A stretch of DNA of 64,000 bases, taken from assembly GCA_902790135.1 (NCBI GenBank), contig CADAQM010000012.1, positions 1 to 64,000 on the forward strand. Direction: 5' to 3'. Numbering within the stretch: the stretch's first letter is position 1; each line of letters opens with the position of its first letter. The notes beneath the pieces were generated by a model. It was not told the DNA's origin, searched no databases, and was given only the letters and a program-made list of their open reading frames with translations. Source of the stretch: an uncultured Coriobacteriaceae bacterium. Its GTDB lineage: Bacteria; Actinomycetota; Coriobacteriia; Coriobacteriales; Atopobiaceae. This document shows positions 1 to 64,000 of this stretch, one piece after another. The translations under genes and the position numbers were made by a program.

Positions 1-14
1 GCAGGTTAAACTGA

Positions 15-51
15 AGGGACTGACCCCGGAGGAGTTCCGGAATCAGTCCCT
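15..51. repeat. Intergenic imperfect palindrome
   Basis: The outer arms AGGGACTGA (15-23) and TCAGTCCCT (43-51) are perfect inverted repeats. Two mismatched positions follow, then an inner five-pair stem closes on a five-base loop. No T-run follows, so a terminator role is not supported. The form resembles REP-type palindromes. Its left context lies outside the window. Confidence 0.5.
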
Positions 52-161
52 CGCTGCTTAGCACTTATTTGGTCGTCCAAGTTTTGGGACGCAGTTCACC
101 TCTGGGCGACCCCTCTTCTAGTATCGATACGCGTAAGACAAAGGGGGGTTACCCTTTTGCC

Positions 162-1001
162 TTAGACCAGCTTGAAGCCAGAGTTCTCGCTGACGGGCGG
201 CTCGGGCTCATCGTCGTCGCCAGCACCGGCGAACATCTGCTCCATCTGGCGATACTGAGAGACGCGGGCCTTCGCCTGCTCTGGAGTCTCGTGGCGATAC
301 GAGCAGGAGCACTCGGCCACCACGATCTGCGCTGCCTTGGCCTGGAGCGCCGCCTCGTGCAGGTCATCGGACTGCCCGGCAGCGCGCGCCTGCTCGATAA
401 CCTTCTTCATCTCCTCGGGCTCCATTCCCAGCAGACGGGCGTACTCCTGCTCGTCCACCTTGAGCTTCTTCTCGTGCGCATAGGCGGCTAGTGCGGCGTC
501 GCCCTCGCACATCTGCTGCGCCTGACGGTCGAACATGGCGTCGAGCTGAGCAGCCGTGGTATGCGTGCGCTGCATGAACTGCCCGGGTGTCAGACCGTCG
601 CTCTGCAGCTGCTGAGTGAAGCGCATGCGAACCTCCTCTCGTGCCCGCTCCAGGTGCTGCGGCGGAATGGACTGCGCCAGGCGTGCGGCAAGCGCCTCGA
701 TGCAACGCCCGAGCTTCTGCTGCTCGGCCATCTGCATGTTCATCATCTCGAGCTCGCGGCGCAGGGCGGCGCGCACTTCGCTTTCGGTGCTCAGACCCTC
801 GAAGTTCTCGGACACCCACGCTGGGTCGGAGAGGTTGGCCAGCGACCCACCCATCTCCTTCAGCGTCATGCTCAGCACGTAGTCGACGTCCTCGTCGAGC
901 GTGTAAGGCACGTCGACGGTGATCTCCACCGGGTCGTACGAGGTCAGGGAGTAGTAGGCCTTGTTGCCAACCATCAGGGGCAGGGGCTTTTCAATCGACA
1001 T
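162..1001 (-). CDS. Trigger factor C-terminal-domain-like chaperone protein
   Basis: 279 residues. From about residue 60 to 225 it is helical and resembles the substrate-binding C-terminal domain of trigger factor: an acidic start with a segment like FEGLSTESEVRAALRRELE, then a conserved-looking IPPQHLERAREEVRMRF stretch. The N-terminal ribosome-binding domain and the FKBP-type prolyl isomerase domain are absent, and the usual length (about 430-450 residues) is not reached. The tail is acidic and proline-rich. The ATG at 1001 is preceded by a strong AGGAGG. No neighbour on the same strand suggests an operon. A cytoplasmic holdase-like chaperone is the inferred role. It is not the cell's main trigger factor unless that gene has decayed. 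Confidence 0.65.
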   Translation of the reverse strand: MSIEKPLPLMVGNKAYYSLTSYDPVEITVDVPYTLDEDVDYVLSMTLKEMGGSLANLSDPAWVSENFEGLSTESEVRAALRRELEMMNMQMAEQQKLGRCIEALAARLAQSIPPQHLERAREEVRMRFTQQLQSDGLTPGQFMQRTHTTAAQLDAMFDRQAQQMCEGDAALAAYAHEKKLKVDEQEYARLLGMEPEEMKKVIEQARAAGQSDDLHEAALQAKAAQIVVAECSCSYRHETPEQAKARVSQYRQMEQMFAGAGDDDEPEPPVSENSGFKLV

Positions 1002-1128
1002 GTATCCTCCTCGGGAAAGCGGCGCGGGGCCGCGTGATTGCTGCGGTCAATACTACCCTTGTTCCCACTCTGGCGCCCTGGCTTACAATGGGGTAGAAAA
1101 ACCGACTAGTACGACCACATGTCTGTCA

Positions 1129-1157
1129 GGGATACAGGGGACAGGTACCTGTTTCCC
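1129..1157. repeat. REP-like palindrome, copy 1
   Basis: GGGATACAGG (1129-1138) and CCTGTTTCCC (1148-1157) form a ten-base inverted repeat with one mismatch around a nine-base centre containing ACAGGTACCTGT. A near-identical element lies at 36769-36797. It sits 25 bases upstream of the flavoprotein start. Confidence 0.7.
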
Positions 1158-1181
1158 AGCCCCGCAGCATTTGGAGGACCA

Positions 1182-2606
1182 ATGAGCGAAATGGCTATCC
1201 CCTCGGACACCGACGTCCTTATCATCGGCGCTGGTCCCGCGGGCATCTTCTGCGCACTGCAGCTGCTTGAACGCGGTGACGGTCGTCGCATCACCATGGT
1301 GGAGAAGGGGCTGCCCATCGAGCGACGCAGCTGTCCCAAGGAGCGCACGGGCTACTGCGTGGGGTGCCAGCCGTGTCGCATCACCACGGGATTCAGCGGC
1401 GCTGGCGCGTTCTCCGACGGCAAGCTCTCGCTTTCGCACGAGGTGGGCGGCGACCTGCCCGAGCTCATCGGCGCAGAGCTCGTGCAGCGCACGATAGAGC
1501 GTTGCGACGACATCTACCTGCGCTTTGGGGCCGATCCGCACGTGGAAGGCCTCGAGCATCCCGACGAGGTCGCGCAGATCCGCCGACGCGCCATCAAGGC
1601 GGGGCTCAAGCTGGTCGACTGCCCCATCCGCCACCTCGGCACCGAGCGCGCGCAGGAGATCTACGGACGCATACAGCAACACCTGCTGGAGGCGGGCGTC
1701 GAGATCCTCTTCGAGCACGAGTGCGTCGACCTGCTCGTTGAGGGCGAGGAAGGCCGCAAGGCCTGCACGGGTGCAAGCGTGAGGCCCACACGTGGCGGCA
1801 CCGCACAGCTACTCCGCGCCAAGGAGACCGTCGTTGCTACCGGCAGGCGCGGCGCAAGCTGGCTCGCGGATGTCTGCGAGGCACACGGCATCGCGCACGA
1901 GCCCGGCCCCATGGACATGGGCGTGCGCGTGGAGGTGCGCAACGAGGTGATGGACGAGGTCAACAACGTCCTCTACGAGAGCAAGCTGGTGGGCTATCCC
2001 AACCCCTTCCGTGACAAGGTGCGCACGTTCTGTCAGAACCCCGGCGGCTTCGTTAGCCAGGAGAACTACGACAACGGTCTCGCCGTGGTCAACGGGCACA
2101 GCTACAAGGATCGCAAGAGCAACAACACCAACCTGGCCGTCCTCTGCACGCAGCACTTCCGCGAGCCGTTCGACCGCCCGATCGAGTACTCAAAGCGCGT
2201 GGGCTCGCTGGTCAACATGCTCGGCGCGGGCCACATCTTGGTTCAGCGCTTCGGCGATATCCTCGACGGTAAGCGCACGTGGCCTGAGGAACTCTCACGC
2301 TCCAACGTGGTGCCTACGCTGCCCGATGCGGAACCCGGCGACATCACCAGCGCCATGCCGTACCGCGCGATGACCGACATCGTGGAGTTCATCAAGGCCG
2401 TCGACCAGGTGGTGCCTGGCTTTGCGTCGGGGGAGACCCTGCTCTACGCTCCCGAGCTCAAGTTCTACAGCAATCGCGTGCGCATGGACGAGCGTCTTGC
2501 GACCAACGTGGCACACCTGCATTGTCTGGGCGACTCGAGCGGCTGGACGCGCGGGCTCATGATGGCCAGCGTGATGGGCCTGCTGATGGGCGAGTGGCTG
2601 GACTAG
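1182..2606 (+). CDS. NAD(P)/FAD-dependent oxidoreductase (COG2509-like)
   Basis: 474 residues. A Rossmann dinucleotide-binding motif, GAGPAGIFCA, lies near the N-terminus (about residues 16-25), followed by an acidic strand end (MVEKG). A Cys-rich segment, CVGCQPC, follows at about residue 65 and leads into a Gly-rich loop (FSGAGAFSDGKLS) typical of the uncharacterised FAD-dependent dehydrogenase family COG2509. A second FAD contact is likely in ATGRRGASW, and the C-terminal LGDSSGWTRGLMMAS resembles the flavin-closing motif. The ATG at 1182 is chosen because GGAGG precedes it; an upstream in-frame start at 1119 would run through the palindrome. It is monocistronic. The substrate is unknown, and the Cys cluster could hold a metal or Fe-S centre. 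Confidence 0.8.
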   Translation: MSEMAIPSDTDVLIIGAGPAGIFCALQLLERGDGRRITMVEKGLPIERRSCPKERTGYCVGCQPCRITTGFSGAGAFSDGKLSLSHEVGGDLPELIGAELVQRTIERCDDIYLRFGADPHVEGLEHPDEVAQIRRRAIKAGLKLVDCPIRHLGTERAQEIYGRIQQHLLEAGVEILFEHECVDLLVEGEEGRKACTGASVRPTRGGTAQLLRAKETVVATGRRGASWLADVCEAHGIAHEPGPMDMGVRVEVRNEVMDEVNNVLYESKLVGYPNPFRDKVRTFCQNPGGFVSQENYDNGLAVVNGHSYKDRKSNNTNLAVLCTQHFREPFDRPIEYSKRVGSLVNMLGAGHILVQRFGDILDGKRTWPEELSRSNVVPTLPDAEPGDITSAMPYRAMTDIVEFIKAVDQVVPGFASGETLLYAPELKFYSNRVRMDERLATNVAHLHCLGDSSGWTRGLMMASVMGLLMGEWLD

Positions 2607-2641
2607 GGGCCGCAAACCCGCGTGACATCGCCGCTCGGGTG

Positions 2642-4147
2642 CTACTGCTGCTTCTCCAGTGTGAAGACGTCGGTAAAGCGGTCCGTGTGCTGGTAGGGGA
2701 TGACAAACAGCAGGGTAGAGTCGTAGGTGTAGGCGCTCTCCAGCGCCGCACTCGCGGCATCTGGCGCCGCTGGGGTGCCAAAGGTCAGCGTGAGCGTGAC
2801 GGTGCCACCAGAGATGTCCTGCGTCGCGCAGGTGAACACGAGCCCCTCGTCGGAGCAGGTGCCCGTAAAGGGCACGGAATCTAGCTGCTGGTCGCCGTCG
2901 GTGGCGTCGGCGTCGGCTTCGCGCTCGGGATGCATGTGGGCAATGCCGCTCAGGGTGCCCTCGATGACCGCCCCGTCATTGGCCGAGGCCGCCTTGGTGA
3001 TTTGGACCGTCAGCCCGTTGTCACGCGCCGCGAGGCAGCGCCCGTCTACGGCGCTCTGCTTGACGAAGGTGCCCTTCCAGGTGCCCACTAGTGGCGAGAA
3101 GCCTAGGTCCTTGGCGCCTCTGCTGGCGGTGGCATTTGCCAGCTCCCAGGCGCCGCTTGCGGCGGCAAAGCGGAAGCTCGCCACGAGGTCGCACTCGTAG
3201 GCGACAAAGGTTCCGCTGCTGGTGAGGTGCAGGGCGTACTCGCAGGTCTGGGACTCCTCGTCAAAGTACGCATCGGATACCTCGGTGGTCGCCGTGCGGT
3301 AGAGGCTCTCGAGGCTGCTGCGCCCGTCCTCGTCGTTGTCGGCGGCCTGCAGCAGCTCGTCGAGGTGGTCGAGTATCAGCTGCTGGTCGATGGCGGCCAT
3401 CGCACGATGCGAGGCGGAGCCCACGGTGCCGGCGGAGCAGGTCCAGTCGTCGCCCTCGCGCACGTAGGTCAGCTGCGCGTCGGCGCGCGTCTCGATGGCC
3501 GCGTTGGCAAAAGTGGCTACGACGTCTACCGTGCAACCGTCGTTGCGGCTCTTGCTCGGATGCTTGCTCACGATGTCGACCGTCTGGAGCACGAGCGGCT
3601 CGTCAAGGTCGAAGGAGCCCATCGTGTGCGCAGGTGCCCCGAGATGGGCGAGGGCGTCGGTGCGGATCTGCTCGTCGGAGGGCATGGTCGAGTTGCGTAG
3701 GCCCAAGAGCGTGATGGCCAGCACGGCGGCGACGCAGGTGAGCGCAACGCCGATGGCGACCAGTCGGTGGGTGGAGAGAAACGCGCCGACGGCCTTCGCA
3801 CGACCCTTGAGCCACGCAGTTGTGGTGTGCCCGACGTCCCGAAGGCTGGGCGCCTCGACGCTGACGACGGGCTTGCTGGCAATGGGCTCGGTTGTGGCAT
3901 CCGGACCGGGGAGGGGCACGGTCGCCTCGGGCATGGGTTGCGTGGCAGCCGCATCTGGGCGCGAGAGCGGTGCGGGTGCCGGGTGAGACTCGGTCGGCGT
4001 CTCGGGCTCGTCAGCAGGTGCAGGCTCGGCTGCAGCCTCGGGCTGCTCCGCAGGTGTGGACTCGGCTGCAGCATCCGGCTCGGCCGCAGGGGTGTCGCGC
4101 GGCTCGTCTGCCTCGTGTGCCAGTGTCTTATCCAGCTCGTCCTGCAT
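2642..4147 (-). CDS. Single-pass membrane protein with Pro/Ala/Glu-rich N-terminus
   Basis: 501 residues, family not recognised. Residues 1 to about 105 are a low-complexity, presumably cytoplasmic segment rich in Ala, Glu and Pro with repeated AAEP/PAEQPE-like units. One membrane helix follows (about 129-150, LVAIGVALTCVAAVLAI). The rest, about 350 residues, is predicted outside the cell: one part with regularly spaced acidic residues and several Cys, then a C-terminal beta-rich part beginning GTWKGTF, a pattern typical of small lipocalin-like or DUF-type extracellular domains. The start has a GAGAGGG ribosome site. It stands alone between convergent genes. A surface-exposed or wall-associated role is inferred; no enzyme motif is visible. 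Confidence 0.7.
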   Translation of the reverse strand: MQDELDKTLAHEADEPRDTPAAEPDAAAESTPAEQPEAAAEPAPADEPETPTESHPAPAPLSRPDAAATQPMPEATVPLPGPDATTEPIASKPVVSVEAPSLRDVGHTTTAWLKGRAKAVGAFLSTHRLVAIGVALTCVAAVLAITLLGLRNSTMPSDEQIRTDALAHLGAPAHTMGSFDLDEPLVLQTVDIVSKHPSKSRNDGCTVDVVATFANAAIETRADAQLTYVREGDDWTCSAGTVGSASHRAMAAIDQQLILDHLDELLQAADNDEDGRSSLESLYRTATTEVSDAYFDEESQTCEYALHLTSSGTFVAYECDLVASFRFAAASGAWELANATASRGAKDLGFSPLVGTWKGTFVKQSAVDGRCLAARDNGLTVQITKAASANDGAVIEGTLSGIAHMHPEREADADATDGDQQLDSVPFTGTCSDEGLVFTCATQDISGGTVTLTLTFGTPAAPDAASAALESAYTYDSTLLFVIPYQHTDRFTDVFTLEKQQ

Positions 4148-4227
4148 GGCTGCCCTCTCGCCGTTGGCCTGCTCCTATCTTAGCGCAGCGCAAGCGGAGC
4201 GCCCGTCGTTGGGCTAAGGGACAAATT

Positions 4228-4411
4228 GCGTGTCTCCCGGAGCGGACTGGTGCAGACCGGTCCGTCGATGGAGCCGGAACGAGCCCCCGTTGCGTCCCGC
4301 GGGGCGGACTGGTGCCGACCGGTCCGCCGATGGAGCCGGAACCGCAGCCCGTTGCGTCCCCGGGAGCGGACCCGTGCCGACCGGTCCGTCGCTGGGGCCG
4401 GAATCAGCCCT
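4228..4411. repeat. Three tandem repeats of 62-64 bp
   Basis: Units begin at 4228, 4292 and 4354. Each carries the core GCGGACTGGTGCCGACCGG followed by TCCGYCGATGGAGCCGGAA, with scattered substitutions; the third unit is the most diverged. Inside each unit GGACTGGT and ACCGGTCC can fold into a hairpin over GCCG. Together with the hairpin at 4434-4467 this fills most of the 363-base gap between two minus-strand genes. Confidence 0.8.
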
Positions 4412-4433
4412 CCCACACGCCTCGCCAAACGAA

Positions 4434-4467
4434 GCGCGCCCCCAGGTGCGAAATCCTGGGGGCGCGT
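4434..4467 (-). terminator. Hairpin terminator of the Q-rich hypothetical gene
   Basis: CGCGCCCCCAGG (4435-4446) pairs perfectly with 4455-4466 over an eight-base loop. On the minus strand it lies 44 bases past the stop at 4511 and is followed by a weak T-rich tail (CTTCGTTT). Confidence 0.65.
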
Positions 4468-4510
4468 CAAGAGGCGGCTCTTGCGAGCCGAGGCTTTGCC
4501 TGATAAGGCC

Positions 4511-5146
4511 TTACTTCTTCAGGAAGACGCTCGCCAGCTGGGCGATGGTGCCAAAGTCGAGGCCGGCGCTGGCCTGCTGCTGAACCGGCTGGGCCGGCTG
4601 GGCCTGCGGTACGGCCTGCGGCTTGGCGGCGTTGCCGCCGAGGAACTGGCCGGCCAGCGTGGCGATCTCGCCGATGTCGAGGCCGTCGGCGAGGTTGACG
4701 GAGGGCTTGCTGGGCTGCACGGGCTGCGCTGCCTGCTGGGCTTGCGGCTTGGCGGCGTTCATCAGCGTGCTAGCGAGAAGTGCCATGCTCACGAGGCTGC
4801 CGAGGTTGAGCGTGCCGTTAGAGGAGGTCTGCTGCTGGGCCATCTGCGTGGGATTGGCCGTGTTGCCGCCGCCGAACAGCATGCTGGTGAGCGAGTGAAC
4901 GCTGTTGTTGTTCTGGCCGAGCAGCGCAGAAGCGATGTTGGCGATGTCGGAGGAGGGGAGCTGCTGGTTGTTGGAGAGCGCCGCGGCAGCGGTGACAACC
5001 TGGCTCATGTCCTCGCGGGACAGCTGCTCGTCGGAGCCGGTGGCCTGCGCGGTGGTGGAGTACGGATGCTGGATGAACTGCTGGATGAGCTGGGGGTTGT
5101 TGCCCAAAAACCCGAGAAGCTGGGAGGCGACCTGCATGACGTCCAT
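4511..5146 (-). CDS. Gln/Ala-rich hypothetical protein
   Basis: 211 residues, family not recognised. There is no signal peptide or membrane helix. It is built of short hydrophobic helices separated by Gln/Pro/Ala-rich linkers. Two similar motifs stand out near the C-terminus, LDIGEIATLAGQFLGG and LDFGTIAQLASVFLKK, an internal duplication of about 16 residues separated by a QPAQPVQQQ linker. An earlier segment, SSDIANIASALLGQ, may be a third diverged copy. The ATG at 5146 is preferred over the longer reading frame because AAAGGAG lies just upstream. It could be a self-assembling or scaffold protein, but that is only an inference from the repeats. Confidence 0.65.
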   Translation of the reverse strand: MDVMQVASQLLGFLGNNPQLIQQFIQHPYSTTAQATGSDEQLSREDMSQVVTAAAALSNNQQLPSSDIANIASALLGQNNNSVHSLTSMLFGGGNTANPTQMAQQQTSSNGTLNLGSLVSMALLASTLMNAAKPQAQQAAQPVQPSKPSVNLADGLDIGEIATLAGQFLGGNAAKPQAVPQAQPAQPVQQQASAGLDFGTIAQLASVFLKK

Positions 5147-5215
5147 AAACTGCTCCTTTGTTGTAATCGACCGAGAATCGACTGATAGACACATGGTACT
5201 ACGGATGCAACTCAG

Positions 5216-5246
5216 TTGCGCCTACGCCTCCCACCTGCGGTAGAAT
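5216..5246 (+). promoter_or_regulatory. Possible promoter of the glycosyltransferase-lytSR unit
   Basis: TTGCGC (5216-5221) and TAGAAT (5241-5246) are separated by 19 bases. Transcription would begin near 5253, so the GTG at 5255 would be almost leaderless, while the start at 5291 would have a short leader. Confidence 0.3.
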
Positions 5247-5290
5247 GAGACAGTGTGCTGGTAGTCCGAGCGAAAGGCACCCGCTTCCTC

Positions 5291-6571
5291 GTGAATCCCG
5301 TCATCGTCATACCTTCGTACTGGTCTCGCACCGACGACCTCGTGTCCGTCGGCGATGTCGGCATATACGATCACTCGACTCCCATATCCAAGCCGCTTCC
5401 CGAGCTCGAGACCTGCCTGCAGTCGCTCGAGCAGGTCCGCGGCGTGCTGCGGGTCATCGTACTCGTGGTGGCCCCGCCCACCTATGCGGAGTCGGCACGC
5501 GCCCGTGTCAACACCATCTGCCGCGCCCATCCCGACCTCAACCCGCTGGTCATCGGCCGCAACGAGGCTCAGCAGGTCATGCGGGCCATCGACCACGTGG
5601 CGCCCGGCCTGGAGGGCGAGCCCTGCTCGCTGCGCGGTTACGGGGCCATCCGCAACATGGGTCTGGCGGTTGCCGCCGCCCTCGGCCACGACGTGGTGGT
5701 CTTTCTCGACGACGATGAGGTGGCCATCGACGAGAACTTCCTCATCGACGCGGTCTACGGTATCGGCCTCGAGACGCGGCAGGGTCTGCCCATCCAGGCA
5801 AAGAGCGGCTACTACATCAATCGCGAGGGCTCGCCCTACGCGGACGTCAACAAGCCGCGCTGGTACGACCGCTGGTGGTCAAAGCGCGAGGAGTTCAACG
5901 AGTGGATGCACGCCGCCCTCTCGGGCACGCGCATCTCGCGGTCCAACTACGTCTGCGGCGGCTGCTTTGCCGTGGGAGCCGAGGCCTTCTGCAGCGTGGC
6001 CTTCGACCCCCTGATCACCCGCGGAGAGGACCTCGACTACCTGATCAACCTGCGCATGTACGGCTTTGACGTGTGGTTTGACAACCAGTGGTGCGTCAAG
6101 CACCTGCCACCCAAGGTGCCCAGCCACGCCGCGCGCTACCTGCAGAATCTCTACCGCTGGAACTACGAGGTCAAGAAGCTCGCCGCCTCGCGCGAGATCA
6201 TCAGCCTGCACCACGTGACGCCCGAGTCCCTGCGCCCGTATCCCGCCGCCTGGCTGGACGGCCGCATCCTCAAGGCACGCATCCTGCGTACCACCATCGC
6301 GCGTGCCATCGCGGGACCCGAGCGGCGCACGTACCTCGAGATCCTCTTCCACGGTCGCGCCGAGGCCGAGCGTTGGGCCACCTCCGTGGCGCGTGACTAC
6401 TTTGCCTTCCAGACCTACTGGCCGCGCATCATGGCCTCGCTCTGGAACGACCGCGCCCTCGCCCACACGCTCGAGAAGATGGGCTCGCCTCAGCCCGCGA
6501 GCCAGACGACAAGGCGCACCGCAATCGGCAGCCTGGACGACGCCCTGCCCATGGCGGGAGGTATCGACTGA
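5291..6571 (+). CDS. GT-A fold glycosyltransferase, family 2-like
   Basis: About 426 residues. The N-terminus VNPVIVIPSYW is a typical first strand of a nucleotide-sugar-binding domain. A DXD-type metal site is visible in VVFLDDDEVAIDENF. An acidic acceptor-site pair appears in RGEDLDYLINLRMYGFDVWF, after a conserved CGGCFAVG turn. No membrane helix is evident, so it should act at the inner face of the membrane, probably on cell-surface glycan or lipid-linked sugar. GTG at 5291 (about 14 bases after AAAGG) and GTG at 5255 are both possible starts. Its TGA overlaps the next ATG by one base, so it is translationally coupled to the LytS-like kinase gene. That coupling suggests a link between glycan synthesis and envelope sensing. 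Confidence 0.75.
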   Translation: MNPVIVIPSYWSRTDDLVSVGDVGIYDHSTPISKPLPELETCLQSLEQVRGVLRVIVLVVAPPTYAESARARVNTICRAHPDLNPLVIGRNEAQQVMRAIDHVAPGLEGEPCSLRGYGAIRNMGLAVAAALGHDVVVFLDDDEVAIDENFLIDAVYGIGLETRQGLPIQAKSGYYINREGSPYADVNKPRWYDRWWSKREEFNEWMHAALSGTRISRSNYVCGGCFAVGAEAFCSVAFDPLITRGEDLDYLINLRMYGFDVWFDNQWCVKHLPPKVPSHAARYLQNLYRWNYEVKKLAASREIISLHHVTPESLRPYPAAWLDGRILKARILRTTIARAIAGPERRTYLEILFHGRAEAERWATSVARDYFAFQTYWPRIMASLWNDRALAHTLEKMGSPQPASQTTRRTAIGSLDDALPMAGGID

Positions 6572-7950
6572 TGAGCTCCGCCGATCGTAACCAGTTCCTG
6601 CCAAACGGCTTCCACCTGTTTTTGAGCATCGTCACCGTGGCGATGCTCGGCGTCCTCTCGGGAGGACTCATCAGGGCGAACCTCATCGCGGTCGTCCTGG
6701 CGGGCGTGGGCCTCGCAACGGTGATTACCATGGCAAGCTCGAGCCTGCTCGCATCGGACGACCAGCGCTCACAGGCCACCGAGCGCACGCTCCGCGTGGC
6801 GTCCGCCACGCAGTACCACATGCGCGGAGGCCTCACGCCCGAGGGCTGCCGCGCGGTCTGCCAGCTCCTGCTGCCCGAGACCGAGGCCTCGGCCATTGCC
6901 ATGACGGACACCGAGAAGACCCTCGCCTACGTGGGCGAGGGCGCCTATGGCGGCGAGGAAGGCAACGACAACAGCAATCCCACCAGCGAGGTGCTGGAGA
7001 GCGGCCGCATCCAGACCTTCTCGCGCCTGAACGAGAAGAACTGGAAGCGCACGGGCGGCATGTTCAGCGCCACCATCACCGACACCACGCGCAGCTATCC
7101 CGTGGGCATCATCGTCCCGCTCACCGTGCACGAGCGCGCCGTGGGCACGCTCAAGCTGTACTACCGCAGGGGCAGCGAGATCAACCGCACGCAGATGGCC
7201 ATCGCGCGCGGCTTCGCTGAGCTGCTCTCGTCGCAGCTGTCCGTCTACGAGCTGGACCGCCAGGCCGAGCTCACCGCGCGTGCCGAGGTCAAGGCGCTGC
7301 AGGCGCAGATCAACCCGCACTTCCTGTTCAACACGCTCAACACCATCGCCGCGTTCACGCGCACCGACCCAACCCGCGCCCGCGACCTGTTGCGCGAGTT
7401 TGCGGTTTTCTACCGTCGCACGCTCGAGGGCACGGAGGCGCCCATCACCCTGGCCGACGAGCTCGAGCAGACGCGACGCTACCTGACCATCGAGCGCGCC
7501 CGCTTTGGCGACGACCGCATCGTGCTCTCCGAGGACGTCGAGCCCGGCTGCGGTGACATCAAGGTGCCGGCCTTTATCGTGCAGCCGCTGGTGGAGAACT
7601 CCGTCCGCCATGCCATGCGTGACGAGGGCCCGCTGCATATCGACGTGCAGGTGGCGACCGATGGTAGTGACGTGCTGATCGCGGTGGCCGACGACGGCGT
7701 CGGCATGGACGAGAGCGTCGCCGAGCGCCTGCTCAGCGTGGACACGACCGCACAGCCGCAGGGCGGCAGCAAGGGCACGGGCATCGCACTGCGCAACGTG
7801 GCCGACCGCATCGAGCTCTTCTACGGCAAGGGTTCGGGTATCGAGGTCATGTCCAAGGTCGGGGCGGGCACGTCGGTCACGCTGCGGCTTGTCGGTGTGG
7901 CGCCCGTGAGGGAAATTGCCCCACCTGACGAGTGGGACGAGCAAGAGTAG
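6571..7950 (+). CDS. LytS-type sensor histidine kinase
   Basis: 459 residues. Two adjacent membrane helices occupy about residues 13-57. A GAF-like sensory region covers about 80-225. The His_kinase family motif QINPHFLFNTLN follows, with the phospho-acceptor at H250. The ATPase domain carries an N box (QPLVENSVRHAM), a G1 box (DDGVGM) and a G2 box (GTGIALRNV). This is the LytS/YpdA class, which controls LytTR regulators. The start overlaps the glycosyltransferase stop. The partner regulator begins 73 bases downstream. Ligand unknown; the GAF position implies sensing of a small molecule or redox state at the cytoplasmic side. Confidence 0.9.
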   Translation: MSSADRNQFLPNGFHLFLSIVTVAMLGVLSGGLIRANLIAVVLAGVGLATVITMASSSLLASDDQRSQATERTLRVASATQYHMRGGLTPEGCRAVCQLLLPETEASAIAMTDTEKTLAYVGEGAYGGEEGNDNSNPTSEVLESGRIQTFSRLNEKNWKRTGGMFSATITDTTRSYPVGIIVPLTVHERAVGTLKLYYRRGSEINRTQMAIARGFAELLSSQLSVYELDRQAELTARAEVKALQAQINPHFLFNTLNTIAAFTRTDPTRARDLLREFAVFYRRTLEGTEAPITLADELEQTRRYLTIERARFGDDRIVLSEDVEPGCGDIKVPAFIVQPLVENSVRHAMRDEGPLHIDVQVATDGSDVLIAVADDGVGMDESVAERLLSVDTTAQPQGGSKGTGIALRNVADRIELFYGKGSGIEVMSKVGAGTSVTLRLVGVAPVREIAPPDEWDEQE

Positions 7951-8023
7951 AATAGAGAAGTTGCTATAGAATCAGGGGTTACTGGTAGCTGCCGGTATAC
8001 GGGTTTTTAGAAAGTGGTGAAAG

Positions 8024-8761
8024 ATGCTCAACGCGCTGATTGTCGACGACGAGGCACCTGCCCGTTCTGAGTTGAGGTTCCTGCTGGAGGAGACCGGCCG
8101 GATCAACTACATCTCGGAGGCCGCCAACGCCCGCGAAGCCGTGGAGAAGCTCGTGCGCAGCAAGGAGGGCACCGACGAGCGCACCGACGTGCTCTTCATG
8201 GATATCTCCATGCCCAAGACGAGCGGCATGCAGCTGGCCGAGGCCCTGCACAAGCTCAAGAACCCTCCCGCGGTGGTTTTCGTGACCGCCTACAGCGAGT
8301 ACGCCGTCGAGGCCTTCAGCGTCGACGCGGTTGACTACCTGCTCAAGCCCGTGGAGACGAGCCGTCTCGCCCGCGCGCTGGACAAGGTGGAGGCCCGCGT
8401 CAAGCCCGCGCCGTCGTCGCACTCCGGCGTGGAGCGCATTCCGGTGGAGAAGGGCGGCCGCAAGGTGCTCGTTCCCATCGACCAGATCCGCTACATCGAG
8501 GCCAAGGACGACTACTCCTGCATCTACACCGAGGGTGACCGCTACCTCTCCACGATCAGCCTGGCCAAGCTCGAGCAGAAGCTCGCGCCGCACAACTTCT
8601 TCCGCGTGCACCGTGGCTACATCGTCAACCTGGACAACGTCGAGTCGGTGGACACCATCTCCAGTGGCATCCTGCAGCTGGGCCTCAAGGGCATCGACGA
8701 GAAGAAGATTCCGGTGTCGCGCCGCCGCGTGGTGGCCCTCAAGCGTGCCCTCGGGCTGTAG
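8024..8761 (+). CDS. LytTR-family response regulator
   Basis: 245 residues. The receiver domain has the acidic pair D8-D9, the phospho-acceptor D60 in LFMDISMP, a conserved Thr (FVTAYSEYAV) and the Lys of YLLKPVE. The C-terminal LytTR DNA-binding domain shows the standard IRYIEAKDDYSCIYT, FFRVHRGYIVNLDNV and IPVSRRR signatures. Start ATG at 8024 with AAAGTGGTGAAAG upstream. It is the cognate regulator of the kinase just upstream. In other bacteria such pairs regulate autolysis, peptide or sugar uptake, or virulence; the target genes cannot be inferred here. Confidence 0.92.
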   Translation: MLNALIVDDEAPARSELRFLLEETGRINYISEAANAREAVEKLVRSKEGTDERTDVLFMDISMPKTSGMQLAEALHKLKNPPAVVFVTAYSEYAVEAFSVDAVDYLLKPVETSRLARALDKVEARVKPAPSSHSGVERIPVEKGGRKVLVPIDQIRYIEAKDDYSCIYTEGDRYLSTISLAKLEQKLAPHNFFRVHRGYIVNLDNVESVDTISSGILQLGLKGIDEKKIPVSRRRVVALKRALGL

Positions 8762-8774
8762 CTAGGCCCCAAAC

Positions 8775-9239
8775 ATGCGGTTTGACATCATCTCCGACAC
8801 GCACGGCTACCTCTCCGAGGAGCTGCTCGAGGCCGTGCGTGGCGCGGACTACATCGTGCATGCCGGTGACATCTGCTCCGAGTACGACTACCGCACCTTG
8901 GAGCGGATTGCGCCCGTCCACGCATGCCTGGGCAACAACGACTGGGGCATGGGCTACGGTCCCTCGGTAAAGCGCGTGACCTCGTTCTTCTCGGCGGGAC
9001 TGCGCTGGCAGCTCTGCCACTACGAGGAGCGCCTCGACCTTCTGACCTGCGACATCGCGATTTGTGGCCACACGCATCGTCCGTTTGTCAAGCGCGACCC
9101 CAAGACGCGCGTGCTGGTCATGAACCCGGGCAGCCCCACCTTCCCGCGCACGTCCAAGGGCCCGACCATCGGTCGCATCATCGCGGAGAACGGTCACGTG
9201 AGCGAGGTCCGCATCATCGAGCTGAACAAGAGGAGCTAG
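8775..9239 (+). CDS. YfcE/MJ0936-type metallophosphoesterase
   Basis: 154 residues, the usual size of the YfcE family. Metal-binding motifs are in order: ISDTHGY (D and H), HAGDICS, LGNNDWG (N and D), and CGHTHRPFV (GHTH). Proteins of this family hydrolyse phosphodiesters using two metal ions, often Mn2+; the natural substrate is uncertain. It starts 13 bases after the response regulator stop, so it is probably the last gene of the same transcript. It is cytoplasmic, with no signal sequence. Confidence 0.88.
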   Translation: MRFDIISDTHGYLSEELLEAVRGADYIVHAGDICSEYDYRTLERIAPVHACLGNNDWGMGYGPSVKRVTSFFSAGLRWQLCHYEERLDLLTCDIAICGHTHRPFVKRDPKTRVLVMNPGSPTFPRTSKGPTIGRIIAENGHVSEVRIIELNKRS

Positions 9240-9266
9240 GCGGGCGTCCCTTGCGTGCGCCTGCCC

Positions 9267-9821
9267 CTAGTACGGCTCGCCCAGCGGCGGAAGCTGCTTG
9301 AGGCGATGCCACATCAGCTGCTTCTTGCGCTTGTCCGAAAGCGATGCCGCAAAGCCACCGAGGCTCAGCATGCGCATGCCTGCCACCTGGGCGAGCACCC
9401 CGTCCACAAGCATGGCCTCGTCAAAGCTCTCCAGCGTGGCGAGATCCTCCGCAAAGGCCTCGCGCACGAGGTCTGCCGCAGCACCGTCGCACACCACGCA
9501 GGTTGCCGGATCGAGCGCGCAGATGGCCTCCCTCAGCAGGGGAGCGTCCAAGGCTACGCCACCCTCGTCCCAGGTGGCCAGCCCCGACCAGTCCTCGGGG
9601 GCATATCCCAGCGCCTGCAGCGCGGCTCTGAGCGCCGTGCCGTCCTCGCCTGCAAACGGTGCGCCACCATCCCGCTCCTCGGCGGTAGGCTCGCCCTTCA
9701 CCAGCAGTATCGAGGAGAACGCGTTTCCTGCCATAAGCACGCCGCGCTCGGCAAGGCTCGCCAGCTCGGCACGCGCCTTTGCCACATAGCACTCATGACG
9801 GTCTTCTCTGCTTGGTCCCAT
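9267..9821 (-). CDS. Uracil-DNA-glycosylase-superfamily-like protein, degenerate
   Basis: 184 residues. The segment ILLVKGEPTAEERDGGAPF is reminiscent of the active-site loop of family 4 uracil-DNA glycosylases (GEAPG...GRPFVG). The strand CVVCDGAAADLV later resembles the VVALG strand. The Cys ligands of the usual Fe-S cluster and the catalytic loop spacing are not convincing, so the protein may be inactive or only distantly related. ATG at 9821 is chosen because GGGAGA precedes it; the frame extends to a GTG at 9851. It converges with the phosphodiesterase gene, 27 bases away. Alternatively it is an unrelated Rossmann-like protein. Confidence 0.5.
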   Translation of the reverse strand: MGPSREDRHECYVAKARAELASLAERGVLMAGNAFSSILLVKGEPTAEERDGGAPFAGEDGTALRAALQALGYAPEDWSGLATWDEGGVALDAPLLREAICALDPATCVVCDGAAADLVREAFAEDLATLESFDEAMLVDGVLAQVAGMRMLSLGGFAASLSDKRKKQLMWHRLKQLPPLGEPY

Positions 9822-10030
9822 GGCTGTCTCCCACCTGCTGTCTGACCTCACCAGAATAGCAGTTGACCCAGGCAGTGCCAGCGCACCGTGCCTGACAGGG
9901 CATTCGCGTGACTCAATTGATTGTTTGCTGACAAATCATTCGGCCACGTGATGATTTTCTTTCTCATTGGGTATAAGCTAAGCTAAGCGAAGAAGAACGC
10001 CAGCAAGGCGTAGACAACAAGGAGATCATT

Positions 10031-10348
10031 ATGGCCAACGAGATTACCACTGCCGACTTCGACGCCATCGTTGCCGCTTCCGACAAGCCCGTCCTCGTGG
10101 ACTTCTGGGCCTCCTGGTGCGGCCCCTGCCGCGCTTTGGGCCCCATCGTCGAGCAGATCGGCGAGGAGATGGCCGATCGCCTGGCCGTGTACAAGTGCAA
10201 CGTTGACGACGAGGGCGCCCTCGCCCAGCGCTTCGGCATCATGTCCATCCCCACGCTCATCCTCTTCAAGGGCGGCGAGGCCGTGCACACCATGGTCGGC
10301 AGTGTGCCCAAGGCTACCCTGGTGGCCGAGCTCGAGGCTCACATCTAA
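10031..10348 (+). CDS. trxA: Thioredoxin
   Basis: 105 residues, full length for thioredoxin. The redox motif WCGPC lies in VDFWASWCGPCRALGP. The cis-proline segment MSIPTLILFKGG is intact. It reduces protein disulfides in the cytoplasm. AAGGAG precedes the ATG. The upstream 180-base gap is relatively AT-rich and contains a TATAAG hexamer at 9972-9977, but I could not find a good partner hexamer. The next gene starts nine bases after the stop. Confidence 0.95.
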   Translation: MANEITTADFDAIVAASDKPVLVDFWASWCGPCRALGPIVEQIGEEMADRLAVYKCNVDDEGALAQRFGIMSIPTLILFKGGEAVHTMVGSVPKATLVAELEAHI

Positions 10349-10357
10349 CATCCAAGC

Positions 10358-11131
10358 GTGGCCAAACTGTTTGACACACGTGATGGGCGCCTGCTCCGTG
10401 CGATGGAGCGGGCGCCTCATGTCATCTGGCACAACCTGCGCAACAACAAGCGGGTTGTGCTCTTTGTCGTGGCGGTCGTCCTGTTTCTGGGCATCCTGCA
10501 GAACATGCTTGCGGGCGACCTCCTGCGCCTGGACTACTACGCCTACCGCATCTTTGTGGTGCGCATGCGCCGTGCCTGGCTGACGCCCATCATGCAGTCC
10601 ATCTCTGAGCTCGCCCTGCCGGTGGTGTTGGTTGTCATGCTGCTTGCGGTGCAGGCCTTTGCGCCAGGCCGTCGCCCGGGCCTGTTTGCGGCGCTCAATC
10701 TGGTGGGCGTCGTGCTGGTCAACCAGGTGTTCAAGTTCATCGTGCAGCGACCGCGGCCGGAGGGCTTTCGACTCATTGCCGAGAGCGGCTATAGTTTTCC
10801 CTCGGGGCATTCGATGGTCGCCATGGGCTTCTATGGCCTGCTCGCCTGGATGGCCTGGCACTACGAGCGCGACGCGTTTGTCCGACGCGTGAGCGTGAGC
10901 GGTTTTGGGCTGGTCATCGTGCTAATCGGTATCAGCCGCATCTACCTGGGCGTGCACTACGCCTCCGACGTGATCGCTGGGTTCTGCCTGTCTGCCGCAT
11001 GGCTCATGTTCTACACCACCATCGTGGCTCCCGTCTTCCTGTCTGAGGACGAGACGAGCCTCGACGAGGGCGAGATGGGCCCAGGCGAGGACGAAACATC
11101 GGCAGTGGGCGGACAAGGATCGTCGGAGTAG
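10358..11131 (+). CDS. PAP2-family membrane phosphatase
   Basis: 257 residues with about five or six membrane helices. The three phosphatase motifs are present: KFIVQRPRPE, then YSFPSGHS, then SRIYLGVHYASD. Such enzymes remove phosphate from lipid phosphates such as undecaprenyl diphosphate or phosphatidic acid at the outer face of the membrane. The C-terminus is a 30-residue acidic tail (SEDETSLDEGEMGPGEDE). The GTG start lacks a clear ribosome site and follows trxA by nine bases, so translation coupled to trxA is likely. Confidence 0.88.
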   Translation: MAKLFDTRDGRLLRAMERAPHVIWHNLRNNKRVVLFVVAVVLFLGILQNMLAGDLLRLDYYAYRIFVVRMRRAWLTPIMQSISELALPVVLVVMLLAVQAFAPGRRPGLFAALNLVGVVLVNQVFKFIVQRPRPEGFRLIAESGYSFPSGHSMVAMGFYGLLAWMAWHYERDAFVRRVSVSGFGLVIVLIGISRIYLGVHYASDVIAGFCLSAAWLMFYTTIVAPVFLSEDETSLDEGEMGPGEDETSAVGGQGSSE

Positions 11132-11259
11132 TCGCCGGTTTCATATCGCAGCAGGTCGGGCGGCCCGCCACCATGCCCCTCGTCAGAATTCCGCGTGACG
11201 CATCCCTGCCATAGTGCTAATCTGAAGAGTTGATTGCCAACTGAGAGCATGGAGCCGAA

Positions 11260-12678
11260 ATGCGCATTACTGAACTGCTTTCTCAGCATAAGAAGGCTGT
11301 CATTGGCGCGGCTGTCGCGCTTGTCGTGGCGGCGCTGGCCATCTTCTTCGGGTTGAGATTCTTTGGTGGCGGGGCCGCCGGCGATGCCGTATACGTGCAG
11401 AAGGTGAGCGACGTCAACGCCGCATCGGGCGGTGCGACGGCAAATCGCTACGCAGGTGTGACCGAGGCGCAGAAGGTCGAGAAGATTGAGCTCGCAAATG
11501 GCGAGACGATCAAGCAGGTGTTCGTCAAGAAGGGCGACCACGTCAAGAAGGGCGATCCGCTCTTTGAGTACGACAATTCGCTCAGTGAGATCAAGGTGCA
11601 GCAGGCCGAGCTCGAGATCGAGCAGCTCAACACCACCATCGAGAACGACAACGGACAGATCAAGGAGCTCGAGAAGGCGCGCGCCTCATCGGATGACGCG
11701 CTGGCCATCTCGGCGGAGATCCAGGAGCTTCAGGCAGAGATCGCCCAGGCGAACTACGATCTCAAGCTCAAGGAGACCGAGCTCAAGAAGCTCAGGGAGG
11801 CCGCCACGGATCCAAAGGTGACGGCGCCTATCGACGGCACCATCCAGACCATGGACATGAGCAGGGTCGGAGAGGCTGGTCCCAGCATACCCTCGGAGGA
11901 TGGCGAGGACATGGGCGACCCCGAGGACACGGGCGACCCCGAGGACATGGGGGGCGACGGCGAGTCCACTACGTTCATGACCATCCTGGCCGACGGAAAC
12001 CTGCGCATTCGCTGCAAGGTGAGCGAACAAAACATCCATGAGGTGTCGGTGGACGTTCCGGTCATCGTTCGCTCGCGCGTGGACACCAACATCACATGGG
12101 GCGGAACGATCTCCTCGGTCGAGAGCCAGCCCTCGCAGGACGACAGCGAGGGCATGGGCGAGTCAGACGACCTCGCCACCTCCAACTACAACTTCTACAT
12201 CGCGCTCGACGAGTCCGAGGGCCTCATGCTGGGCCAGCACGTCACCGTCGAGATCGACTATGGCCAGGACGAGACCAAAGAGGGCATCTGGCTCGATGAG
12301 GGCTGGGTCGTCCATGACAATGGTGCCGCATACGTGTGGGCGACCAGCCGCGAGGGCGGAAGCCTCGAGCAGCGCACCGTCATGATTGGCGAGACCGACG
12401 AGGATCTCGGCCTGGTGCAGATCGTTCAGGGCCTCGAGGACGGCGACTACCTCGCATGGCCAGACGAGGGCTGTCGCAAGGGCGCCCCAACGACGACCGA
12501 GTTCGTCGTGTACGACAAGGGCGAGGAAGTGGTCGATGACCCCAAGATGACCGAGGACGTCCAGATGGACGAGAGCCTCGAAGTGGAGACGGACTACTCG
12601 ACTGACGAGGCAGGCGAGATGGCCGTCGTCGAGTCGTCGATCGAGGGCGAGACAACCGACGGCGAAGAGGGTGCATGA
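11260..12678 (+). CDS. MacA/HlyD-like ABC-exporter adaptor, first copy
   Basis: 472 residues. An N-terminal membrane anchor (about 15-35) is followed by a biotinyl-lipoyl half motif (IKQVFVKKGDHVKKGDPLFEYD), a two-helix coiled coil (about 108-183, with LEIEQLNTTIENDNG on one side), the second lipoyl half (VTAPIDGTIQTMDM) and a beta-barrel region. Within the second lipoyl half lies an acidic insertion of DMGDPED-type repeats (about residues 210-228). The C-terminus is a long acidic tail. It is the first gene of a four-gene operon and its stop overlaps the ATPase start by four bases (ATGA). In a monoderm the adaptor would cross the wall rather than a periplasm. Confidence 0.82.
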   Translation: MRITELLSQHKKAVIGAAVALVVAALAIFFGLRFFGGGAAGDAVYVQKVSDVNAASGGATANRYAGVTEAQKVEKIELANGETIKQVFVKKGDHVKKGDPLFEYDNSLSEIKVQQAELEIEQLNTTIENDNGQIKELEKARASSDDALAISAEIQELQAEIAQANYDLKLKETELKKLREAATDPKVTAPIDGTIQTMDMSRVGEAGPSIPSEDGEDMGDPEDTGDPEDMGGDGESTTFMTILADGNLRIRCKVSEQNIHEVSVDVPVIVRSRVDTNITWGGTISSVESQPSQDDSEGMGESDDLATSNYNFYIALDESEGLMLGQHVTVEIDYGQDETKEGIWLDEGWVVHDNGAAYVWATSREGGSLEQRTVMIGETDEDLGLVQIVQGLEDGDYLAWPDEGCRKGAPTTTEFVVYDKGEEVVDDPKMTEDVQMDESLEVETDYSTDEAGEMAVVESSIEGETTDGEEGA

Positions 12679-13490
12679 TGGCAGGACTCTTGACTCCCTC
12701 TTCGTTACCAAGGCGTGGCCGTCACGCGCGCGTCATGGAGGAGGTCACGGAGCCGGTAATCGCGCCTTTGGCCGAGGCGACTTCCCCTGACAACTGCCCG
12801 GTGGTCAGCCTGCGCAACATCAACAAGAGCTATGGTGAGGGGGATTTTGCGGTCCCCATCCTCCACGACATAAACCTGCAGGTGGAGCAGGGCGAGTACC
12901 TTGCCATCATGGGACCTTCCGGATCGGGAAAGTCCACGCTCATGAACATCGTGGGCTGCCTGGATGAGGCGACCTCCGGCAGCTACCTGCTGAACGGCAC
13001 CGATGTGACCCAGCTGGATGACGAGGGCCTGTCGCGCCTGCGCAACCGTACGATCGGCTTCGTCTTCCAGAACTTCAACCTGCTGCCGCGCGAGACCGCG
13101 CAGGAGAACGTCGCGCTGCCCATGCTGTATGGCGGCGTGCCTCGTGCCGAGCGAGCCGACAGGGCGCGCGAGGCGCTGGAGCATGTCGGCCTGGGCGACC
13201 GCATCGACTTCTTTCCCACGCAACTTTCGGGCGGGCAGAAGCAGCGCGTTGCCATTGCACGGGCCATGGTCATGCATCCGAGTCTGCTGCTGGCGGACGA
13301 GCCCACGGGTGCCCTCGACACGGCTTCGGGCGAGCAGATCATGGCGCTGTTCCAGGAGCTCTCCGACGGAGGCGCGACCATCGTGATGATCACGCACGAA
13401 CGGGCCATCGCAGACCATGCGCATCGCCTTGCCTTCATCCGTGACGGCAGGCTCTATACCAGCGAAGAGGTGGAGGGGGAGTCCGTATGA
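12675..13490 (+). CDS. MacB/LolD-type ABC transporter ATP-binding protein
   Basis: 271 residues. Walker A is GPSGSGKST, the Q-loop lies in FVFQNFNLLP, the signature is LSGGQKQR, Walker B is LLLADEPTGALD and the switch His is in MITHER. These are the features of the LolD/MacB/FtsE class that drives mechanotransmission exporters. Four-base overlaps at both ends (12675-12678 and 13487-13490) tie it to the two adaptor genes. ATG at 12735 is an alternative start that removes 20 unstructured residues before the domain. The partner permease is at 15593. Confidence 0.93.
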   Translation: MMAGLLTPSSLPRRGRHARVMEEVTEPVIAPLAEATSPDNCPVVSLRNINKSYGEGDFAVPILHDINLQVEQGEYLAIMGPSGSGKSTLMNIVGCLDEATSGSYLLNGTDVTQLDDEGLSRLRNRTIGFVFQNFNLLPRETAQENVALPMLYGGVPRAERADRAREALEHVGLGDRIDFFPTQLSGGQKQRVAIARAMVMHPSLLLADEPTGALDTASGEQIMALFQELSDGGATIVMITHERAIADHAHRLAFIRDGRLYTSEEVEGESV

Positions 13491-15580
13491 GCAAGCGCGT
13501 AAAGCTCGCCGTGGCAGCCATGGCAATCCTTGCGGCCGCGCTGCTCGGCTTCTTCATCTGGCGAGGCCGCACCAGCGGTGTCGCCGAGGTGTATCCCGTG
13601 TCGAACCTCAACTTCTTTGGCGATGACTACGCGACCATGTCGGGCACCATCGAGGCCGGCAAGGTCCAGGAGGTGCGGCTGGCCAACAGCATCGTCAACG
13701 AGATGAAGGTCAAGGAGGGCGACAAGGTCAACGTGGGCGACGTGCTCATGGTCTACGACACCGAGTCGTATCAGATCACGCTGCTTACGGACGAGGCGAA
13801 GATCGCCGTACTCGAGGCGCAGATCCATTCGGCCCAGCGCGAGATCGAGCGCCTGTCGCGCCTTCGCCCCTCCGAGCAGGGTGGCGGCGGCGGTGGCACC
13901 AGGACCATCGACCACGGCGAACTCAAGCTGCTCGACTGGATCAACTCCGACAGCCAGGGCCTCGATGGCAAGGAGAATGGTTCGGAGTGCGACATCGTGT
14001 TTCTCTGCGCGCCCGACGCTGTGGTGTCCGCCGAGTACCTGAAGGAGCTGCGTAACTCCAAGAAGACTGCGGAGTTCAAGCTGTACAAGCAGGAGACGGT
14101 CGAGGGTGTCGATAAGCAGACCTGCTACGGCAGCTGGATCGTGGGGGGCAAGAGCCTGCCCAAGACGATCACGTCATACGAGGCCGCTGAGCCGGTGATC
14201 GAGAACGTGAAGGTCTCAGCGCGGCTTGACGGCGAGGCTGAATGGCCAGAGGGTGTCACGATCTCGGCCCAGCTGTACGCGGATGGCGCTGCCCTGAGAG
14301 ATCCGGGCGTGCTGAGCGACGAGGAACGTTCCTTCACCTTTAAGAACCTACCCGTGAAGGGCTCGGACGACGAGGACGTCACGTACACGGTGGGCGTCGA
14401 CCCAGTGGACCCCAACGCCGAAGATGATAGCGGTGATGAAGGCGGCACCGACGACGGCGGCGCTGACGACGGCGGTGCCGACGACGGAGACGGGGACGAT
14501 GCAGAGCAGAGGCCCGTCCTCTCGAAGGACCTCGACGCGCTCTACGTGAACGTCGAGACGCTCGAGGTTCTCAATGACAATGTGGACGATAAGGGCGACG
14601 AGATCGACACGATCGTCCTCACCTATGACACGGAGTATCCCAACGACCTCTACCAGAAGGCAGGCACGGAGGCGTTGACCGAAGACTGGCAGATTGCCGA
14701 AAACGTCAAGTTTGGTGAGAACGGCGCTTTCCTCACCAAACCGCAGAAGCGCGTGTATGGCTACCTCCAGCCCTGTGTGGAGCCGTACATGCGCTTTGAG
14801 ATCGTCGACTCCGAGGGCAACCCGGGCGAGGGCGAGGACTTTGCCTACACGCGCGCCGAGATTGCCCAGATGATCGCAGACAAGCAACGTGAGATGCGCA
14901 CTGCCGACATCGAGCTGCGCAAGGCGCGTCTCACCTACCAGAAGGACCAGATCACCGCCCAGACCGGCGAGGTCAAGGCGAGTATCAGCGGCACGGTGAC
15001 CAAGGCGGTGCCCTATGACCGCGCAGAGGTCGACTCGGTGATTATCGAGATTCGCGGCGACCGCGCCTACACGCTGGTGACCTACGTCGACGAGCTGTCC
15101 CTCGACACCATCCACGAGGGCGACGAGCTCGAGGTCTACGCCTACGAGTCCGGCAGCGCATCCACGGCAAGGGTTACGGACGTGCTCGACACCCCCTCGC
15201 CCGAGGGTGGCTACATGGGCTTTGGCGACGTCAACCCCAACAGCTCGTGGTATGCGGTGAAGGCCGAGATCCTGAACAAGGACGCAGAGTTCGTGGTGGG
15301 CGAATACTGTGACGTCAAGCGCCTCGGGCAGCAGGAGAGCTCTGGTGGGGTCTTCCTGCCTACTATGTTCGTGCGCAAGGACGAGCGGGGCCACTACGTG
15401 CTGGTCGCGGGCGAGAACGGTCGCCTCGAGCGTCGCCAGGTGACCACGGGAATGTCCCTCTGGGGTAGCTACCTGCAGATTCTCTCTGGCGTCAGCGTCG
15501 ACGACAGTGTCGCGTTCCCGTATGGCAAGACGGCCGTCGAGGGTGCGCAGACCAAGCAAGTCGACTATCCGGAATACTAG
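13487..15580 (+). CDS. HlyD/MacA-like adaptor with a large inserted domain
   Basis: 697 residues, much longer than usual adaptors (350-450). An N-terminal membrane anchor (8-25) precedes the first lipoyl half (VNEMKVKEGDKVNVGDVLMVYD) and the first hairpin helix (about 101-128). The expected helical turn is replaced by about 310 residues. These hold a Gly run, then a segment (about 238-307) resembling a Cna-B-type beta domain (WPEGVTISAQLYADGAAL ... FTFKNLPV ... VTYTV), then an acidic Gly/Asp/Ala run (311-340). The second helix (about 455-485) and second lipoyl half (VKASISGTVTKAV) follow. The start overlaps the ATPase stop by four bases. A surface-exposed, possibly wall-spanning exporter stalk is inferred. 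Confidence 0.8.
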   Translation: MSKRVKLAVAAMAILAAALLGFFIWRGRTSGVAEVYPVSNLNFFGDDYATMSGTIEAGKVQEVRLANSIVNEMKVKEGDKVNVGDVLMVYDTESYQITLLTDEAKIAVLEAQIHSAQREIERLSRLRPSEQGGGGGGTRTIDHGELKLLDWINSDSQGLDGKENGSECDIVFLCAPDAVVSAEYLKELRNSKKTAEFKLYKQETVEGVDKQTCYGSWIVGGKSLPKTITSYEAAEPVIENVKVSARLDGEAEWPEGVTISAQLYADGAALRDPGVLSDEERSFTFKNLPVKGSDDEDVTYTVGVDPVDPNAEDDSGDEGGTDDGGADDGGADDGDGDDAEQRPVLSKDLDALYVNVETLEVLNDNVDDKGDEIDTIVLTYDTEYPNDLYQKAGTEALTEDWQIAENVKFGENGAFLTKPQKRVYGYLQPCVEPYMRFEIVDSEGNPGEGEDFAYTRAEIAQMIADKQREMRTADIELRKARLTYQKDQITAQTGEVKASISGTVTKAVPYDRAEVDSVIIEIRGDRAYTLVTYVDELSLDTIHEGDELEVYAYESGSASTARVTDVLDTPSPEGGYMGFGDVNPNSSWYAVKAEILNKDAEFVVGEYCDVKRLGQQESSGGVFLPTMFVRKDERGHYVLVAGENGRLERRQVTTGMSLWGSYLQILSGVSVDDSVAFPYGKTAVEGAQTKQVDYPEY

Positions 15581-15592
15581 GGAGGGGCGCAC

Positions 15593-16849
15593 GTGCTTGA
15601 GAACATCCGCATCTCGCTTCGCGGCATCTGGTCACACAAGATGCGCAGCTTCCTGACCATGCTGGGCATCATCATCGGCATCGCGGCAATCATCGCCATC
15701 GTGTCCACCATCATGGGCACCAACGAGCAGATCAAGAACAACCTCATCGGACAAGGCAACAATACCGTCGAGGCAACGCTCATGCAGGACGGCTGGGAGG
15801 CGGACCTCTCAAGCTCGTCCTCGCTTGCGGGCGTTCCCGTGTTCGACCAGTCGATCATCGAGGAGATTCTCGAGATTGACGGGGCCGAGAAGGCATCGCT
15901 CTACCACAAGCGCGACTGGGTTGACAGCCTGTTCTATCTCAATACCAGCCTCTCGGGTGCCAGCATCGTGGGCATCGACGAGAACTACCTCGACTGCGCA
16001 GGCCTGACCGTCAGTCGTGGGCGCGGGTTCAGCGCGCACGACCATGTGAGCAACGCCAAGGTTGCCCTCATCGACCAGACGGCCTGCGACAACGCCTTTG
16101 GCGGAAAGGACCCGCTCGGCAAGAGCCTCGAGATCAACAAGGAGCCGTTTACCGTGGTGGGCGTCGTCACGATGCGCAGCGCCTTCGAGCCCACCATCAA
16201 CAGCATCAGCGACTACGAGCTCTACACCCAGGACAGCGGGGGCAAGGTGTACATTCCCGATCGGTCCTGGCCTATCGTCTTCCGCTTCGACGAGCCTGTG
16301 TCGGTCATGGTGCGCGCGGCGTCGACCGATGACATGGCACCTGTGGGACGCGATCTGGCGAACCTGCTCAACGGCAAGCTGTCGGTTAAGGAAGGCTCCA
16401 AGATCAGCTATCAGAGCAGCAACCTCGCAGAGGACGCGGCGCAGTTGCAGCAGCTGGCTTCGTCCACCAATGCCATGCTCATAGGCATCGCGTCGATCTC
16501 GCTTCTGGTGGGCGGTATCGGCGTAATGAACATCATGCTGGTGTCCGTCACCGAGCGCACGCGCGAGATCGGCCTCAAGAAGGCCCTCGGTGCCCCGCGG
16601 CGCACCATCATGATGCAGTTCCTGACCGAGGCGGTCCTTCTGTCGCTGATCGGTGGCATCGTGGGCGTCGTGGTTGGCATTGTGCTGTCGCACGTGATTG
16701 CGGCGGTGGCCGGCGTCCCCGTCATGATCAGCGGACTGGCCATCCTGGTCGCAGTGGGCTTCTCCATGGCTGTGGGCATCATCTTCGGCCTGGTGCCCTC
16801 GCTCAAGGCGTCCGAGCTCAACCCCATCGACGCGCTGCGCTACGAGTGA
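15593..16849 (+). CDS. MacB/FtsX-type ABC transporter permease
   Basis: 418 residues. One N-terminal membrane helix (MLGIIIGIAAIIAIVSTI) is followed by an extracellular MacB-PCD-like domain (about 45-280) and three C-terminal helices, with the conserved SVTERTREIGLKKALGAPRR coupling segment. This matches single-FtsX-domain permeases that dimerise and export antimicrobial compounds, peptides or lipoproteins. The GTG start has GGGAGGGG upstream and lies 12 bases after the second adaptor. It is the last gene of the operon. Substrate not determinable. Confidence 0.92.
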   Translation: MLENIRISLRGIWSHKMRSFLTMLGIIIGIAAIIAIVSTIMGTNEQIKNNLIGQGNNTVEATLMQDGWEADLSSSSSLAGVPVFDQSIIEEILEIDGAEKASLYHKRDWVDSLFYLNTSLSGASIVGIDENYLDCAGLTVSRGRGFSAHDHVSNAKVALIDQTACDNAFGGKDPLGKSLEINKEPFTVVGVVTMRSAFEPTINSISDYELYTQDSGGKVYIPDRSWPIVFRFDEPVSVMVRAASTDDMAPVGRDLANLLNGKLSVKEGSKISYQSSNLAEDAAQLQQLASSTNAMLIGIASISLLVGGIGVMNIMLVSVTERTREIGLKKALGAPRRTIMMQFLTEAVLLSLIGGIVGVVVGIVLSHVIAAVAGVPVMISGLAILVAVGFSMAVGIIFGLVPSLKASELNPIDALRYE

Positions 16850-16998
16850 CGGCGGGGGATAGCTGGGTTTTGGCTTCGCCGCCCACCCCTTAGCCGTTAG
16901 CATCGCACAGCTCGCCGCAAGGTGGAGGCAGCTGCTGCCATGCTGCGCTATCCTAGCTCAAACTATGTCCGTTCCAAGCCAAGGACAAGGAGCCCGCC

Positions 16999-18690
<1,692 letters not shown>

Positions 18691-18712
18691 TCGCGATCAC
18701 AGCGTAACGGCC

Positions 18713-18746
18713 GGCGCCCCCGCCTTTGGGCGGGGGCGCCGTCTTG
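18713..18746 (+). terminator. Terminator after pgi
   Basis: GGCGCCCCCGCC (18713-18724) pairs perfectly with 18729-18740 over a four-base loop, followed by GTCTTGT. It may serve both strands, since the radical-SAM gene converges from the other side. Confidence 0.75.
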
Positions 18747-18785
18747 TGTCTGGGCTGGGTGGGCACGCGTGCCGATGACCGTGCG

Positions 18786-19643
18786 CTAGCAGTTGCCGAC
18801 GCGGACGTGAGGGAGCGCCTCGCGCGCCACGTCTGCCAGTGCGTAGACCGTGGAGACGGGCGTGGGCCCGCCTGACATCTTCCAGCGCGGGAAGTACCTG
18901 GTCACATGCAGGGCTATGTCGGGGTCGACGCCCGCGAGCCACGCGGAGAGCGCCCGCATCTCGTCGGGCGTGTCGTTGCGGCCGGGCACGACGAGGCAGG
19001 TAACCTCGAGATGGCAACTGGGCTCTGCAGCGAGCCGCTTGATGCAGGCGCGCACCGTGTCAAAGGCTTCCTGGGCGCCTCCGCACCAGCGGTAGTAGTC
19101 GGCGGTAAAGCCCTTGAGGTCGATGTTTGCGGCGTCGACCAAGGGGGCCAGCACGTCGATCACGGGCGCGTTGGCGCAGCCGTTGCTCACCAGCACGTTG
19201 GCAAGTCCCGCCTCGTGCGCGAGAAGCCCCACGTCGCGGACGTACTCCCACGAGGTCAGCGGCTCGTTGTAGGTGTGCGCGATGCCCACCGTGCGTGGAT
19301 GCTGCGCCCGGGCATCGAGGGTGAGGGACACCAGCTCCTCAGGCGAGACGTAGCGCCAACCGACGTCCGTCTCGCCAGCCTGCGCGATCTCGTGGTTCTG
19401 GCAGAAGGGGCAGTGCAGGTTGCAGCCGTAGGATCCTGCTGAGAGCAGCAGGCCGCCTTGCCTCCAACGAGCCAGCGGCTTCTTCTCCACCGGATCGAGC
19501 GCGAGCGACGTCAGGCGCCCATAGGCGAGAGGGGCCACCTTGCCATCGCGCCACCCACGGGCCCGGCAGGCACCCACCTGGCCCTCGGCCAGCCGGCAGC
19601 CATGTGGGCAGACGTCACAGGTGGCTGTCACGGACGCGCTCAC
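18786..19643 (-). CDS. amrS: AmmeMemoRadiSam system radical SAM enzyme
   Basis: 285 residues. An N-terminal Cys-rich start (TCDVCPHGCRLAEGQVGAC) precedes the radical SAM cluster motif in GCNLHCPFCQNHEIAQ. Further SAM-barrel motifs are TYNEPLTSWEY, VSNGCANAPVID and IDLKGFTADYY. The C-terminus HVRVGNC has an unusual terminal Cys. This is the enzyme of the AMMECR1-MEMO1-radical-SAM set, whose reaction was unknown when I last had information. The start overlaps the stop of the upstream gene by four bases, so the two are translationally coupled. It is cytoplasmic and oxygen-sensitive, which fits an anaerobe. Confidence 0.9.
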   Translation of the reverse strand: MSASVTATCDVCPHGCRLAEGQVGACRARGWRDGKVAPLAYGRLTSLALDPVEKKPLARWRQGGLLLSAGSYGCNLHCPFCQNHEIAQAGETDVGWRYVSPEELVSLTLDARAQHPRTVGIAHTYNEPLTSWEYVRDVGLLAHEAGLANVLVSNGCANAPVIDVLAPLVDAANIDLKGFTADYYRWCGGAQEAFDTVRACIKRLAAEPSCHLEVTCLVVPGRNDTPDEMRALSAWLAGVDPDIALHVTRYFPRWKMSGGPTPVSTVYALADVAREALPHVRVGNC

Positions 19644-21070
19644 AGGTGACGCTCCACCACAAAGCGCTCAAGGCGGTAGTCGTCGCCGTAGAGGTCGATG
19701 CCGCCTTTCTGTGCAGCAATCTGTACCTGCTCGTCCACGGTGTCCACGCCGTCGAGGTCTGGAAGCAGAAGGCCGCGCCGCCCGTCGCGCGTGCTCACGA
19801 TGACGCCGTAGCGCCGTGGGTCGAGCTCGCGCTTGCTGTCGATGGGCTCGGGCCTGCCCAGCACGTCGACGTCGTAGACCAAATCGGCCAGTTCGTCGAC
19901 CTCCACGGGGTCGAAGCGGCGGTCGTAGCAGCCCGCACTCACCGCGTTGGCGCAGATCTCCTCCGCGAGCGAGGCGCGCGTCGGCGCGATGGTGCCGATG
20001 CATCCGCGCAGCTCGCCGTCCTTCTTGAGCGAGACGAAACAACCCGCACGCTGCGTGAGCAGCTCGTTTGAGAGGGTGCGGCCGTCGGGAAGGTCGTCGA
20101 CCCGCACGGGGATGCCACCACTCATTACGTAGCTCTCCAGCGAGAGGCGCGCAAGCGAGACCAGCTCGTCCTCCGCCGCGCGACGCTTGGCGAGGTCATC
20201 CGCACGCCACTGCTCAAAGCGCTCCAAGAGGCCGCGCTCCTCGCAGGCGCCCTCCTCGCCAACCGGCGTGAAGGCGGCAATGCCATAGCCCACGCCAAAG
20301 GGACCCTCGTGCGACAGCAGCTCCGCGTGCACCTCGGTGCGGTCGAGCGCGCCGGCCATGATCTGGAAGCTGCGCAGGCCACACTCTGCCGCACGCTCGG
20401 CAAAGCCGCGGTCCATGCAGAGCAGGTCCAAGAAGTCCGCGGAGGCGAAGTCCCTACAGGTGCGCTCGTCGAACTCGGGGCCCTCAGGCGCAAACCCATA
20501 CGGTCCCTCTGCCAGAAGCTTGTGGGAGAGGTCTCCCGAAGCAATGAACACCACGCGCTTGCTCAGCACGTTGGCTACCTTCTGCACCAGCATGCCCACT
20601 TGGTAGTGGAAGGCCGGCGAGAGCCCAGAGAGGCCCATGCGCACCACCTTGGGATTGAGGCCGGCGGCCTCGCAGGCGGGCTGGATGAAGTGCAGCGGGA
20701 TCATGGTTGCGTGGTCGAGGCGCGGGTCACGCTCGCCTTGCGTGCCGGCGGGCAGCTGCTGGGCGAGGCAGGCGGCCTCGAGCGATGCGACAAAGGCCTG
20801 GTCGTAGGTGCAGTGGTAGGCCGCACTGGCCGCGCGGAACTGCGCGAAGCTCCCCCGCGCCTCGGCGCCTGGCGAGATGTGCAGGTAGTCGCGGTACATG
20901 ACGGAGTGCGGTGACGCGATGACCAGCGTGTCTGGCGCAAGCGCTGCGACTCGTCGACCGACCTCCTCGTATGCGTCGACCGTTGCCTGGATGTCTCGCT
21001 CGCGCCCGTGCCCGACCGCGGGGATGATCAGGGGCGGATGGGGGACGGCAAATGCTCCAACGATAGCCAT
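19640..21070 (-). CDS. Fused MEMO1/LigB-like and AMMECR1 protein
   Basis: 476 residues. Residues 1 to about 270 form a LigB/MEMO1-type domain: GAFAVPHPPLIIPAVG at the start, VIASPHSVMYRDY and IASGDLSHKL are candidate metal-site segments. From about 300 to the end is an AMMECR1 domain with GCFVSLKKDGELRGCIGT, ICANAVSAGCYDRRF and GRRGLLLPDLDGVDTVDEQ. In many bacteria these are separate proteins; here they are one chain, and the radical SAM partner overlaps its stop by four bases. This fusion and the overlap argue that all three act on a common substrate. Confidence 0.9.
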   Translation of the reverse strand: MAIVGAFAVPHPPLIIPAVGHGRERDIQATVDAYEEVGRRVAALAPDTLVIASPHSVMYRDYLHISPGAEARGSFAQFRAASAAYHCTYDQAFVASLEAACLAQQLPAGTQGERDPRLDHATMIPLHFIQPACEAAGLNPKVVRMGLSGLSPAFHYQVGMLVQKVANVLSKRVVFIASGDLSHKLLAEGPYGFAPEGPEFDERTCRDFASADFLDLLCMDRGFAERAAECGLRSFQIMAGALDRTEVHAELLSHEGPFGVGYGIAAFTPVGEEGACEERGLLERFEQWRADDLAKRRAAEDELVSLARLSLESYVMSGGIPVRVDDLPDGRTLSNELLTQRAGCFVSLKKDGELRGCIGTIAPTRASLAEEICANAVSAGCYDRRFDPVEVDELADLVYDVDVLGRPEPIDSKRELDPRRYGVIVSTRDGRRGLLLPDLDGVDTVDEQVQIAAQKGGIDLYGDDYRLERFVVERHL

Positions 21071-21223
21071 GGGGGCTCCTTTCTCATGGGTCTAGCGTAG
21101 CGCGTGCACATGTTGACAAGCTGGGGATAACGGCCCGCGGGCATGCGCGCGGGACATGTGGCGTTCGACCAGCGATATACTGTCAGGTTGTTAGCTATGA
21201 ACTGTACATCGCAGGAGGATGTT

Positions 21224-21685
21224 ATGGCAGACACGCCGCTTGTTGGCATCATCATGGGTTCGAAGTCCGACATGCCCGTCATGGAGGCATGCACGGCCCA
21301 GCTCGAGGAGTTCGGCATTCCGTATGAGCTGGTCATCGCCTCGGCGCACCGTGCGCCTGACAAGGTCCACGAGTGGGCCGGCTCCGCTGCCGAGCGCGGC
21401 CTCAAGGTGATCATCGCCGCAGCGGGCAAGGCTGCGCACCTCGGTGGCGTGGTTGCGGCCTACACGCCGCTGCCCATCATCGGCGTGCCCATCAAGACGA
21501 GCGACCTCGGCGGCATGGACTCGCTGCTGTCCATGGTGCAGATGCCCTCCGGCGTGCCCGTGGCCTGCGTGGCCATCAACGGCTCCAAGAACGCGGCGAT
21601 CTACGCGGCGCAGATCCTCGGCGCGACCATGCCCGAGTATCAGCAGAAGATCGTCGACTTCAAGCGCGAGATGGCTGAGGCCTAG
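21224..21685 (+). CDS. purE: N5-carboxyaminoimidazole ribonucleotide mutase
   Basis: 153 residues. Class I PurE motifs: [43 protein letters not shown] and [18 protein letters not shown]. It moves the carboxylate of N5-CAIR to C4 in purine synthesis. ATG at 21224 is selected because GCAGGAGGA precedes it; the frame is open back to 21143, but that part has no family similarity. It leads a purE-sortase unit, with purM and purN just beyond. Confidence 0.95.
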
Positions 21686-21687
21686 CG

Positions 21688-22689
21688 ATGGCAGGACGTC
21701 ACGCGCGACCGGCGCAGAACGAGAACCCCACGGAAGGCGCGCAGGCGCCGCTGAGTGCGCAGAGGCCGTCGCGCGCGCGGAAGACCAACCGCACGGCTGA
21801 TCGTGCGCGGGCTACGCTGCGGAAGGGGACGACGACCAGTGCCCGCGCGCAGACACCGTTGAGCTCGAGGCGCGGAGCCTCACAGCGCCATGGCGGCGAG
21901 GGGCCTGTCAAGAAGCGCGATGCGCTCTCGACGCTGCTCATCGCCGTCGGTGTGGTGTTGCTGCTCGTCGCGGGCTTCCTGTGGGGCCAGTCCAGGTTGC
22001 GCTACATGAAGCAGGACAAGATCAACAAGGAGCTCGCAAGCTACGTTACGGTCAAGGACACCGAGCTTGACTCCGAGAAGTCCGAGGCGCCCGAGGTCGA
22101 CTGGGCGGGACTCAAGGCCGTCAACGACGACGTAGTCGGCTGGCTACAGGTTCCGGGCACCACGATCAACTACCCCGTCTACCAGGCCGAGGACAACGAC
22201 TACTACCTGCGCACGAGCGCGACGGGCGAGTGGTCGATCGGCGGCCAGCTGTTCCTCGACTATGAGAACACGGCCCCGGGCATGGTGGATCAGATCTCGC
22301 AGGTCTACGGCCATCACCTGCTCGACGGCACGATGTTCGAGCAGATCGCCGCAATGGACGATCAGGCCCGCTTCGACGAGATCAAGACGGTGTGGTACGT
22401 GACCGAGAGCGCGGCATACGAGTGCCAACCCCTGTTCCTGTACTACACGACGCCTTATGACGAGGATGCGCGCACCTTCAAGTTCGAGAATGATGAAGAG
22501 TTCCACACGTATCTCAAGGAGCGCCTGAACCGCGCGGTCACCAAGTGCAAGGACTCCGACATCATCGTCTCGGGGTCGCACCATGTGCTGACGCTCGTCA
22601 CCTGCAACTACTACGACGGCTATGGCCGCACGATTCTGGTCTGCGTGCCCAAGACTGATGCCGAGGCCGCGTTCAAGGTGTCAGACTGA
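21688..22689 (+). CDS. srtB: Class B sortase
   Basis: 333 residues. A basic, low-complexity tail of about 75 residues precedes the single membrane helix (about 79-100). The sortase domain follows, starting near VDWAGLKAVNDDVVGWLQV. The catalytic residues are visible: His in QVYGHHL (209/210), Cys306 in TLVTCNYYDG and Arg314 in YGRTILV. Class B features are the two N-terminal helices and the long loop before the Cys. It attaches a surface protein or assembles pili by transpeptidation outside the membrane. It starts two bases after the purE stop, an odd position in a purine cluster. No LPXTG-type substrate gene is adjacent. Confidence 0.92.
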   Translation: MAGRHARPAQNENPTEGAQAPLSAQRPSRARKTNRTADRARATLRKGTTTSARAQTPLSSRRGASQRHGGEGPVKKRDALSTLLIAVGVVLLLVAGFLWGQSRLRYMKQDKINKELASYVTVKDTELDSEKSEAPEVDWAGLKAVNDDVVGWLQVPGTTINYPVYQAEDNDYYLRTSATGEWSIGGQLFLDYENTAPGMVDQISQVYGHHLLDGTMFEQIAAMDDQARFDEIKTVWYVTESAAYECQPLFLYYTTPYDEDARTFKFENDEEFHTYLKERLNRAVTKCKDSDIIVSGSHHVLTLVTCNYYDGYGRTILVCVPKTDAEAAFKVSD

Positions 22690-22742
22690 CGCCGGGGAGC
22701 TACAACCCCTGCGTGGGTGACGCTGACATACCTGCAAGTCAT

Positions 22743-22778
22743 GTGGGCCAGGCTGGCGAACGTGCCAGCCTGGCCCAC
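22743..22778 (+). terminator. Long perfect hairpin after the sortase gene
   Basis: GTGGGCCAGGCTGGC (22743-22757) pairs perfectly with 22764-22778 over a six-base loop. There is no T-run behind it, so it is either a tailless terminator or an mRNA-end stabiliser separating srtB from purM. Confidence 0.6.
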
Positions 22779-22862
22779 TGCCGTGTATGATGGTCTAGCA
22801 GAACGATGCGCCTGCACGGTGCAGGGTATCGCAACCGACACACACAGCCACCGGGAGGACCC

Positions 22863-23960
22863 ATGGCCAAAGACAAGAAGCACATCACCTATGCCGACGC
22901 TGGCGTCGACGTGGACGAGGGCGCTCGCGCGGTCGACGCCATCAAGGAGGCCGTTGCGGCCACCAATCGTCCCGAGGTCATCGGTGGCCTCGGCGGGTTC
23001 GGCTCGCTGTTCTCAGCAGCCGCGCTCAAGGACATGGAGGAGCCGGTGCTGGTGTCCGGCACCGATGGCGTGGGCACCAAGCTGGCCATCGCCCAGCTGC
23101 TCGACCAGCACGACACCGTGGGCGAGGACCTCGTGGCCATGTGCGTGGACGACATCGTAGTCGCCGGCGCGGAGCCGCTGTTCTTCTTGGACTACGTGGC
23201 CATCGGCAAGCTGCGCGCCGACCACGTGGCACAGATCGTGGAGGGCATCGCCAACGGCTGCGCCAAGAGTGGGTGCGCGCTGGTCGGCGGCGAGATGGCC
23301 GAGCATCCCGGCGTGATGGAGCCCGACGACTACGACCTCGCGGGCTTTGTTGTGGGTGTGGCCGACCGTCCCAAGATGCTTGGCGCGCATCTCGTCCGCG
23401 AGGGCGACGTCATTCTCGGCCTGCCGAGCTCGGGCATCCACAGCAACGGGTACTCGCTGGTGCGCAAGGTGGCCATCGAGGGCAAGACCGTCGAGGAGCT
23501 GCGCGAGCCGCTCGTCGAGCTGGGCGGCCAGAGTCTTGGGAACGCCGTGCTCGAGCCGACGACCATCTATGCCGGTGCACTCATCCGCGCGCTCAAAGCT
23601 GGTGCCCCCATCCACGCGATGGCGCACATCACCGGCGGAGGCATCACCGAGAACCTCAACCGCTGCCTGCCCGACAACATCGACGCCGTGGTCGACCGCC
23701 TGGCCACCGACCCCGCGAGCCCCGATGGCTTCGGCCAGGGCCCGGCGTGGGACGTGCCGCCCGTGATTACCTACATGGTGCGCGAGGCTGGCCTCACGCC
23801 CGACGAGGCGTACAAGACCTTCAACATGGGTGTGGGCATGAGCGTGCTCTGTGCTCCCGAGGACATGGACCGCGTGCGCGAGCTGCTTGATGCCGAGGGC
23901 CTGAAGTCCTTCGTGATGGGCGAGTGCGTGGCGGGCGAGGGCAAGGTCGTCTACCGCTAG
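22863..23960 (+). CDS. purM: Phosphoribosylformylglycinamidine cyclo-ligase (AIR synthetase)
   Basis: 365 residues. The glycine-rich segment RPEVIGGLGGFGSLF, the ATP-site segment VSGTDGVGTKLAIA, CVDDIVVAGAEPLFFLDY, GGEMAEHPGVM and THE-like AHITGGGITENL are all typical of PurM. It closes the imidazole ring of AIR with ATP. ATG at 22863 is chosen over the upstream ATG at 22806 since GGGAGGAC precedes it. purN begins 30 bases after its stop. Confidence 0.96.
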   Translation: MAKDKKHITYADAGVDVDEGARAVDAIKEAVAATNRPEVIGGLGGFGSLFSAAALKDMEEPVLVSGTDGVGTKLAIAQLLDQHDTVGEDLVAMCVDDIVVAGAEPLFFLDYVAIGKLRADHVAQIVEGIANGCAKSGCALVGGEMAEHPGVMEPDDYDLAGFVVGVADRPKMLGAHLVREGDVILGLPSSGIHSNGYSLVRKVAIEGKTVEELREPLVELGGQSLGNAVLEPTTIYAGALIRALKAGAPIHAMAHITGGGITENLNRCLPDNIDAVVDRLATDPASPDGFGQGPAWDVPPVITYMVREAGLTPDEAYKTFNMGVGMSVLCAPEDMDRVRELLDAEGLKSFVMGECVAGEGKVVYR

Positions 23961-23990
23961 GCGCGACGACAGACGAGAGCGAGGATACAC

Positions 23991-24599
23991 ATGAGCATCA
24001 AGCTGGGAGTTCTCCTGTCCGGCAGCGGGACCAACCTGCAGGCCATCATCGACCGCATCGCCGAGGGCACCCTCGACGCCACCATCGAGCTGGTCATCAG
24101 CTCGCGCCCGAGCGCCTACGGCCTCAAGCGCGCCGAGGCGGCCGGCATCCAGACGATGACCCTCTCCAAGGAGATCTACGCCGACCCGATTACGGCCGAC
24201 GAGGTCATTGCGGCCATGCTCAAGAAGGCCGACGTGGACTACGTCATCATGGCTGGCTACATGCGCATGGTGCATTATCCCATCCTGGAGACCTTCCCCA
24301 ACCGCGTGGTCAACCTGCACCCGGCGCTGCTGCCCAGCTTCAAGGGCGCGCACGCCATCCAGGACGCCTTCGACTACGGCGTCAAGGTGACTGGCGTGAC
24401 CGTGCACTTTGCCGACGACAAGTACGACTGCGGCCCCATCATCGCGCAGCAGGCGCTGGCGATCGAGGAGGGCTGGACCGTCGACGAGCTCGAGGCGCAC
24501 ATTCATGAGATCGAGCACGTGCTCTATCCCGATACCATCCAGCTGCTTGCCGAGGGGCGCGTGAGCGTCCAGGACGGTGGTAAGGTGGTCATCTCGTAG
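23991..24599 (+). CDS. purN: Phosphoribosylglycinamide formyltransferase
   Basis: 202 residues. The phosphate-binding start LLSGSGTNLQAIID, the folate-site MAGYMRMVHYPILE and the catalytic NLHPALLPSFKGAHAIQDAF (Asn, His) are intact; the catalytic Asp is in DDKYDCGPII. It transfers formyl from 10-formyl-tetrahydrofolate to GAR. It forms a unit with purM and is ended by a strong terminator. Confidence 0.96.
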   Translation: MSIKLGVLLSGSGTNLQAIIDRIAEGTLDATIELVISSRPSAYGLKRAEAAGIQTMTLSKEIYADPITADEVIAAMLKKADVDYVIMAGYMRMVHYPILETFPNRVVNLHPALLPSFKGAHAIQDAFDYGVKVTGVTVHFADDKYDCGPIIAQQALAIEEGWTVDELEAHIHEIEHVLYPDTIQLLAEGRVSVQDGGKVVIS

Positions 24600-24632
24600 G
24601 CGCATGCGATACGACAGGACGCATACCAAGAG

Positions 24633-24658
24633 AAAGGGGCCCGCGCGGCCCCTTTTTT
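24633..24658 (+). terminator. Rho-independent terminator after purN
   Basis: AAAGGGGCC (24633-24641) pairs with GGCCCCTTT (24647-24655) over CGCGC and runs into six T (24653-24658). Confidence 0.95.
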
Positions 24659-24739
24659 CATGCCCAAACCTACCTTGCGGCAACGTTTGACCTACCTCGG
24701 GCGCTTTCGTGGCATCCGGTGTCAGGATTGGAGGAGAGC

Positions 24740-25759
24740 ATGAGAGAGAACCGCATCTGTCTTACCCACGGAACGGCAGACAGGTTGCTTGAGACGCTGG
24801 CAGTACGCGGCGCCGAGCTGGAGCCCGCGAGCCTACAGGCGAGAGACTTCACCCCCAACGTCGGCGTGATGCGCGAGGGGCTGCGAGAGCTCTGCGGGAC
24901 GGAGGAGAATCTTATCAATGTGCTGGTGGGAGTGGATAAAGACTATCGAGACGGGCCCGATACGATGTGCCAGCGGTTCTACGGGGAGCTCCCACCCGGT
25001 TCCATCCTGCATGTGGAAGAGGGCATCTATGTGGCTTCGCCGTACCTCAACCTCTTGCTTGAGTCTCGTGAGCTGCACTTGGTCAACCTCTGCAGCATGC
25101 TTGGCCGCTATCTGGGAACCTTCTCGACTACGGCGTCTGGCGGGAGCTCCGATGAGATCGTGAGTCGTGCACCGCTTGTGCCCGAACCCGAGCTGAGCAG
25201 GTATTTGTCGTGCTTTAAGAACACAGCAGGAACGGGAAACCTCCGCGAGGCATTGCGGTTTACCTGCGAGAACGCTGCCTCACCACAGGAGGTCAACCTG
25301 CAGCTGGCTTTGTGCCTGCCGCCCTCTTGCAACGGCTTCGCACTCAGGAAGCCCGTCATGAACTACCCCATCAAGCTCGACGGCAAGGACAGGCGCTTCT
25401 ACGACGCTGATTACATATGCATTGACCTCTACTGGCCTGAGGCGGGCTTTGGTCTCGAGTATCAGGGCGAGAAAGAGCACAAGGACCGCATGGTTCAGGA
25501 CATTTCGCGCTGGTATGCAGCGCTTCAAAAGGGAATCGAGCTGTGGTTTGTGACCAAGGAGCAGCTGGGCGACGCCGTACAGATGGACTTCATTGCGCGA
25601 GAAGTGGCACGCCGCACCAAGAAGCGGATAAACGAGCAAACGTGGCCGACAATCGGTGAGCTGCAGCGGCTTCTTGATGCCCTCAGGAGCGGAAAATGGC
25701 TCAATCCGGACGAGAAGCTGCGGACGAGGAGGCTTCGGAGGCGGCAACATGCTGCCTGA
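24740..25759 (+). CDS. AbiEi/DUF559-like protein (paralogue 1)
   Basis: 339 residues. I do not recognise a named orthologue. The layout is like AbiEi-type antitoxins and DUF559 proteins: an N-terminal segment (ICLTHGTADRLL), a middle part with LHVEEGIYVASPYLNLL, and a C-terminal Vsr-like nuclease-fold region with IDLYWPEAGFGLEYQGEKEHKD, where D, E and the QGEKEHK stretch occupy the expected active-site positions. It is homologous over its whole length to the gene at 47101-48165. The ATG at 24740 has GGAGGAGAGC upstream. No toxin gene is adjacent. It could be a nuclease, a DNA-binding regulator or a defence element. Palindromic repeats lie immediately behind it. Confidence 0.6.
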   Translation: MRENRICLTHGTADRLLETLAVRGAELEPASLQARDFTPNVGVMREGLRELCGTEENLINVLVGVDKDYRDGPDTMCQRFYGELPPGSILHVEEGIYVASPYLNLLLESRELHLVNLCSMLGRYLGTFSTTASGGSSDEIVSRAPLVPEPELSRYLSCFKNTAGTGNLREALRFTCENAASPQEVNLQLALCLPPSCNGFALRKPVMNYPIKLDGKDRRFYDADYICIDLYWPEAGFGLEYQGEKEHKDRMVQDISRWYAALQKGIELWFVTKEQLGDAVQMDFIAREVARRTKKRINEQTWPTIGELQRLLDALRSGKWLNPDEKLRTRRLRRRQHAA

Positions 25760-25789
25760 GGGGAGCAAAATGCATAAGCTTCGGCAGCC

Positions 25790-25925
25790 GAGGGCTAACT
25801 TGCACAGATTTATGCAAGTTAGCCCTCTAGTGAGTCTGGGGGTCGTCGCCGAAACTCACTAGACGCCTAACTTGCGCAAATTTGCGTAAGTTGCCAGAGA
25901 GGCACAGGGCGACTTGCATAAACGT
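25790..25925. repeat. Cluster of ACTTGC-type palindromes
   Basis: Three structures lie in the 308-base gap after the AbiEi/DUF559-like gene. First, a 15-bp perfect stem (25790-25804 with 25813-25827) holding CTAACTTGCA. Second, TCTAGTGAGT (25826-25835) inverted at 25854-25863. Third, a near-perfect palindrome AACTTGCGCAAA/TTTGCGTAAGTT (25869-25892). The word ACTTGCATAAA occurs once more at about 25912. The rest of the gap up to 26067 shows nothing clear. Confidence 0.75.
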
Positions 25926-26067
25926 GCGCTCCCCGCTGGTGGCATGTGCACGGGAGCCGTCCTTTCGGTGTTTTGAACGGCAAAACGCAGACGATTGTGG
26001 TGCCGTTCGGCACGGGGGTTGCAGCAGGGCGGAACTGCCCCCTCGAGAAAGGCCGATTTCAGGGACT

Positions 26068-27282
26068 CTAGCGCGAGAGCACCGCCACGGTCTCCACGTG
26101 CTTGGTGTGGGGGAACATATCCACGGGCGTCAAGCTCTCGAGCCGGTAGCCGCCTTCAAGAAGCGTGTCCATGTCGCGGCGCTGCGTGGTCGCGTTGCAC
26201 GACACGTAGACCAGGCGCTCGGGCGCCAGACGCACCACGCTGGAGAGAAACTCCGGCGTCGACCCCGCACGAGGCGGGTCCATGATCACCGTGTCAAAGC
26301 GCTCGCCACGCGCCGCGGCGTCCAACATGTAAGCTGTCGCATCGGCGCAGATGAAGCGGCAGCGATCGTCGAGCCCGTTCTTGCGCGCGTTGCGCTGGGC
26401 GTCGGCAACCGCGCCCTTGCCCACCTCGACACCGGTCACCAGCAGGCCGTCTACCTGCGCCGCAGCACACATGCCGATGGTGCCTATGCCGCAGTAGGCG
26501 TCTAGCACGCGCATCCCGCCCTCGAGTCCGGCGCCCTCGATGGCCAGCCGGTAGAGCCGCTCGGTCTGCGAGGGGTTGGTCTGGTAGAAGCTCGTGGGGC
26601 CGATCTCAAAGCGCACGCCAAGCAGCTCGTCGTGCATGACGCCGCCACCATAGAGCGCGCGCGACCGCGACCCGAGGATGGCGTTGGTACGGCGCACGTT
26701 GGTGTTGAGCGCGATGGCGGTCACGTCCGGCGCGTGCTTGACGATGCGCCGCACCAGCTCGCGCTCGCGAGGGAGGCGATCGCCGTTTGCCACGATGGTC
26801 AGCAGCAGCTCTTTTGTCTTCCAGCCGGCGCGGACGACGGCATGGCGCAGAAGCCCGCTTCCGCGGTCCTCGTCGTAGGCCGACACCTTGCAGAGCTCGG
26901 CCGTGCGCGCAAACGAGCGCAGGGTGCGTCGGCAGCGCGGGTCCTCCACCAGGCAGGACTTGCACGCGACGATGCGGTGTGTGCCCTTTGCATAAAATCC
27001 GCTGCGAATGCTGCCCTTGGGGCCGGGCGCAAACGGGGTGGCCGCCTTGTTGCGGTAGGCAAGCGGCTCGTCCATCCCCACGATGGGATGGAGCACCCCG
27101 GCGTCGCAGCGCTCGAGAAGGTCGGCAAACAGCTCCTCGACCTGCGCCTGCTTGCGCTCGAGCTGTATGGGGTAGGGGACGGCCAGCGTCTCGCAGCCGC
27201 CGCAGCTCTTGGCAATCGGGCAAATGTAGGTCTTGTATCCCATAGGGCAAGTGTAACGCACGCCCGACAACCGCCCATGCAT
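26068..27282 (-). CDS. RumA/TrmA-family uridine C5-methyltransferase
   Basis: 404 residues. N-terminal Cys residues in ICPIAKSCGGCETL, plus a later CKSCLVEDPRC, are likely Fe-S cluster ligands. The SAM-binding part has VLDAYCGIGTIGMCAA, GVEVGKGAVADAQRNA and FDTVIMDPPRAGSTPE. The catalytic Cys is in VYVSCNATTQRRDM, and QTNPSQTERLY is the usual linker. It methylates a specific uridine in 23S rRNA or tRNA using SAM. The ATG at 27282 is preferred to 27243 since GGGAGG lies eight bases before it. The TRAM domain seen in RumD/RlmCD-type proteins is absent. Which uridine is modified cannot be told from sequence. Confidence 0.9.
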   Translation of the reverse strand: MHGRLSGVRYTCPMGYKTYICPIAKSCGGCETLAVPYPIQLERKQAQVEELFADLLERCDAGVLHPIVGMDEPLAYRNKAATPFAPGPKGSIRSGFYAKGTHRIVACKSCLVEDPRCRRTLRSFARTAELCKVSAYDEDRGSGLLRHAVVRAGWKTKELLLTIVANGDRLPRERELVRRIVKHAPDVTAIALNTNVRRTNAILGSRSRALYGGGVMHDELLGVRFEIGPTSFYQTNPSQTERLYRLAIEGAGLEGGMRVLDAYCGIGTIGMCAAAQVDGLLVTGVEVGKGAVADAQRNARKNGLDDRCRFICADATAYMLDAAARGERFDTVIMDPPRAGSTPEFLSSVVRLAPERLVYVSCNATTQRRDMDTLLEGGYRLESLTPVDMFPHTKHVETVAVLSR

Positions 27283-27426
27283 CAATGCCGCCTCCCGATA
27301 AGAGATTTATTCTTGTTGCACTATCGGCTACGTTGATTGGTGCGTGCGTTTGTGCGCCTAGACCGGAATGGCGCGGTGCCGTGTGGCCCCTACAGGCCGC
27401 CCCCCGCATGTCGCTTAGGAGGAACC

Positions 27427-29487
27427 ATGGCAAAAGAAGCAGTTGTTAAGAACGTCGTCCTTGTGGGACAGGCCGGCACGGGCAAGACCATGCTGGCCGA
27501 GGCAATGCTGCATCTCACCGGCAAGACCAGCCGCCTGGGCGGCCATGCCGGCACAAAGCCCACGCTCGACTATGACGGCCAGGAGGGCGCCCGCGGCTTC
27601 TCCATCTCGACCACCATGGCTCCGGTCGAGTGGGAGGGCACGCGCATCAACGTGCTGGACGCCCCGTGCTACCCCGACTTCGTGGGTGACGCCTACACCG
27701 CTATGAGCGCCGCCGAGACCGCGCTGTTCGTGGTCGACGCCAACGACGGCCCGCAGACCACCACCACCCGCCTCTGGTACGCCGCCGAGGATCTCTCCCT
27801 CGCTCGCGCCGTGGTCATCAACCGCCTCGACCGTCCCGAGTCCGACTTCGACGCCGCCCTGGATGCCTGCAGGGAGCGTTTCGGCAACCGCGTGGGTGCC
27901 GTCACCATCCCCATGGGCACCGGTGACGCCTTCTCCGGCATCATCGACGTCGTGCACATGAAGGCCCGTCACCTCGAGGGCACCAAGGTCGTCGAGACCG
28001 AGATTCCGGCCGAGTATGCCGACGACGCCGAGGCTGCCCGCGAGGCCCTCGTCGACCTCGTGGCCGAGGCCGACGACGAGATCATGATGAAGTACCTCGA
28101 GGGTGAGGAGATCACCCAGGAGGAGCTCGAGGGCCTGCTCGCCACCGCCATTCGCGACCGCGTGTTCGTTCCCGCCTTCGCAACCTCTGCCGTCAAGGAG
28201 GAGGGCGTCATCTCCATCCTCACCGCCGCCGTGGCATGGTTCCCCACGATGGCCGACTTCGGCAAGATTCCTCTGATCAACGGCGAGAAGCTCGACATCG
28301 ATGCCGACGACGACCGTCCTGTCGTCTTCGTCTTCAAGAGCCTCAACGACCCGCAGAACGGCAAGCTCTCCTTCATCAAGGTCCTCTGCGGCACCATCAA
28401 GCCGGGCATCGAGCTCATCAACGCCCGCACCAGCAAGGGCGAGCGCCTCGGCCACCTCTACACCATGACCGGCCGTGAGACCTCCGAGGTCAAGACCGTC
28501 GCCGCCGGCGACATCTGCGTCGTTCCCAAGCTCGAGGCCCTCACCGGCGACACCCTGTCCGTCACCGGCAAGGTCGAGGCCGCTGCCTTCCGCTTCCCCA
28601 ACTCGCTGTACCGCATCGCCATCGAGCCCGAGGTGCGCGGCACCGAGGGCAAGGTCTACGACTTCCTGCAGAAGTCTGCCGACGCCGACCCGACCCTCAA
28701 GGTCGAGCGCGACGAGGAGACCGCACAGACCGTCGTCTCCGCCATCGGCGAGGCGCAGGTGTCCGTCCTGCTCGAGCGCCTCGAGGAGCGCGCCAAGGTC
28801 AGTGCCCGCACCGTCAAGCTGCGCATCCCGTACCGTGAGACCATCCGCCGCACCGCAACCGGCCACGGCCGTCACAAGAAGCAGACCGGCGGCTCCGGCC
28901 AGTTCGCAGACTGCCGTCTGCGCATCGAGCCGAACCCCGATGCCGGCTACGAGTTCCTCGACGAGGTCGTCGGCGGTGCCATCCCGCGCGGCTTCATCCC
29001 CGCAATCGACAAGGGCGTCCAGGAGACCATGGCCGGTGGCGTTCTGGCTGGCTATCCCATGATCGACGTCAAGGTTGCCGTGTACGACGGCCAGTTCCAT
29101 CCGGTTGATTCCAACGAGATGGCTTTCAAGACGGCCGCTCGCCTGGGCTTCCAGGATGCCGTCAAGGGCGCCGAGCCCGTCCTGCTCGAGCCGATGGCTC
29201 ACCTCAAGGTAACGGTGCCGGAGAGCTACGCCGGCTCCATCATGGGCGACATCAGCGCCAGCCGCGGCCGCGTCGAGGGCATGGGCGCCGCCGGTGCCGG
29301 CGAGACCATGGTCGAGGCCACCGTGCCCTACGCCGAGGTCACCGACTACGCCACCCGCCTGCGCTCCCTGTCGCGCGGCACGGGCGAGTTCGAGCTCGAG
29401 ATCAGCGGCTACGAGCAGGTGCCGCACGACATCCAGCAGAAGCTGGCTGCCGAGTACCAGGAGAAGCGCGCCTCTGGCGAGCGCTAA
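27427..29487 (+). CDS. Elongation factor G-like GTPase (EF-G2 type)
   Basis: 686 residues with all five EF-G domains. The P-loop is VGQAGTGKT. The G3 motif reads DAPCYPDF instead of DTPGHVDF: the invariant Gly is Cys and the catalytic His is Tyr. G4 is NRLD instead of NKXD. Domain IV has HGRHKKQTGGSGQFADC and domain V GSIMGDISASRGRVEGM. It is therefore a paralogue of translational EF-G rather than the main factor. Codon bias is strong, so expression is probably high. The ATG at 27427 follows AGGAGGAACC. Possible roles are ribosome recycling or stress-related ribosome binding. It is monocistronic. Confidence 0.88.
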   Translation: MAKEAVVKNVVLVGQAGTGKTMLAEAMLHLTGKTSRLGGHAGTKPTLDYDGQEGARGFSISTTMAPVEWEGTRINVLDAPCYPDFVGDAYTAMSAAETALFVVDANDGPQTTTTRLWYAAEDLSLARAVVINRLDRPESDFDAALDACRERFGNRVGAVTIPMGTGDAFSGIIDVVHMKARHLEGTKVVETEIPAEYADDAEAAREALVDLVAEADDEIMMKYLEGEEITQEELEGLLATAIRDRVFVPAFATSAVKEEGVISILTAAVAWFPTMADFGKIPLINGEKLDIDADDDRPVVFVFKSLNDPQNGKLSFIKVLCGTIKPGIELINARTSKGERLGHLYTMTGRETSEVKTVAAGDICVVPKLEALTGDTLSVTGKVEAAAFRFPNSLYRIAIEPEVRGTEGKVYDFLQKSADADPTLKVERDEETAQTVVSAIGEAQVSVLLERLEERAKVSARTVKLRIPYRETIRRTATGHGRHKKQTGGSGQFADCRLRIEPNPDAGYEFLDEVVGGAIPRGFIPAIDKGVQETMAGGVLAGYPMIDVKVAVYDGQFHPVDSNEMAFKTAARLGFQDAVKGAEPVLLEPMAHLKVTVPESYAGSIMGDISASRGRVEGMGAAGAGETMVEATVPYAEVTDYATRLRSLSRGTGEFELEISGYEQVPHDIQQKLAAEYQEKRASGER

Positions 29488-29542
29488 GATGTGCATCTGG
29501 CCGGGCTTGGCGACTCGGGCCCGTGCTGTGTGAGCATTTTGG

Positions 29543-29576
29543 AAGGGACCTCTGGGATGACCGGAGGTCCCTTTTT
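29543..29576 (+). terminator. Terminator after the EF-G-like gene
   Basis: AAGGGACCTC (29543-29552) pairs with GAGGTCCCTT (29564-29573) over an 11-base loop, then TTTTT. Confidence 0.92.
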
Positions 29577-29693
29577 GTGTTATCCCTCGTAAAGGTATGC
29601 AACGGCATGGTCTGTGGCTCACGCGGCAGGCAGGCTCTTTGCTAAACTAGACGGCTGTATGTGTTGCCGTCCAAGGAGGTTGCGCCAGAGCGC

Positions 29694-31001
29694 ATGGACA
29701 TAGCGTTGTCGATAGCAGTCACGTTTCTGCTCACCCTAGTAAACGGATACTTCTCCATGTCGGAGATGGCCCTTTCCACCGCCAAGAAGGTCGTGCTCGA
29801 GCATGAGGCGGAGGAGGGAGACCAGCGCGCCGCCAAGGCAGCGGAGGTCTCCGGCGACTCCGGCGAGTTCCTTGCGGCCATCCAGGTGGCCATCACGCTG
29901 GTCGGGTTCTTCTCGTCCGCGTTTGCTGCGACCAACCTCTCGGCACCGCTTGCCACGTGGATGATCGGGCTTGGCCTTGGGGCGGACCTCGCCTCGCCGC
30001 TCGCGACCGTGCTCATCACGCTTGTCGTGTCGTACTTCTCCATCGTCGTCGGCGAGCTCGTCCCCAAGCGCATGGCCATGGCCGATGCGGAGGGCGTGGC
30101 CAAGAAGGTTGCCGGTCCGGTGAGCTCCTTCTCGACCCTCGCCAAGCCCCTCGTGTGGCTGACGGCCGCCAGCGCCAACGGCCTCGCGACGCTGATGCAC
30201 ATCAAGAGCGCCGACGACCGCCAGGACGTCTCCGAGGACGAGATTCGCTACATGGTCACCGACAGCGAGGAGCTGACCGAGCAGGAGAAGTCGATGATCC
30301 ACGACGTCATCGACCTCGGCGACACCATTGCGCGTGAGGTCATGATCCCGCGCGTGGACATGTGCTCCATCGAGGACACGCAGACCTGCGCCGAGGTGCT
30401 CGAGGTCATGCGTCGCACGGGCTACTCGCGCCTGCCCGTCTATCACGAGGACGTCGACCGCATCGTGGGCATCGCGCACATCAAGGACATCATCAGCCCG
30501 ATTGTCGACGAGGACGCCGGCGACAAACTCATCGCGCGCTATCTGCGTCAGGCCTCCTTCGTGCCTGACACCAAGGACATCATTCCGCTGCTGTCCGAGA
30601 TGCAGTCCAGCCACGACCAGATGGTCATCGTGGTGGACGAGTACGGCGGCACGGCGGGCATCATTACCATCGAGGACATCGTCGAGGAGGTCGTGGGCGA
30701 GATCGCCGACGAGTTCGATCCCGACAACAAGTACCTCACGCAGCTCTCCGACCGCGAGTGGCTGGTCGACGGGCGCTTCTCCATCGACGATGCCATCGAG
30801 CTGGGTTGGCCCATCGACGACTCGGCCGAGTTCGAGACCATAGCGGGTTTCGTGCTCGAGCTTGCCGACTCCGTGCCGCAGCCAGGCGACGTGTTTGCCT
30901 GTGAGGGATACCAGTTCCGCGTGCAGTCCATGCGCGGTCGCCGCGTGTCCATGCTGCGCGTGACGGCTCCCGAGGTCAAGGAGACGCAGGCAGAGGAGTA
31001 G
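29694..31001 (+). CDS. CNNM/CorC-type membrane protein with CBS pair
   Basis: 435 residues. A DUF21/CNNM domain with about four membrane segments (first helix begins MDIALSIAVTFLLT) is followed by two CBS domains (EVMIPRVDMCSIE ... GIAHIKDI and DQMVIVVDEYGGTAGIITIEDI), and a CorC_HlyC domain at the C-terminus (WLVDGRFSIDDAIEL). Such proteins, once called hemolysins, are linked to Mg2+ or Co2+ efflux or Mg2+ homeostasis. The ATG at 29694 directly starts the first helix. AAGGAGGT lies 13-15 bases before it; GTG at 29661 is an alternative. A second Mg2+-related locus lies 3 kb downstream. Confidence 0.88.
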   Translation: MDIALSIAVTFLLTLVNGYFSMSEMALSTAKKVVLEHEAEEGDQRAAKAAEVSGDSGEFLAAIQVAITLVGFFSSAFAATNLSAPLATWMIGLGLGADLASPLATVLITLVVSYFSIVVGELVPKRMAMADAEGVAKKVAGPVSSFSTLAKPLVWLTAASANGLATLMHIKSADDRQDVSEDEIRYMVTDSEELTEQEKSMIHDVIDLGDTIAREVMIPRVDMCSIEDTQTCAEVLEVMRRTGYSRLPVYHEDVDRIVGIAHIKDIISPIVDEDAGDKLIARYLRQASFVPDTKDIIPLLSEMQSSHDQMVIVVDEYGGTAGIITIEDIVEEVVGEIADEFDPDNKYLTQLSDREWLVDGRFSIDDAIELGWPIDDSAEFETIAGFVLELADSVPQPGDVFACEGYQFRVQSMRGRRVSMLRVTAPEVKETQAEE

Positions 31002-31127
31002 GGGTATGGACGAGGACCTCGTCGGGTATCCTTAAGTTACACGCCGTGTGCTGATTGCGGCAAGATGAGCATGTCATCGCACGTTTAACTACAATGAATG
31101 CGTATGACCACTTGATAGGGGGCGACA

Positions 31128-32114
31128 GTGGCAGAACTCATAGAGATACGGCGCGTGCAGATTGGTCCTGAGACCATGATTGCGCACGTGAGCCTGGCCG
31201 ACGACTGCCCGCTCATGACGAGCGAGGACATCGAGGGTACCGCGCGCGTGTACCAGGTGATGCCGCACATCGCCGACCACGCATGCGTGGGCGACAAGGG
31301 CACCACCTTCCGCGAGGCCATGGGCGACACCGAGGTCGCGCACCTGCTCGAGCACGTGACGGTCGAGCTTCTCGCTCAGACCGATCTCGCCGGCGACATG
31401 CCGGCCGGTCGTACGTGGGTCGATGAGGTCGACGAGCGCACGTACCAGATCGAGCTCGACTGCGCCGACGACGTTCTGACGGCCGCCGCGCTCTCCTGCG
31501 GCGTGTGGATCCTGGACTGGGCCTTTAGTGGCGGCGGCGACCCCGAGCCCGACGTCTCTGCCATCGTCGGAGGCCTCGTGCAGCTGGTCGACGAGATTGG
31601 CGACGAGGGCGAGGACCTGGTCATCGATGACGGTGGCCCCGTGATCGAGGACGAGCCCGAGGAGTCTGACCTCGAGTCTGAGTACGACGAGTATGAGGAC
31701 GAGTACGAGGATGAGGACGGCTACGAGGACGAAGATCCTGAGCCGGAACCCGAGCCCGAACCCGAGCCCGAGCCCGAGCCGGAACCCGAGCCCGAGCCGG
31801 AACCTGAGCCCGAGTCCACAAGCACCCTCTGGACCCCCGCGCCCGAGTTTCCCACGACCCGCAGCATGAGCCGAGTCCAGCGCGAGTCGCAGATGGAGGC
31901 CCAGATCGACCAGATCATGGGCAGCTTCAGCTCCGACGTTGCGCCCTCGCCCGTGCACACCGTGTTTGACGACGTGGCCATCCCTGACCTCGCCGTAATC
32001 GACGAGGCGGATGCGGCCGTGCCTGAGCCCGACCCCGTCTTCGAGCCCGAGCCTGACGAGGCTCCCGAGGAGCCCGAGGGCGAGCAGATCCCCGGTCCCA
32101 GGCTCGTACGATAG
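31128..32114 (+). CDS. Cyanophycin-synthetase-N-domain-like protein with Glu-Pro repeats
   Basis: 328 residues. Residues 1 to about 140 contain GDTEVAHLLEHVTVELLAQ, which resembles the GHVIEHIALELQ motif of the N-terminal domain of cyanophycin synthetase, and YQIELDCADDVLTAAALSC fits the following strand-helix. The ATP-grasp and Mur-ligase domains of that enzyme are missing. An acidic stretch (about 185-205) leads into a run of about 14 Glu-Pro pairs (about 205-232). The tail is again Asp/Glu/Pro-rich. There is no signal peptide. A possible -10 hexamer TACAAT is at 31090-31095. The GTG start has only a weak GGGGG. Function unknown; an adaptor with an extended rod is inferred. Confidence 0.65.
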   Translation: MAELIEIRRVQIGPETMIAHVSLADDCPLMTSEDIEGTARVYQVMPHIADHACVGDKGTTFREAMGDTEVAHLLEHVTVELLAQTDLAGDMPAGRTWVDEVDERTYQIELDCADDVLTAAALSCGVWILDWAFSGGGDPEPDVSAIVGGLVQLVDEIGDEGEDLVIDDGGPVIEDEPEESDLESEYDEYEDEYEDEDGYEDEDPEPEPEPEPEPEPEPEPEPEPEPEPESTSTLWTPAPEFPTTRSMSRVQRESQMEAQIDQIMGSFSSDVAPSPVHTVFDDVAIPDLAVIDEADAAVPEPDPVFEPEPDEAPEEPEGEQIPGPRLVR

Positions 32115-32202
32115 CTAGTGTTTCTTCGCGGGTAGCTCCGGCCCCGCAGTAAAGAGGAGAACAAGGGACATCAAAACGTCCCGCATTGACAGGAGGAACG
32201 AC

Positions 32203-32670
32203 ATGAATGCAAAAAGCACCCTGGGCTTCATCCTCGGCAGCGTTGCCGGTGTCGCTGCTGGCGTAGCCGCCGGCCTGCTTCTCGCCCCGCGCTCTGGCGC
32301 CGAGAGCCGCGCCATGGCCGCCGATGCCGTTAACGACGCTTGGGACTCCGCCGTCGACGCCTACGAGCGCGGCACCCGCGTGGTCAACGAGAAGGTCAGC
32401 TCCGTGCGCCCCAGCGTTGACGCCACCAGCGACGACCTGCGCGCCAAGGTCGACCTTGCCCGCGAGCGCATGGACCAGCTGCGTGACTCCCTCTCCGAGA
32501 CCGTCGCCAACGCCTCTGGCCAGGTCCAGGACGTCGTGAGCGGCGTCACCGAGAAGGTCACCGAGGCCGCCGGCGTCGTCGAGGCCGCCGCCGAGACCGA
32601 GGCTGAGGGCGTCAAGGTCGAGGTCGTCGAGGAGACCGAGGCTGAGCCCGAGGCCGACGAGGCCGAGTAA
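32203..32670 (+). CDS. YtxH-domain protein
   Basis: 155 residues. The N-terminal membrane segment FILGSVAGVAAGVAAGLLLAP followed by RSGAESR is the signature of YtxH-family proteins. The rest is amphipathic and helical with heptad-like spacing (about 40-125) and an acidic Glu-rich C-terminus. Such proteins are envelope-associated and often stress-induced; the function is not known. The ATG at 32203 follows AGGAGG. A weak hairpin separates it from the PRC-barrel gene, with which it may share a transcript. Confidence 0.85.
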   Translation: MNAKSTLGFILGSVAGVAAGVAAGLLLAPRSGAESRAMAADAVNDAWDSAVDAYERGTRVVNEKVSSVRPSVDATSDDLRAKVDLARERMDQLRDSLSETVANASGQVQDVVSGVTEKVTEAAGVVEAAAETEAEGVKVEVVEETEAEPEADEAE

Positions 32671-32692
32671 CGCGCCTTTTGCATACGAGAAC

Positions 32693-32732
32693 GGACGCGG
32701 GGCGTTGCCTGACGGTAGCGCCCCGTCCTTTT
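32693..32732 (+). terminator. Intra-operon hairpin with T tail
   Basis: CGGGGCG (32698-32704) pairs with CGCCCCG (32719-32725); GGA/TCC can extend the stem across a bulge. TTTT follows at 32729-32732. It may end the ytxH-like transcript or reduce read-through. The next start is only ten bases away. Confidence 0.6.
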
Positions 32733-32742
32733 GGGAGGCTCC

Positions 32743-33465
32743 ATGCTCAAGATCAGCCAGTTGAAAGGCGTCGCAGTCTATGCGCCCAAGGGTGGACACG
32801 GCAAGTCCGCAGGCACCTACACGCGCTTGGGTAAGATTCACAACACGGTGTTTGCCCCTGACGGCAAGCGCGTGGTGGGATTCTTTGTCGCGCGACCCGA
32901 CATCGCGGGCATGGTCAAGCGAGAGGATGTCTTTGTGGCCCTCGACTCCATCGCGCCATGCGACGGAGGCCTGCGCGTGACCAAGGGCGACGAGAGCTTT
33001 GACGCGGCGGCCCGCGCGCGTTTGGGCGTGAATTGGGACAAGTGCCTGATCTGGGCGGGCATGGATGCCAAGACCACCGAGGACAAGATCCTGGGCTTTG
33101 TCAATGACGCGGAGTTCAACGGCAAGACTGGCGAGGTCAGCTCGTTCTTTGTCGGCGACGGCGGCACGGCTCAGGCGCTTGTTGGATCGGTGGTGATTCC
33201 CGCCGGCATGCTGCGTGGCTACGAGAAGGGCTTCATGATCGTGGCGCCCGAGGCGGCGCACATGGAGCTCTCTGGTGGCGTGGCCGGCAAGGCAGGCGAG
33301 AGCTACGCCAGGGCCAAGTACGAGGGCAAGAAGGTTGCGGAAAAGGCGGGTAAGGCTGCCGGCGAGGCTGTCGACAAGGGCTCCAAGGCCCTGGGCAAGC
33401 AGCTCGGTCGCACCAAGGGCATGTTCTCCTCGTTTATGGACGAGTTCAAGAAAGCCAAAGAGTAG
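32743..33465 (+). CDS. PRC-barrel domain protein
   Basis: 240 residues. A PRC-barrel begins at residue 1 (MLKISQLKGVAVYA) and a second PRC-like repeat begins near 100 (ILGFVNDAEFNGKTGEVSSFFV). The C-terminal 70 residues are Lys/Ala-rich and helical (GKKVAEKAGKAAGEAVDKG). PRC-barrels bind other proteins or RNA; the exact role is unknown. The ATG at 32743 follows GGGAGG. The same domain type starts the mgtE frame just downstream, which suggests a shared partner or a local duplication. Confidence 0.8.
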   Translation: MLKISQLKGVAVYAPKGGHGKSAGTYTRLGKIHNTVFAPDGKRVVGFFVARPDIAGMVKREDVFVALDSIAPCDGGLRVTKGDESFDAAARARLGVNWDKCLIWAGMDAKTTEDKILGFVNDAEFNGKTGEVSSFFVGDGGTAQALVGSVVIPAGMLRGYEKGFMIVAPEAAHMELSGGVAGKAGESYARAKYEGKKVAEKAGKAAGEAVDKGSKALGKQLGRTKGMFSSFMDEFKKAKE

Positions 33466-33494
33466 CCTGCACATTCTCGTCCCAAAAAAACGTG

Positions 33495-33500
33495 TACAAT
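33495..33500 (+). promoter_or_regulatory. -10 element of the mgtE/NRAMP leader
   Basis: TGTACAAT gives a TACAAT -10 hexamer. No convincing -35 hexamer is visible at the right distance. Transcription would start near 33507, giving a leader of about 168 nt. Confidence 0.5.
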
Positions 33501-33506
33501 AGCTCA

Positions 33507-33674
33507 TTGCGTGACCATTGGGGGTCACTAATCACCAGGAGAAGGGTCTTTGATGAAGCCTCGACCTCACAGTCGATGACCCCTCGGTGCCTCGTTGGCG
33601 GTGCCGTGGGGTAACCCATAGCCCGCGGGCGGCGCTCATGCGACGCCACCCGTCCGACCAACAGAGGAGTTCGC
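33507..33674 (+). promoter_or_regulatory. Structured leader of the Mg2+-transport operon
   Basis: GGTCAC (33523-33528) can pair with GTGACC (33511-33516) just upstream. Alternatively GGGGTCA (33521-33527) can pair with TGACCCC (33577-33583), enclosing a small ORF and its ribosome site. These pairings exclude each other. A hairpin inside the ORF joins TCGAC (33561-33565) with GTCGA (33572-33576). A further stem pairs 33627-33634 with 33644-33651 (one mismatch) shortly before the mgtE ribosome site. It does not contain the conserved blocks of the M-box riboswitch. Metal- or translation-dependent control is inferred. Confidence 0.6.
33553..33579 (+). CDS. Putative leader peptide MKPRPHSR
   Basis: Eight codons: ATG AAG CCT CGA CCT CAC AGT CGA, then TGA. 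AGGAG (33537-33541) and AAGGG (33542-33546) lie 11 and 6 bases before the ATG, a better ribosome site than many genes here. Two Pro and two Arg codons are close together, and the TGA forms the first bases of TGACCCC, which is one strand of the long-range pairing. This is how Mg2+-dependent leader ORFs such as mgtL of enterobacteria are organised in principle, though the sequence is unrelated. No protein function is expected; the act of translation would be regulatory. Confidence 0.5.
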   Translation: MKPRPHSR

Positions 33675-35499
33675 ATGATCTACCTATCCCAGCTGCTGGG
33701 TAACCCCGTCTATGACAGCGATGGCGAGCGTGTCGGCCGCGTCAGCGACCTGGGCATCGCCACCGGCGAAGTCTTTCCGCGCGTCACGGCGCTCGCGGTG
33801 GAGGGTCCCGGCCGCACGCCGCTCATGATCAGCTGGCGCAAGTACGTCGACGACTTTGACGAGGATGAAGTCTCGCTCAAGGTGGTTGCCACCGACATCC
33901 GCTTCTCCTATCTCCAGCCCGACGAGGTGCTTATCGTGCGCGACCTGCTCAACAAGCAGATCGTGGACACTCGGGGTATGCGCGTGGTGCGCGTCAACGA
34001 CCTCAAGCTCTCCGACACCAGCTCGGCGCAGCTACGTCTGCTGGGTGCCGAGGTGGGCTCGCGTGGCCTGCTGCGCTCCATCTCGCCGGCGCTCGAGACG
34101 GTGGTCTGCCGCGCCGCGCGTGCGCTGGGTCATCCCATCCAGGAGCGCATCATTGCCTGGAACTACATGGACCTGCTGGAGCGCGACCTGTCCAACGTCA
34201 AGCTCTCGGTGAGCCACAAGACGCTGGACGAGCTGCACCCCGCCGACATCGCCGACATCATCGAGCGGTTGGACCCGCGCCTGCGCGGCCAGGTGTTTGC
34301 GCAGCTCGACGAGGAGATGGCGGCCGATGCCATGGCCGAGCTCGACGACGACGAGCTGGCGGCCACGCTGGTCAGCGGCATGGAGGACGCCGCGGCGTCG
34401 CGCGTGCTCTCGGAGATGGACCCCGACGACGCGGCCGAGCTGGTCTCGGAGCTCGACTACGAGCGCGCCGAGAAGCTGCTCTCGCTGATGGGCGTCAACG
34501 ATCGCGCGGCCATCAGCCAGCTGCTGGGCTACCGCGAGGATACTGCCGGCCGCATCATGACGCAGGAATTCGTGGCCATTGATGAGCGTGGTACCGTAGC
34601 CGACGCGGTGGCGGCGCTGAAAGCACTCGAGGAGGGCTTCGAGAGCGTGCGCTACGTGTACCTGGTGGACGAGGAGCGGCGCATCACTGGTGTGGTGACG
34701 CTGCTCGAGCTGCTTACCAGCGAGCCCGAGACGCCGCTTGCCACGCTTGCCACCAGCGAGCCGATCACGGCCAGCCCCGAGGACGACCAGCGAGGGCCGC
34801 CTGCTGGGCATCGTTACGGTCGACGACGCCCTGGAGGTCCTGCAGGAGGAGCACGAGGAGGACCTGCAGATTGCCGGCTCGGCCGCGGGCGTGAGCCCCG
34901 ACGACCGTGGTGGCCTGCTCTCCCAGATGCTCACCAGCGAGATGTGGTGCTTCCTGTGGGCTGTGGGCATCGCGGCCTGCTCGCTGATGTCCGGCGCCCT
35001 TGTGGGCGACTACCTGACGGGCCTGGTCGCGTCGGTCGCCCTGCCGGTGGCGCTGCGCCTGGCCGATGGTATGGCCCGCTACGCCATCAACAGCTACCTG
35101 GAGTACGACGAGGAGGACGAGGACGCCCCCACGCTGCTGGGCTTCGCCCTCAAGGGCGTGGCCGTCTCGGTGGTGATCTCGGCCGTGGTGCTGCTGGTGA
35201 TGACGGGTGTGACCAACGCGATCGACGCCTCGGTCGCATCGCACGCCTCTGCGGGGATGATCGAGCAGGAGGGTGCGATCGGCGAGCTCATGACCAGCCT
35301 GACGATGGGATTCAAGGCAGCCGCTGCGGCCGCCGTGCTCTCGTTCGTCACGGCACCGGCCTATCTGGTCACGCTGCGCCGTCGCGACAAGGCTGGTGCG
35401 GATACCAGCGGCGTTGCCCTTCGCATGGTCGCGCAGGGTGTTGCACTGGTGGTATTCGTCGCTCTGGCAAGCCTCATGCTTGCCGGGTTGGTGGGCTAG
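33675..35499 (+). pseudogene. mgtE: Magnesium transporter MgtE, frameshifted
   Basis: The first reading frame gives an N-terminal PRC-barrel region (1 to about 150), an MgtE N-domain (ELHPADIADIIERLDP, DPDDAAELVSEL) and the first CBS domain. At about 34790 the frame changes: after ITASPEDDQ the family sequence continues in the next frame as EGRLLGIVTVDDALEVLQEE, then the five-helix Mg2+ channel domain to the stop at 35499. Compared with other MgtE proteins about 20 residues of the second CBS domain are missing, so a deletion of 3n+2 bases (such as 59 or 62), rather than a single-base slip, best explains it. Translation in the first frame would end at 35549 without the channel. Either a true null allele or an assembly error. 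Confidence 0.82.
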
Positions 35500-35500
35500 C

Positions 35501-36769
35501 ATGGCCCGCCGCAAGAGCATGCGCGCGCAGGAGCGTCCCGAGCGCGTGAAGCTCGACCCTCGACGCGTGCTGGGAGCCATGGGCCCCGGCATGGTGGCGG
35601 CGCTTGCCGGTGCTGACGCCGGCGGCGTGGCTGCCTACTCGAACTCCGGCGCCCTCTATGGCTATGGCCTGCTGTGGACGGTGCCCATCATGTGCCTGCT
35701 GCTCATCGTGGCGCAGGAGACGGCGGCGCGCATGGGCTGCGTTACCGGCAAGGGGTTTGCCTCGCTCATCCGCGAGCAGTACGGCGTGCGCCTGTCCGCC
35801 CTGGCCATGCTTGCGCTGCTGATCTCGAACGCGACGGTCACGCTGTCCGAGTTCGCCGGCATCGCGTCGGGCTTGGCGCTGTTCGGCGTGCCCACCTACG
35901 TGTCGGTGCCCGTCGCCGCGCTGGCCATCTGGATGCTTACCATGAGCGGCTCGTATCGGCGCATCGAGAAGGTGCTGCTGGCCATCAGCTGCGTGTTTGT
36001 GACCTATGTGGTGGCGGGGTTCATGGTTGGTCCCGACTGGGGCCAGGCCTTTCATGACACGCTCATCCCGCCGGTCTACGGCGAGCCCAGCTACCTCTCG
36101 CTCATCGTGGCCCTGGTGGGCACCACCATCGCCCCGTGGATGATGTTCTTGGCCCAGAGCAACGTGGTCGAGCGAGATGCTCGTGAGGACGACATCCCGT
36201 ACCAGCGCATCGACACCGTGACCGGCTCGGTCGTGGCCAGCGCCATCTCGTGGTTCATCATCCTGGTGACCGGTGCGGTGCTGTACCCGGCGGGCATCGT
36301 GGTCGAGGGTGCCGAGGACGCCGCCGCCGCGCTGGCGCCGCTGGTGGGCGACTACGCCCAGGCGCTCTTTGGTGCGGGCCTGATCGGTGCGTCGTTCCTG
36401 GCGGCCTGCGTGCTGCCGGGCATCACCTCCAGCGCCATCTGCGAGGCCTTTGGCTGGGAGCGTGGCGCCGACCGCAGCTGGCAGGAGGCACCGGTCTATC
36501 GCGGCATCATCACGGCGATCCTGGCCATCTCGGCGATCATCGTGCTGCTGCCCGACGCCAACCTGTTTGGCATCATGATGGCTGCGCAGGTGATCAACGG
36601 CGTGCTGCTGCCGGTGCTGCTGGTGTTCATGGTTGGTATCGCAAGCGACCGCCACGTGATGGGACGCTACGCCAACAGCCGCCTGTGGAACATCTTCACC
36701 TGGTTCACGATCGTGGCCGTCACGGTGCTGACCATCATCATGTTCATCCTCCAGGCCCTCGGCTATTAG
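35501..36769 (+). CDS. NRAMP-family divalent cation transporter, Mg2+-transporter-like
   Basis: 422 residues with about 11 membrane helices. The metal-site motif of helix 1, normally DPGN, reads DAGG (residues 39-42), keeping the Asp. In helix 6 the usual MPH reads APW (212-214), so the metal-coordinating Met is lost. Loss of that Met and of the Asn is the pattern of the NRAMP-related magnesium transporters (NRMT), a clade that includes a characterised Eggerthella lenta protein. Mg2+ rather than Mn2+ import is therefore inferred. The ATG at 35501 begins one base after the mgtE stop. Translation may depend on coupling to mgtE, which the frameshift would disturb. Certain about NRAMP; fairly confident about Mg2+. 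Confidence 0.85.
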   Translation: MARRKSMRAQERPERVKLDPRRVLGAMGPGMVAALAGADAGGVAAYSNSGALYGYGLLWTVPIMCLLLIVAQETAARMGCVTGKGFASLIREQYGVRLSALAMLALLISNATVTLSEFAGIASGLALFGVPTYVSVPVAALAIWMLTMSGSYRRIEKVLLAISCVFVTYVVAGFMVGPDWGQAFHDTLIPPVYGEPSYLSLIVALVGTTIAPWMMFLAQSNVVERDAREDDIPYQRIDTVTGSVVASAISWFIILVTGAVLYPAGIVVEGAEDAAAALAPLVGDYAQALFGAGLIGASFLAACVLPGITSSAICEAFGWERGADRSWQEAPVYRGIITAILAISAIIVLLPDANLFGIMMAAQVINGVLLPVLLVFMVGIASDRHVMGRYANSRLWNIFTWFTIVAVTVLTIIMFILQALGY

Positions 36770-36797
36770 GGAAACAGGGGACAGGCACCTGTTTCCC
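36769..36797. repeat. REP-like palindrome, copy 2
   Basis: GGGAAACAGG (36769-36778) is perfectly inverted at 36788-36797 around GGACAGGCA. It begins at the last base of the transporter stop codon. It differs from the copy at 1129-1157 at only a few positions. It could also end or protect the mRNA. Confidence 0.75.
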
Positions 36798-36838
36798 GGC
36801 CATGCGTCCACAGTTTATGCACGCCTATACGTGCGCAT

Positions 36839-36868
36839 TTGATGGCGTGGCGATACCTCTGCTATAGT
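36839..36868 (+). promoter_or_regulatory. Promoter of the SRP RNA gene
   Basis: TTGATG (36839-36844) and TATAGT (36863-36868) with an 18-base spacer; start expected at about 36875, exactly where the RNA's terminal stem begins. Confidence 0.75.
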
Positions 36869-36874
36869 TCTTCT

Positions 36875-36986
36875 TCGAGCGCGTTGGATGGGTTCGGGTG
36901 ACGACATGTTCCGAACCTGGTCAGGGCCGGGAGGCAGCAGCCATAAGGAGCCTCTGACGGGCACCCGTTCCCATCCAGCGCGCTCG
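36875..36986 (+). ncRNA. ffs: Signal recognition particle RNA, bacterial small type
   Basis: About 112 nt. The terminal strands TCGAGCGCG (36875) and CGCGCTCGA (ending 36986) pair. The conserved core is present: GGTCAGGGCCGGGAGGCAGC (the tetraloop GGGAG-type closing region with the Ffh-binding internal loop GGTCAG ... AGCAGCC). It binds Ffh and targets nascent membrane and secreted proteins to FtsY. No Alu domain is present, as expected for the short form. Confidence 0.95.
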
Positions 36987-37036
36987 ACTTATGTCTCGAC
37001 ATCGTGCCTATAGGTCAGCGACCGCTAAGGATCACC

Positions 37037-37687
37037 ATGGGTTTCGTTAACTTCATCATGGACCTGCTCCGTGACCCCCGCACGGCCATCGCCGGCTGGA
37101 TTGCCGCAGGTCCCCTCGCCGCGTACGGCTTCGTCTTCCTGATCATCTTCATCGAGACGGGCGTCGTCTTCTTCCCGTTCTTGCCAGGAGACTCACTGCT
37201 CTTTGCCTCGGGTTTCTTTGCCCAGGGTGGCGGCTTCAACATCATCGCCCTGCTCGCCGTTGCGTGGGCGGCGGCCATTCTCGGCGACCAGTGCAACTTC
37301 TTCATCGGCCACTTCTTTGGGCAGCGCATCATCCGCTCCGGCAAGGTCAAGGCCATGACGCCCGAGCGCATCGAGAAGTCCGAGGAGTTCCTCGACAAGT
37401 GGGGCAACCTCGCCATCTTCCTTGGGCGCTTCTTCCCGTTCATCCGCACCTTCGTGCCCTTCCTGGCGGGCATGGGCGGCATGAAGTGGCACAACTTCTT
37501 TGCGTTCAACATTCTGGGCGGCATCACCTGGTCTACGCTGTTCATCCTGCTGGGCTACTTCTTTGGCGGCATCCCCTTTGTGCAGGAGCACTTCGAGCTG
37601 CTCATCCTGGGCATCATCGGCGTCAGCGTGATTCCCACGGTGGTCGGTCTGGTGCGCGGTCACCTCAACAGGGGCAAGCAGGCGTAG
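37037..37687 (+). CDS. DedA-family membrane protein
   Basis: 216 residues with about five membrane segments. Family motifs: FIETGVVFFPFLPGDSLLF, then GRFFPFIRTFVPFLAGMGGM and ITWSTLFILLGYFFG. DedA proteins are thought to flip undecaprenyl phosphate or phospholipids across the membrane. ATG at 37037 is chosen (AAGGAT before it); GTG at 37004 is too close to the SRP RNA end. It is monocistronic and followed by a terminator. Confidence 0.92.
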   Translation: MGFVNFIMDLLRDPRTAIAGWIAAGPLAAYGFVFLIIFIETGVVFFPFLPGDSLLFASGFFAQGGGFNIIALLAVAWAAAILGDQCNFFIGHFFGQRIIRSGKVKAMTPERIEKSEEFLDKWGNLAIFLGRFFPFIRTFVPFLAGMGGMKWHNFFAFNILGGITWSTLFILLGYFFGGIPFVQEHFELLILGIIGVSVIPTVVGLVRGHLNRGKQA

Positions 37688-37712
37688 GCACGGCGCAAAT
37701 CTGGCAATGTGT

Positions 37713-37751
37713 GGCCGGGCAGACTCTCGAGGGTCTGCCCGGCCTCTTGTG
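37713..37751 (+). terminator. Terminator after the DedA gene
   Basis: GGCCGGGCAGAC (37713-37724) pairs with GTCTGCCCGGCC (37733-37744) over an eight-base loop, then TCTTGTG. Confidence 0.8.
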
Positions 37752-37838
37752 TAGGCTGACAACTCGCTACCGTCCATCACGCGCCTCCAGCCCTAGTGCC
37801 GTATACTGAAAGTTCACGTGAACGGCCCGGAGGCACTC

Positions 37839-40673
37839 ATGGAATCGCTGTACACAAAATATCGCCCACAGACCTTTGCCGACGTCGTCGGCCAGACGCA
37901 CGTGGTCACCACGCTCGAACGCGCCGTGATGGAGGGACGCACCAGTCACGCCTACCTCTTCTGCGGCCCGCGCGGCACCGGTAAGACCACAATGGCCCGT
38001 CTACTGGCCAAGGCCATGATGTGTGAGCAGGGCGCCGGGCATCTGCCCGACGGCACCTGCGAGCAGTGTCGCCTCATCGCGGCGGGCGAGCATCCCGACG
38101 TATACGAGCTGGATGCCGCGAGCCGTACTGGTGTGGACAACGTGCGCGAGGAGATCATCAGCCGCGTGAGCTTTGCCCCCATTCGGGCGCCGTACAAGAT
38201 GTACATCATCGACGAGGTCCACATGCTGACCACGGCGGCATTCAATGCGCTGCTCAAGACGCTCGAGGAGCCGCCGGCGCACGTGATCTTCGTCCTGTGC
38301 ACGACCGATCCGCAAAAGATTCCCGAGACCATCCTCAGCCGTGTCCAGCGCTTTGACTTCCATCCCATCGGCAGCGCCGACATCCAGCAGCGACTCGCCT
38401 ACATCTGCGAGCGCGAGGGGTTTGGGTACGACCCGGAGGCCCTCGACCTGGTGGTGCGCCATGCGCGCGGCGGCATGCGCGACGCCATCTCCGAGCTGGA
38501 GCAGCTCTCCGTCTCCGGCGGCGGGCAGATCAGCGTCGACGTGGCCCGCGACGTGCTGGGCGAGGTCTCAGCCTCCACGCTCGAGCACATGAGCCTGGCC
38601 ATGGCCAACCGCGACGTGCCCACACTCTTTGCACAGGTGGAGAGCCTCGTGGAGGTCGGTCGCGACCTGCTGCAGTTCACACGCGCGCTGGCTGGGCGCT
38701 TGCGCGACGTCTATGTCGTCGCGGCAATCGGCGCCGCCTCGGGGTCGGTACAGGCTTCCGACGACGAGCTGCCCGCCATTTCGCGCGAGGCCAAGGCCTT
38801 CGGGTCGGTGGACCGCGTGGCGCGCGCCCTGGAGCTGCTCTCGGATGCATCTACGGAGATGCGCGTTGCTCCCAACCAGCGCCTGGTGCTTGAGGTGGCG
38901 CTGACCAAGATTGCCCGTCCGCAGACCGAGCTGACGCTCGAAGCGCTGGCCGACCGCGTCGCCACGCTGGAGCGTCAGGTGGTGGCCCTGTCGGAGCAGG
39001 CTGCGCGTAAGCCCGCTCCCGCTCCGACTGCCGCCTCGGCGCCCGTGGAACGGCAGGTCAACAGTGCTGCCGTTGCCGCGTCTGCGCCCGAGAGCGCCTG
39101 GCACGAGCGTGAGGAGGAGTCTGCGCCGCGCCCGCAGCGCGCCGCACAGAAGCCGGTGGAGACGCCGCCGGCGCAGACGGTCGAGGTGGTCGCCCCCGAA
39201 CGGAAGCCCGCCCCGCAGGTGGTGCAGCAGCCACGTCAGGCAGAGCAGGCGCCCGCGTCGCGTGCCGTGACGCAGCAGCAGACCGCCCATGCGGCTCAGG
39301 CGCAAGCGGCACCCGTGTCTCAGCCCAAGCCGGCATCGCAGTCTGCCCCCGCGGCCAAGCCAGCGGCCGCAGCCCCCGGGTACGACCAAGGGGAGCTCCA
39401 GCGTCGCTGGAAGCAGGTGGTGGACACCCTGCTCTCAAGCCATCCGCAACACGGATCGCTGCTCATGGCTTCGAACGCAGTCATGGATGACAGCTACAAC
39501 CTGCTGGTGAGCCTGCCCAACGGCTCGGGTTTCGCGTGTCGCATGCTCGAGCGCGCGGACGTGCGGGCCAACCTCGATCCCGTGGTGAACGCAGTCTTTG
39601 GGGCGCGCAAGGTGCGCTTTGCCGAGGAGTCCGCTGCGGCGACCATCAGCGCATCCATGACCAAGGAGCGGCAGAATACGGCAGCGCAGCCGAAGCCGCA
39701 GCGTGAGCCCGAGTCCAAACCGCAGACAGAACCCCAGTTCCAACCGCAGCGCCAGCCGGCAGCTCAGCAGCAACAGCCCGCGCAGAGGGTTCAGACCGCT
39801 CCTCAGCAGCGTCAGGCGTCGCCGCAGTTTACGTCCAGGCAGCAGCAGGCACAGCCTGCGGCTCCGGTTCAGACCACACCGCAGTGGCAGGCGCCCGCCC
39901 AGCAGCAAACGCCGGTGCAGCGACAGGCGCCGGTGCGCCAGCAGATGCCCGCTCAGCAGCAGGCACCCGTACGTCGGCAGACACCCGCTCAGCAGCAGGT
40001 GCCCGCCCCCCAGCAGGCGTACCCCGCGCCATGGGAGCCACTGGATGACGACGTGGTCCCCTATGACGACATGGACATGTCCCCCTACGAGGAGGAGTAC
40101 GCCTTCGATCCATATGCGCAGGTAGCTGCTCCGCCCATAAGACAGCAATTTGCGCCGGCGCAGAACACTGCGTACGGGGCGCAGGCGCAGCCGGCATCCC
40201 AGTCCGCGTCCGAGCAGCAGCCCGCGACTGAGCCGCAACGCTACGTCGAGCCGGCGGTTCAGTCGGCGCCCGTGGCGGAGGTTCTTCCTGCACAGGAGCC
40301 CCAGATCGTGGCTCAGCCTACGTCCAAGCCCGAACCGGAGCCCGAACCCGCGCAACTCGAGCCCGAACCTGAAGCTGCCCCCGAACCCGTCGCGCATACA
40401 GCCCCCGCGCCTGCCGTCGAGACCCCTGCGCCAAAGAAGACGGCCACCAAGCGCGCCTCGCGGACCACGGGCGGGGTGCCCAACGACATCCTCAACATGA
40501 TGACCGCCATCTTTGGCGAGGGCATCACCTATACTTCCGAGCCGTCGGAAGAAGAGCAGATCGATGTCATTGACGACGACGTGACGACTGGCGACGATTT
40601 TTCTGATGCCATATCCGACGGCGGCGAGTTCCTCGAGGAGCCCGTCGACGACGCGGACTACGACGAGGAATAG
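37839..40673 (+). CDS. dnaX: DNA polymerase III subunit gamma/tau, with extended linker
   Basis: 944 residues, much longer than usual (about 500-700). The AAA+ clamp-loader part (1 to about 370) has Walker A GPRGTGKT (43-50), zinc-ligand Cys 62, 74 and 77, YIIDEVHML, and a sensor segment LCTTDPQKIPETILSR. A tau-like domain follows (about 520-600: LQRRWKQVVDTLLSS, VRANLDPVVNAVFGARKV). The region between and after these is Ala/Pro/Gln-rich; residues about 630-720 are near-tandem QQQAPVRRQTPA-type units. The last 80 residues are acidic. No clear slippery heptamer for making gamma by frameshift was seen. GGAGG precedes the ATG. The cluster dnaX-ybaB-recR is widely conserved. Confidence 0.93.
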   Translation: MESLYTKYRPQTFADVVGQTHVVTTLERAVMEGRTSHAYLFCGPRGTGKTTMARLLAKAMMCEQGAGHLPDGTCEQCRLIAAGEHPDVYELDAASRTGVDNVREEIISRVSFAPIRAPYKMYIIDEVHMLTTAAFNALLKTLEEPPAHVIFVLCTTDPQKIPETILSRVQRFDFHPIGSADIQQRLAYICEREGFGYDPEALDLVVRHARGGMRDAISELEQLSVSGGGQISVDVARDVLGEVSASTLEHMSLAMANRDVPTLFAQVESLVEVGRDLLQFTRALAGRLRDVYVVAAIGAASGSVQASDDELPAISREAKAFGSVDRVARALELLSDASTEMRVAPNQRLVLEVALTKIARPQTELTLEALADRVATLERQVVALSEQAARKPAPAPTAASAPVERQVNSAAVAASAPESAWHEREEESAPRPQRAAQKPVETPPAQTVEVVAPERKPAPQVVQQPRQAEQAPASRAVTQQQTAHAAQAQAAPVSQPKPASQSAPAAKPAAAAPGYDQGELQRRWKQVVDTLLSSHPQHGSLLMASNAVMDDSYNLLVSLPNGSGFACRMLERADVRANLDPVVNAVFGARKVRFAEESAAATISASMTKERQNTAAQPKPQREPESKPQTEPQFQPQRQPAAQQQQPAQRVQTAPQQRQASPQFTSRQQQAQPAAPVQTTPQWQAPAQQQTPVQRQAPVRQQMPAQQQAPVRRQTPAQQQVPAPQQAYPAPWEPLDDDVVPYDDMDMSPYEEEYAFDPYAQVAAPPIRQQFAPAQNTAYGAQAQPASQSASEQQPATEPQRYVEPAVQSAPVAEVLPAQEPQIVAQPTSKPEPEPEPAQLEPEPEAAPEPVAHTAPAPAVETPAPKKTATKRASRTTGGVPNDILNMMTAIFGEGITYTSEPSEEEQIDVIDDDVTTGDDFSDAISDGGEFLEEPVDDADYDEE

Positions 40674-40718
40674 CACACGATAACGACCACGCCGCGAGCG
40701 GCGAGGAGAGGAGCCATC

Positions 40719-41048
40719 ATGGCCATGAACATGCAGCAGATGATGAAGCAGGCGCAGCGGATGCAGCGCCAGCTGGCAGACGCCCAGGACAAGCTCGCCG
40801 AGACCGAGGTCAGTGCCTCTGCTGGCGGCGGCATGGTCAAGGTGACCGGCACCGCCGACGGGTCGATCACGGCCATCGAGATTGACGGTTCGGTGCTGGG
40901 CCTCGACGAGGAGGACTCCGAGATGCTGCAGGACACCGTCCTTGCTGCCGTCAACGAGATGCTCTCGCGTGCGCAGGAGGTCACCAACCAGCGGCTCGGC
41001 GCCATCACGGGCGGCATGGGCATGCCGGGAATGCCGGGGATGTTCTAA
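40719..41048 (+). CDS. YbaB/EbfC nucleoid-associated protein
   Basis: 109 residues. An N-terminal helix starting MNMQQMMKQAQRMQRQLADA, then VSASAGGGMVKVTGTADGSI and the C-terminal helix with VLAAVNEMLSRAQE are typical of the family. The tail ends with a Met-Gly-Pro run (GGMGMPGMPGMF). It binds DNA as a dimer and is usually encoded between dnaX and recR, as here. GAGGAG precedes the ATG; recR begins three bases after its stop. Confidence 0.95.
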   Translation: MAMNMQQMMKQAQRMQRQLADAQDKLAETEVSASAGGGMVKVTGTADGSITAIEIDGSVLGLDEEDSEMLQDTVLAAVNEMLSRAQEVTNQRLGAITGGMGMPGMPGMF

Positions 41049-41051
41049 GCC

Positions 41052-41669
41052 ATGGCCACATTCGATCCACGGACAAGCGACGGGCGCGCGCTCCAGCGCC
41101 TGCTCGACGAGCTGGGACGACTGCCGGGCATCGGCCCGAAGTCGGCGCAGCGTATCGCCTATCACCTGCTGGAGGCCGACATCGAGGAGGCCCGTCGCCT
41201 CTCGGAGGCAATCATCGAGGTCAAGCGGCAGGTGCACTTCTGCCCGATCTGCTTCTCGTATGCCACGCGCGACACCTGCGACATCTGCGCGGACTCCCAC
41301 CGCGACCGCACGTCGATCTGCGTCGTCTCGGAGCCGCGCGACGTGGCCGCCATCGAGAAGACAGGTGCCTATCACGGGCTCTACCACGTCTTGGGCGGGG
41401 TCATCTCGCCGATGGACAAGATCGGTCCCGAGCAGCTGCATGTACGTGAGCTGATGCAGCGGCTGGCTTCGGGCGAGGTAGAGGAGGTCATCTTGGCCAC
41501 CAACCCCGATGTCGAGGGCGAGACCACCGCAACCTACCTCGCGCGCACGATAAATCCTCTGGGGGTGACCGTCTCGCGCCTGGCGAGCGGGCTGCCCGTT
41601 GGAGGAGACCTTGAGTATGCAGATGAAGTCACGCTGGGGAGGGCCATCGAGGCGCGCCGTAGGGTGTAG
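41052..41669 (+). CDS. recR: Recombination protein RecR
   Basis: 205 residues. A helix-hairpin-helix ([20 protein letters not shown]) is followed by a Cys4 zinc finger ([16 protein letters not shown]) and a TOPRIM domain ([31 protein letters not shown]). It acts with RecF/RecO in gap repair. It ends with TAG two bases before a possible ATG of the following frame, so co-transcription is likely. Confidence 0.96.
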
Positions 41670-41700
41670 CATGGGCTTATACAAGCCGGAAGGGGAAGCA

Positions 41701-42672
41701 ATGGCAGCAGAAGAGAGCGCAGCACCGCGTCACGGAAAGCATGCAGCTGCGCGTAAGCATGCAGCGCCGCGCGCAGTCGAGCCCGAGGTAAGCCTCGAGG
41801 AGACAGGCGCCATCGCGGCTGAGCCAGCACAGACGACGCCCGCAGCAGTACCGGAGCCCGTGGCTGCGGCCACCGCGCCTGCTGCCGAGACTACGTATGA
41901 CGTTGAGCCGGCAGCCATCCCCAATCTGGTTTCCATCGTCGACGGCGACCAGGAGACCCGCATGGGCGACGCCCCGCGTCCCATTGACGTGGACCCGCAG
42001 GAGACGGGCTCGTTCCAGCGGATCGACGCAGCGGAAGGCGCGCGCCTGACCACGCGCGTCAACGCGAGCGACACTGCATCCTTCGTGGCACAGAAGGCAC
42101 GACCCATCGAGGCGGTGCGCATGAGCACGGCCGGACGTCCCAAGGTGGAGCATCGCGACATCGAGGTGGAGTCCAACAAGCGCGTCTTTCTGGTGCTGGG
42201 TATCGCGGCGCTGGTCGTGGTGGTAATCGTTGGCTGGCTTCTGTCCAGGGCCCTCTCGTCGGTCGAGGAGGTCACCGAGCATCCGGTGGACGAGCAGGTG
42301 CAGACGGCCGTCGAGGAGGGCATCGAGTATCGTGGCGCGACCTACACGGTCACCGAGATCTCGAAGGGCAAGTATGCGCTGGTTAGCACTCCGGAAGGAT
42401 CCGAGGAGCAGACCGTCATCTACGAGCTCGAGGGCACGCCGGTGACGCTGGTGCTGTACAACATGGTCTTCATCGTTCCGCAGAACCTCAACGACAACAC
42501 CTGGAACCTCATCGCGCATCCGCTTGGCGACGGTTCGGTCACACAGCCGGTTACCGACTCCGAAGGCAAGCCGCTGGTGGGGGAGGGCGAGATCTCCGAG
42601 GCCAAGCTCGTGGGCGACACCATCCAGGTGACCACGACCACGGGTGAGTCCTACGAGGTTTCGCTCGTCTAG
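41701..42672 (+). CDS. Single-pass membrane protein of unknown function
   Basis: 323 residues, family not recognised. Residues 1 to about 155 are low-complexity and rich in Ala, Glu and His/Lys near the start (HGKHAAARKHAAPRAV). One helix (about 162-184, VFLVLGIAALVVVVIVGWLL) precedes an external domain of about 135 residues, with a beta-rich pattern (YRGATYTVTEISKGKYALVS ... VFIVPQNLNDNTWNLIAHPL). The layout matches the 2642-4147 protein: disordered inside, one helix, beta domain outside. ATG at 41701 is preferred (AAGGGGAAG before it); ATG at 41671 is possible. Confidence 0.75.
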   Translation: MAAEESAAPRHGKHAAARKHAAPRAVEPEVSLEETGAIAAEPAQTTPAAVPEPVAAATAPAAETTYDVEPAAIPNLVSIVDGDQETRMGDAPRPIDVDPQETGSFQRIDAAEGARLTTRVNASDTASFVAQKARPIEAVRMSTAGRPKVEHRDIEVESNKRVFLVLGIAALVVVVIVGWLLSRALSSVEEVTEHPVDEQVQTAVEEGIEYRGATYTVTEISKGKYALVSTPEGSEEQTVIYELEGTPVTLVLYNMVFIVPQNLNDNTWNLIAHPLGDGSVTQPVTDSEGKPLVGEGEISEAKLVGDTIQVTTTTGESYEVSLV

Positions 42673-42745
42673 ACGGTGGGCCAGCGCGGATAAACGGTGC
42701 CTGATAGCTTTTTTCGCGCTGGCCAAAAAAGTTTTAGATTTGCTC

Positions 42746-42775
42746 TAGACAAGCCTGCCCACATCTGTGTAATAT
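42746..42775 (+). promoter_or_regulatory. tRNA-Asp promoter
   Basis: TAGACA (42746-42751) and TAATAT (42770-42775) with an 18-base spacer; the mature tRNA begins 21 bases after the -10 hexamer. Confidence 0.7.
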
Positions 42776-42795
42776 AGCCCTTGCACCAGATGAAC

Positions 42796-42872
42796 GGGGT
42801 GTTAGCTCAGCTGGTTAGAGCGCCGGCCTGTCACGTCGGAGGTCGAGGGTTCAAGTCCCTTACATCCCGCCA
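42796..42872 (+). tRNA. tRNA-Asp (GTC)
   Basis: 77 nt with encoded CCA. The acceptor arm pairs GGGGTGT (42796-42802) with ACATCCC (42862-42868), including one G-U. The D-arm reads GCTCAGCTGGTTAGAGC, the anticodon loop CTGTCAC gives GTC, and the T-arm contains GGTTCAAGTCC. The only tRNA in the window. Confidence 0.97.
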
Positions 42873-42882
42873 TTGATCTTCC

Positions 42883-42905
42883 AAGCCTCCCCTCGGAGGC
42901 TTTTT
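42883..42905 (+). terminator. Terminator of tRNA-Asp
   Basis: AAGCCTCC (42883-42890) pairs with GGAGGCTT (42895-42902) over CCTC and continues into TTTTT. Confidence 0.95.
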
Positions 42906-42915
42906 CTTACCCAAA

Positions 42916-42950
42916 GTGACACATTAACTCCCCGGGAGTTTGTGTGTCAC
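42916..42950. promoter_or_regulatory. Large palindrome between tRNA-Asp and rrf2-like gene
   Basis: GTGACACA (42916-42923) and TGTGTCAC (42943-42950) form the outer arms; AACTCCC and GGGAGTT form the inner arms. The outer word GTGACACA also ends the 33-bp repeats near 47 kb. It could be an operator or a small mobile remnant. Confidence 0.55.
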
Positions 42951-43022
42951 GTGGGGTTGGCGTGCCGCTGGCATCGTGCCTATGTGGTCAATCCACTGTC
43001 AAATTGCCTAATTGAAACGGCG

Positions 43023-43042
43023 TGTAAACAAATGAGTTTACA
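43023..43042. promoter_or_regulatory. Candidate operator upstream of the Rrf2-family gene
   Basis: TGTAAAC (43023-43029) is inverted as GTTTACA (43036-43042) around AAATGA. It lies 85 bases before the GTG of the regulator gene, in AT-rich DNA, a usual place for an autoregulatory site. Confidence 0.5.
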
Positions 43043-43126
43043 GATTGTCCTATTCTGGTTCATGGCGCAGCCATGTGCGCTGGGCACGCTTAGCGTGCCG
43101 CATACTCTCGATGCTGGAGGAACATC

Positions 43127-43585
43127 GTGGAGATCTCAAAGAAGCTCGACTACGCCCTGCGTATGCTGGGCGAGGCGGCGATGGTTGGGGAAGGAGAGGT
43201 TGTCTCGGTGCGCTACGCGGCAGAGCACAATGCCATCCCCTATTCGTTCGCTCGTACTATTCAACACGAGATGGTCAAGGCTGGCTTGCTCAAGACCGTC
43301 AGAGGGCCGCACGGTGGCATGAGCCTGGCCGTCGATGCGTCCAAGACGACGCTGCTTGACATTGTCGAAGCCATCGAAGGGCCGGTGCTCGTCGCAGGCA
43401 ACGACGCGGATACAGAACCCTCTGGGGCCGTAACCCAGTTCGAGCTCGCTTGGACCGAGCTCGGGCATCTCATCCGCGCGTACCTGAGCTCCGTGACGCT
43501 TCGGCAGCTGGTCGTCGAGAATCTCGTACCCGTGGCATCCAGCACCGGGTTTGAGCTGGTCAATGTCGCGACGGTGATGTCTTAG
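43127..43585 (+). CDS. Rrf2-family transcriptional regulator
   Basis: 152 residues. The winged helix starts MEISKKLDYALRMLGEAA; the recognition region is YAAEHNAIPYSFARTIQ and the wing LLKTVRGPHGGMSLAV. The GGXXLA-type wing is typical. No Cys is present, so an IscR- or NsrR-like Fe-S sensor is excluded; ligand unknown. The GTG start follows GGAGGAACATC. No suf/isc or sulfur gene is beside it, and the next gene, 17 bases on, is a DNA glycosylase, probably co-transcribed. Confidence 0.88.
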   Translation: MEISKKLDYALRMLGEAAMVGEGEVVSVRYAAEHNAIPYSFARTIQHEMVKAGLLKTVRGPHGGMSLAVDASKTTLLDIVEAIEGPVLVAGNDADTEPSGAVTQFELAWTELGHLIRAYLSSVTLRQLVVENLVPVASSTGFELVNVATVMS

Positions 43586-43602
43586 GGGCAAACAAGGACG
43601 TG

Positions 43603-44481
43603 ATGGAGTCCGTGGAAGATCTGGATGACGACGCGCTTTCGGCGTTCCGTGCGCGTGTCCTGGACTATGGCCAAAAGTTGTATCGAGATCTTCCCTGGCG
43701 CCGTACGCGCAATCCGTACGCCATCTGGATAAGCGAGGTCATGCTCCAGCAGACGCAGGTTAGCCGCGTTGACGGCCGCTGGCAGCATTGGCTGGAGCGG
43801 TTCCCGTCCGTCGATGCCCTGGCGGCCGCGCAGACGGCCGACGTGCTCGACGAGTGGCAGGGCATGGGATACAACCGCCGCGCGCTGGCTTTGCTGCGCG
43901 CGGCGCAACAGGTCTCTGCGGCGGGCGGCGCCATGCCATGCGAGGTTGCGGACCTCGTTGCGCTGCCGGGCATCGGACCCGCAACGGCGGCAGGCATCCG
44001 TGCCTTCGCCTTCGACCTGCCAGGCGTCTATCTCGAGACCAACGTACGTACGGTCTTTCTGCACGAGCTGTATCCAGATGCTGTGCAGGTGCCCGATCGC
44101 GAGCTGATCCCGCTGGTCGAGGCCACCTGCCCGGCCGACGCGTCCGATCCAGCCGACGACCCACGTACCTGGTACTATGCCCTGCTCGACTATGGCGCCC
44201 ATCTCAAGCGCACGGTGCCCAACCCCTCGAGACGCTCGCGCACGCACGTGCGTCAGAGTCGCTTTGAGGGTTCGCATCGCCAGAAGCGCGCCATGGTGGT
44301 GCGCTCGTTGCTCGCGCATCGTGGCGAGGGTGCGACGGTGGCTGACATCACAGAAGAGTTGGGCACCCAGGAGCTGCAGGCCGGACGCGAGCCTGTAGAC
44401 GCCGCAACGGTTCTCGGCATCCTCGAGGAGCTCGCCAACGAGGGGTTTTGCCACCGCGAGCAGGAGCGCTGGCAGGCGTAG
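43603..44481 (+). CDS. MutY-like DNA glycosylase without Fe-S cluster
   Basis: 292 residues. The helix-hairpin-helix LPGIGPATAAGI and the upstream SEVMLQQTQV (catalytic Glu) are typical of MutY. The catalytic Asp position, usually in LDGNV, reads LETNV. The four cluster Cys expected after PNPSRR are absent (three Cys in total, scattered), and there is no C-terminal MutT-like domain. A winged-helix-like C-terminus takes its place (EGATVADITEELG). Clusterless MutY proteins exist in a few lineages. Adenine removal from A:oxoG pairs is likely but not proven. ATG at 43603 with AAGGACG before it. Confidence 0.8.
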   Translation: MESVEDLDDDALSAFRARVLDYGQKLYRDLPWRRTRNPYAIWISEVMLQQTQVSRVDGRWQHWLERFPSVDALAAAQTADVLDEWQGMGYNRRALALLRAAQQVSAAGGAMPCEVADLVALPGIGPATAAGIRAFAFDLPGVYLETNVRTVFLHELYPDAVQVPDRELIPLVEATCPADASDPADDPRTWYYALLDYGAHLKRTVPNPSRRSRTHVRQSRFEGSHRQKRAMVVRSLLAHRGEGATVADITEELGTQELQAGREPVDAATVLGILEELANEGFCHREQERWQA

Positions 44482-44577
44482 CGACAGCTCGTGCCGTGTG
44501 GCGCATGACGCATCGGCATCTTCCAGCTAGCAACCAGAAACAACGGGTCAAACCCCGGACAATGGGGTACGATAGTG

Positions 44578-44599
44578 AAGACTGGCGCGAGCCAGTCTT
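44578..44599 (+). promoter_or_regulatory. 5'-end hairpin of the rubrerythrin mRNA
   Basis: AAGACTGGC (44578-44586) pairs perfectly with GCCAGTCTT (44591-44599) over GCGA, a GNRA tetraloop. A TACGAT hexamer at 44568-44573 would place transcription start at the hairpin. It may protect the message from 5' decay. Confidence 0.5.
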
Positions 44600-44665
44600 G
44601 CATGCTAACCAGTGCGGCGGCCGATGGGGATTGGCTGCGGCACACACGAGTGAGAGGAGCGACGC

Positions 44666-45211
44666 ATGGCAGTAGATTTTGAGAGTTCGCAGACGAAGAA
44701 GAACCTTGAGTTCGCCTTTGCCGGTGAGTCCCAGGCCCACACCAAGTATCAGTACTTTGCCAGCCAGGCCAAGAAGGAAGGCTATGTCCAGATCCAGGAG
44801 ATCTTCCTCGAGACCTCTCGCAACGAGAAGGAGCATGCCAAGCTCTGGTTCAAGTACCTCCACGACGGTGCCGTGCCTGACACGCTGGCCAACCTGAAGG
44901 CCGCCGCTGCCGGCGAGAACGAGGAGTGGACCTCCATGTACGCCGAGTTCGCCGAGACGGCCAAGGAGGAGGGCTTCACGGAGATCGCCGCCAAGTTCAA
45001 GCTCGTCGGCGCCATCGAGAAGGCTCACGAGGAGCGCTATCTCCAGCTCGCCGAGCGTGTCGAGAAGGGCGAGGTCTTCGAGCGCGAGGGCGTTAAGGTC
45101 TGGAAGTGCATCAACTGCGGTCACCTGCATGTTGGCGCCGAGGCCCCCAAGGTTTGCCCGACCTGCAACCATCCGCAGAGCTACTTCGAGGAGCAGGGCC
45201 TCAACTACTAA
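44666..45211 (+). CDS. rbr: Rubrerythrin
   Basis: 181 residues. The diiron four-helix bundle has [35 protein letters not shown] and [10 protein letters not shown] segments holding the Glu/His ligands. The C-terminal rubredoxin domain has CINCGH and [11 protein letters not shown]. It reduces hydrogen peroxide in anaerobes using electrons from rubredoxin or NADH oxidoreductase. GAGAGGAG precedes the ATG. It is monocistronic with its own terminator. Confidence 0.96.
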
Positions 45212-45258
45212 TCCTGCCCTCACAGCGGGCTCGCCACCCGCCGAAACGTGGCTTGCAG

Positions 45259-45293
45259 CCGCCCGTCCCGCATGTCGGGGCGGGCGGTTTTTT
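45259..45293 (+). terminator. Terminator after rubrerythrin
   Basis: CCGCCCG (45259-45265) and CGGGCGG (45281-45287) pair, extended inward by a T-G wobble and CCC/GGG, then six T (45288-45293). Confidence 0.93.
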
Positions 45294-45464
45294 ACGCCGC
45301 AATCCGACTTCACAGCTATAGGCAAAATCGATAGCGAATCATCAGAAACACATGTCTACCGCTCGGGGCGATGGGGCAATACCATGCTTTCTAGCAGCTT
45401 GTAATTCCTACCATTTTGGTTGAAATAACACAAGCAAAACCGATAACCCAGAGAGGAAGCAACC

Positions 45465-46778
45465 ATGTCTTTTGAACTCGACCCCACCTTCGCCCAGGAT
45501 CCCGCCAAGCACTTCGACACCCTTCAGATTCACGCCGGTCTGACCCCCGACCCGACCACGGGGTCTGCAGCCTTGCCCATCTATGCCACTGCCGCATGGC
45601 AGTTTGACGACGCCGAGGACGCCGCTCAGAAGTTCGCCCTCGCTCGACCGGGAAACGTCTACAGCCGTCTGACCAACACCACCACCGACTGTATCGCTGC
45701 GCGCGTTGCCGCCATCGAGGGCGCCGCCTCCGCAGTGGCCGTCGCTTCCGGGCATGCCGCCGAGATCCTTGCGTTCACCAACATCGCCAAGGCCGGGGAC
45801 GAGATCGTGGCCTCCGACTCCCTGTACGGCGGCAGCTGGAACATCCTGCTGCACACCCTCGATGACCTCGGCATCAAGACCACCTTCGTGCCCAACAACG
45901 ACATCGATGCCTTTGTGGCCGCATCCAACGAGCGCACGAAGTTCTGGTACGTCGAGACCATCGGCAACCCGCTGGTGGACGTGGCCGACGTGCCCGCGCT
46001 GGTCGACGCAGCCGCATCGCTCAACCTGCCGGTCATCGTGGACAACACCTTTGCGACGCCCTACCTCTATCGTCCCGCCGACGATGGCGCTGCCGTCATC
46101 ATCGAGAGCCTGACTAAGTGGATCGGCGGCCATGGTGCCACCATCGGCGGCGCGGTCATCGATTCGGGCAAGTTCGACTGGGCCGCCGTGCCGGGCAAGT
46201 TCCCGACGCTGACGGAGCCGGACGCCTCCTATCATGGCGCCGTCTGGACGCAGGCTGCGCCTGCCGCCCCGTTTGCCACACGCGTGCTCGCCCAGCGCCT
46301 GCGCGACATCGGCCCGACCCTCTCGCCGTATGCAGCCCAGCTCATCGGCCTGGGCATCGAGACCCTCAGCCTGCGCGTCCAGCGTCATTCCGACAACGCG
46401 CTGGCCGTGGCCAAGTTCCTCAAGGATCACCCAAAGGTCGGTTGGGTGCGTTACTCGGGCCTTGAGGACGACCCCAGCCACGAGGTTGCCAGCCGCATCC
46501 TCAAGAACGGCTTCGGTGGTGCACTGGTCTTTGGTGTCAAGGGCGGTCGCGAGGCAGGCCTGAAGGTGATCAACAACGTCAAGCTGCATACGCTGCTTGC
46601 AAACGTGGGCGACGCCAAGAGCCTCATCATCCATCCGGCAACCACCACCCACTCGCAGCTTACGGCAGAGCAGCTCGAGGCCGCCCACCTCTCCGAGGAC
46701 CTCATCCGCCTCTCCGTGGGCATCGAGAACGTCGAGGACATCATTGCCGACCTCGACCAGGCTCTCGCGGCGGTCTAA
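45465..46778 (+). CDS. metY: O-acetylhomoserine aminocarboxypropyltransferase
   Basis: 437 residues. A Cys/Met-metabolism PLP enzyme. It begins HFDTLQIHAGLTPDPTTGS; YSRLTNTTTD and GGSWNILLHT are phosphate and ring contacts, VIVDNTFATPYL holds the PLP Asp, and the Schiff-base Lys is in SLTKWIGGHG. Length and the LSLRVQRHSDNA segment fit O-acetylhomoserine sulfhydrylase rather than MetB. It makes homocysteine from O-acetylhomoserine and sulfide. The 171-base upstream gap has a CTAT-N11-ATAG dyad (45316-45334) but no recognisable SAM riboswitch. GAGAGGAAG precedes the ATG. Confidence 0.93.
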   Translation: MSFELDPTFAQDPAKHFDTLQIHAGLTPDPTTGSAALPIYATAAWQFDDAEDAAQKFALARPGNVYSRLTNTTTDCIAARVAAIEGAASAVAVASGHAAEILAFTNIAKAGDEIVASDSLYGGSWNILLHTLDDLGIKTTFVPNNDIDAFVAASNERTKFWYVETIGNPLVDVADVPALVDAAASLNLPVIVDNTFATPYLYRPADDGAAVIIESLTKWIGGHGATIGGAVIDSGKFDWAAVPGKFPTLTEPDASYHGAVWTQAAPAAPFATRVLAQRLRDIGPTLSPYAAQLIGLGIETLSLRVQRHSDNALAVAKFLKDHPKVGWVRYSGLEDDPSHEVASRILKNGFGGALVFGVKGGREAGLKVINNVKLHTLLANVGDAKSLIIHPATTTHSQLTAEQLEAAHLSEDLIRLSVGIENVEDIIADLDQALAAV

Positions 46779-46833
46779 CGGGTTCCCGACCCCCCGCGAC
46801 CCATCTCCTTCAACCTGTAGACCCCCGCGACAC

Positions 46834-46863
46834 GGAGGGTGCCAGCTCCCCCTGGCACCCTCC
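46834..46863 (+). terminator. Terminator-like hairpin after metY
   Basis: GGAGGGTGCCAG (46834-46845) pairs perfectly with 46852-46863 over CTCCCC. No T-run follows. Confidence 0.65.
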
Positions 46864-46909
46864 ACCTCTCACGCGAGTCGATTCGAGCGGTTTGCGTGGC
46901 GGCGGAGGC

Positions 46910-46942
46910 AGAATCGTTCAAGAAACCGCACTACTGTGTCAC
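46910..46942. repeat. 33-bp repeat, copy B
   Basis: Starts AGAATCGTTCAAG and ends CTACTGTGTCAC. It is repeated perfectly in inverted orientation at 47041-47073, 98 bases away. On the minus strand it has the same orientation as the copy at 48191-48222 in front of the AbiEi/DUF559-like gene. The 322-base gap from 46779 to 47100 holds this pair, the metY hairpin and nothing else evident. Confidence 0.9.
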
Positions 46943-47040
46943 GCTCCGCCGTCACTACCCCGACGGGGCAGACGCTAGTGGACAAAAGTGCTGGTCGGTT
47001 CTGCTCGGCGAGGCTCTGTGATTAACAGTGTCCAAGCCAA

Positions 47041-47073
47041 GTGACACAGTAGTGCGGTTTCTTGAACGATTCT
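47041..47073. repeat. 33-bp repeat, copy C (inverted)
   Basis: Exact reverse complement of 46910-46942. It lies 27 bases after the stop of the AbiEi/DUF559-like gene on the minus strand. Together with copy B it can form a long stem with a 98-base loop. Confidence 0.9.
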
Positions 47074-47100
47074 CTATCGATTTCTCCGCAAACACAATCA

Positions 47101-48165
47101 TCAACCTCTATCGAGCACGAGAGGGCGCCGAGACCCCTGCGTTGCGACGAGATATTCGCGCAGCGCATTGCGGTTGGCTCGTATTCGATCGGATGCGTTT
47201 CGAAGCTTGAGGCCCATGGCTCTCCTGATGGCCTGCACCACGTCCTCAAACTCGCTTTCGTTCTCAAGCTGCCAGTAGGTTATTCCGACGTACTTGTACT
47301 CCATGGCATCGAGGATGATGCGGCGGTTCGAGTCGATGCCCAGCTGTCGCTTTGAGCTGTGATGTTTGGTGCTGTCGCACTCCGCGTCCAGCTTAAACTC
47401 CTTCCAGTACAGGTCGCATACCAGGGTCTTTCGTCTGGTATGGGACCTTGCACGCTCCGTAATCGGGATCGCTACGTTGTGCTCTGGAAGGGGGAGTTGG
47501 CGTCCGCCCAATCTGCTTGGCAGGCAGAGCAGCATGAGGACGATGCTTTCCATCGGAGACGCGGAGTCGTCAATCACGTAGGGGAGGAGTGGTTTGATTC
47601 TCCTTGCGCCACGCCAGCCTTTGAACTGATGGACAAACGTTGCGAGTCGCGAGGACGAGGTCAGGGCCGGTCGGTCATCGAACCCTCGCTCGGTCTCGGG
47701 ATTGAGGCAGTAACCGCTGCAGAACTCGAGGCAGAGCTCAAGTACGTCGACAAAGGGTAGCAGCGTCGCCATCTGGCAGAGGGTCAGCTCGGGCGACGCC
47801 ACATAGACGTCGTCCGAGATCTTGCAGAGCGAGCCCTCTGGCAGTGGTCGCTCGTAGAGGTGGGTCACGACGCTGCCGCGCTTCTCCCGCTTGTTGCTCG
47901 AGTCGACCATGACATGCAGGGGAAGCTCCTCGATATGCAGGTTATTCAGACAGGAGGTGAGGCTCGCGTCTGGCCTGGCCCCGAAGATCTTGCCGGAGGT
48001 GGGCGACGCATTGTGGACCAGCGACCTGATTGCCGATACGCTCGAGGTGGCGCCCCGAAGCGAGCCGCGACGTGTGCGCTTGATGCCGCCGGCGCGACTC
48101 AGGTCGTGATGGCGCCAAAATTCGAGGGCTGACGCATGTGAGATATAGACCTTCTGGGCTGACAT
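47101..48165 (-). CDS. AbiEi/DUF559-like protein (paralogue 2)
   Basis: 354 residues. It aligns with the 24740-25759 protein: VYISHASALEFW against ICLTHGTADRLL, then PEGSLCKISDDVYVASPELTL, ASPMESIVLMLLCLP and CDLYWKEFKLDAECDSTKHH. The last is a Vsr/DUF559-like core in which the usual EYDG is ECDS, so nuclease activity is less likely than for paralogue 1. The ATG at 48165 is chosen over an upstream TTG at 48201, which lies inside the repeat; GGAAA is a weak ribosome site. A 33-bp-type repeat is directly upstream, in the promoter position. Codon use is more AT-rich than neighbours, a sign of possible acquisition. Function unknown; defence or antitoxin-like regulator are candidates. Confidence 0.62.
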   Translation of the reverse strand: MSAQKVYISHASALEFWRHHDLSRAGGIKRTRRGSLRGATSSVSAIRSLVHNASPTSGKIFGARPDASLTSCLNNLHIEELPLHVMVDSSNKREKRGSVVTHLYERPLPEGSLCKISDDVYVASPELTLCQMATLLPFVDVLELCLEFCSGYCLNPETERGFDDRPALTSSSRLATFVHQFKGWRGARRIKPLLPYVIDDSASPMESIVLMLLCLPSRLGGRQLPLPEHNVAIPITERARSHTRRKTLVCDLYWKEFKLDAECDSTKHHSSKRQLGIDSNRRIILDAMEYKYVGITYWQLENESEFEDVVQAIRRAMGLKLRNASDRIRANRNALREYLVATQGSRRPLVLDRG

Positions 48166-48190
48166 AGGCGTTTCCGTAACGTTTGGGCTT

Positions 48191-48222
48191 AAATCGTTCA
48201 ACTTACAGCATTACTGTGTCAT
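48191..48222. repeat. 33-bp-type repeat, diverged copy A
   Basis: 25 of 32 positions match 46911-46942, best in AATCGTTCAA and TACTGTGTCA. It ends 26 bases upstream of the AbiEi/DUF559-like start, so it may contain its promoter or operator. The remaining stretch to 48461 shows a TATGAT hexamer (48407-48412) that may serve nth, but no clear -35. Confidence 0.75.
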
Positions 48223-48461
48223 ACCCAATCAACGCGAGTCGAAATCAGACAAATGCTGTCAGCGGAGTGCCAGTTCAGAGGCTTGGCAATTCCCGCGCAA
48301 ACGCCGGGGTTCGCGGGTGGGTTACACACTAACGGGAAAAGTTGCACGATTCGCCCTCTCCAGCACCGCAAACGGCATGCCAAGGCGTGCGGGAGCGCCT
48401 ATCGCCTATGATGTGTGGGGCGAACACGCAGCTTCGCCAGCCAAGCAGCGAGGGGGATGCC

Positions 48462-49166
48462 ATGCCGCGAGAGTCCAAGCGCGCCAAGCGCGAGCGCGCC
48501 ATCGAGATCTGCCGTCGAATGGGCGAGCTCTATCCGCACGTGGAGAGCGCGCTCAACTTCACGACGCCGTTCACCATGGTCATCTGCGTGCTGCTCTCCG
48601 CCCAGACGACCGACGTGGCCGTCAACAAGGTGACGCCCGAGCTCTTCGAGCGCTGGCCCGACGCGCAGGCCATGGCACAGGCCAACCCCGCCGAGATCGC
48701 CGAGGTCATCAGGTCCATCGGCTTCTGGCGCACCAAGTCGCAGCACTGCGTCGAGGCCTCGCAGATGATCGTGGCCGACTTCGGCGGCGAGGTCCCCCAC
48801 ACGATGAAGGAGCTCTGCCGCCTGCCCGGCGTGGGCCGCAAGACCGCAAACATCGTGCTCAACAAGGCCTTCGGCATCGTGGACGGCATCGCGGTGGACA
48901 CGCACGTCTTCCGCTTGGCCACGCGCTGGAAGCTCACCAACAAGCCGACGCCCCTCCAGGCCGAGCAAGACCTGCTCGACATCCTGCCGCAGGAGCTCTG
49001 GGGTCCCGTCAACGAGCAGTGGATTCACTTTGGGCGCGACACCTGCCGCGCGCAGAACCCCCTCTGCGACGGCTGTCCGCTGGCTGACATCTGCCCCAGC
49101 TTTGGCAAGGCCAACGGCAACCCTAAGCCAAAGGCGCGTCGGCGCACCAAGAAGAAGGAGGCATAG
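48462..49166 (+). CDS. nth: Endonuclease III
   Basis: 234 residues. The helix-hairpin-helix LPGVGRKTANIV carries the catalytic Lys, and VDTHVFRLA the catalytic Asp. The 4Fe-4S cluster motif C-X6-C-X2-C-X5-C is intact (CRAQNPLCDGCPLADIC). It removes oxidised pyrimidines and cuts abasic sites. The C-terminal 20 residues are Lys/Arg-rich. ATG at 48462 follows GAGGGGG; upstream frame extension to 48342 has no similarity. The next gene starts three bases after its stop. Confidence 0.95.
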   Translation: MPRESKRAKRERAIEICRRMGELYPHVESALNFTTPFTMVICVLLSAQTTDVAVNKVTPELFERWPDAQAMAQANPAEIAEVIRSIGFWRTKSQHCVEASQMIVADFGGEVPHTMKELCRLPGVGRKTANIVLNKAFGIVDGIAVDTHVFRLATRWKLTNKPTPLQAEQDLLDILPQELWGPVNEQWIHFGRDTCRAQNPLCDGCPLADICPSFGKANGNPKPKARRRTKKKEA

Positions 49167-49169
49167 GTC

Positions 49170-49454
49170 ATGGCAACCTATGGAGACGAACAGTACCTGC
49201 GTGAGGCCGACGCCTGCTTGGCGGAGCGCACCCATCACTTCTGCAGCTGTAGGGACCTCGAGTGCCCGCTCAATCCCAACAACCCCCGCAACCTCGAGCG
49301 CGGCCGCGGCTGCGACGCCTGCATCCGAAAGTGCATTGCGCTCGGCGAGATCCCGTCCTGCTTCTTCAACGAGGTCGGCGCATGGCCCGATGACTGGGAG
49401 GACTTCACCTACGCGGGCTTTGTCCACCACTGCAACGTCCACGGAATCGAGTAA
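49170..49454 (+). CDS. Small Cys-rich protein (DUF6485-like)
   Basis: 94 residues with nine Cys. The pattern CSCRDLECPLN ... GCDACIRKC ... IPSCFF resembles small putative metal-binding proteins of the DUF6485 kind (CxC, CxxCxxxH/C, PxCFF). There is no signal peptide. The start ATG is three bases after the nth stop, so the two are co-transcribed; GGAGGCATAGGTC precedes it. A role in Fe-S or zinc handling next to an Fe-S enzyme is only a guess. Confidence 0.7.
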   Translation: MATYGDEQYLREADACLAERTHHFCSCRDLECPLNPNNPRNLERGRGCDACIRKCIALGEIPSCFFNEVGAWPDDWEDFTYAGFVHHCNVHGIE

Positions 49455-49614
49455 GCAAGCGCAAAGCAAGCCGCCTTCCCACCGAGCAGTAGGCCAAAAA
49501 AGGCCACTGACGCCCCACACACGCACGTATCGCCGATGCGAGCGTGTTCCCCTCCGTCTGTAAGCTGAGAATAAAAGGGCATATACCGCGCATGGCCATA
49601 GGAGTAAACGCCAA

Positions 49615-51750
49615 ATGTTGGAGGGCATCATGGGGTACAAGCGTGACGTTGACTACATCCTTACCGACGAAGACGTCTTCATGATGGGCAAGGGCGTCTG
49701 GTACCGCAGCTACGAGAAGCTCGGCGCGCACCCTGCCATGTCTGGACGCACGAAGGGCTATCACTTTGCCGTGTGGGCGCCCGACGTCAAGAGCGTGCAC
49801 GTCATCGGCGACTTCAACGGCTGGGACACCTGGGCTAACCCCTTGGGCTTGCGCCCGACTGGCGGCGTCTGGGAGGGCTTCATCGAGGGCGTCGAGGAAG
49901 GCCAGCTCTACAAGTACGTTATCGAGACCAAGCAGGGCGATTTGCTCTACAAGGCCGATCCCTATGCCTTCATGGCAGAGCTGATTCCGGGGACCGCAAG
50001 CCGCACCACCGATATCGCTGGCTACCGCTGGGGTGACAAGCGCTGGCTCACCAAGCGCGCCGAGTCTCCGCACATGAAGAACCGCCTCAACATCTTCGAG
50101 GTGCATCTGGGCAGCTGGAAGCGCCACAATGACGGCCTGTCCGGAACGGGCGAGCCGGAGACCGAGGACCACGGTGGCAGCTACCTCACCTACGAGGAGC
50201 TCTCCGAGGAGCTCGTCGCCTACGTCAAGGAGATGGGCTACAGCCACATCGAGCTGCTCCCCGTCATGGAGCATCCCTTTGACGGCAGCTGGGGCTACCA
50301 GGTGACCAGCTACTATGCGCCTACCAGCCGCTTCGGCAACCCCAAGCAGTTCAAGCACTTCGTGGACATGTGCCACCGTGCCAACATCGGCGTCATCCTC
50401 GATTGGGTGCCCGGCGGCTTCTGCCAGGACGCCCACGGCCTTGCCAAGTTCAACGGCGACATGCTCTACGAGAACGCGATCCATCCCAACTGGGGCACCT
50501 GCAAGTTCGACCTGGGCCGCAAGGAGGTCCAGTCCTTCCTGATCTCCAACCTGCTCTACTGGATCGACGAGTACCACGCCGACGGCGTGCGCATGGACGG
50601 CGTCACCTCCATGCTGTACCTCAACTTTGGCATCGACGACCCGCGCCAGAAGAAGTTCAACGAGAAGGGCACCGAGGAGGACCTCGCCGCCATCTCCTTC
50701 ATCCAGCAGCTCAACGACACCGTGGGCAAGTACTATCCCGACGTCATGATGATCGCCGAGGAGTCCACCGCGTGGCCGCTGGTCACCTATCCGCCCAAGG
50801 ACGGCGGCCTGGGCTTCAACTACAAGTGGGACATGGGCTGGATGAACGACACCCTGCACTACTGCCAGACGGACTTCCCGTTCCGCCCGGGCAACCACAA
50901 CCTGCTCACCTTCTCCACCATGTACCAGTTCAACGAGAACTTCATCCTGCCGCTGTCCCACGACGAGGTCGTGCACGGCAAGTGCTCGCTGATCACCCGC
51001 ATGCCGGGTGACCAGTGGCGTCAGTTCGCTGGCCTGCGCTCGCTGGCGCTCTATCAGCTCACGCACTCCGGCGGAGCCCTCAACTTCATGGGCAACGAGA
51101 TCGGCCAGTACATCGAGTGGCGCTACTACGAGGGCATCGAGTACTTCCTCGCTGACCAGTACGAGAACCACGGAAAGCACCGCGAGTTTGTGAAGGCTCT
51201 CAACAAGTTCTACAATTCTCACCCCGCCCTCTGGCAGCGCGCCTACACCTCCGACGGCTTCGATTGGATCGAGGCGGACGACGCCGAGCAGTGCCTGATC
51301 AGCTTCGCGCGCCACGGCGACAACCCCAAGGACGACCTCGTAATTCTGATAAACTTCGAGGTAAACCCCTATGAGGAGTTCCGTCTGGGCGTTCCCAAGC
51401 CGGGTGTGTGGGAGGAAGTCTTCAACTCCGACAGGGTCGAGTACGGCGGCTCCGGCGTGACCAACGACGGCGTCAAGTTCAAGAGCGAGGACAAGCCCTG
51501 GAACCACCAGGATCAATCAATCGTGCTGCGCGTTCCGCCACTTGGTGGTACGATTTTGAAGTATGTACGACCGCTTCCGGCCAAGCGCACCACCAAGAAG
51601 GTGGCAGCAAAGGCCGTCAAGGCTGGTACCGCCAAGGCTACGGCAGCAGCAAAGAAGACGGCTGCCAAGGCAAAGGCAAGCACCGACGCCAAGAAGGGGT
51701 CCGCATCGGGCAAGGGTGAAGCCAAGGCCTCCCGCGCCAAGAAAGCATAA
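49615..51750 (+). CDS. glgB: 1,4-alpha-glucan branching enzyme with basic tail
   Basis: 711 residues. An N-terminal CBM48 domain (YHFAVWAPDVKSVHVIGDFN) precedes the GH13 barrel: the nucleophile Asp is in ADGVRMDGVTSM, the acid Glu in MMIAEESTAWP, and LSHDEVVHGK holds the third acidic residue. The C-terminal beta domain ends near 650. Residues 656-711 are a Lys/Ala-rich tail with no acidic domain partner (AAKAVKAGTAKATAAAKK), as in histone H1-like proteins, not usual for GlgB. It makes alpha-1,6 branches in glycogen. ATG at 49615 and ATG at 49630 are both possible; the latter has GGAGGG before it. First gene of the glycogen cluster. Confidence 0.92.
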   Translation: MLEGIMGYKRDVDYILTDEDVFMMGKGVWYRSYEKLGAHPAMSGRTKGYHFAVWAPDVKSVHVIGDFNGWDTWANPLGLRPTGGVWEGFIEGVEEGQLYKYVIETKQGDLLYKADPYAFMAELIPGTASRTTDIAGYRWGDKRWLTKRAESPHMKNRLNIFEVHLGSWKRHNDGLSGTGEPETEDHGGSYLTYEELSEELVAYVKEMGYSHIELLPVMEHPFDGSWGYQVTSYYAPTSRFGNPKQFKHFVDMCHRANIGVILDWVPGGFCQDAHGLAKFNGDMLYENAIHPNWGTCKFDLGRKEVQSFLISNLLYWIDEYHADGVRMDGVTSMLYLNFGIDDPRQKKFNEKGTEEDLAAISFIQQLNDTVGKYYPDVMMIAEESTAWPLVTYPPKDGGLGFNYKWDMGWMNDTLHYCQTDFPFRPGNHNLLTFSTMYQFNENFILPLSHDEVVHGKCSLITRMPGDQWRQFAGLRSLALYQLTHSGGALNFMGNEIGQYIEWRYYEGIEYFLADQYENHGKHREFVKALNKFYNSHPALWQRAYTSDGFDWIEADDAEQCLISFARHGDNPKDDLVILINFEVNPYEEFRLGVPKPGVWEEVFNSDRVEYGGSGVTNDGVKFKSEDKPWNHQDQSIVLRVPPLGGTILKYVRPLPAKRTTKKVAAKAVKAGTAKATAAAKKTAAKAKASTDAKKGSASGKGEAKASRAKKA

Positions 51751-51761
51751 GCATTGCCGCT

Positions 51762-51790
51762 GGTCCGCACCGCGACTGGCGGTGCGGACC
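51762..51790 (+). promoter_or_regulatory. Intercistronic hairpin glgB-glgP
   Basis: GGTCCGCACCG (51762-51772) pairs perfectly with 51780-51790 over a seven-base loop. No T-run follows and the glgP ribosome site lies a few bases on, so an mRNA processing or stability role is more likely than termination. Confidence 0.5.
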
Positions 51791-51807
51791 GCGAGCAAAG
51801 GATTGCA

Positions 51808-54234
51808 ATGCAGCAGAAGCTTTTTGAGGACAAGGCTGACTTTATCAAGCAGTATCGTCGCGCCTGTCGCGCCAAGTACGGCAAGTCGTTCGACAACTGT
51901 CGAAACCGCGAGCGCTACTTCGTGCTCGCCGAGCTCATCGCCGAGAAGGCGAATGACATCAAGGCGGAGACCGACACCTCCAAGATGAAGAAGGTGTACT
52001 ACTTCTCTCTCGAGTTCCTCATCGGACCGCTCCTGGACAACTACCTGCTCAACTTTGGCCTGCGCGACGAGGTCGCGGAGGCTGTTGAGGACATGGGCGC
52101 CGACCTCGACGAGATCCTGCGCCACGAGGGCGACCCCGGCCTCGGCAACGGTGGCCTCGGCCGTCTCGCCGCGTGCTTCCTCGATTCCATGGCTCACAAC
52201 GGCATCGCCGGCTACGGCAACGGCATGCGCTATCGCTACGGCCTCTTCCGTCAGGAGATCGAGGGTGGCCGCCAGGTCGAGAAGACCGACAACTGGCTCT
52301 CCCACGGCTATCCCTGGGAGACCAGGCGCTCCGATAGCGCCGTCGTGGTCGAGTTCGGTGGCCGCGTCGAGCGTCACGAGAGCAACGGCCGCTTCTGGTT
52401 CACCCAGGAGGGCAGCGAGAAGGTCCTGGCCGTCCCGTATGACGTGCCCGTCGTCGGTTACGGCGGAAAGACCATCAACCATCTGCGCCTGTGGTCGGCC
52501 GAGCCCTACCGCGAGGACTTCGACCTCGAGGCCTTCAACCGTGGCGACTACGCCGGCGCCATCAAGTTCCGCGCCGACGTCGAGGCCATCTCCACCATTC
52601 TGTATCCCGCCGATGCCGGCGAGCACGGCAAGCTGCTGCGTCTCAAGCAGGAGTACCTCTTCGTCTCCGCTGGCCTGCAGACGATCCTGCGCACCTACGA
52701 GCGCGATCACGGCAAGGACAACTGGGAGAACCTGGGCAAGCACGTCTGCATCCACACCAACGACACCCATCCCGCGCTCTGCGGCCCCGAGCTGATGCGC
52801 CTGCTGGTCGACGAGAAGGGCGTGGACTTCGACCTCGCCTTCAAGATCGCCTGCGAGACCATCTCCTACACCAACCACACGGTCATGCCCGAGGCTCTTG
52901 AGAAGTGGCCCATCCACACGCTGCGCACCCTGCTGCCGCGTACCTACATGTTCATCGAAGAGATCGACCGCCGCTATCGCGAGAGCTTCCCCCACGACAA
53001 GGAGAACTGGGCCGAGATCCTCTCCCAGAACGCGATCCTGTGGGACGGCGTGGCCCGCATGGCCAACCTGTCGGTCATCTTCGCCCATGCCGTCAACGGC
53101 GTGTCCGAGCTGCACACCGGCATCATCAAGGAGACCGTCCTCAAGGGCTTCTACGAAATCACGCCGGAGAAGTTCAACAACAAGACCAACGGCGTCTCGC
53201 ACCGCCGCTTCTTGGGCAACTCCAACCCGCCCTACGCGAGCCTGATCACCGAGGCCATCGGCGACGAGTGGCTTGATGACGCCACCGAGCTCGAGCGCCT
53301 CGTCAAGTACGAGAACGACCCGAGCTTCCTGGACGCCTTCGAGGAGGCCAAGAAGTGGGACAAGGAGCGTCTGGCCAAGTTCATCGCCGAGAAGAGCGGC
53401 GTGGTGCTCGACACCAACATGGTCTTTGACGTGCAGGTCAAGCGCTTCCACGCCTACAAGCGCCAGCTGCTCAACGTCTTCAAGATCCTGGACATCTACA
53501 ACAAGATCATCTCCGACTCCAGCTACAACCCCACGCCGACGGCCTTCATCATCTCCGGCAAGGCAGCCCAGAGCTACACCTTCGCCAAGGAGGTCATCCG
53601 CCTGGTCAACTCCGTCGCCGACGTCATCAACAACGACGCCCGCGCCAACGACAAGATCAAGGTGGCCTTCGTGCCCAACTTCGCCGTCTCCAACGCCGAG
53701 CTCATCTACCCGGCCGCCGAGATCTCCGAGCAGATCAGCTGGGCCGGCTCCGAGGCCTCCGGCACCTCCAACATGAAGCTCATGATGAACGGCGCCATCA
53801 CGCTGGGCACCTACGACGGCGCTAACGTGGAGATCAGCGAGCTGGTCGGCGACGAGCACATCAAGATCTTCGGCCTGCGCACCGAGGAGGTTGAGGCCCT
53901 GCGTGCGAGCGGCGCCTACTATGCGTGGGATGTCTACAACGCCGACCGCAGCCGCATCGGCCGCATCATCGACGAGCTGACCGACGGCACGCTCGCCCGT
54001 CTCTCCGGAAACTTCGACTACGTGCGTGACGAGCTCATGACCAACAACGACCACGATCTCGTTCTGAAGGACTTCTACTCCTACGTCGACGCGTGGTCCG
54101 AGCTCACCAACAGCTACCCGGATCGCCGTTCGTGGAACCGTTCGGCGGTTCACAATACTGCTCGGTCGGGTTATTTCTCCAGTGACCGAACCATCAGTGA
54201 ATATGCCGACGACGTTTGGCATATTGGAAGGTAG
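51808..54234 (+). CDS. glgP: Glycogen/maltodextrin phosphorylase
   Basis: 808 residues, full length. Substrate-site GLGNGGLGRLAACFLDS, HTNDTHPALCGPELMRL and VQVKRFHAYKRQLLN are present, and the PLP Lys is in GTSNMKLMMNGA (the motif EASGTSNMK). It releases glucose-1-phosphate from non-reducing ends. The ATG at 51808 follows AAAGGATT; the upstream TTG at 51754 lies in the hairpin. It is in the middle of a biosynthetic glycogen cluster, so the store is built and used by one transcriptional unit. Confidence 0.95.
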   Translation: MQQKLFEDKADFIKQYRRACRAKYGKSFDNCRNRERYFVLAELIAEKANDIKAETDTSKMKKVYYFSLEFLIGPLLDNYLLNFGLRDEVAEAVEDMGADLDEILRHEGDPGLGNGGLGRLAACFLDSMAHNGIAGYGNGMRYRYGLFRQEIEGGRQVEKTDNWLSHGYPWETRRSDSAVVVEFGGRVERHESNGRFWFTQEGSEKVLAVPYDVPVVGYGGKTINHLRLWSAEPYREDFDLEAFNRGDYAGAIKFRADVEAISTILYPADAGEHGKLLRLKQEYLFVSAGLQTILRTYERDHGKDNWENLGKHVCIHTNDTHPALCGPELMRLLVDEKGVDFDLAFKIACETISYTNHTVMPEALEKWPIHTLRTLLPRTYMFIEEIDRRYRESFPHDKENWAEILSQNAILWDGVARMANLSVIFAHAVNGVSELHTGIIKETVLKGFYEITPEKFNNKTNGVSHRRFLGNSNPPYASLITEAIGDEWLDDATELERLVKYENDPSFLDAFEEAKKWDKERLAKFIAEKSGVVLDTNMVFDVQVKRFHAYKRQLLNVFKILDIYNKIISDSSYNPTPTAFIISGKAAQSYTFAKEVIRLVNSVADVINNDARANDKIKVAFVPNFAVSNAELIYPAAEISEQISWAGSEASGTSNMKLMMNGAITLGTYDGANVEISELVGDEHIKIFGLRTEEVEALRASGAYYAWDVYNADRSRIGRIIDELTDGTLARLSGNFDYVRDELMTNNDHDLVLKDFYSYVDAWSELTNSYPDRRSWNRSAVHNTARSGYFSSDRTISEYADDVWHIGR

Positions 54235-54271
54235 TCTGTGGGCTAGTTAGTTGGAACGAAAGGGGAGTTCT

Positions 54272-55408
54272 ATGAGCAAGAAGGAATGCCTAGCAATGCT
54301 TCTTGCCGGCGGGCAGGGTAGCCGACTCTACGACCTGACCAAGGACGTAGCTAAGCCGGCCGTGTCGTTTGGTGCAAAGTATCGCATCATCGACTTCCCC
54401 CTGTCTAACTGCGCCAACTCGGGCATCAACAGTGTTGGTGTTCTGACGCAGTACCGGCCGTATCTGCTTCACTCGTACCTGGGGACAGGCACTGCCTGGA
54501 ACCTGGAGGATGGCATCGCCATCCTGCCGCCCTACGCTACCCAGACCGGTGGGTCTTGGTACGCGGGTACGGCAGACGCAGTCGCTCAGAACCTCGAGTA
54601 CATCGAGCTGAACGACCCTGAGTACGTCATCATCCTCTCTGGTGACGCACTGTGCCGCATGGATTACCATGACATGCTGGAGACGCACAAGAAGAACAAC
54701 GCCGACCTGACCATCGCCGTCATGCCGGTGCCCTGGGAGGATGCTTCCCGCTTCGGTCTGCTCGTTGCAGACGAGACCGGTCGTATCACCGAGTTCCAGG
54801 AGAAGCCGCCTGAGCCCAAGAGCAACCTTGCCTCCATGGGCATCTACATCTTCAACACCAAGCTGCTGTGCGACGAGCTGCGCCTTGACGCTGCCGACCC
54901 CGAGTCCGAGCACGACTTCGGCGGCAACATCATCCCGAAGCTCCTCAACGACGGCCGTCGCCTCTACACCTACAAGTTCGAGGGCTTCTGGCGTGACGTG
55001 GGTACCATCGCCTCCTACCATGAGACCTCCATGGAGCTGCTGGGCGAGAATCCCTCGTTCGACCTGTTCCAGAAGGACTTCCCGATCATGTCCAACACCC
55101 ACTCGTTCCCGCCGGCGTACTTCGGCCCGGACGCGACCGTGGACGACTGCATCGTGGGCAATGGCTCCAAGATCTACGGCGACGCCGTTCACTCGATCGT
55201 CTCGATCGACTCCGTCATCGGCAAGGGTGCCGTCGTCAAGGACTCCGTCCTGCTGCCCGGCGCTATCGTCAAGGACGGCGCTAAGGTCATCAACGCCATC
55301 GTCGGCGAGAACTCCGTCATCGAGGAGGGCGTCGTCTTCGGTAGCGAAGATGCTGGCAAGGATTACACCTTCTGCGGCAACAATGTCGTTATCGGAAAGG
55401 AGGAGTAG
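54272..55408 (+). CDS. glgC: Glucose-1-phosphate adenylyltransferase
   Basis: 378 residues. The nucleotide-binding start [35 protein letters not shown], then GTADAVAQN and [12 protein letters not shown] are diagnostic; WRDVGTI is the conserved sugar-phosphate site. The C-terminal part is a left-handed beta-helix ([17 protein letters not shown]). It makes ADP-glucose, the committed step of bacterial glycogen synthesis. ATG at 54272 follows AAAGGGGAG. GlgD begins two bases after its stop. Confidence 0.95.
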
Positions 55409-55410
55409 AG

Positions 55411-56502
55411 ATGCCCAAGGCAATTGGTCTCATTACCGCTAACTACTCCACCAAGTTCCCGAGCCCTCTCACCGATAGCCGCCCGGCCGCCTCGCTGCCG
55501 TTCCTCGGCCGCTACCGCCTCGTCGACTTCGCGCTCTCGAACATGGTGAACTGCGGAATCCGCACCGTCGGCATGGTTATGCCGTACAACTACCGCTCGC
55601 TGATCGACCACGTCGGTTCTGGTCGCGAGTGGGAGCTCACCCGCAAGACGGGCGGCCTGTTCATCCTGCCGGGCTCTGCCTTTGGCACCTCCCGCACCGG
55701 CTCCCGCTTCCTGCTGCGTGACCTCATCCACAACAAGGTCTTCCTTGAGCGCGATAGCGCCGACCTGGTCGTGCTGTCCACCGCCAACTGGGTCTACAGC
55801 ATGGACTACAACAAGCTGTTCGAGGCTCACCTGGCTTCCGGCGCCGACATCACGGTGCTGACCCAGGCCGCCAAGGACAAGGACGTCGACGTCGCCGGCT
55901 TCGAGGTCGTCGACGGCCGCGTCAAGGGCATCAAGCACGGCGTCGTCTTCGGCGACACCGCCTTCCTGGACTGCTTCGTCATGGGTCGCGAGAAGCTCCT
56001 CGAGATCCTCGACTGGTTCGCCGCCACCGACTATCTGGACCTCTTCGAGGCCCTGGCCGGCGAGTACGAGCGCGTCAACGTCCAGACCTTCGACTATGAG
56101 GGCTATGCCGCCCCGGTGTTCAACAAGGACACCTACTTCAAGGCCAACATGGACATGCTCGACACCAAGATCACCCACGAGCTGTTCTCCGAGCGTCCGG
56201 TTCGCACCAAGAATCACGACAACCAGCCTGGCAAGTATCAGCCCGGCTGCAAGGTCGCCAACTCCCGCGTGTCGGGCAGCAGCGTGATCTACGGTACCGT
56301 GACCAACTCCGTGCTCGGCCGTGGCGTCACCGTCGAGAAGGGCGCTGTCGTCAACAACGCCATCATCATGCAGGGCTGCACCATCAAGAGCGGCGCTGTC
56401 ATCGAGAACGCCATCATCGACCGCAACAACCTCGTGCCCGAGGGCACCGAGCTGCGCGGCGCGCCCAACGCCATTCTCGTGAAGGAGAAGGGCCAGGCGT
56501 AA
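55411..56502 (+). CDS. glgD: ADP-glucose pyrophosphorylase regulatory subunit GlgD
   Basis: 363 residues. It is a GlgC paralogue with the N-terminal catalytic motif degraded (GLITANYSTKFPSPLTDSRP in place of the GG-X-G-X-R-L loop), while RYRLVDFALSNMVNC and the C-terminal beta-helix are kept. GlgD is found in Firmicutes-like glycogen operons and stimulates GlgC in heteromers. Its ribosome site AAAGGAGG overlaps the end of glgC, so the two are probably made in fixed ratio. A terminator follows. Confidence 0.93.
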   Translation: MPKAIGLITANYSTKFPSPLTDSRPAASLPFLGRYRLVDFALSNMVNCGIRTVGMVMPYNYRSLIDHVGSGREWELTRKTGGLFILPGSAFGTSRTGSRFLLRDLIHNKVFLERDSADLVVLSTANWVYSMDYNKLFEAHLASGADITVLTQAAKDKDVDVAGFEVVDGRVKGIKHGVVFGDTAFLDCFVMGREKLLEILDWFAATDYLDLFEALAGEYERVNVQTFDYEGYAAPVFNKDTYFKANMDMLDTKITHELFSERPVRTKNHDNQPGKYQPGCKVANSRVSGSSVIYGTVTNSVLGRGVTVEKGAVVNNAIIMQGCTIKSGAVIENAIIDRNNLVPEGTELRGAPNAILVKEKGQA

Positions 56503-56511
56503 GCTTGTCAG

Positions 56512-56553
56512 GAGCGCCGACGTGGGCACATGCCGCGTCGGCGCTCTTCTTTT
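56512..56553 (+). terminator. Terminator after glgD
   Basis: GAGCGCCGACG (56512-56522) pairs with CGTCGGCGCTC (56536-56546) and is followed by TTCTTTTT. Confidence 0.9.
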
Positions 56554-56638
56554 TCATGTGGGCCATACGCGGGCGCAAGCGCACGGGGCCCCGGGTACGT
56601 CCCATATGTACGCTCTTTTACTACCAAGGAGTGAGACC

Positions 56639-58138
56639 ATGGCCGAACTTACCAAGACCAGAAGAAAGATCAAGATCCTCTTTGCCGCCTCTGAGGCCGT
56701 GCCCTTTGTCAAGACTGGCGGTCTTGCCGACGTTGCCGGCTCCCTGCCCAAGGCCCTCAAGGCCGCAGGCGCCAAGGTGGCCGTTATTCTTCCCAAGTAC
56801 GGCACCATCTCCGAGGAGTTCACCTCCAAGATGCAGCACATCGCTGAGTTCTACGTGCCCCTGGCATGGCGCAGCGTGTATTGCGGCATCGACAAGCTCA
56901 CCTACGACGGCGTGGACTTCTACTTCGTCGACAACGAGGCTTACTTCAAGCGCGACAGCCTCTATGGCTACTTCGACGACGGCGAGCGCTATGCGTTCTT
57001 CTCCAAGGCCATCTGCGAGGCCATCCAGTGGCTGCCCGAGCTGCAGTGCGACATCCTCCACTGCAACGACTGGCAGACCGCCATGGCCACCGTGTTCCTG
57101 CGCGAGTTCTACCAGGAGATCGAGGCCTGCCGCAACGTGAAGACGGTCTTCACGGTCCACAACGTCAAGTTCCAGGGTCAGTACTCCGACAAGGTCCTCG
57201 AGGACATCCTCGGCCTCGCCGACAACCCCACCGCCGCTGGCCAGCTGTACTGCGACCGCGACTCCATCAACTACATGAAGGGCGCGCTCTGCTACAGCGA
57301 CATCATCACCACGGTCAGCCCCAGCTATGCCAACGAGCTGCAGATGCCGTTCTACGGCGAGGGCATGGACGACATCTTCCGTCGTCGCTCCAACGTGCTG
57401 CGCGGCATCCTCAACGGCATCGACATGGACGCCTGGAACCCCGCCACCGATCCGATGGTGGGCATCAACTACGACATCAACAGCCTCGACAAGAAGGCTG
57501 AGAACAAGCGCGCCCTCCAGGAGGAGCTCGGCCTGGCTCAGGACCCGACTCGTCCGCTGGTCGTCATGATCGGCCGCCTCACCAACCAGAAGGGCCTTGG
57601 CCTGGTGCGGTACGCCATGAACCAGCTCATGGAGCGCGGCGTGCAGATTGCCATCCTGGGCACCGGCGACCGCGACCAGGAAGAGGCGTTCCAGTACTTC
57701 GACTACACCTACGGTGACCAGATGCGCGCCATCATTGCGTTTGACAACGCGCTGAGCCATCGCATGTATGGTGGCGGTGACCTGCTGCTCATGCCGTCCG
57801 AGTTCGAGCCGTGCGGCCTGTCCCAGATGATCGCCATGCGCTACGGCACGCTGCCCGTGGTGCGCGAGACCGGCGGCCTGCAGGACTCCGTCCAGCCGTA
57901 CAACAAGTACACCGGCGAGGGCACGGGCTTCAGCTTTGCCAACATGAACGCCGACGAGATGGCAGCCACGCTGCTCGACGCGTGCGAGATCTTCTGGACC
58001 GACCCCGACGCCTGGAGGCAGCTGCAGAAGCAGGCCATGGAGGCCGACTTCGGCTGGGACGTCCGCGCCGAGGAGTACATGGACATCTATCACGACCTGC
58101 ATCCCGAGATTGTCCGCTGGCAGAAGAAGAAGGCGTAA
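56639..58138 (+). CDS. glgA: Glycogen synthase (ADP-glucose)
   Basis: 499 residues. The N-terminal ADP-glucose loop KTGGLADVAGSLPKAL and HCNDWQTAMA belong to the GT5 family; the C-terminal half has RLTNQKGLGLVRYAM and SEFEPCGLSQMIAMRYGTLP with the catalytic acid. It extends alpha-1,4-glucan from ADP-glucose. ATG at 56639 follows AAGGAGTGAG. A terminator separates it from glgD, and its own terminator follows, so it may be transcribed separately or by read-through. Confidence 0.95.
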   Translation: MAELTKTRRKIKILFAASEAVPFVKTGGLADVAGSLPKALKAAGAKVAVILPKYGTISEEFTSKMQHIAEFYVPLAWRSVYCGIDKLTYDGVDFYFVDNEAYFKRDSLYGYFDDGERYAFFSKAICEAIQWLPELQCDILHCNDWQTAMATVFLREFYQEIEACRNVKTVFTVHNVKFQGQYSDKVLEDILGLADNPTAAGQLYCDRDSINYMKGALCYSDIITTVSPSYANELQMPFYGEGMDDIFRRRSNVLRGILNGIDMDAWNPATDPMVGINYDINSLDKKAENKRALQEELGLAQDPTRPLVVMIGRLTNQKGLGLVRYAMNQLMERGVQIAILGTGDRDQEEAFQYFDYTYGDQMRAIIAFDNALSHRMYGGGDLLLMPSEFEPCGLSQMIAMRYGTLPVVRETGGLQDSVQPYNKYTGEGTGFSFANMNADEMAATLLDACEIFWTDPDAWRQLQKQAMEADFGWDVRAEEYMDIYHDLHPEIVRWQKKKA

Positions 58139-58171
58139 CGGCCCGTCTGCACGGAAGATACGAGTTGCCTG

Positions 58172-58202
58172 CGAGGCCCCGCTTAGGCGGGGCCTCGTTT
58201 TT
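58172..58202 (+). terminator. Terminator after glgA
   Basis: CGAGGCCCCGC (58172-58182) pairs with GCGGGGCCTCG (58187-58197) over TTAG, followed by TTTTT. Confidence 0.95.
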
Positions 58203-58356
58203 GCGCAGGGGAGCGCCAGAAAACACAGAGCGGGTGACGCAAACCGGCGATGAGGCCGGACCCTTACGCGCCGATTGGCCTTAAGGCGTGCCGTACGGCG
58301 GCATCTGGGCTATCATGAGAAGACTTTGCGTCGCATTTGGGGGAAAGGCTGCAGCA

Positions 58357-61300
58357 ATGAGAGCAAAGCATGTCACGTTTGACCGTGCCTACCGTACGCC
58401 CTTCGGCGCCTTGCCGCTGGGTGAGTCGGCCACGCTTTCCATTGACGTCTGGGATGAGCCCGAGGCCTCGGCGGAGCTTCATCTGTGGGTTGAGGACGAG
58501 GCAGAGGAGAACGGCGGACACGAGAAGCTCGTTCCCATGGAGCGTTCGTCCGAGCCGGCACCGGATGGCGGCGTTCGCTTTACGGTCTCGTACACGCCCA
58601 AGAGGGCTGACGTCCTGTGGTACTCGTTCAACGTCACGGCGGCCAACGGGGACATCTGGCGCTACGGCGCCCGCGAGGGCAGCCAGATCGGCGAGGGCGC
58701 CTTTGCCTACGGCGTGCCACCTTCGTTCCAGATCACGGTCTACGACCGGAAGCGTGAGGTGCTGCCCACCTGGTACAAGGACGCCATCGTCTACCAGATC
58801 TTCCCGGACCGCTTTGCCCGCGACGACGACTGGCGCGAGCGCGCCGAGAAGGCCCTTGCAGTGCCGCACGAGGGCATTCCGCGCAGGATCGTCGACGACT
58901 GGAACACCTACCCCAACTACGACCGCCGTCCCAACGGCGACATCGGCAGCTGGGACATGTACGGCGGCTCGCTCGAGGGCATCCGCGGCAAGCTCGACTA
59001 CCTCGAGAGCATGGGCATCACTGCGCTCTACCTCAACCCGATCTTCATGGCGCAGTCCAACCACCGTTATGACACCGCGGATTACCTGCAGATCGACCCG
59101 ATGCTTGGCACCAAGGAGGACTTCGAGCGCCTCTGTGCAGACGCCGCTAAGCACGGTATCTCGATCATCCTCGACGGCGTGTTCAACCACACCGGCCGTG
59201 ACTCCCGCTACTTCAACTACTTTGGCAACTTCCCCGAGAAGGGCGCCTACCAAGGCGAGGACTCGCCCTACCGCAGCTGGTACACCTTCAACGAGGACGG
59301 CACCTACGCCGGCTGGTGGGGCAACCCCGACCTGCCCGAGGTCAACGAGAACGATGCCGCCTATCGCGAGTTCATCTGTGGCGAGAACGGCGTCGTGCGC
59401 TCGTGGCTGCGAGCCGGCGCCCGCGGCTGGCGCCTCGACGTGGCCGACGAGCTGCCCGACGACTTCATCTGCGACATCAAGGCAGCAGCGCTTGCCGAGA
59501 AGCCCGACGCGCTGCTCATCGGCGAGGTCTGGGAGGACGCCACCAACAAGCATGCCTATGGCAAGCTGCGCAAGTACTTCCAGGGCGACGAGCTCGACGG
59601 CACTATGAACTACCCGCTGCGCCATGCCATCCTCGACTTCCTCACGCTGCGCACCACGGCCGGCGAGTGCGTCGACCTCATGGAGCAGCTCTGCGAGAAC
59701 TACCCCGCCGAGCCCTACCTCTCCTGCCTCAACCTGCTTGGCAGCCACGACCGCATCCGCCTGCTCACTATCCTGGGCGACTCGCCGCACCGCTCCAGCC
59801 TCTCCGAGGACGAGCGCTACAGCTACCGCCTCCCCGAGGACAAGAAGAGCCTGGCCGTCAGCCGCCTGTGGGTAGCCACGCTGCTGCAGATGACGCTCCC
59901 CGGCGTGCCGTGCGTGTACTACGGCGACGAGGCGGGCCTCGAGGGCTATGCCGACCCGTACTGCCGTGCGCCGTACCCCTGGGACGATGTTGACGTCAAC
60001 TGCCGCACCATCTATCGCAACGCGATCGCCATCCGCAAGGCGGCAAGCCCGCTGGCCAACGGCAGCTTCAAGCCGTTTGCCGTGGGCGACGACGTGCTGG
60101 GCTTCTGGCGCATTGGCGGCAACGCCGATGACGACACCGTCTGCTGCATCCTGGCCAACCGCAGCCTCTCCAACTCGCACGTCGTGAGCGTGCCGGTGTG
60201 CGGCGAGGTGGCCGACGACATCGTGAGCGGTCGCGAGGTCAAGATTGTCGATGCCCAGCGCGGCACCGCAAACAGCGCCGCCGTGCCCACCCGCTGCGAC
60301 AACGACCCCGACCACGACGCCGAGGTCTTCCTCTGGCCGCTGGGCACCGCCGTCATCTACTTCCACGACAAGAAGCGCCTGCAGGCCCCCATGGACCACG
60401 CGATGGGCGTGGTCGCGCATATCACGAGCGTGCCCAACGAGGTGGACGACCTCACCACGCCCGTCGAGGGCGACAAGGTCAACCGCCCGGGCACCCTGGG
60501 CGAGCCGGCAAAGCGCTTTGTGGACTACCTGGCCGCGGCTGGCCAGCGCTACTGGCAGGTGCTGCCGGTCAACCCCACCGACGAGTTCGGCTCACCCTAC
60601 GCCGGGCTTTCGGCCTTCGCGGGCAACCCCATGCTGGTGGAGGGCCTTGCCGGTTCCGAGGGCATCGACGGCGAGGGCCTCGCAGAGCTGGCGGCTCGTC
60701 CTGATACCTCCGAATACCTCGCCTTTGTCGAGAAGAACCGCTCCTGGCTCATCCCCTATGCCACCTTCCGCGCCATCAAGGCCCAGCGAGAGGAGCAGGC
60801 GTGGCAGACCTGGCCCGAGGAGCTGCGCGAGTACAGCCCCGAGCTCTCCGAGCTGCCCGAGCTAGCCGAGCGCATCCACCTCGAGTGCCAGATTCAGTGG
60901 GAGTTCCAGCGCCAGTGGGACGAGCTGCACGAGTATGCGGCGTCCAAGGGCGTCAAGCTCATCGGCGACCTGCCCATGTACGTGAGTGCCGACTCCTCCG
61001 ACGTGTGGAGCGAGCGCGAGCTGTTCTGCCTGGACGAGACCGGCAAGCCAAACAAGCTGGCCGGCGCGCCGCCCGATCCCTTCGCGGCAGAGGGCCAGCT
61101 GTGGGGCAATCCCACCTACGACTGGTCGCACATGCGTGCCACCGGCTACGACTGGTGGATGCGCCGCCTGGGCCGCATGTTCGAGCTCTACGACTTCGTG
61201 CGCCTCGACCACTTCCTGGGCTTCTCTAGCTACTACGTCATCCCGCAGGGCAAGGGCGCCGTCGACGGCGCCTGGCACTTTGGCCCTGGCATCGAGATGT

Positions 61301-61791
61301 TCCGTACCGCATACAACAAGTTCGGTCCGTTGCCGGTCATCGCCGAGGACCTGGGCATTATCACCCCGGCCGTGCGCGCGCTGGTGGCCAGCACGGGCTT
61401 CCCCGGCATGGACGTGGTGCAGTTCTATGACGGTGACGTGCGCGAGGGCTACAAGCCGGCGCCTGGCAAGATGGCCTACAGCGGCACGCATGACACCCAG
61501 ACCCTGCTCGGCTGGTGCGAGCAGCACTTCTTTGGCGGCGATCCGGCAAACGCAATGGGCGACGAGCGCGCTGTGCGTCTGGCCGATGACCTCATGCGCA
61601 AGACGCTGGGGAGCGAGGCGACGGTGGCCATGGTGCCGCTCCAGGATGTGCTCGGACTCGACGACGCCTCGCGCATGAACGTGCCGGGCGTGAGCGAAGG
61701 CAACTGGAGCTGGCAGGCCACGAGCGAGCAGCTCGAGGCCTCGCAGGAGCGCCTGCGCAGGCTCGCGGAGGAGTCTCACAGGTTGGTGTAG
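58357..61791 (+). CDS. Fused GH13 alpha-glucosidase/amylase and GH77 4-alpha-glucanotransferase
   Basis: 1144 residues. An N-terminal beta domain (1 to about 130) leads into a GH13 barrel with AIVYQIFPDRFAR, IILDGVFNHTG, the nucleophile Asp in GWRLDVADEL, the acid Glu in LIGEVWEDA and LLGSHDRIRLL. From about 690 a complete GH77 (MalQ-type) domain follows: WQVLPVNPTDEFGSPY, GDLPMYVSADSSD, the nucleophile in VRLDHFLGFSSYYVIP, VIAEDLGIITP and SGTHDTQTLLGW. Joined, it can trim malto-oligosaccharides and reuse the short ones, working with GlgP. ATG at 58357 is chosen (after GGGGGAAAGG); the frame is open to a GTG at 58288. Confidence 0.93.
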   Translation: MRAKHVTFDRAYRTPFGALPLGESATLSIDVWDEPEASAELHLWVEDEAEENGGHEKLVPMERSSEPAPDGGVRFTVSYTPKRADVLWYSFNVTAANGDIWRYGAREGSQIGEGAFAYGVPPSFQITVYDRKREVLPTWYKDAIVYQIFPDRFARDDDWRERAEKALAVPHEGIPRRIVDDWNTYPNYDRRPNGDIGSWDMYGGSLEGIRGKLDYLESMGITALYLNPIFMAQSNHRYDTADYLQIDPMLGTKEDFERLCADAAKHGISIILDGVFNHTGRDSRYFNYFGNFPEKGAYQGEDSPYRSWYTFNEDGTYAGWWGNPDLPEVNENDAAYREFICGENGVVRSWLRAGARGWRLDVADELPDDFICDIKAAALAEKPDALLIGEVWEDATNKHAYGKLRKYFQGDELDGTMNYPLRHAILDFLTLRTTAGECVDLMEQLCENYPAEPYLSCLNLLGSHDRIRLLTILGDSPHRSSLSEDERYSYRLPEDKKSLAVSRLWVATLLQMTLPGVPCVYYGDEAGLEGYADPYCRAPYPWDDVDVNCRTIYRNAIAIRKAASPLANGSFKPFAVGDDVLGFWRIGGNADDDTVCCILANRSLSNSHVVSVPVCGEVADDIVSGREVKIVDAQRGTANSAAVPTRCDNDPDHDAEVFLWPLGTAVIYFHDKKRLQAPMDHAMGVVAHITSVPNEVDDLTTPVEGDKVNRPGTLGEPAKRFVDYLAAAGQRYWQVLPVNPTDEFGSPYAGLSAFAGNPMLVEGLAGSEGIDGEGLAELAARPDTSEYLAFVEKNRSWLIPYATFRAIKAQREEQAWQTWPEELREYSPELSELPELAERIHLECQIQWEFQRQWDELHEYAASKGVKLIGDLPMYVSADSSDVWSERELFCLDETGKPNKLAGAPPDPFAAEGQLWGNPTYDWSHMRATGYDWWMRRLGRMFELYDFVRLDHFLGFSSYYVIPQGKGAVDGAWHFGPGIEMFRTAYNKFGPLPVIAEDLGIITPAVRALVASTGFPGMDVVQFYDGDVREGYKPAPGKMAYSGTHDTQTLLGWCEQHFFGGDPANAMGDERAVRLADDLMRKTLGSEATVAMVPLQDVLGLDDASRMNVPGVSEGNWSWQATSEQLEASQERLRRLAEESHRLV

Positions 61792-61817
61792 GCTCTGGTG
61801 GCAAGCATGCTTGAAAG

Positions 61818-61852
61818 GGCGGCCCGATGCGCAGACGATGCATCGGGCTGCC
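61818..61852 (+). terminator. Terminator-like hairpin after the GH13-GH77 gene
   Basis: GGCGGCCCGATGC (61818-61830) pairs with GCATCGGGCTGCC (61840-61852) with one G-T wobble over a nine-base loop; T-poor tail. The remaining 160 bases up to the next gene show no clear element. Confidence 0.65.
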
Positions 61853-62013
61853 TCGTGCGTTCGACAGGCCCGCAGCCGCTCATCCCCGCGATTTGCCTTC
61901 GGTAGGTGCTTGTTTGGCGATGCTTCAAACGCCTTTCTTCTCAGCGCCCTGCATGAAGTACCATGAAGCACGTATGACGATGGCGCCGTCAGACGCCTAT
62001 AAGGAGCGGATAG

Positions 62014-64000
62014 ATGAGCATTGCCATAACGAGCGTACGCCGGCTGCGTGAGGGTCTGATAGCCGAGGTCCGCCTGGGTGAGGATGCCACCGACTGCACG
62101 TTGGTGGCGCACGCGGCCACGGCTGATGGAGCTGAGCTGCCAGTGCGTGCGGTGCATGGTGGCGAGGAGGGCGAGTGGACCTGTGCCCTCTCGGCACTGA
62201 CCATCACGCAGGTGCTCACGCTCTCGGCCGTTTCCTGGGAGGGCACGTCTATCGAGGAGCGCACGCTCAAGCTCAACCCCCTGGCAACACGCATGCCCTC
62301 GCCTGTGGACATGCTCCGGCGTCCGCGTCACACGGCTCCGCAAACGTTTGATACGCGCAAGGCAATGGACGAGTGGCACGTGACGGTCGACCGCCTGATG
62401 GCCATCCAAGACGGCATGGACATCTGCCACGGGCACGCCACGGTGGTCGGTGCGGGGCGTCAGGCTGTGGAGGGCGGCGTCAACGTGTCGGTTCTCGACG
62501 CGCGCGGGCGCGAGCTGACCGCCGGCTCATGGGTCTGCCTGAGCGACGAGGTCCATCCGCAGGGCACTTATCAGGGCTTCTTCGAGCGGCGGGTGGAGTT
62601 CTCCGTCAAGGTGCCGTCTGCTATCACCACGCTGGTGGTCTGGATGAGGCCAGCCGAGGGTTCTGAGATTCCCGGAGGCTTTGTCTCGCTCGGACCGCGC
62701 CAGACGCAGGTGCTACGCGAGATTTGGCGCCGCCAGGCCACCGACGCGCACGACGACCAGGTCTACGAGACCTGGTTCGTGGAGAAGCACGCCGTGACAC
62801 CCGCGGAGCTCTCGATGCAGCAGGACGCCTCGTTCGAACGCGGACCTGATTTCTCGCTGGTGGCAGCCCTGCACGATGTGACCCCCGACGCACTACGCGA
62901 GATGTCGGAGTCGGTCCTGTCGCAGAGCTACGGCCATCTCGAGCTGGTGCTCGTCAATTCGGCCCCCGACAACAAGCACCTGGCCTCCGCAGTGCGTGGG
63001 CTCGAGCTTGCCGACGCACGCGTCAAGAGCGTGCCGCTGGCGGCGGACTTCGGCCTTGCCGCGGCGCTTAGCGAGGGCATAGATGCCGCCACGGGCGACT
63101 ACGTGTGCCTGCTGGGCGAGGGAGACCTGCTCGCCCATGATGCGTTGTGGCAGCTGGCTTCTGCCATTGACCGTAACCCCGAGGCGGATCTGCTTTACAC
63201 CGACGAGGACCGCATCGAGCACGGCCGTCACGTGCGTCCGCACTTCAAGCCCGACTGGGACCCCGACCTGCTCATGGGTACCAACTACCTGGGCGGACTT
63301 ACCGTCGTGCGCAAGGCCCTGCTCGAGGACATGGAGACGATGCGGCCGGAGCTGGATGGCGCGCAGAACTACCGTGTGGCGCTCTATGCGTCAGCGCGGG
63401 CCCGCAAGGTGGTGCACGTGCCGCGCGTGCTGTACCACGCCCGCAAGGCGACGCGCAAGGCGGCTGGTGCCGCCAACACGGCGCCCGCCCTCGCCGCGCT
63501 GCGCCAGCATCTCGAGGAGACCGGTAGCACGGCCACCGCGCGCTTCTCCGCCCGCGTCCCCCAGGGACTTGAGGTGTCCTTTGGACTGCCTGAGCCCGAC
63601 GAGCAGCCTATGGTGTCGGTGATCATCGTCAACCGTGACAACGTGACATCGCTGGAGCGCTGTCTGACCTCCATCCGCGAGCGCACCACCTACGCAAACT
63701 ACGAGGTGGTAATCGTCGAGCAGGGAAGCGTGGAGCCCGCGACCTTCGAGTTCTACCGCCGCGCTGAGGAGGAGGACGAGCGCGTCCGCACCATCTTCTA
63801 CCAGGGCGACGCTGGCACCGAGCAGGCGCGCCTCATCAACTTCGGCGTCTCGCGCGCCAAGGGGGACTATCTGCTTTTGCTCTCGCCGCGCACCGAGGTG
63901 ACCGAGGCCGGCTGGATGGGGCGTCTCGTCAGCCTCTGCATGCGCGAGGACACGGGTGCGGCCGGCGCACGGCTGGTGCGCACCGACGGGACCATCTCGC
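62014..64000 (+). CDS. Multi-domain family 2 glycosyltransferase, truncated by the window end
   Basis: At least 662 residues, no stop before the window ends. ATG at 62014 follows AAGGAGCGG. A beta-rich N-terminal region (about 1-270) precedes a first GT2 domain: LVAALHDVTPDALREMSES, LELVLVNSAPDN, DYVCLLGEGDLLAHDALWQL and DLLYTDEDRIEHG, a typical pattern of rhamnan and O-antigen transferases, though the DXD position is GEGD. A second GT2 domain begins at about 530 (QPMVSVIIVNRDNVTSLERCL ... YEVVIVEQGS). It probably builds a cell-wall polysaccharide. The rest and any downstream partners lie outside. Confidence 0.85.
   Translation, partial: MSIAITSVRRLREGLIAEVRLGEDATDCTLVAHAATADGAELPVRAVHGGEEGEWTCALSALTITQVLTLSAVSWEGTSIEERTLKLNPLATRMPSPVDMLRRPRHTAPQTFDTRKAMDEWHVTVDRLMAIQDGMDICHGHATVVGAGRQAVEGGVNVSVLDARGRELTAGSWVCLSDEVHPQGTYQGFFERRVEFSVKVPSAITTLVVWMRPAEGSEIPGGFVSLGPRQTQVLREIWRRQATDAHDDQVYETWFVEKHAVTPAELSMQQDASFERGPDFSLVAALHDVTPDALREMSESVLSQSYGHLELVLVNSAPDNKHLASAVRGLELADARVKSVPLAADFGLAAALSEGIDAATGDYVCLLGEGDLLAHDALWQLASAIDRNPEADLLYTDEDRIEHGRHVRPHFKPDWDPDLLMGTNYLGGLTVVRKALLEDMETMRPELDGAQNYRVALYASARARKVVHVPRVLYHARKATRKAAGAANTAPALAALRQHLEETGSTATARFSARVPQGLEVSFGLPEPDEQPMVSVIIVNRDNVTSLERCLTSIRERTTYANYEVVIVEQGSVEPATFEFYRRAEEEDERVRTIFYQGDAGTEQARLINFGVSRAKGDYLLLLSPRTEVTEAGWMGRLVSLCMREDTGAAGARLVRTDGTIS

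Follow-up and report, generated by a model that had tools for sequence, protein, structure and literature searches.

A conserved leader peptide and competing RNA helices upstream of mgtE suggest a Mg2+-linked switch in Coriobacteriia

The mgtE-NRMT operon of an uncultured Coriobacteriaceae bacterium is preceded by a leader that we read, with more confidence than doubt, as an RNA switch controlled by a leader peptide and linked to Mg2+, in which a ribosome standing at the end of the leader ORF would turn the operon off. The leader lies within positions 33495-33674 of the window (the whole 64,000-nucleotide stretch of contig CADAQM010000012.1 that was analysed), and all features described below are on the forward (+) strand. 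A -10-like promoter box, TACAAT (33495-33500), is recognised by its match to the consensus only; the transcript is predicted to start at ~33507, giving a leader of ~168 nt, and GTGTACAAT precedes the leader in many other Atopobiaceae loci too. A ribosome site evident in the sequence, AGGAGAAGGG (33537-33546), which is kept among relatives as GAGAAGG/GAGAAAGG, is followed by an eight-codon ORF identified by its conservation (33553-33579; ATG AAG CCT CGA CCT CAC AGT CGA TGA) that encodes MKPRPHSR and ends in P-x-S-x-stop. At the far end of the leader, the SD of mgtE reads GAGGAG (33664-33669, assigned from sequence). The predicted fold of the leader is only moderately better than that of shuffled sequences (z = -2.0); comparison with relatives, and not the fold alone, is what shows the leader to be real. 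No Rfam family matches it at E values up to 10, which bears out the first-pass annotation in that its sequence is unrelated to both the enterobacterial mgtA leader and the M-box.

The genes downstream are those expected of a Mg2+-transport operon. The first, mgtE (33675-35499; Pfam MgtE_N, PRC and CBS), encodes a protein with an N-terminal PRC barrel; at ~34791 it lacks 59 bases that are present in two related loci (L021 and L022), so that its reading frame is broken and its C-terminal part continues in an ORF at 34738-35499. This gap is either an assembly error or the mark of a damaged gene. The second gene (35519-36769; Pfam Nramp) encodes an NRAMP-related Mg2+ transporter of the EleNRMT type, and its assignment, together with that of mgtE, supports the mgtE-NRAMP (NRMT) operon proposed earlier. 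The closest solved relative of the NRAMP protein is 7qia (E=1.2e-148, the next being 2e-33), which we take to be the structure of EleNRMT. EleNRMT is a Mg2+ transporter of Eggerthella lenta (PMC8806188). An ordinary bacterial small SRP RNA (RF00169) is located at 36885-36980, with the NRMT gene on one side and a gene for a VTT-domain protein on the other.

The leader ORF is found across the class. Named genomes were searched with the N-terminal part of MgtE, a procedure blind to the leader, which yielded 80 loci; upstream DNA was readable in 79 of them, and leader ORFs were called by reading. A short leader ORF precedes mgtE in 76 of these 79 mgtE-anchored loci, the exceptions being L095, L097 and L099, the last of which is an Atopobium mgtE. 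Within Atopobiaceae the peptide is MKPRPHSR* almost without exception, whereas other lineages carry recognisable variants: MKVRKxKPHSx*, starting at TTG or GTG, in Eggerthellaceae; MKSKPRPHSR* or MKPKPRPHSS*-like peptides from GTG in Coriobacteriaceae (fetched via mgtE, 12 of 12 loci read); and the six-codon leaders MTPSSP*, MRPFSQ* and MRPPSP* in the deep orders of Coriobacteriia. The frame is thus preserved at lengths of 6, 8, 10 and 11 codons. The end they share is P-x-S-x-stop, in which the position separating Pro from Ser varies freely; among the 122 leaders that possess P-x-S, it stands one codon ahead of the stop in 121. Some members are without P-x-S, such as Slackia, where a shorter relative (e.g. 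MKVRKHNNR*) has lost the motif and kept the ORF. Pro (CCT, CCC, CCG, CCA), His (CAC, CAT) and Lys codons vary synonymously while the residues are kept, and ATG, GTG and TTG starts as well as all three stops are in use among relatives. The ORF that the first-pass annotation had proposed as a leader peptide is therefore real and far above chance, and the conserved short reading frame with Pro and Arg codons that it had anticipated among relatives is present; from these comparisons we are nearly certain that this is a conserved, translated leader ORF, and we infer that it is translated in the cell.

Pattern searches agree with this distribution. The Atopobiaceae-type pattern is present in most genomes of that family, of 298 genomes sampled from the class 56 carry the Eggerthellaceae-type pattern, and in the loci checked the matches lie 77-311 nt upstream of mgtE. 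Two matches away from mgtE (L156 and L180) were set aside as chance occurrences inside other genes. Elsewhere in the phylum, a strict pattern for the deep-type leader gave only 3 matches in 346 genomes, all of them in Coriobacteriia. The 16 genomes of one genus (g31) contain almost no leader pattern. In many Eggerthellaceae (e.g. L055 and L075), a tRNA gene and a terminator-like hairpin, CCGCA...TGCGG-T7, are positioned directly upstream of the leader.

The codons of the leader are unusual. Relative to the nine genes of the window that served as the usage reference, they are little-used synonyms (CCT, 8% of Pro codons; CGA, 4% of Arg; AGT, 2% of Ser). The CGA codon is nearly fixed across leaders, and all 122 leaders use AGT for the Ser of P-x-S-x-stop (codon 7, 33571-33573), in a codon table whose Atopobiaceae part was gathered with a pattern fixing MKPRP. 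This invariant codon makes up ~2% of Ser codons here, and no helix needs it.

The leader can form several helices. Column-wise covariation on a gapless alignment was of no use, since the groups differ by two bases in the length of the spacer ahead of the start codon, and it was replaced by strand-swap tests, in which the duplex energy of a leader's own two strands is compared with that of its 5' strand joined to the 3' strands of other species. The sets were thinned at 85% identity (60 Atopobiaceae and ~27 Eggerthellaceae leaders), and the resulting p-values are not entirely free of the effect of relatedness; the deep set, with 7 leaders, is too small for such tests. P1 pairs GGGTC and TTG (33544-33552) with CGA and GACCC (33574-33582), the latter strand overlapping the leader stop codon. 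P2 pairs CCCC and CGGTGCC (33580-33591), starting from the first base after the stop, with GGTGCCG and GGGG (33600-33611), and in all lineages it begins at the leader stop codon. The anti-SD, CCTCGTTGG (33590-33598), sits at the tip of P2 and forms the 5' strand of P3, whose 3' strand, CCAACAGAGG (33658-33667), takes in part of the mgtE SD. Native strands were favored over swapped ones for P1 (p=3e-4 in Atopobiaceae and 5e-4 in Eggerthellaceae), P2 (p=2e-7, and p=2e-6 to 3e-6; native strands better in 28 of 28 Eggerthellaceae) and P3 (p=3e-9, and p=2e-5 to 6e-5). When only the five nearest relatives were used as donors, the corresponding values were p=0.01 and 0.04 for P1, 1e-4 and 3e-6 for P2, and 2e-5 and 0.003 for P3, while none of six negative-control pairings, including the same strands reversed, fell below p 0.05. 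For Coriobacteriaceae, a P1 at the Atopobiaceae strand position was unsupported; a strand located 5' of the leader SD gave p=0.001, its position having been picked after inspection, and this P1 changes together with the stop codon (GGGTCA/TGACCC, GGGTTA/TAACCC). On this comparative evidence, P2 and P3 have the best support of all parts of the structure, and it is highly probable that the leader forms competing, overlapping helices.

The first-pass annotation had described a different switch at this site. All of its letters and coordinates are correct, including GGGGTCA at 33521-33527 and TGACCCC at 33577-33583, and it had proposed that GGTCAC pairs either upstream or, as part of GGGGTCA, with the region of the ORF's stop codon. 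The upstream pairing holds: the 5' hairpin P0 (33511-33528), formed by GTGACC (33511-33516) and GGTCAC (33523-33528), is kept in the window's genus, where its stem is altered on both sides to give five distinct paired stems (L001, L005, L006, L007 and L009), and it is variable or absent outside the genus; in the Olsenella group, for example, there is no room for it. The alternative pairing with the stop region does not hold, as native strands gave -4.42 kcal/mol versus -4.66 kcal/mol for swapped ones (p=0.99, n=60 Atopobiaceae). We therefore rejected 33521-33527 as the partner of the stop region, its conserved partner being 33544-33552. The covarying pairs that had been expected among Olsenella, Collinsella-family and Atopobium relatives were found for other helices and not for the one named, and the two larger helices, P2 and P3, had been missed. 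The broader idea that translation of the ORF should decide between alternative RNA folds is supported, by way of these other helices.

To follow the consequences of ribosome position, the RNA was truncated at the 3' end of P2 and folded with a mask of 27 nt about the P-site, which served as a proxy for co-transcriptional folding. With the ribosome on early codons, the probability of P2 is ~0.8-0.9 in all four lineages, whereas with the P-site at the final codons or the stop it is near zero in the same four. When no ribosome is present, P2 reaches 0.7-0.9 and P1 ~0.2; for the leader of the window itself, the predicted P1 is weak (0.03). In the full RNA, accessibility of the mgtE SD with P2 enforced versus a ribosome on the stop was 0.56 and 0.34, 0.53 and 0.26, and 0.45 and 0.25 in three lineages, and in the seven deep leaders it was independent of P2. 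Masking a ribosome at each codon in the full-length equilibrium fold altered SD access only weakly on average. Since P2 costs 6-7 kcal/mol relative to the free full-length ensemble, it would have to act kinetically, during RNA synthesis. That ribosome position governs P2, and P2 the access to the SD, is thus a computed prediction, whereas the ORF, the helices P1, P2 and P3, and the stop at the foot of P2 are drawn from comparison.

These results are assembled into the following model. The leader ORF would be translated, with P2 competing with P3 and P1 competing with P2. Ribosomes at the last codons, P-x-S-x-stop, would cover the 5' half of P2; with P2 masked, the anti-SD would pair with the mgtE SD to form P3, and little mgtE would be translated (OFF). 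Conversely, slow translation on the early rare Pro and Arg codons, or loss of the ribosome there, as would be expected at low Mg2+ by analogy with mgtL and corL, may hold the ribosome back or remove it early, so that P2 would form during transcription and capture the anti-SD, leaving the mgtE SD open (ON). That the leader controls mgtE through the mgtE SD we consider likely. The polarity, in which a ribosome at the leader end represses and one held back or lost early activates, we infer at what amounts to an even chance.

A link to Mg2+ is suggested by the genomic context. The M-box (RF00380) has no match in the window, in the leader (E up to 10) or in the window's genome, which nevertheless retains the leader. 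Among 19 loci scanned, an M-box lies upstream of mgtE in 9, all of the deep group, and in a survey of the class it was found in 56 of 218 genomes, all but two of them outside the window's order. The two M-box-bearing Coriobacteriales genomes are G272 and G283. Where an M-box accompanies a PRC-type mgtE, a leader ORF is positioned between the two in 24 of 26 loci; M-box-mgtE loci that have no recognisable leader are L232 and L243. The tandem arrangement of M-box and leader in deep relatives, and the Mg2+ transporters encoded downstream, point indirectly to Mg2+ as the signal, and it is somewhat probable that Mg2+ is what the leader reads.

Other explanations share parts of this evidence. The leader ORF could act on transcription, its translation exposing or hiding a Rho loading site, with SD pairing being secondary. 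The mgtL/mgtA and corL/corA systems operate in this manner, the Mycobacterium M-box leader likewise uses Rho, and the alternative helices described here could gate a Rho site; yet P3 pairs with the SD itself, and in two families no other helix has so strong a compensatory signal, which would be superfluous for termination control, and the spacers of 50-200 nt show no conserved pyrimidine stretches by eye, so that we regard a Rho-based output as unlikely. It is also rather unlikely that the switch is controlled by translation and senses, in place of Mg2+, overall translational status or how well particular aminoacyl-tRNAs (Pro, Arg, Ser) are supplied. The rare CCT, CGA and AGT codons, the last of them invariant, are what such a sensor might use, but the element always stands ahead of a Mg2+ transporter gene and, in deep relatives, behind an M-box.

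Two further readings deny the ORF its role as a ribosome-based input. Silent sites are strongly conserved (AGT in every leader, CGA nearly fixed), which would suit an element that senses an ion or metabolite through RNA only, the ORF being incidental. This we consider improbable, as the Pro, His and Lys codons change synonymously with their residues kept, the starts and stops interchange while the ribosome site is kept, the frame survives at four different lengths, and there is no conserved unpaired core besides the ORF. Conservation at the peptide level could instead reflect a short peptide that works in trans, for example on the transporter, as has been proposed for Rv1805A, a longer peptide linked to an M-box; however, peptides of 6-11 residues that differ greatly between lineages save for the last four positions, and that are always encoded in cis directly before mgtE with the stop at P2, make this very hard to credit. 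The Mg2+-linked switch acting at the mgtE SD accordingly remains our preferred reading.

The candidate switch resembles several known systems and belongs to none that we found. In mgtL and corL, efficient translation of the leader lowers transporter expression (PMC11282234, PMC11552253). As in mgtL/mgtA of Salmonella and E. coli, a short Pro-containing leader ORF with alternative hairpins precedes a Mg2+ transporter gene; unlike it, the window's leader is from another phylum, would control mgtE, and has its output predicted at the SD and not at Rho, and it bears neither an Rfam nor a sequence relation to the enterobacterial mgtA leader. Near its start, mgtL contains an acidic EPDP motif that destabilises ribosomes, whereas MKPRPHSR and its relatives contain Pro and no acidic residue, with the single exception of a D in one leader (L091). 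The corL/corA system of the same two species similarly has a leader ORF within alternative hairpins and translation that is inverse to transporter expression, but its output is Rho-dependent and its sequence and gene are unrelated. The M-box shares the target gene and lies directly upstream of the leader in deep Coriobacteriia, and the leader is nonetheless a separate element, the aptamer being absent from the window and its genome. In context, the nearest described case is the M-box with the uORF Rv1805A in Mycobacterium. In M. tuberculosis, the pe20 M-box is followed by short ORFs, including the uORF rv1805A, and an anti-SD sequesters an SD (PMC12810186); Rv1805A is reported to be specific to mycobacteria and to be the regulated ORF, with the M-box as input (PMC12810186). 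Both systems come from Actinomycetota and have short ORFs after an M-box, here in the deep relatives, with an anti-SD that can sequester an SD, but the uORF is regulated there and would be the input here.

Translational attenuators of the ermC type use a leader ORF and competing hairpins to block or release the SD of the gene that follows. The leader shares this architecture: comparison supports a conserved, translated leader ORF, and the strand-swap results for P1, P2 and P3 support mutually exclusive helices, one of which hides the downstream SD. It differs in that there is no drug-dependent stall and no resistance gene, and in that the stop lies right against the releasing hairpin, from which a ribosome at the end of the ORF would be expected to repress and not induce. 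The logic is therefore like that of mgtL and corL and the output like that of a translational attenuator, and the leader belongs to neither of these two enterobacterial families. No description of such an mgtE leader in Eggerthella or Coriobacteriia was found in the open-access literature, in keeping with the earlier suggestion of an undescribed element of Coriobacteriia.

In enterobacteria, mgtL and corL are known examples of leader peptides by which the ribosome reads Mg2+. If the model is true, the leader would represent an independent, sequence-unrelated origin of ribosome-based Mg2+ control across a class of Actinomycetota. As some lineages of the class carry it downstream of an M-box and others carry it alone, it would also offer a rare view of one RNA sensor giving way to another at the same gene. 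More tentatively, P-x-S-x-stop with its fixed rare AGU could be a new (termination-)pausing peptide through which the ribosome senses Mg2+ in Actinomycetota, and may have arisen downstream of an M-box and replaced the M-box lost from mgtE in Coriobacteriales. The motif with its invariant rare Ser codon offers a compact, testable peptide for work on translation pausing. The leader occurs in the common gut genera Collinsella, Eggerthella and Olsenella, and across their whole class of gut and environmental bacteria it is probably where the ribosome stands on this tiny ORF that determines whether the transporter is produced.
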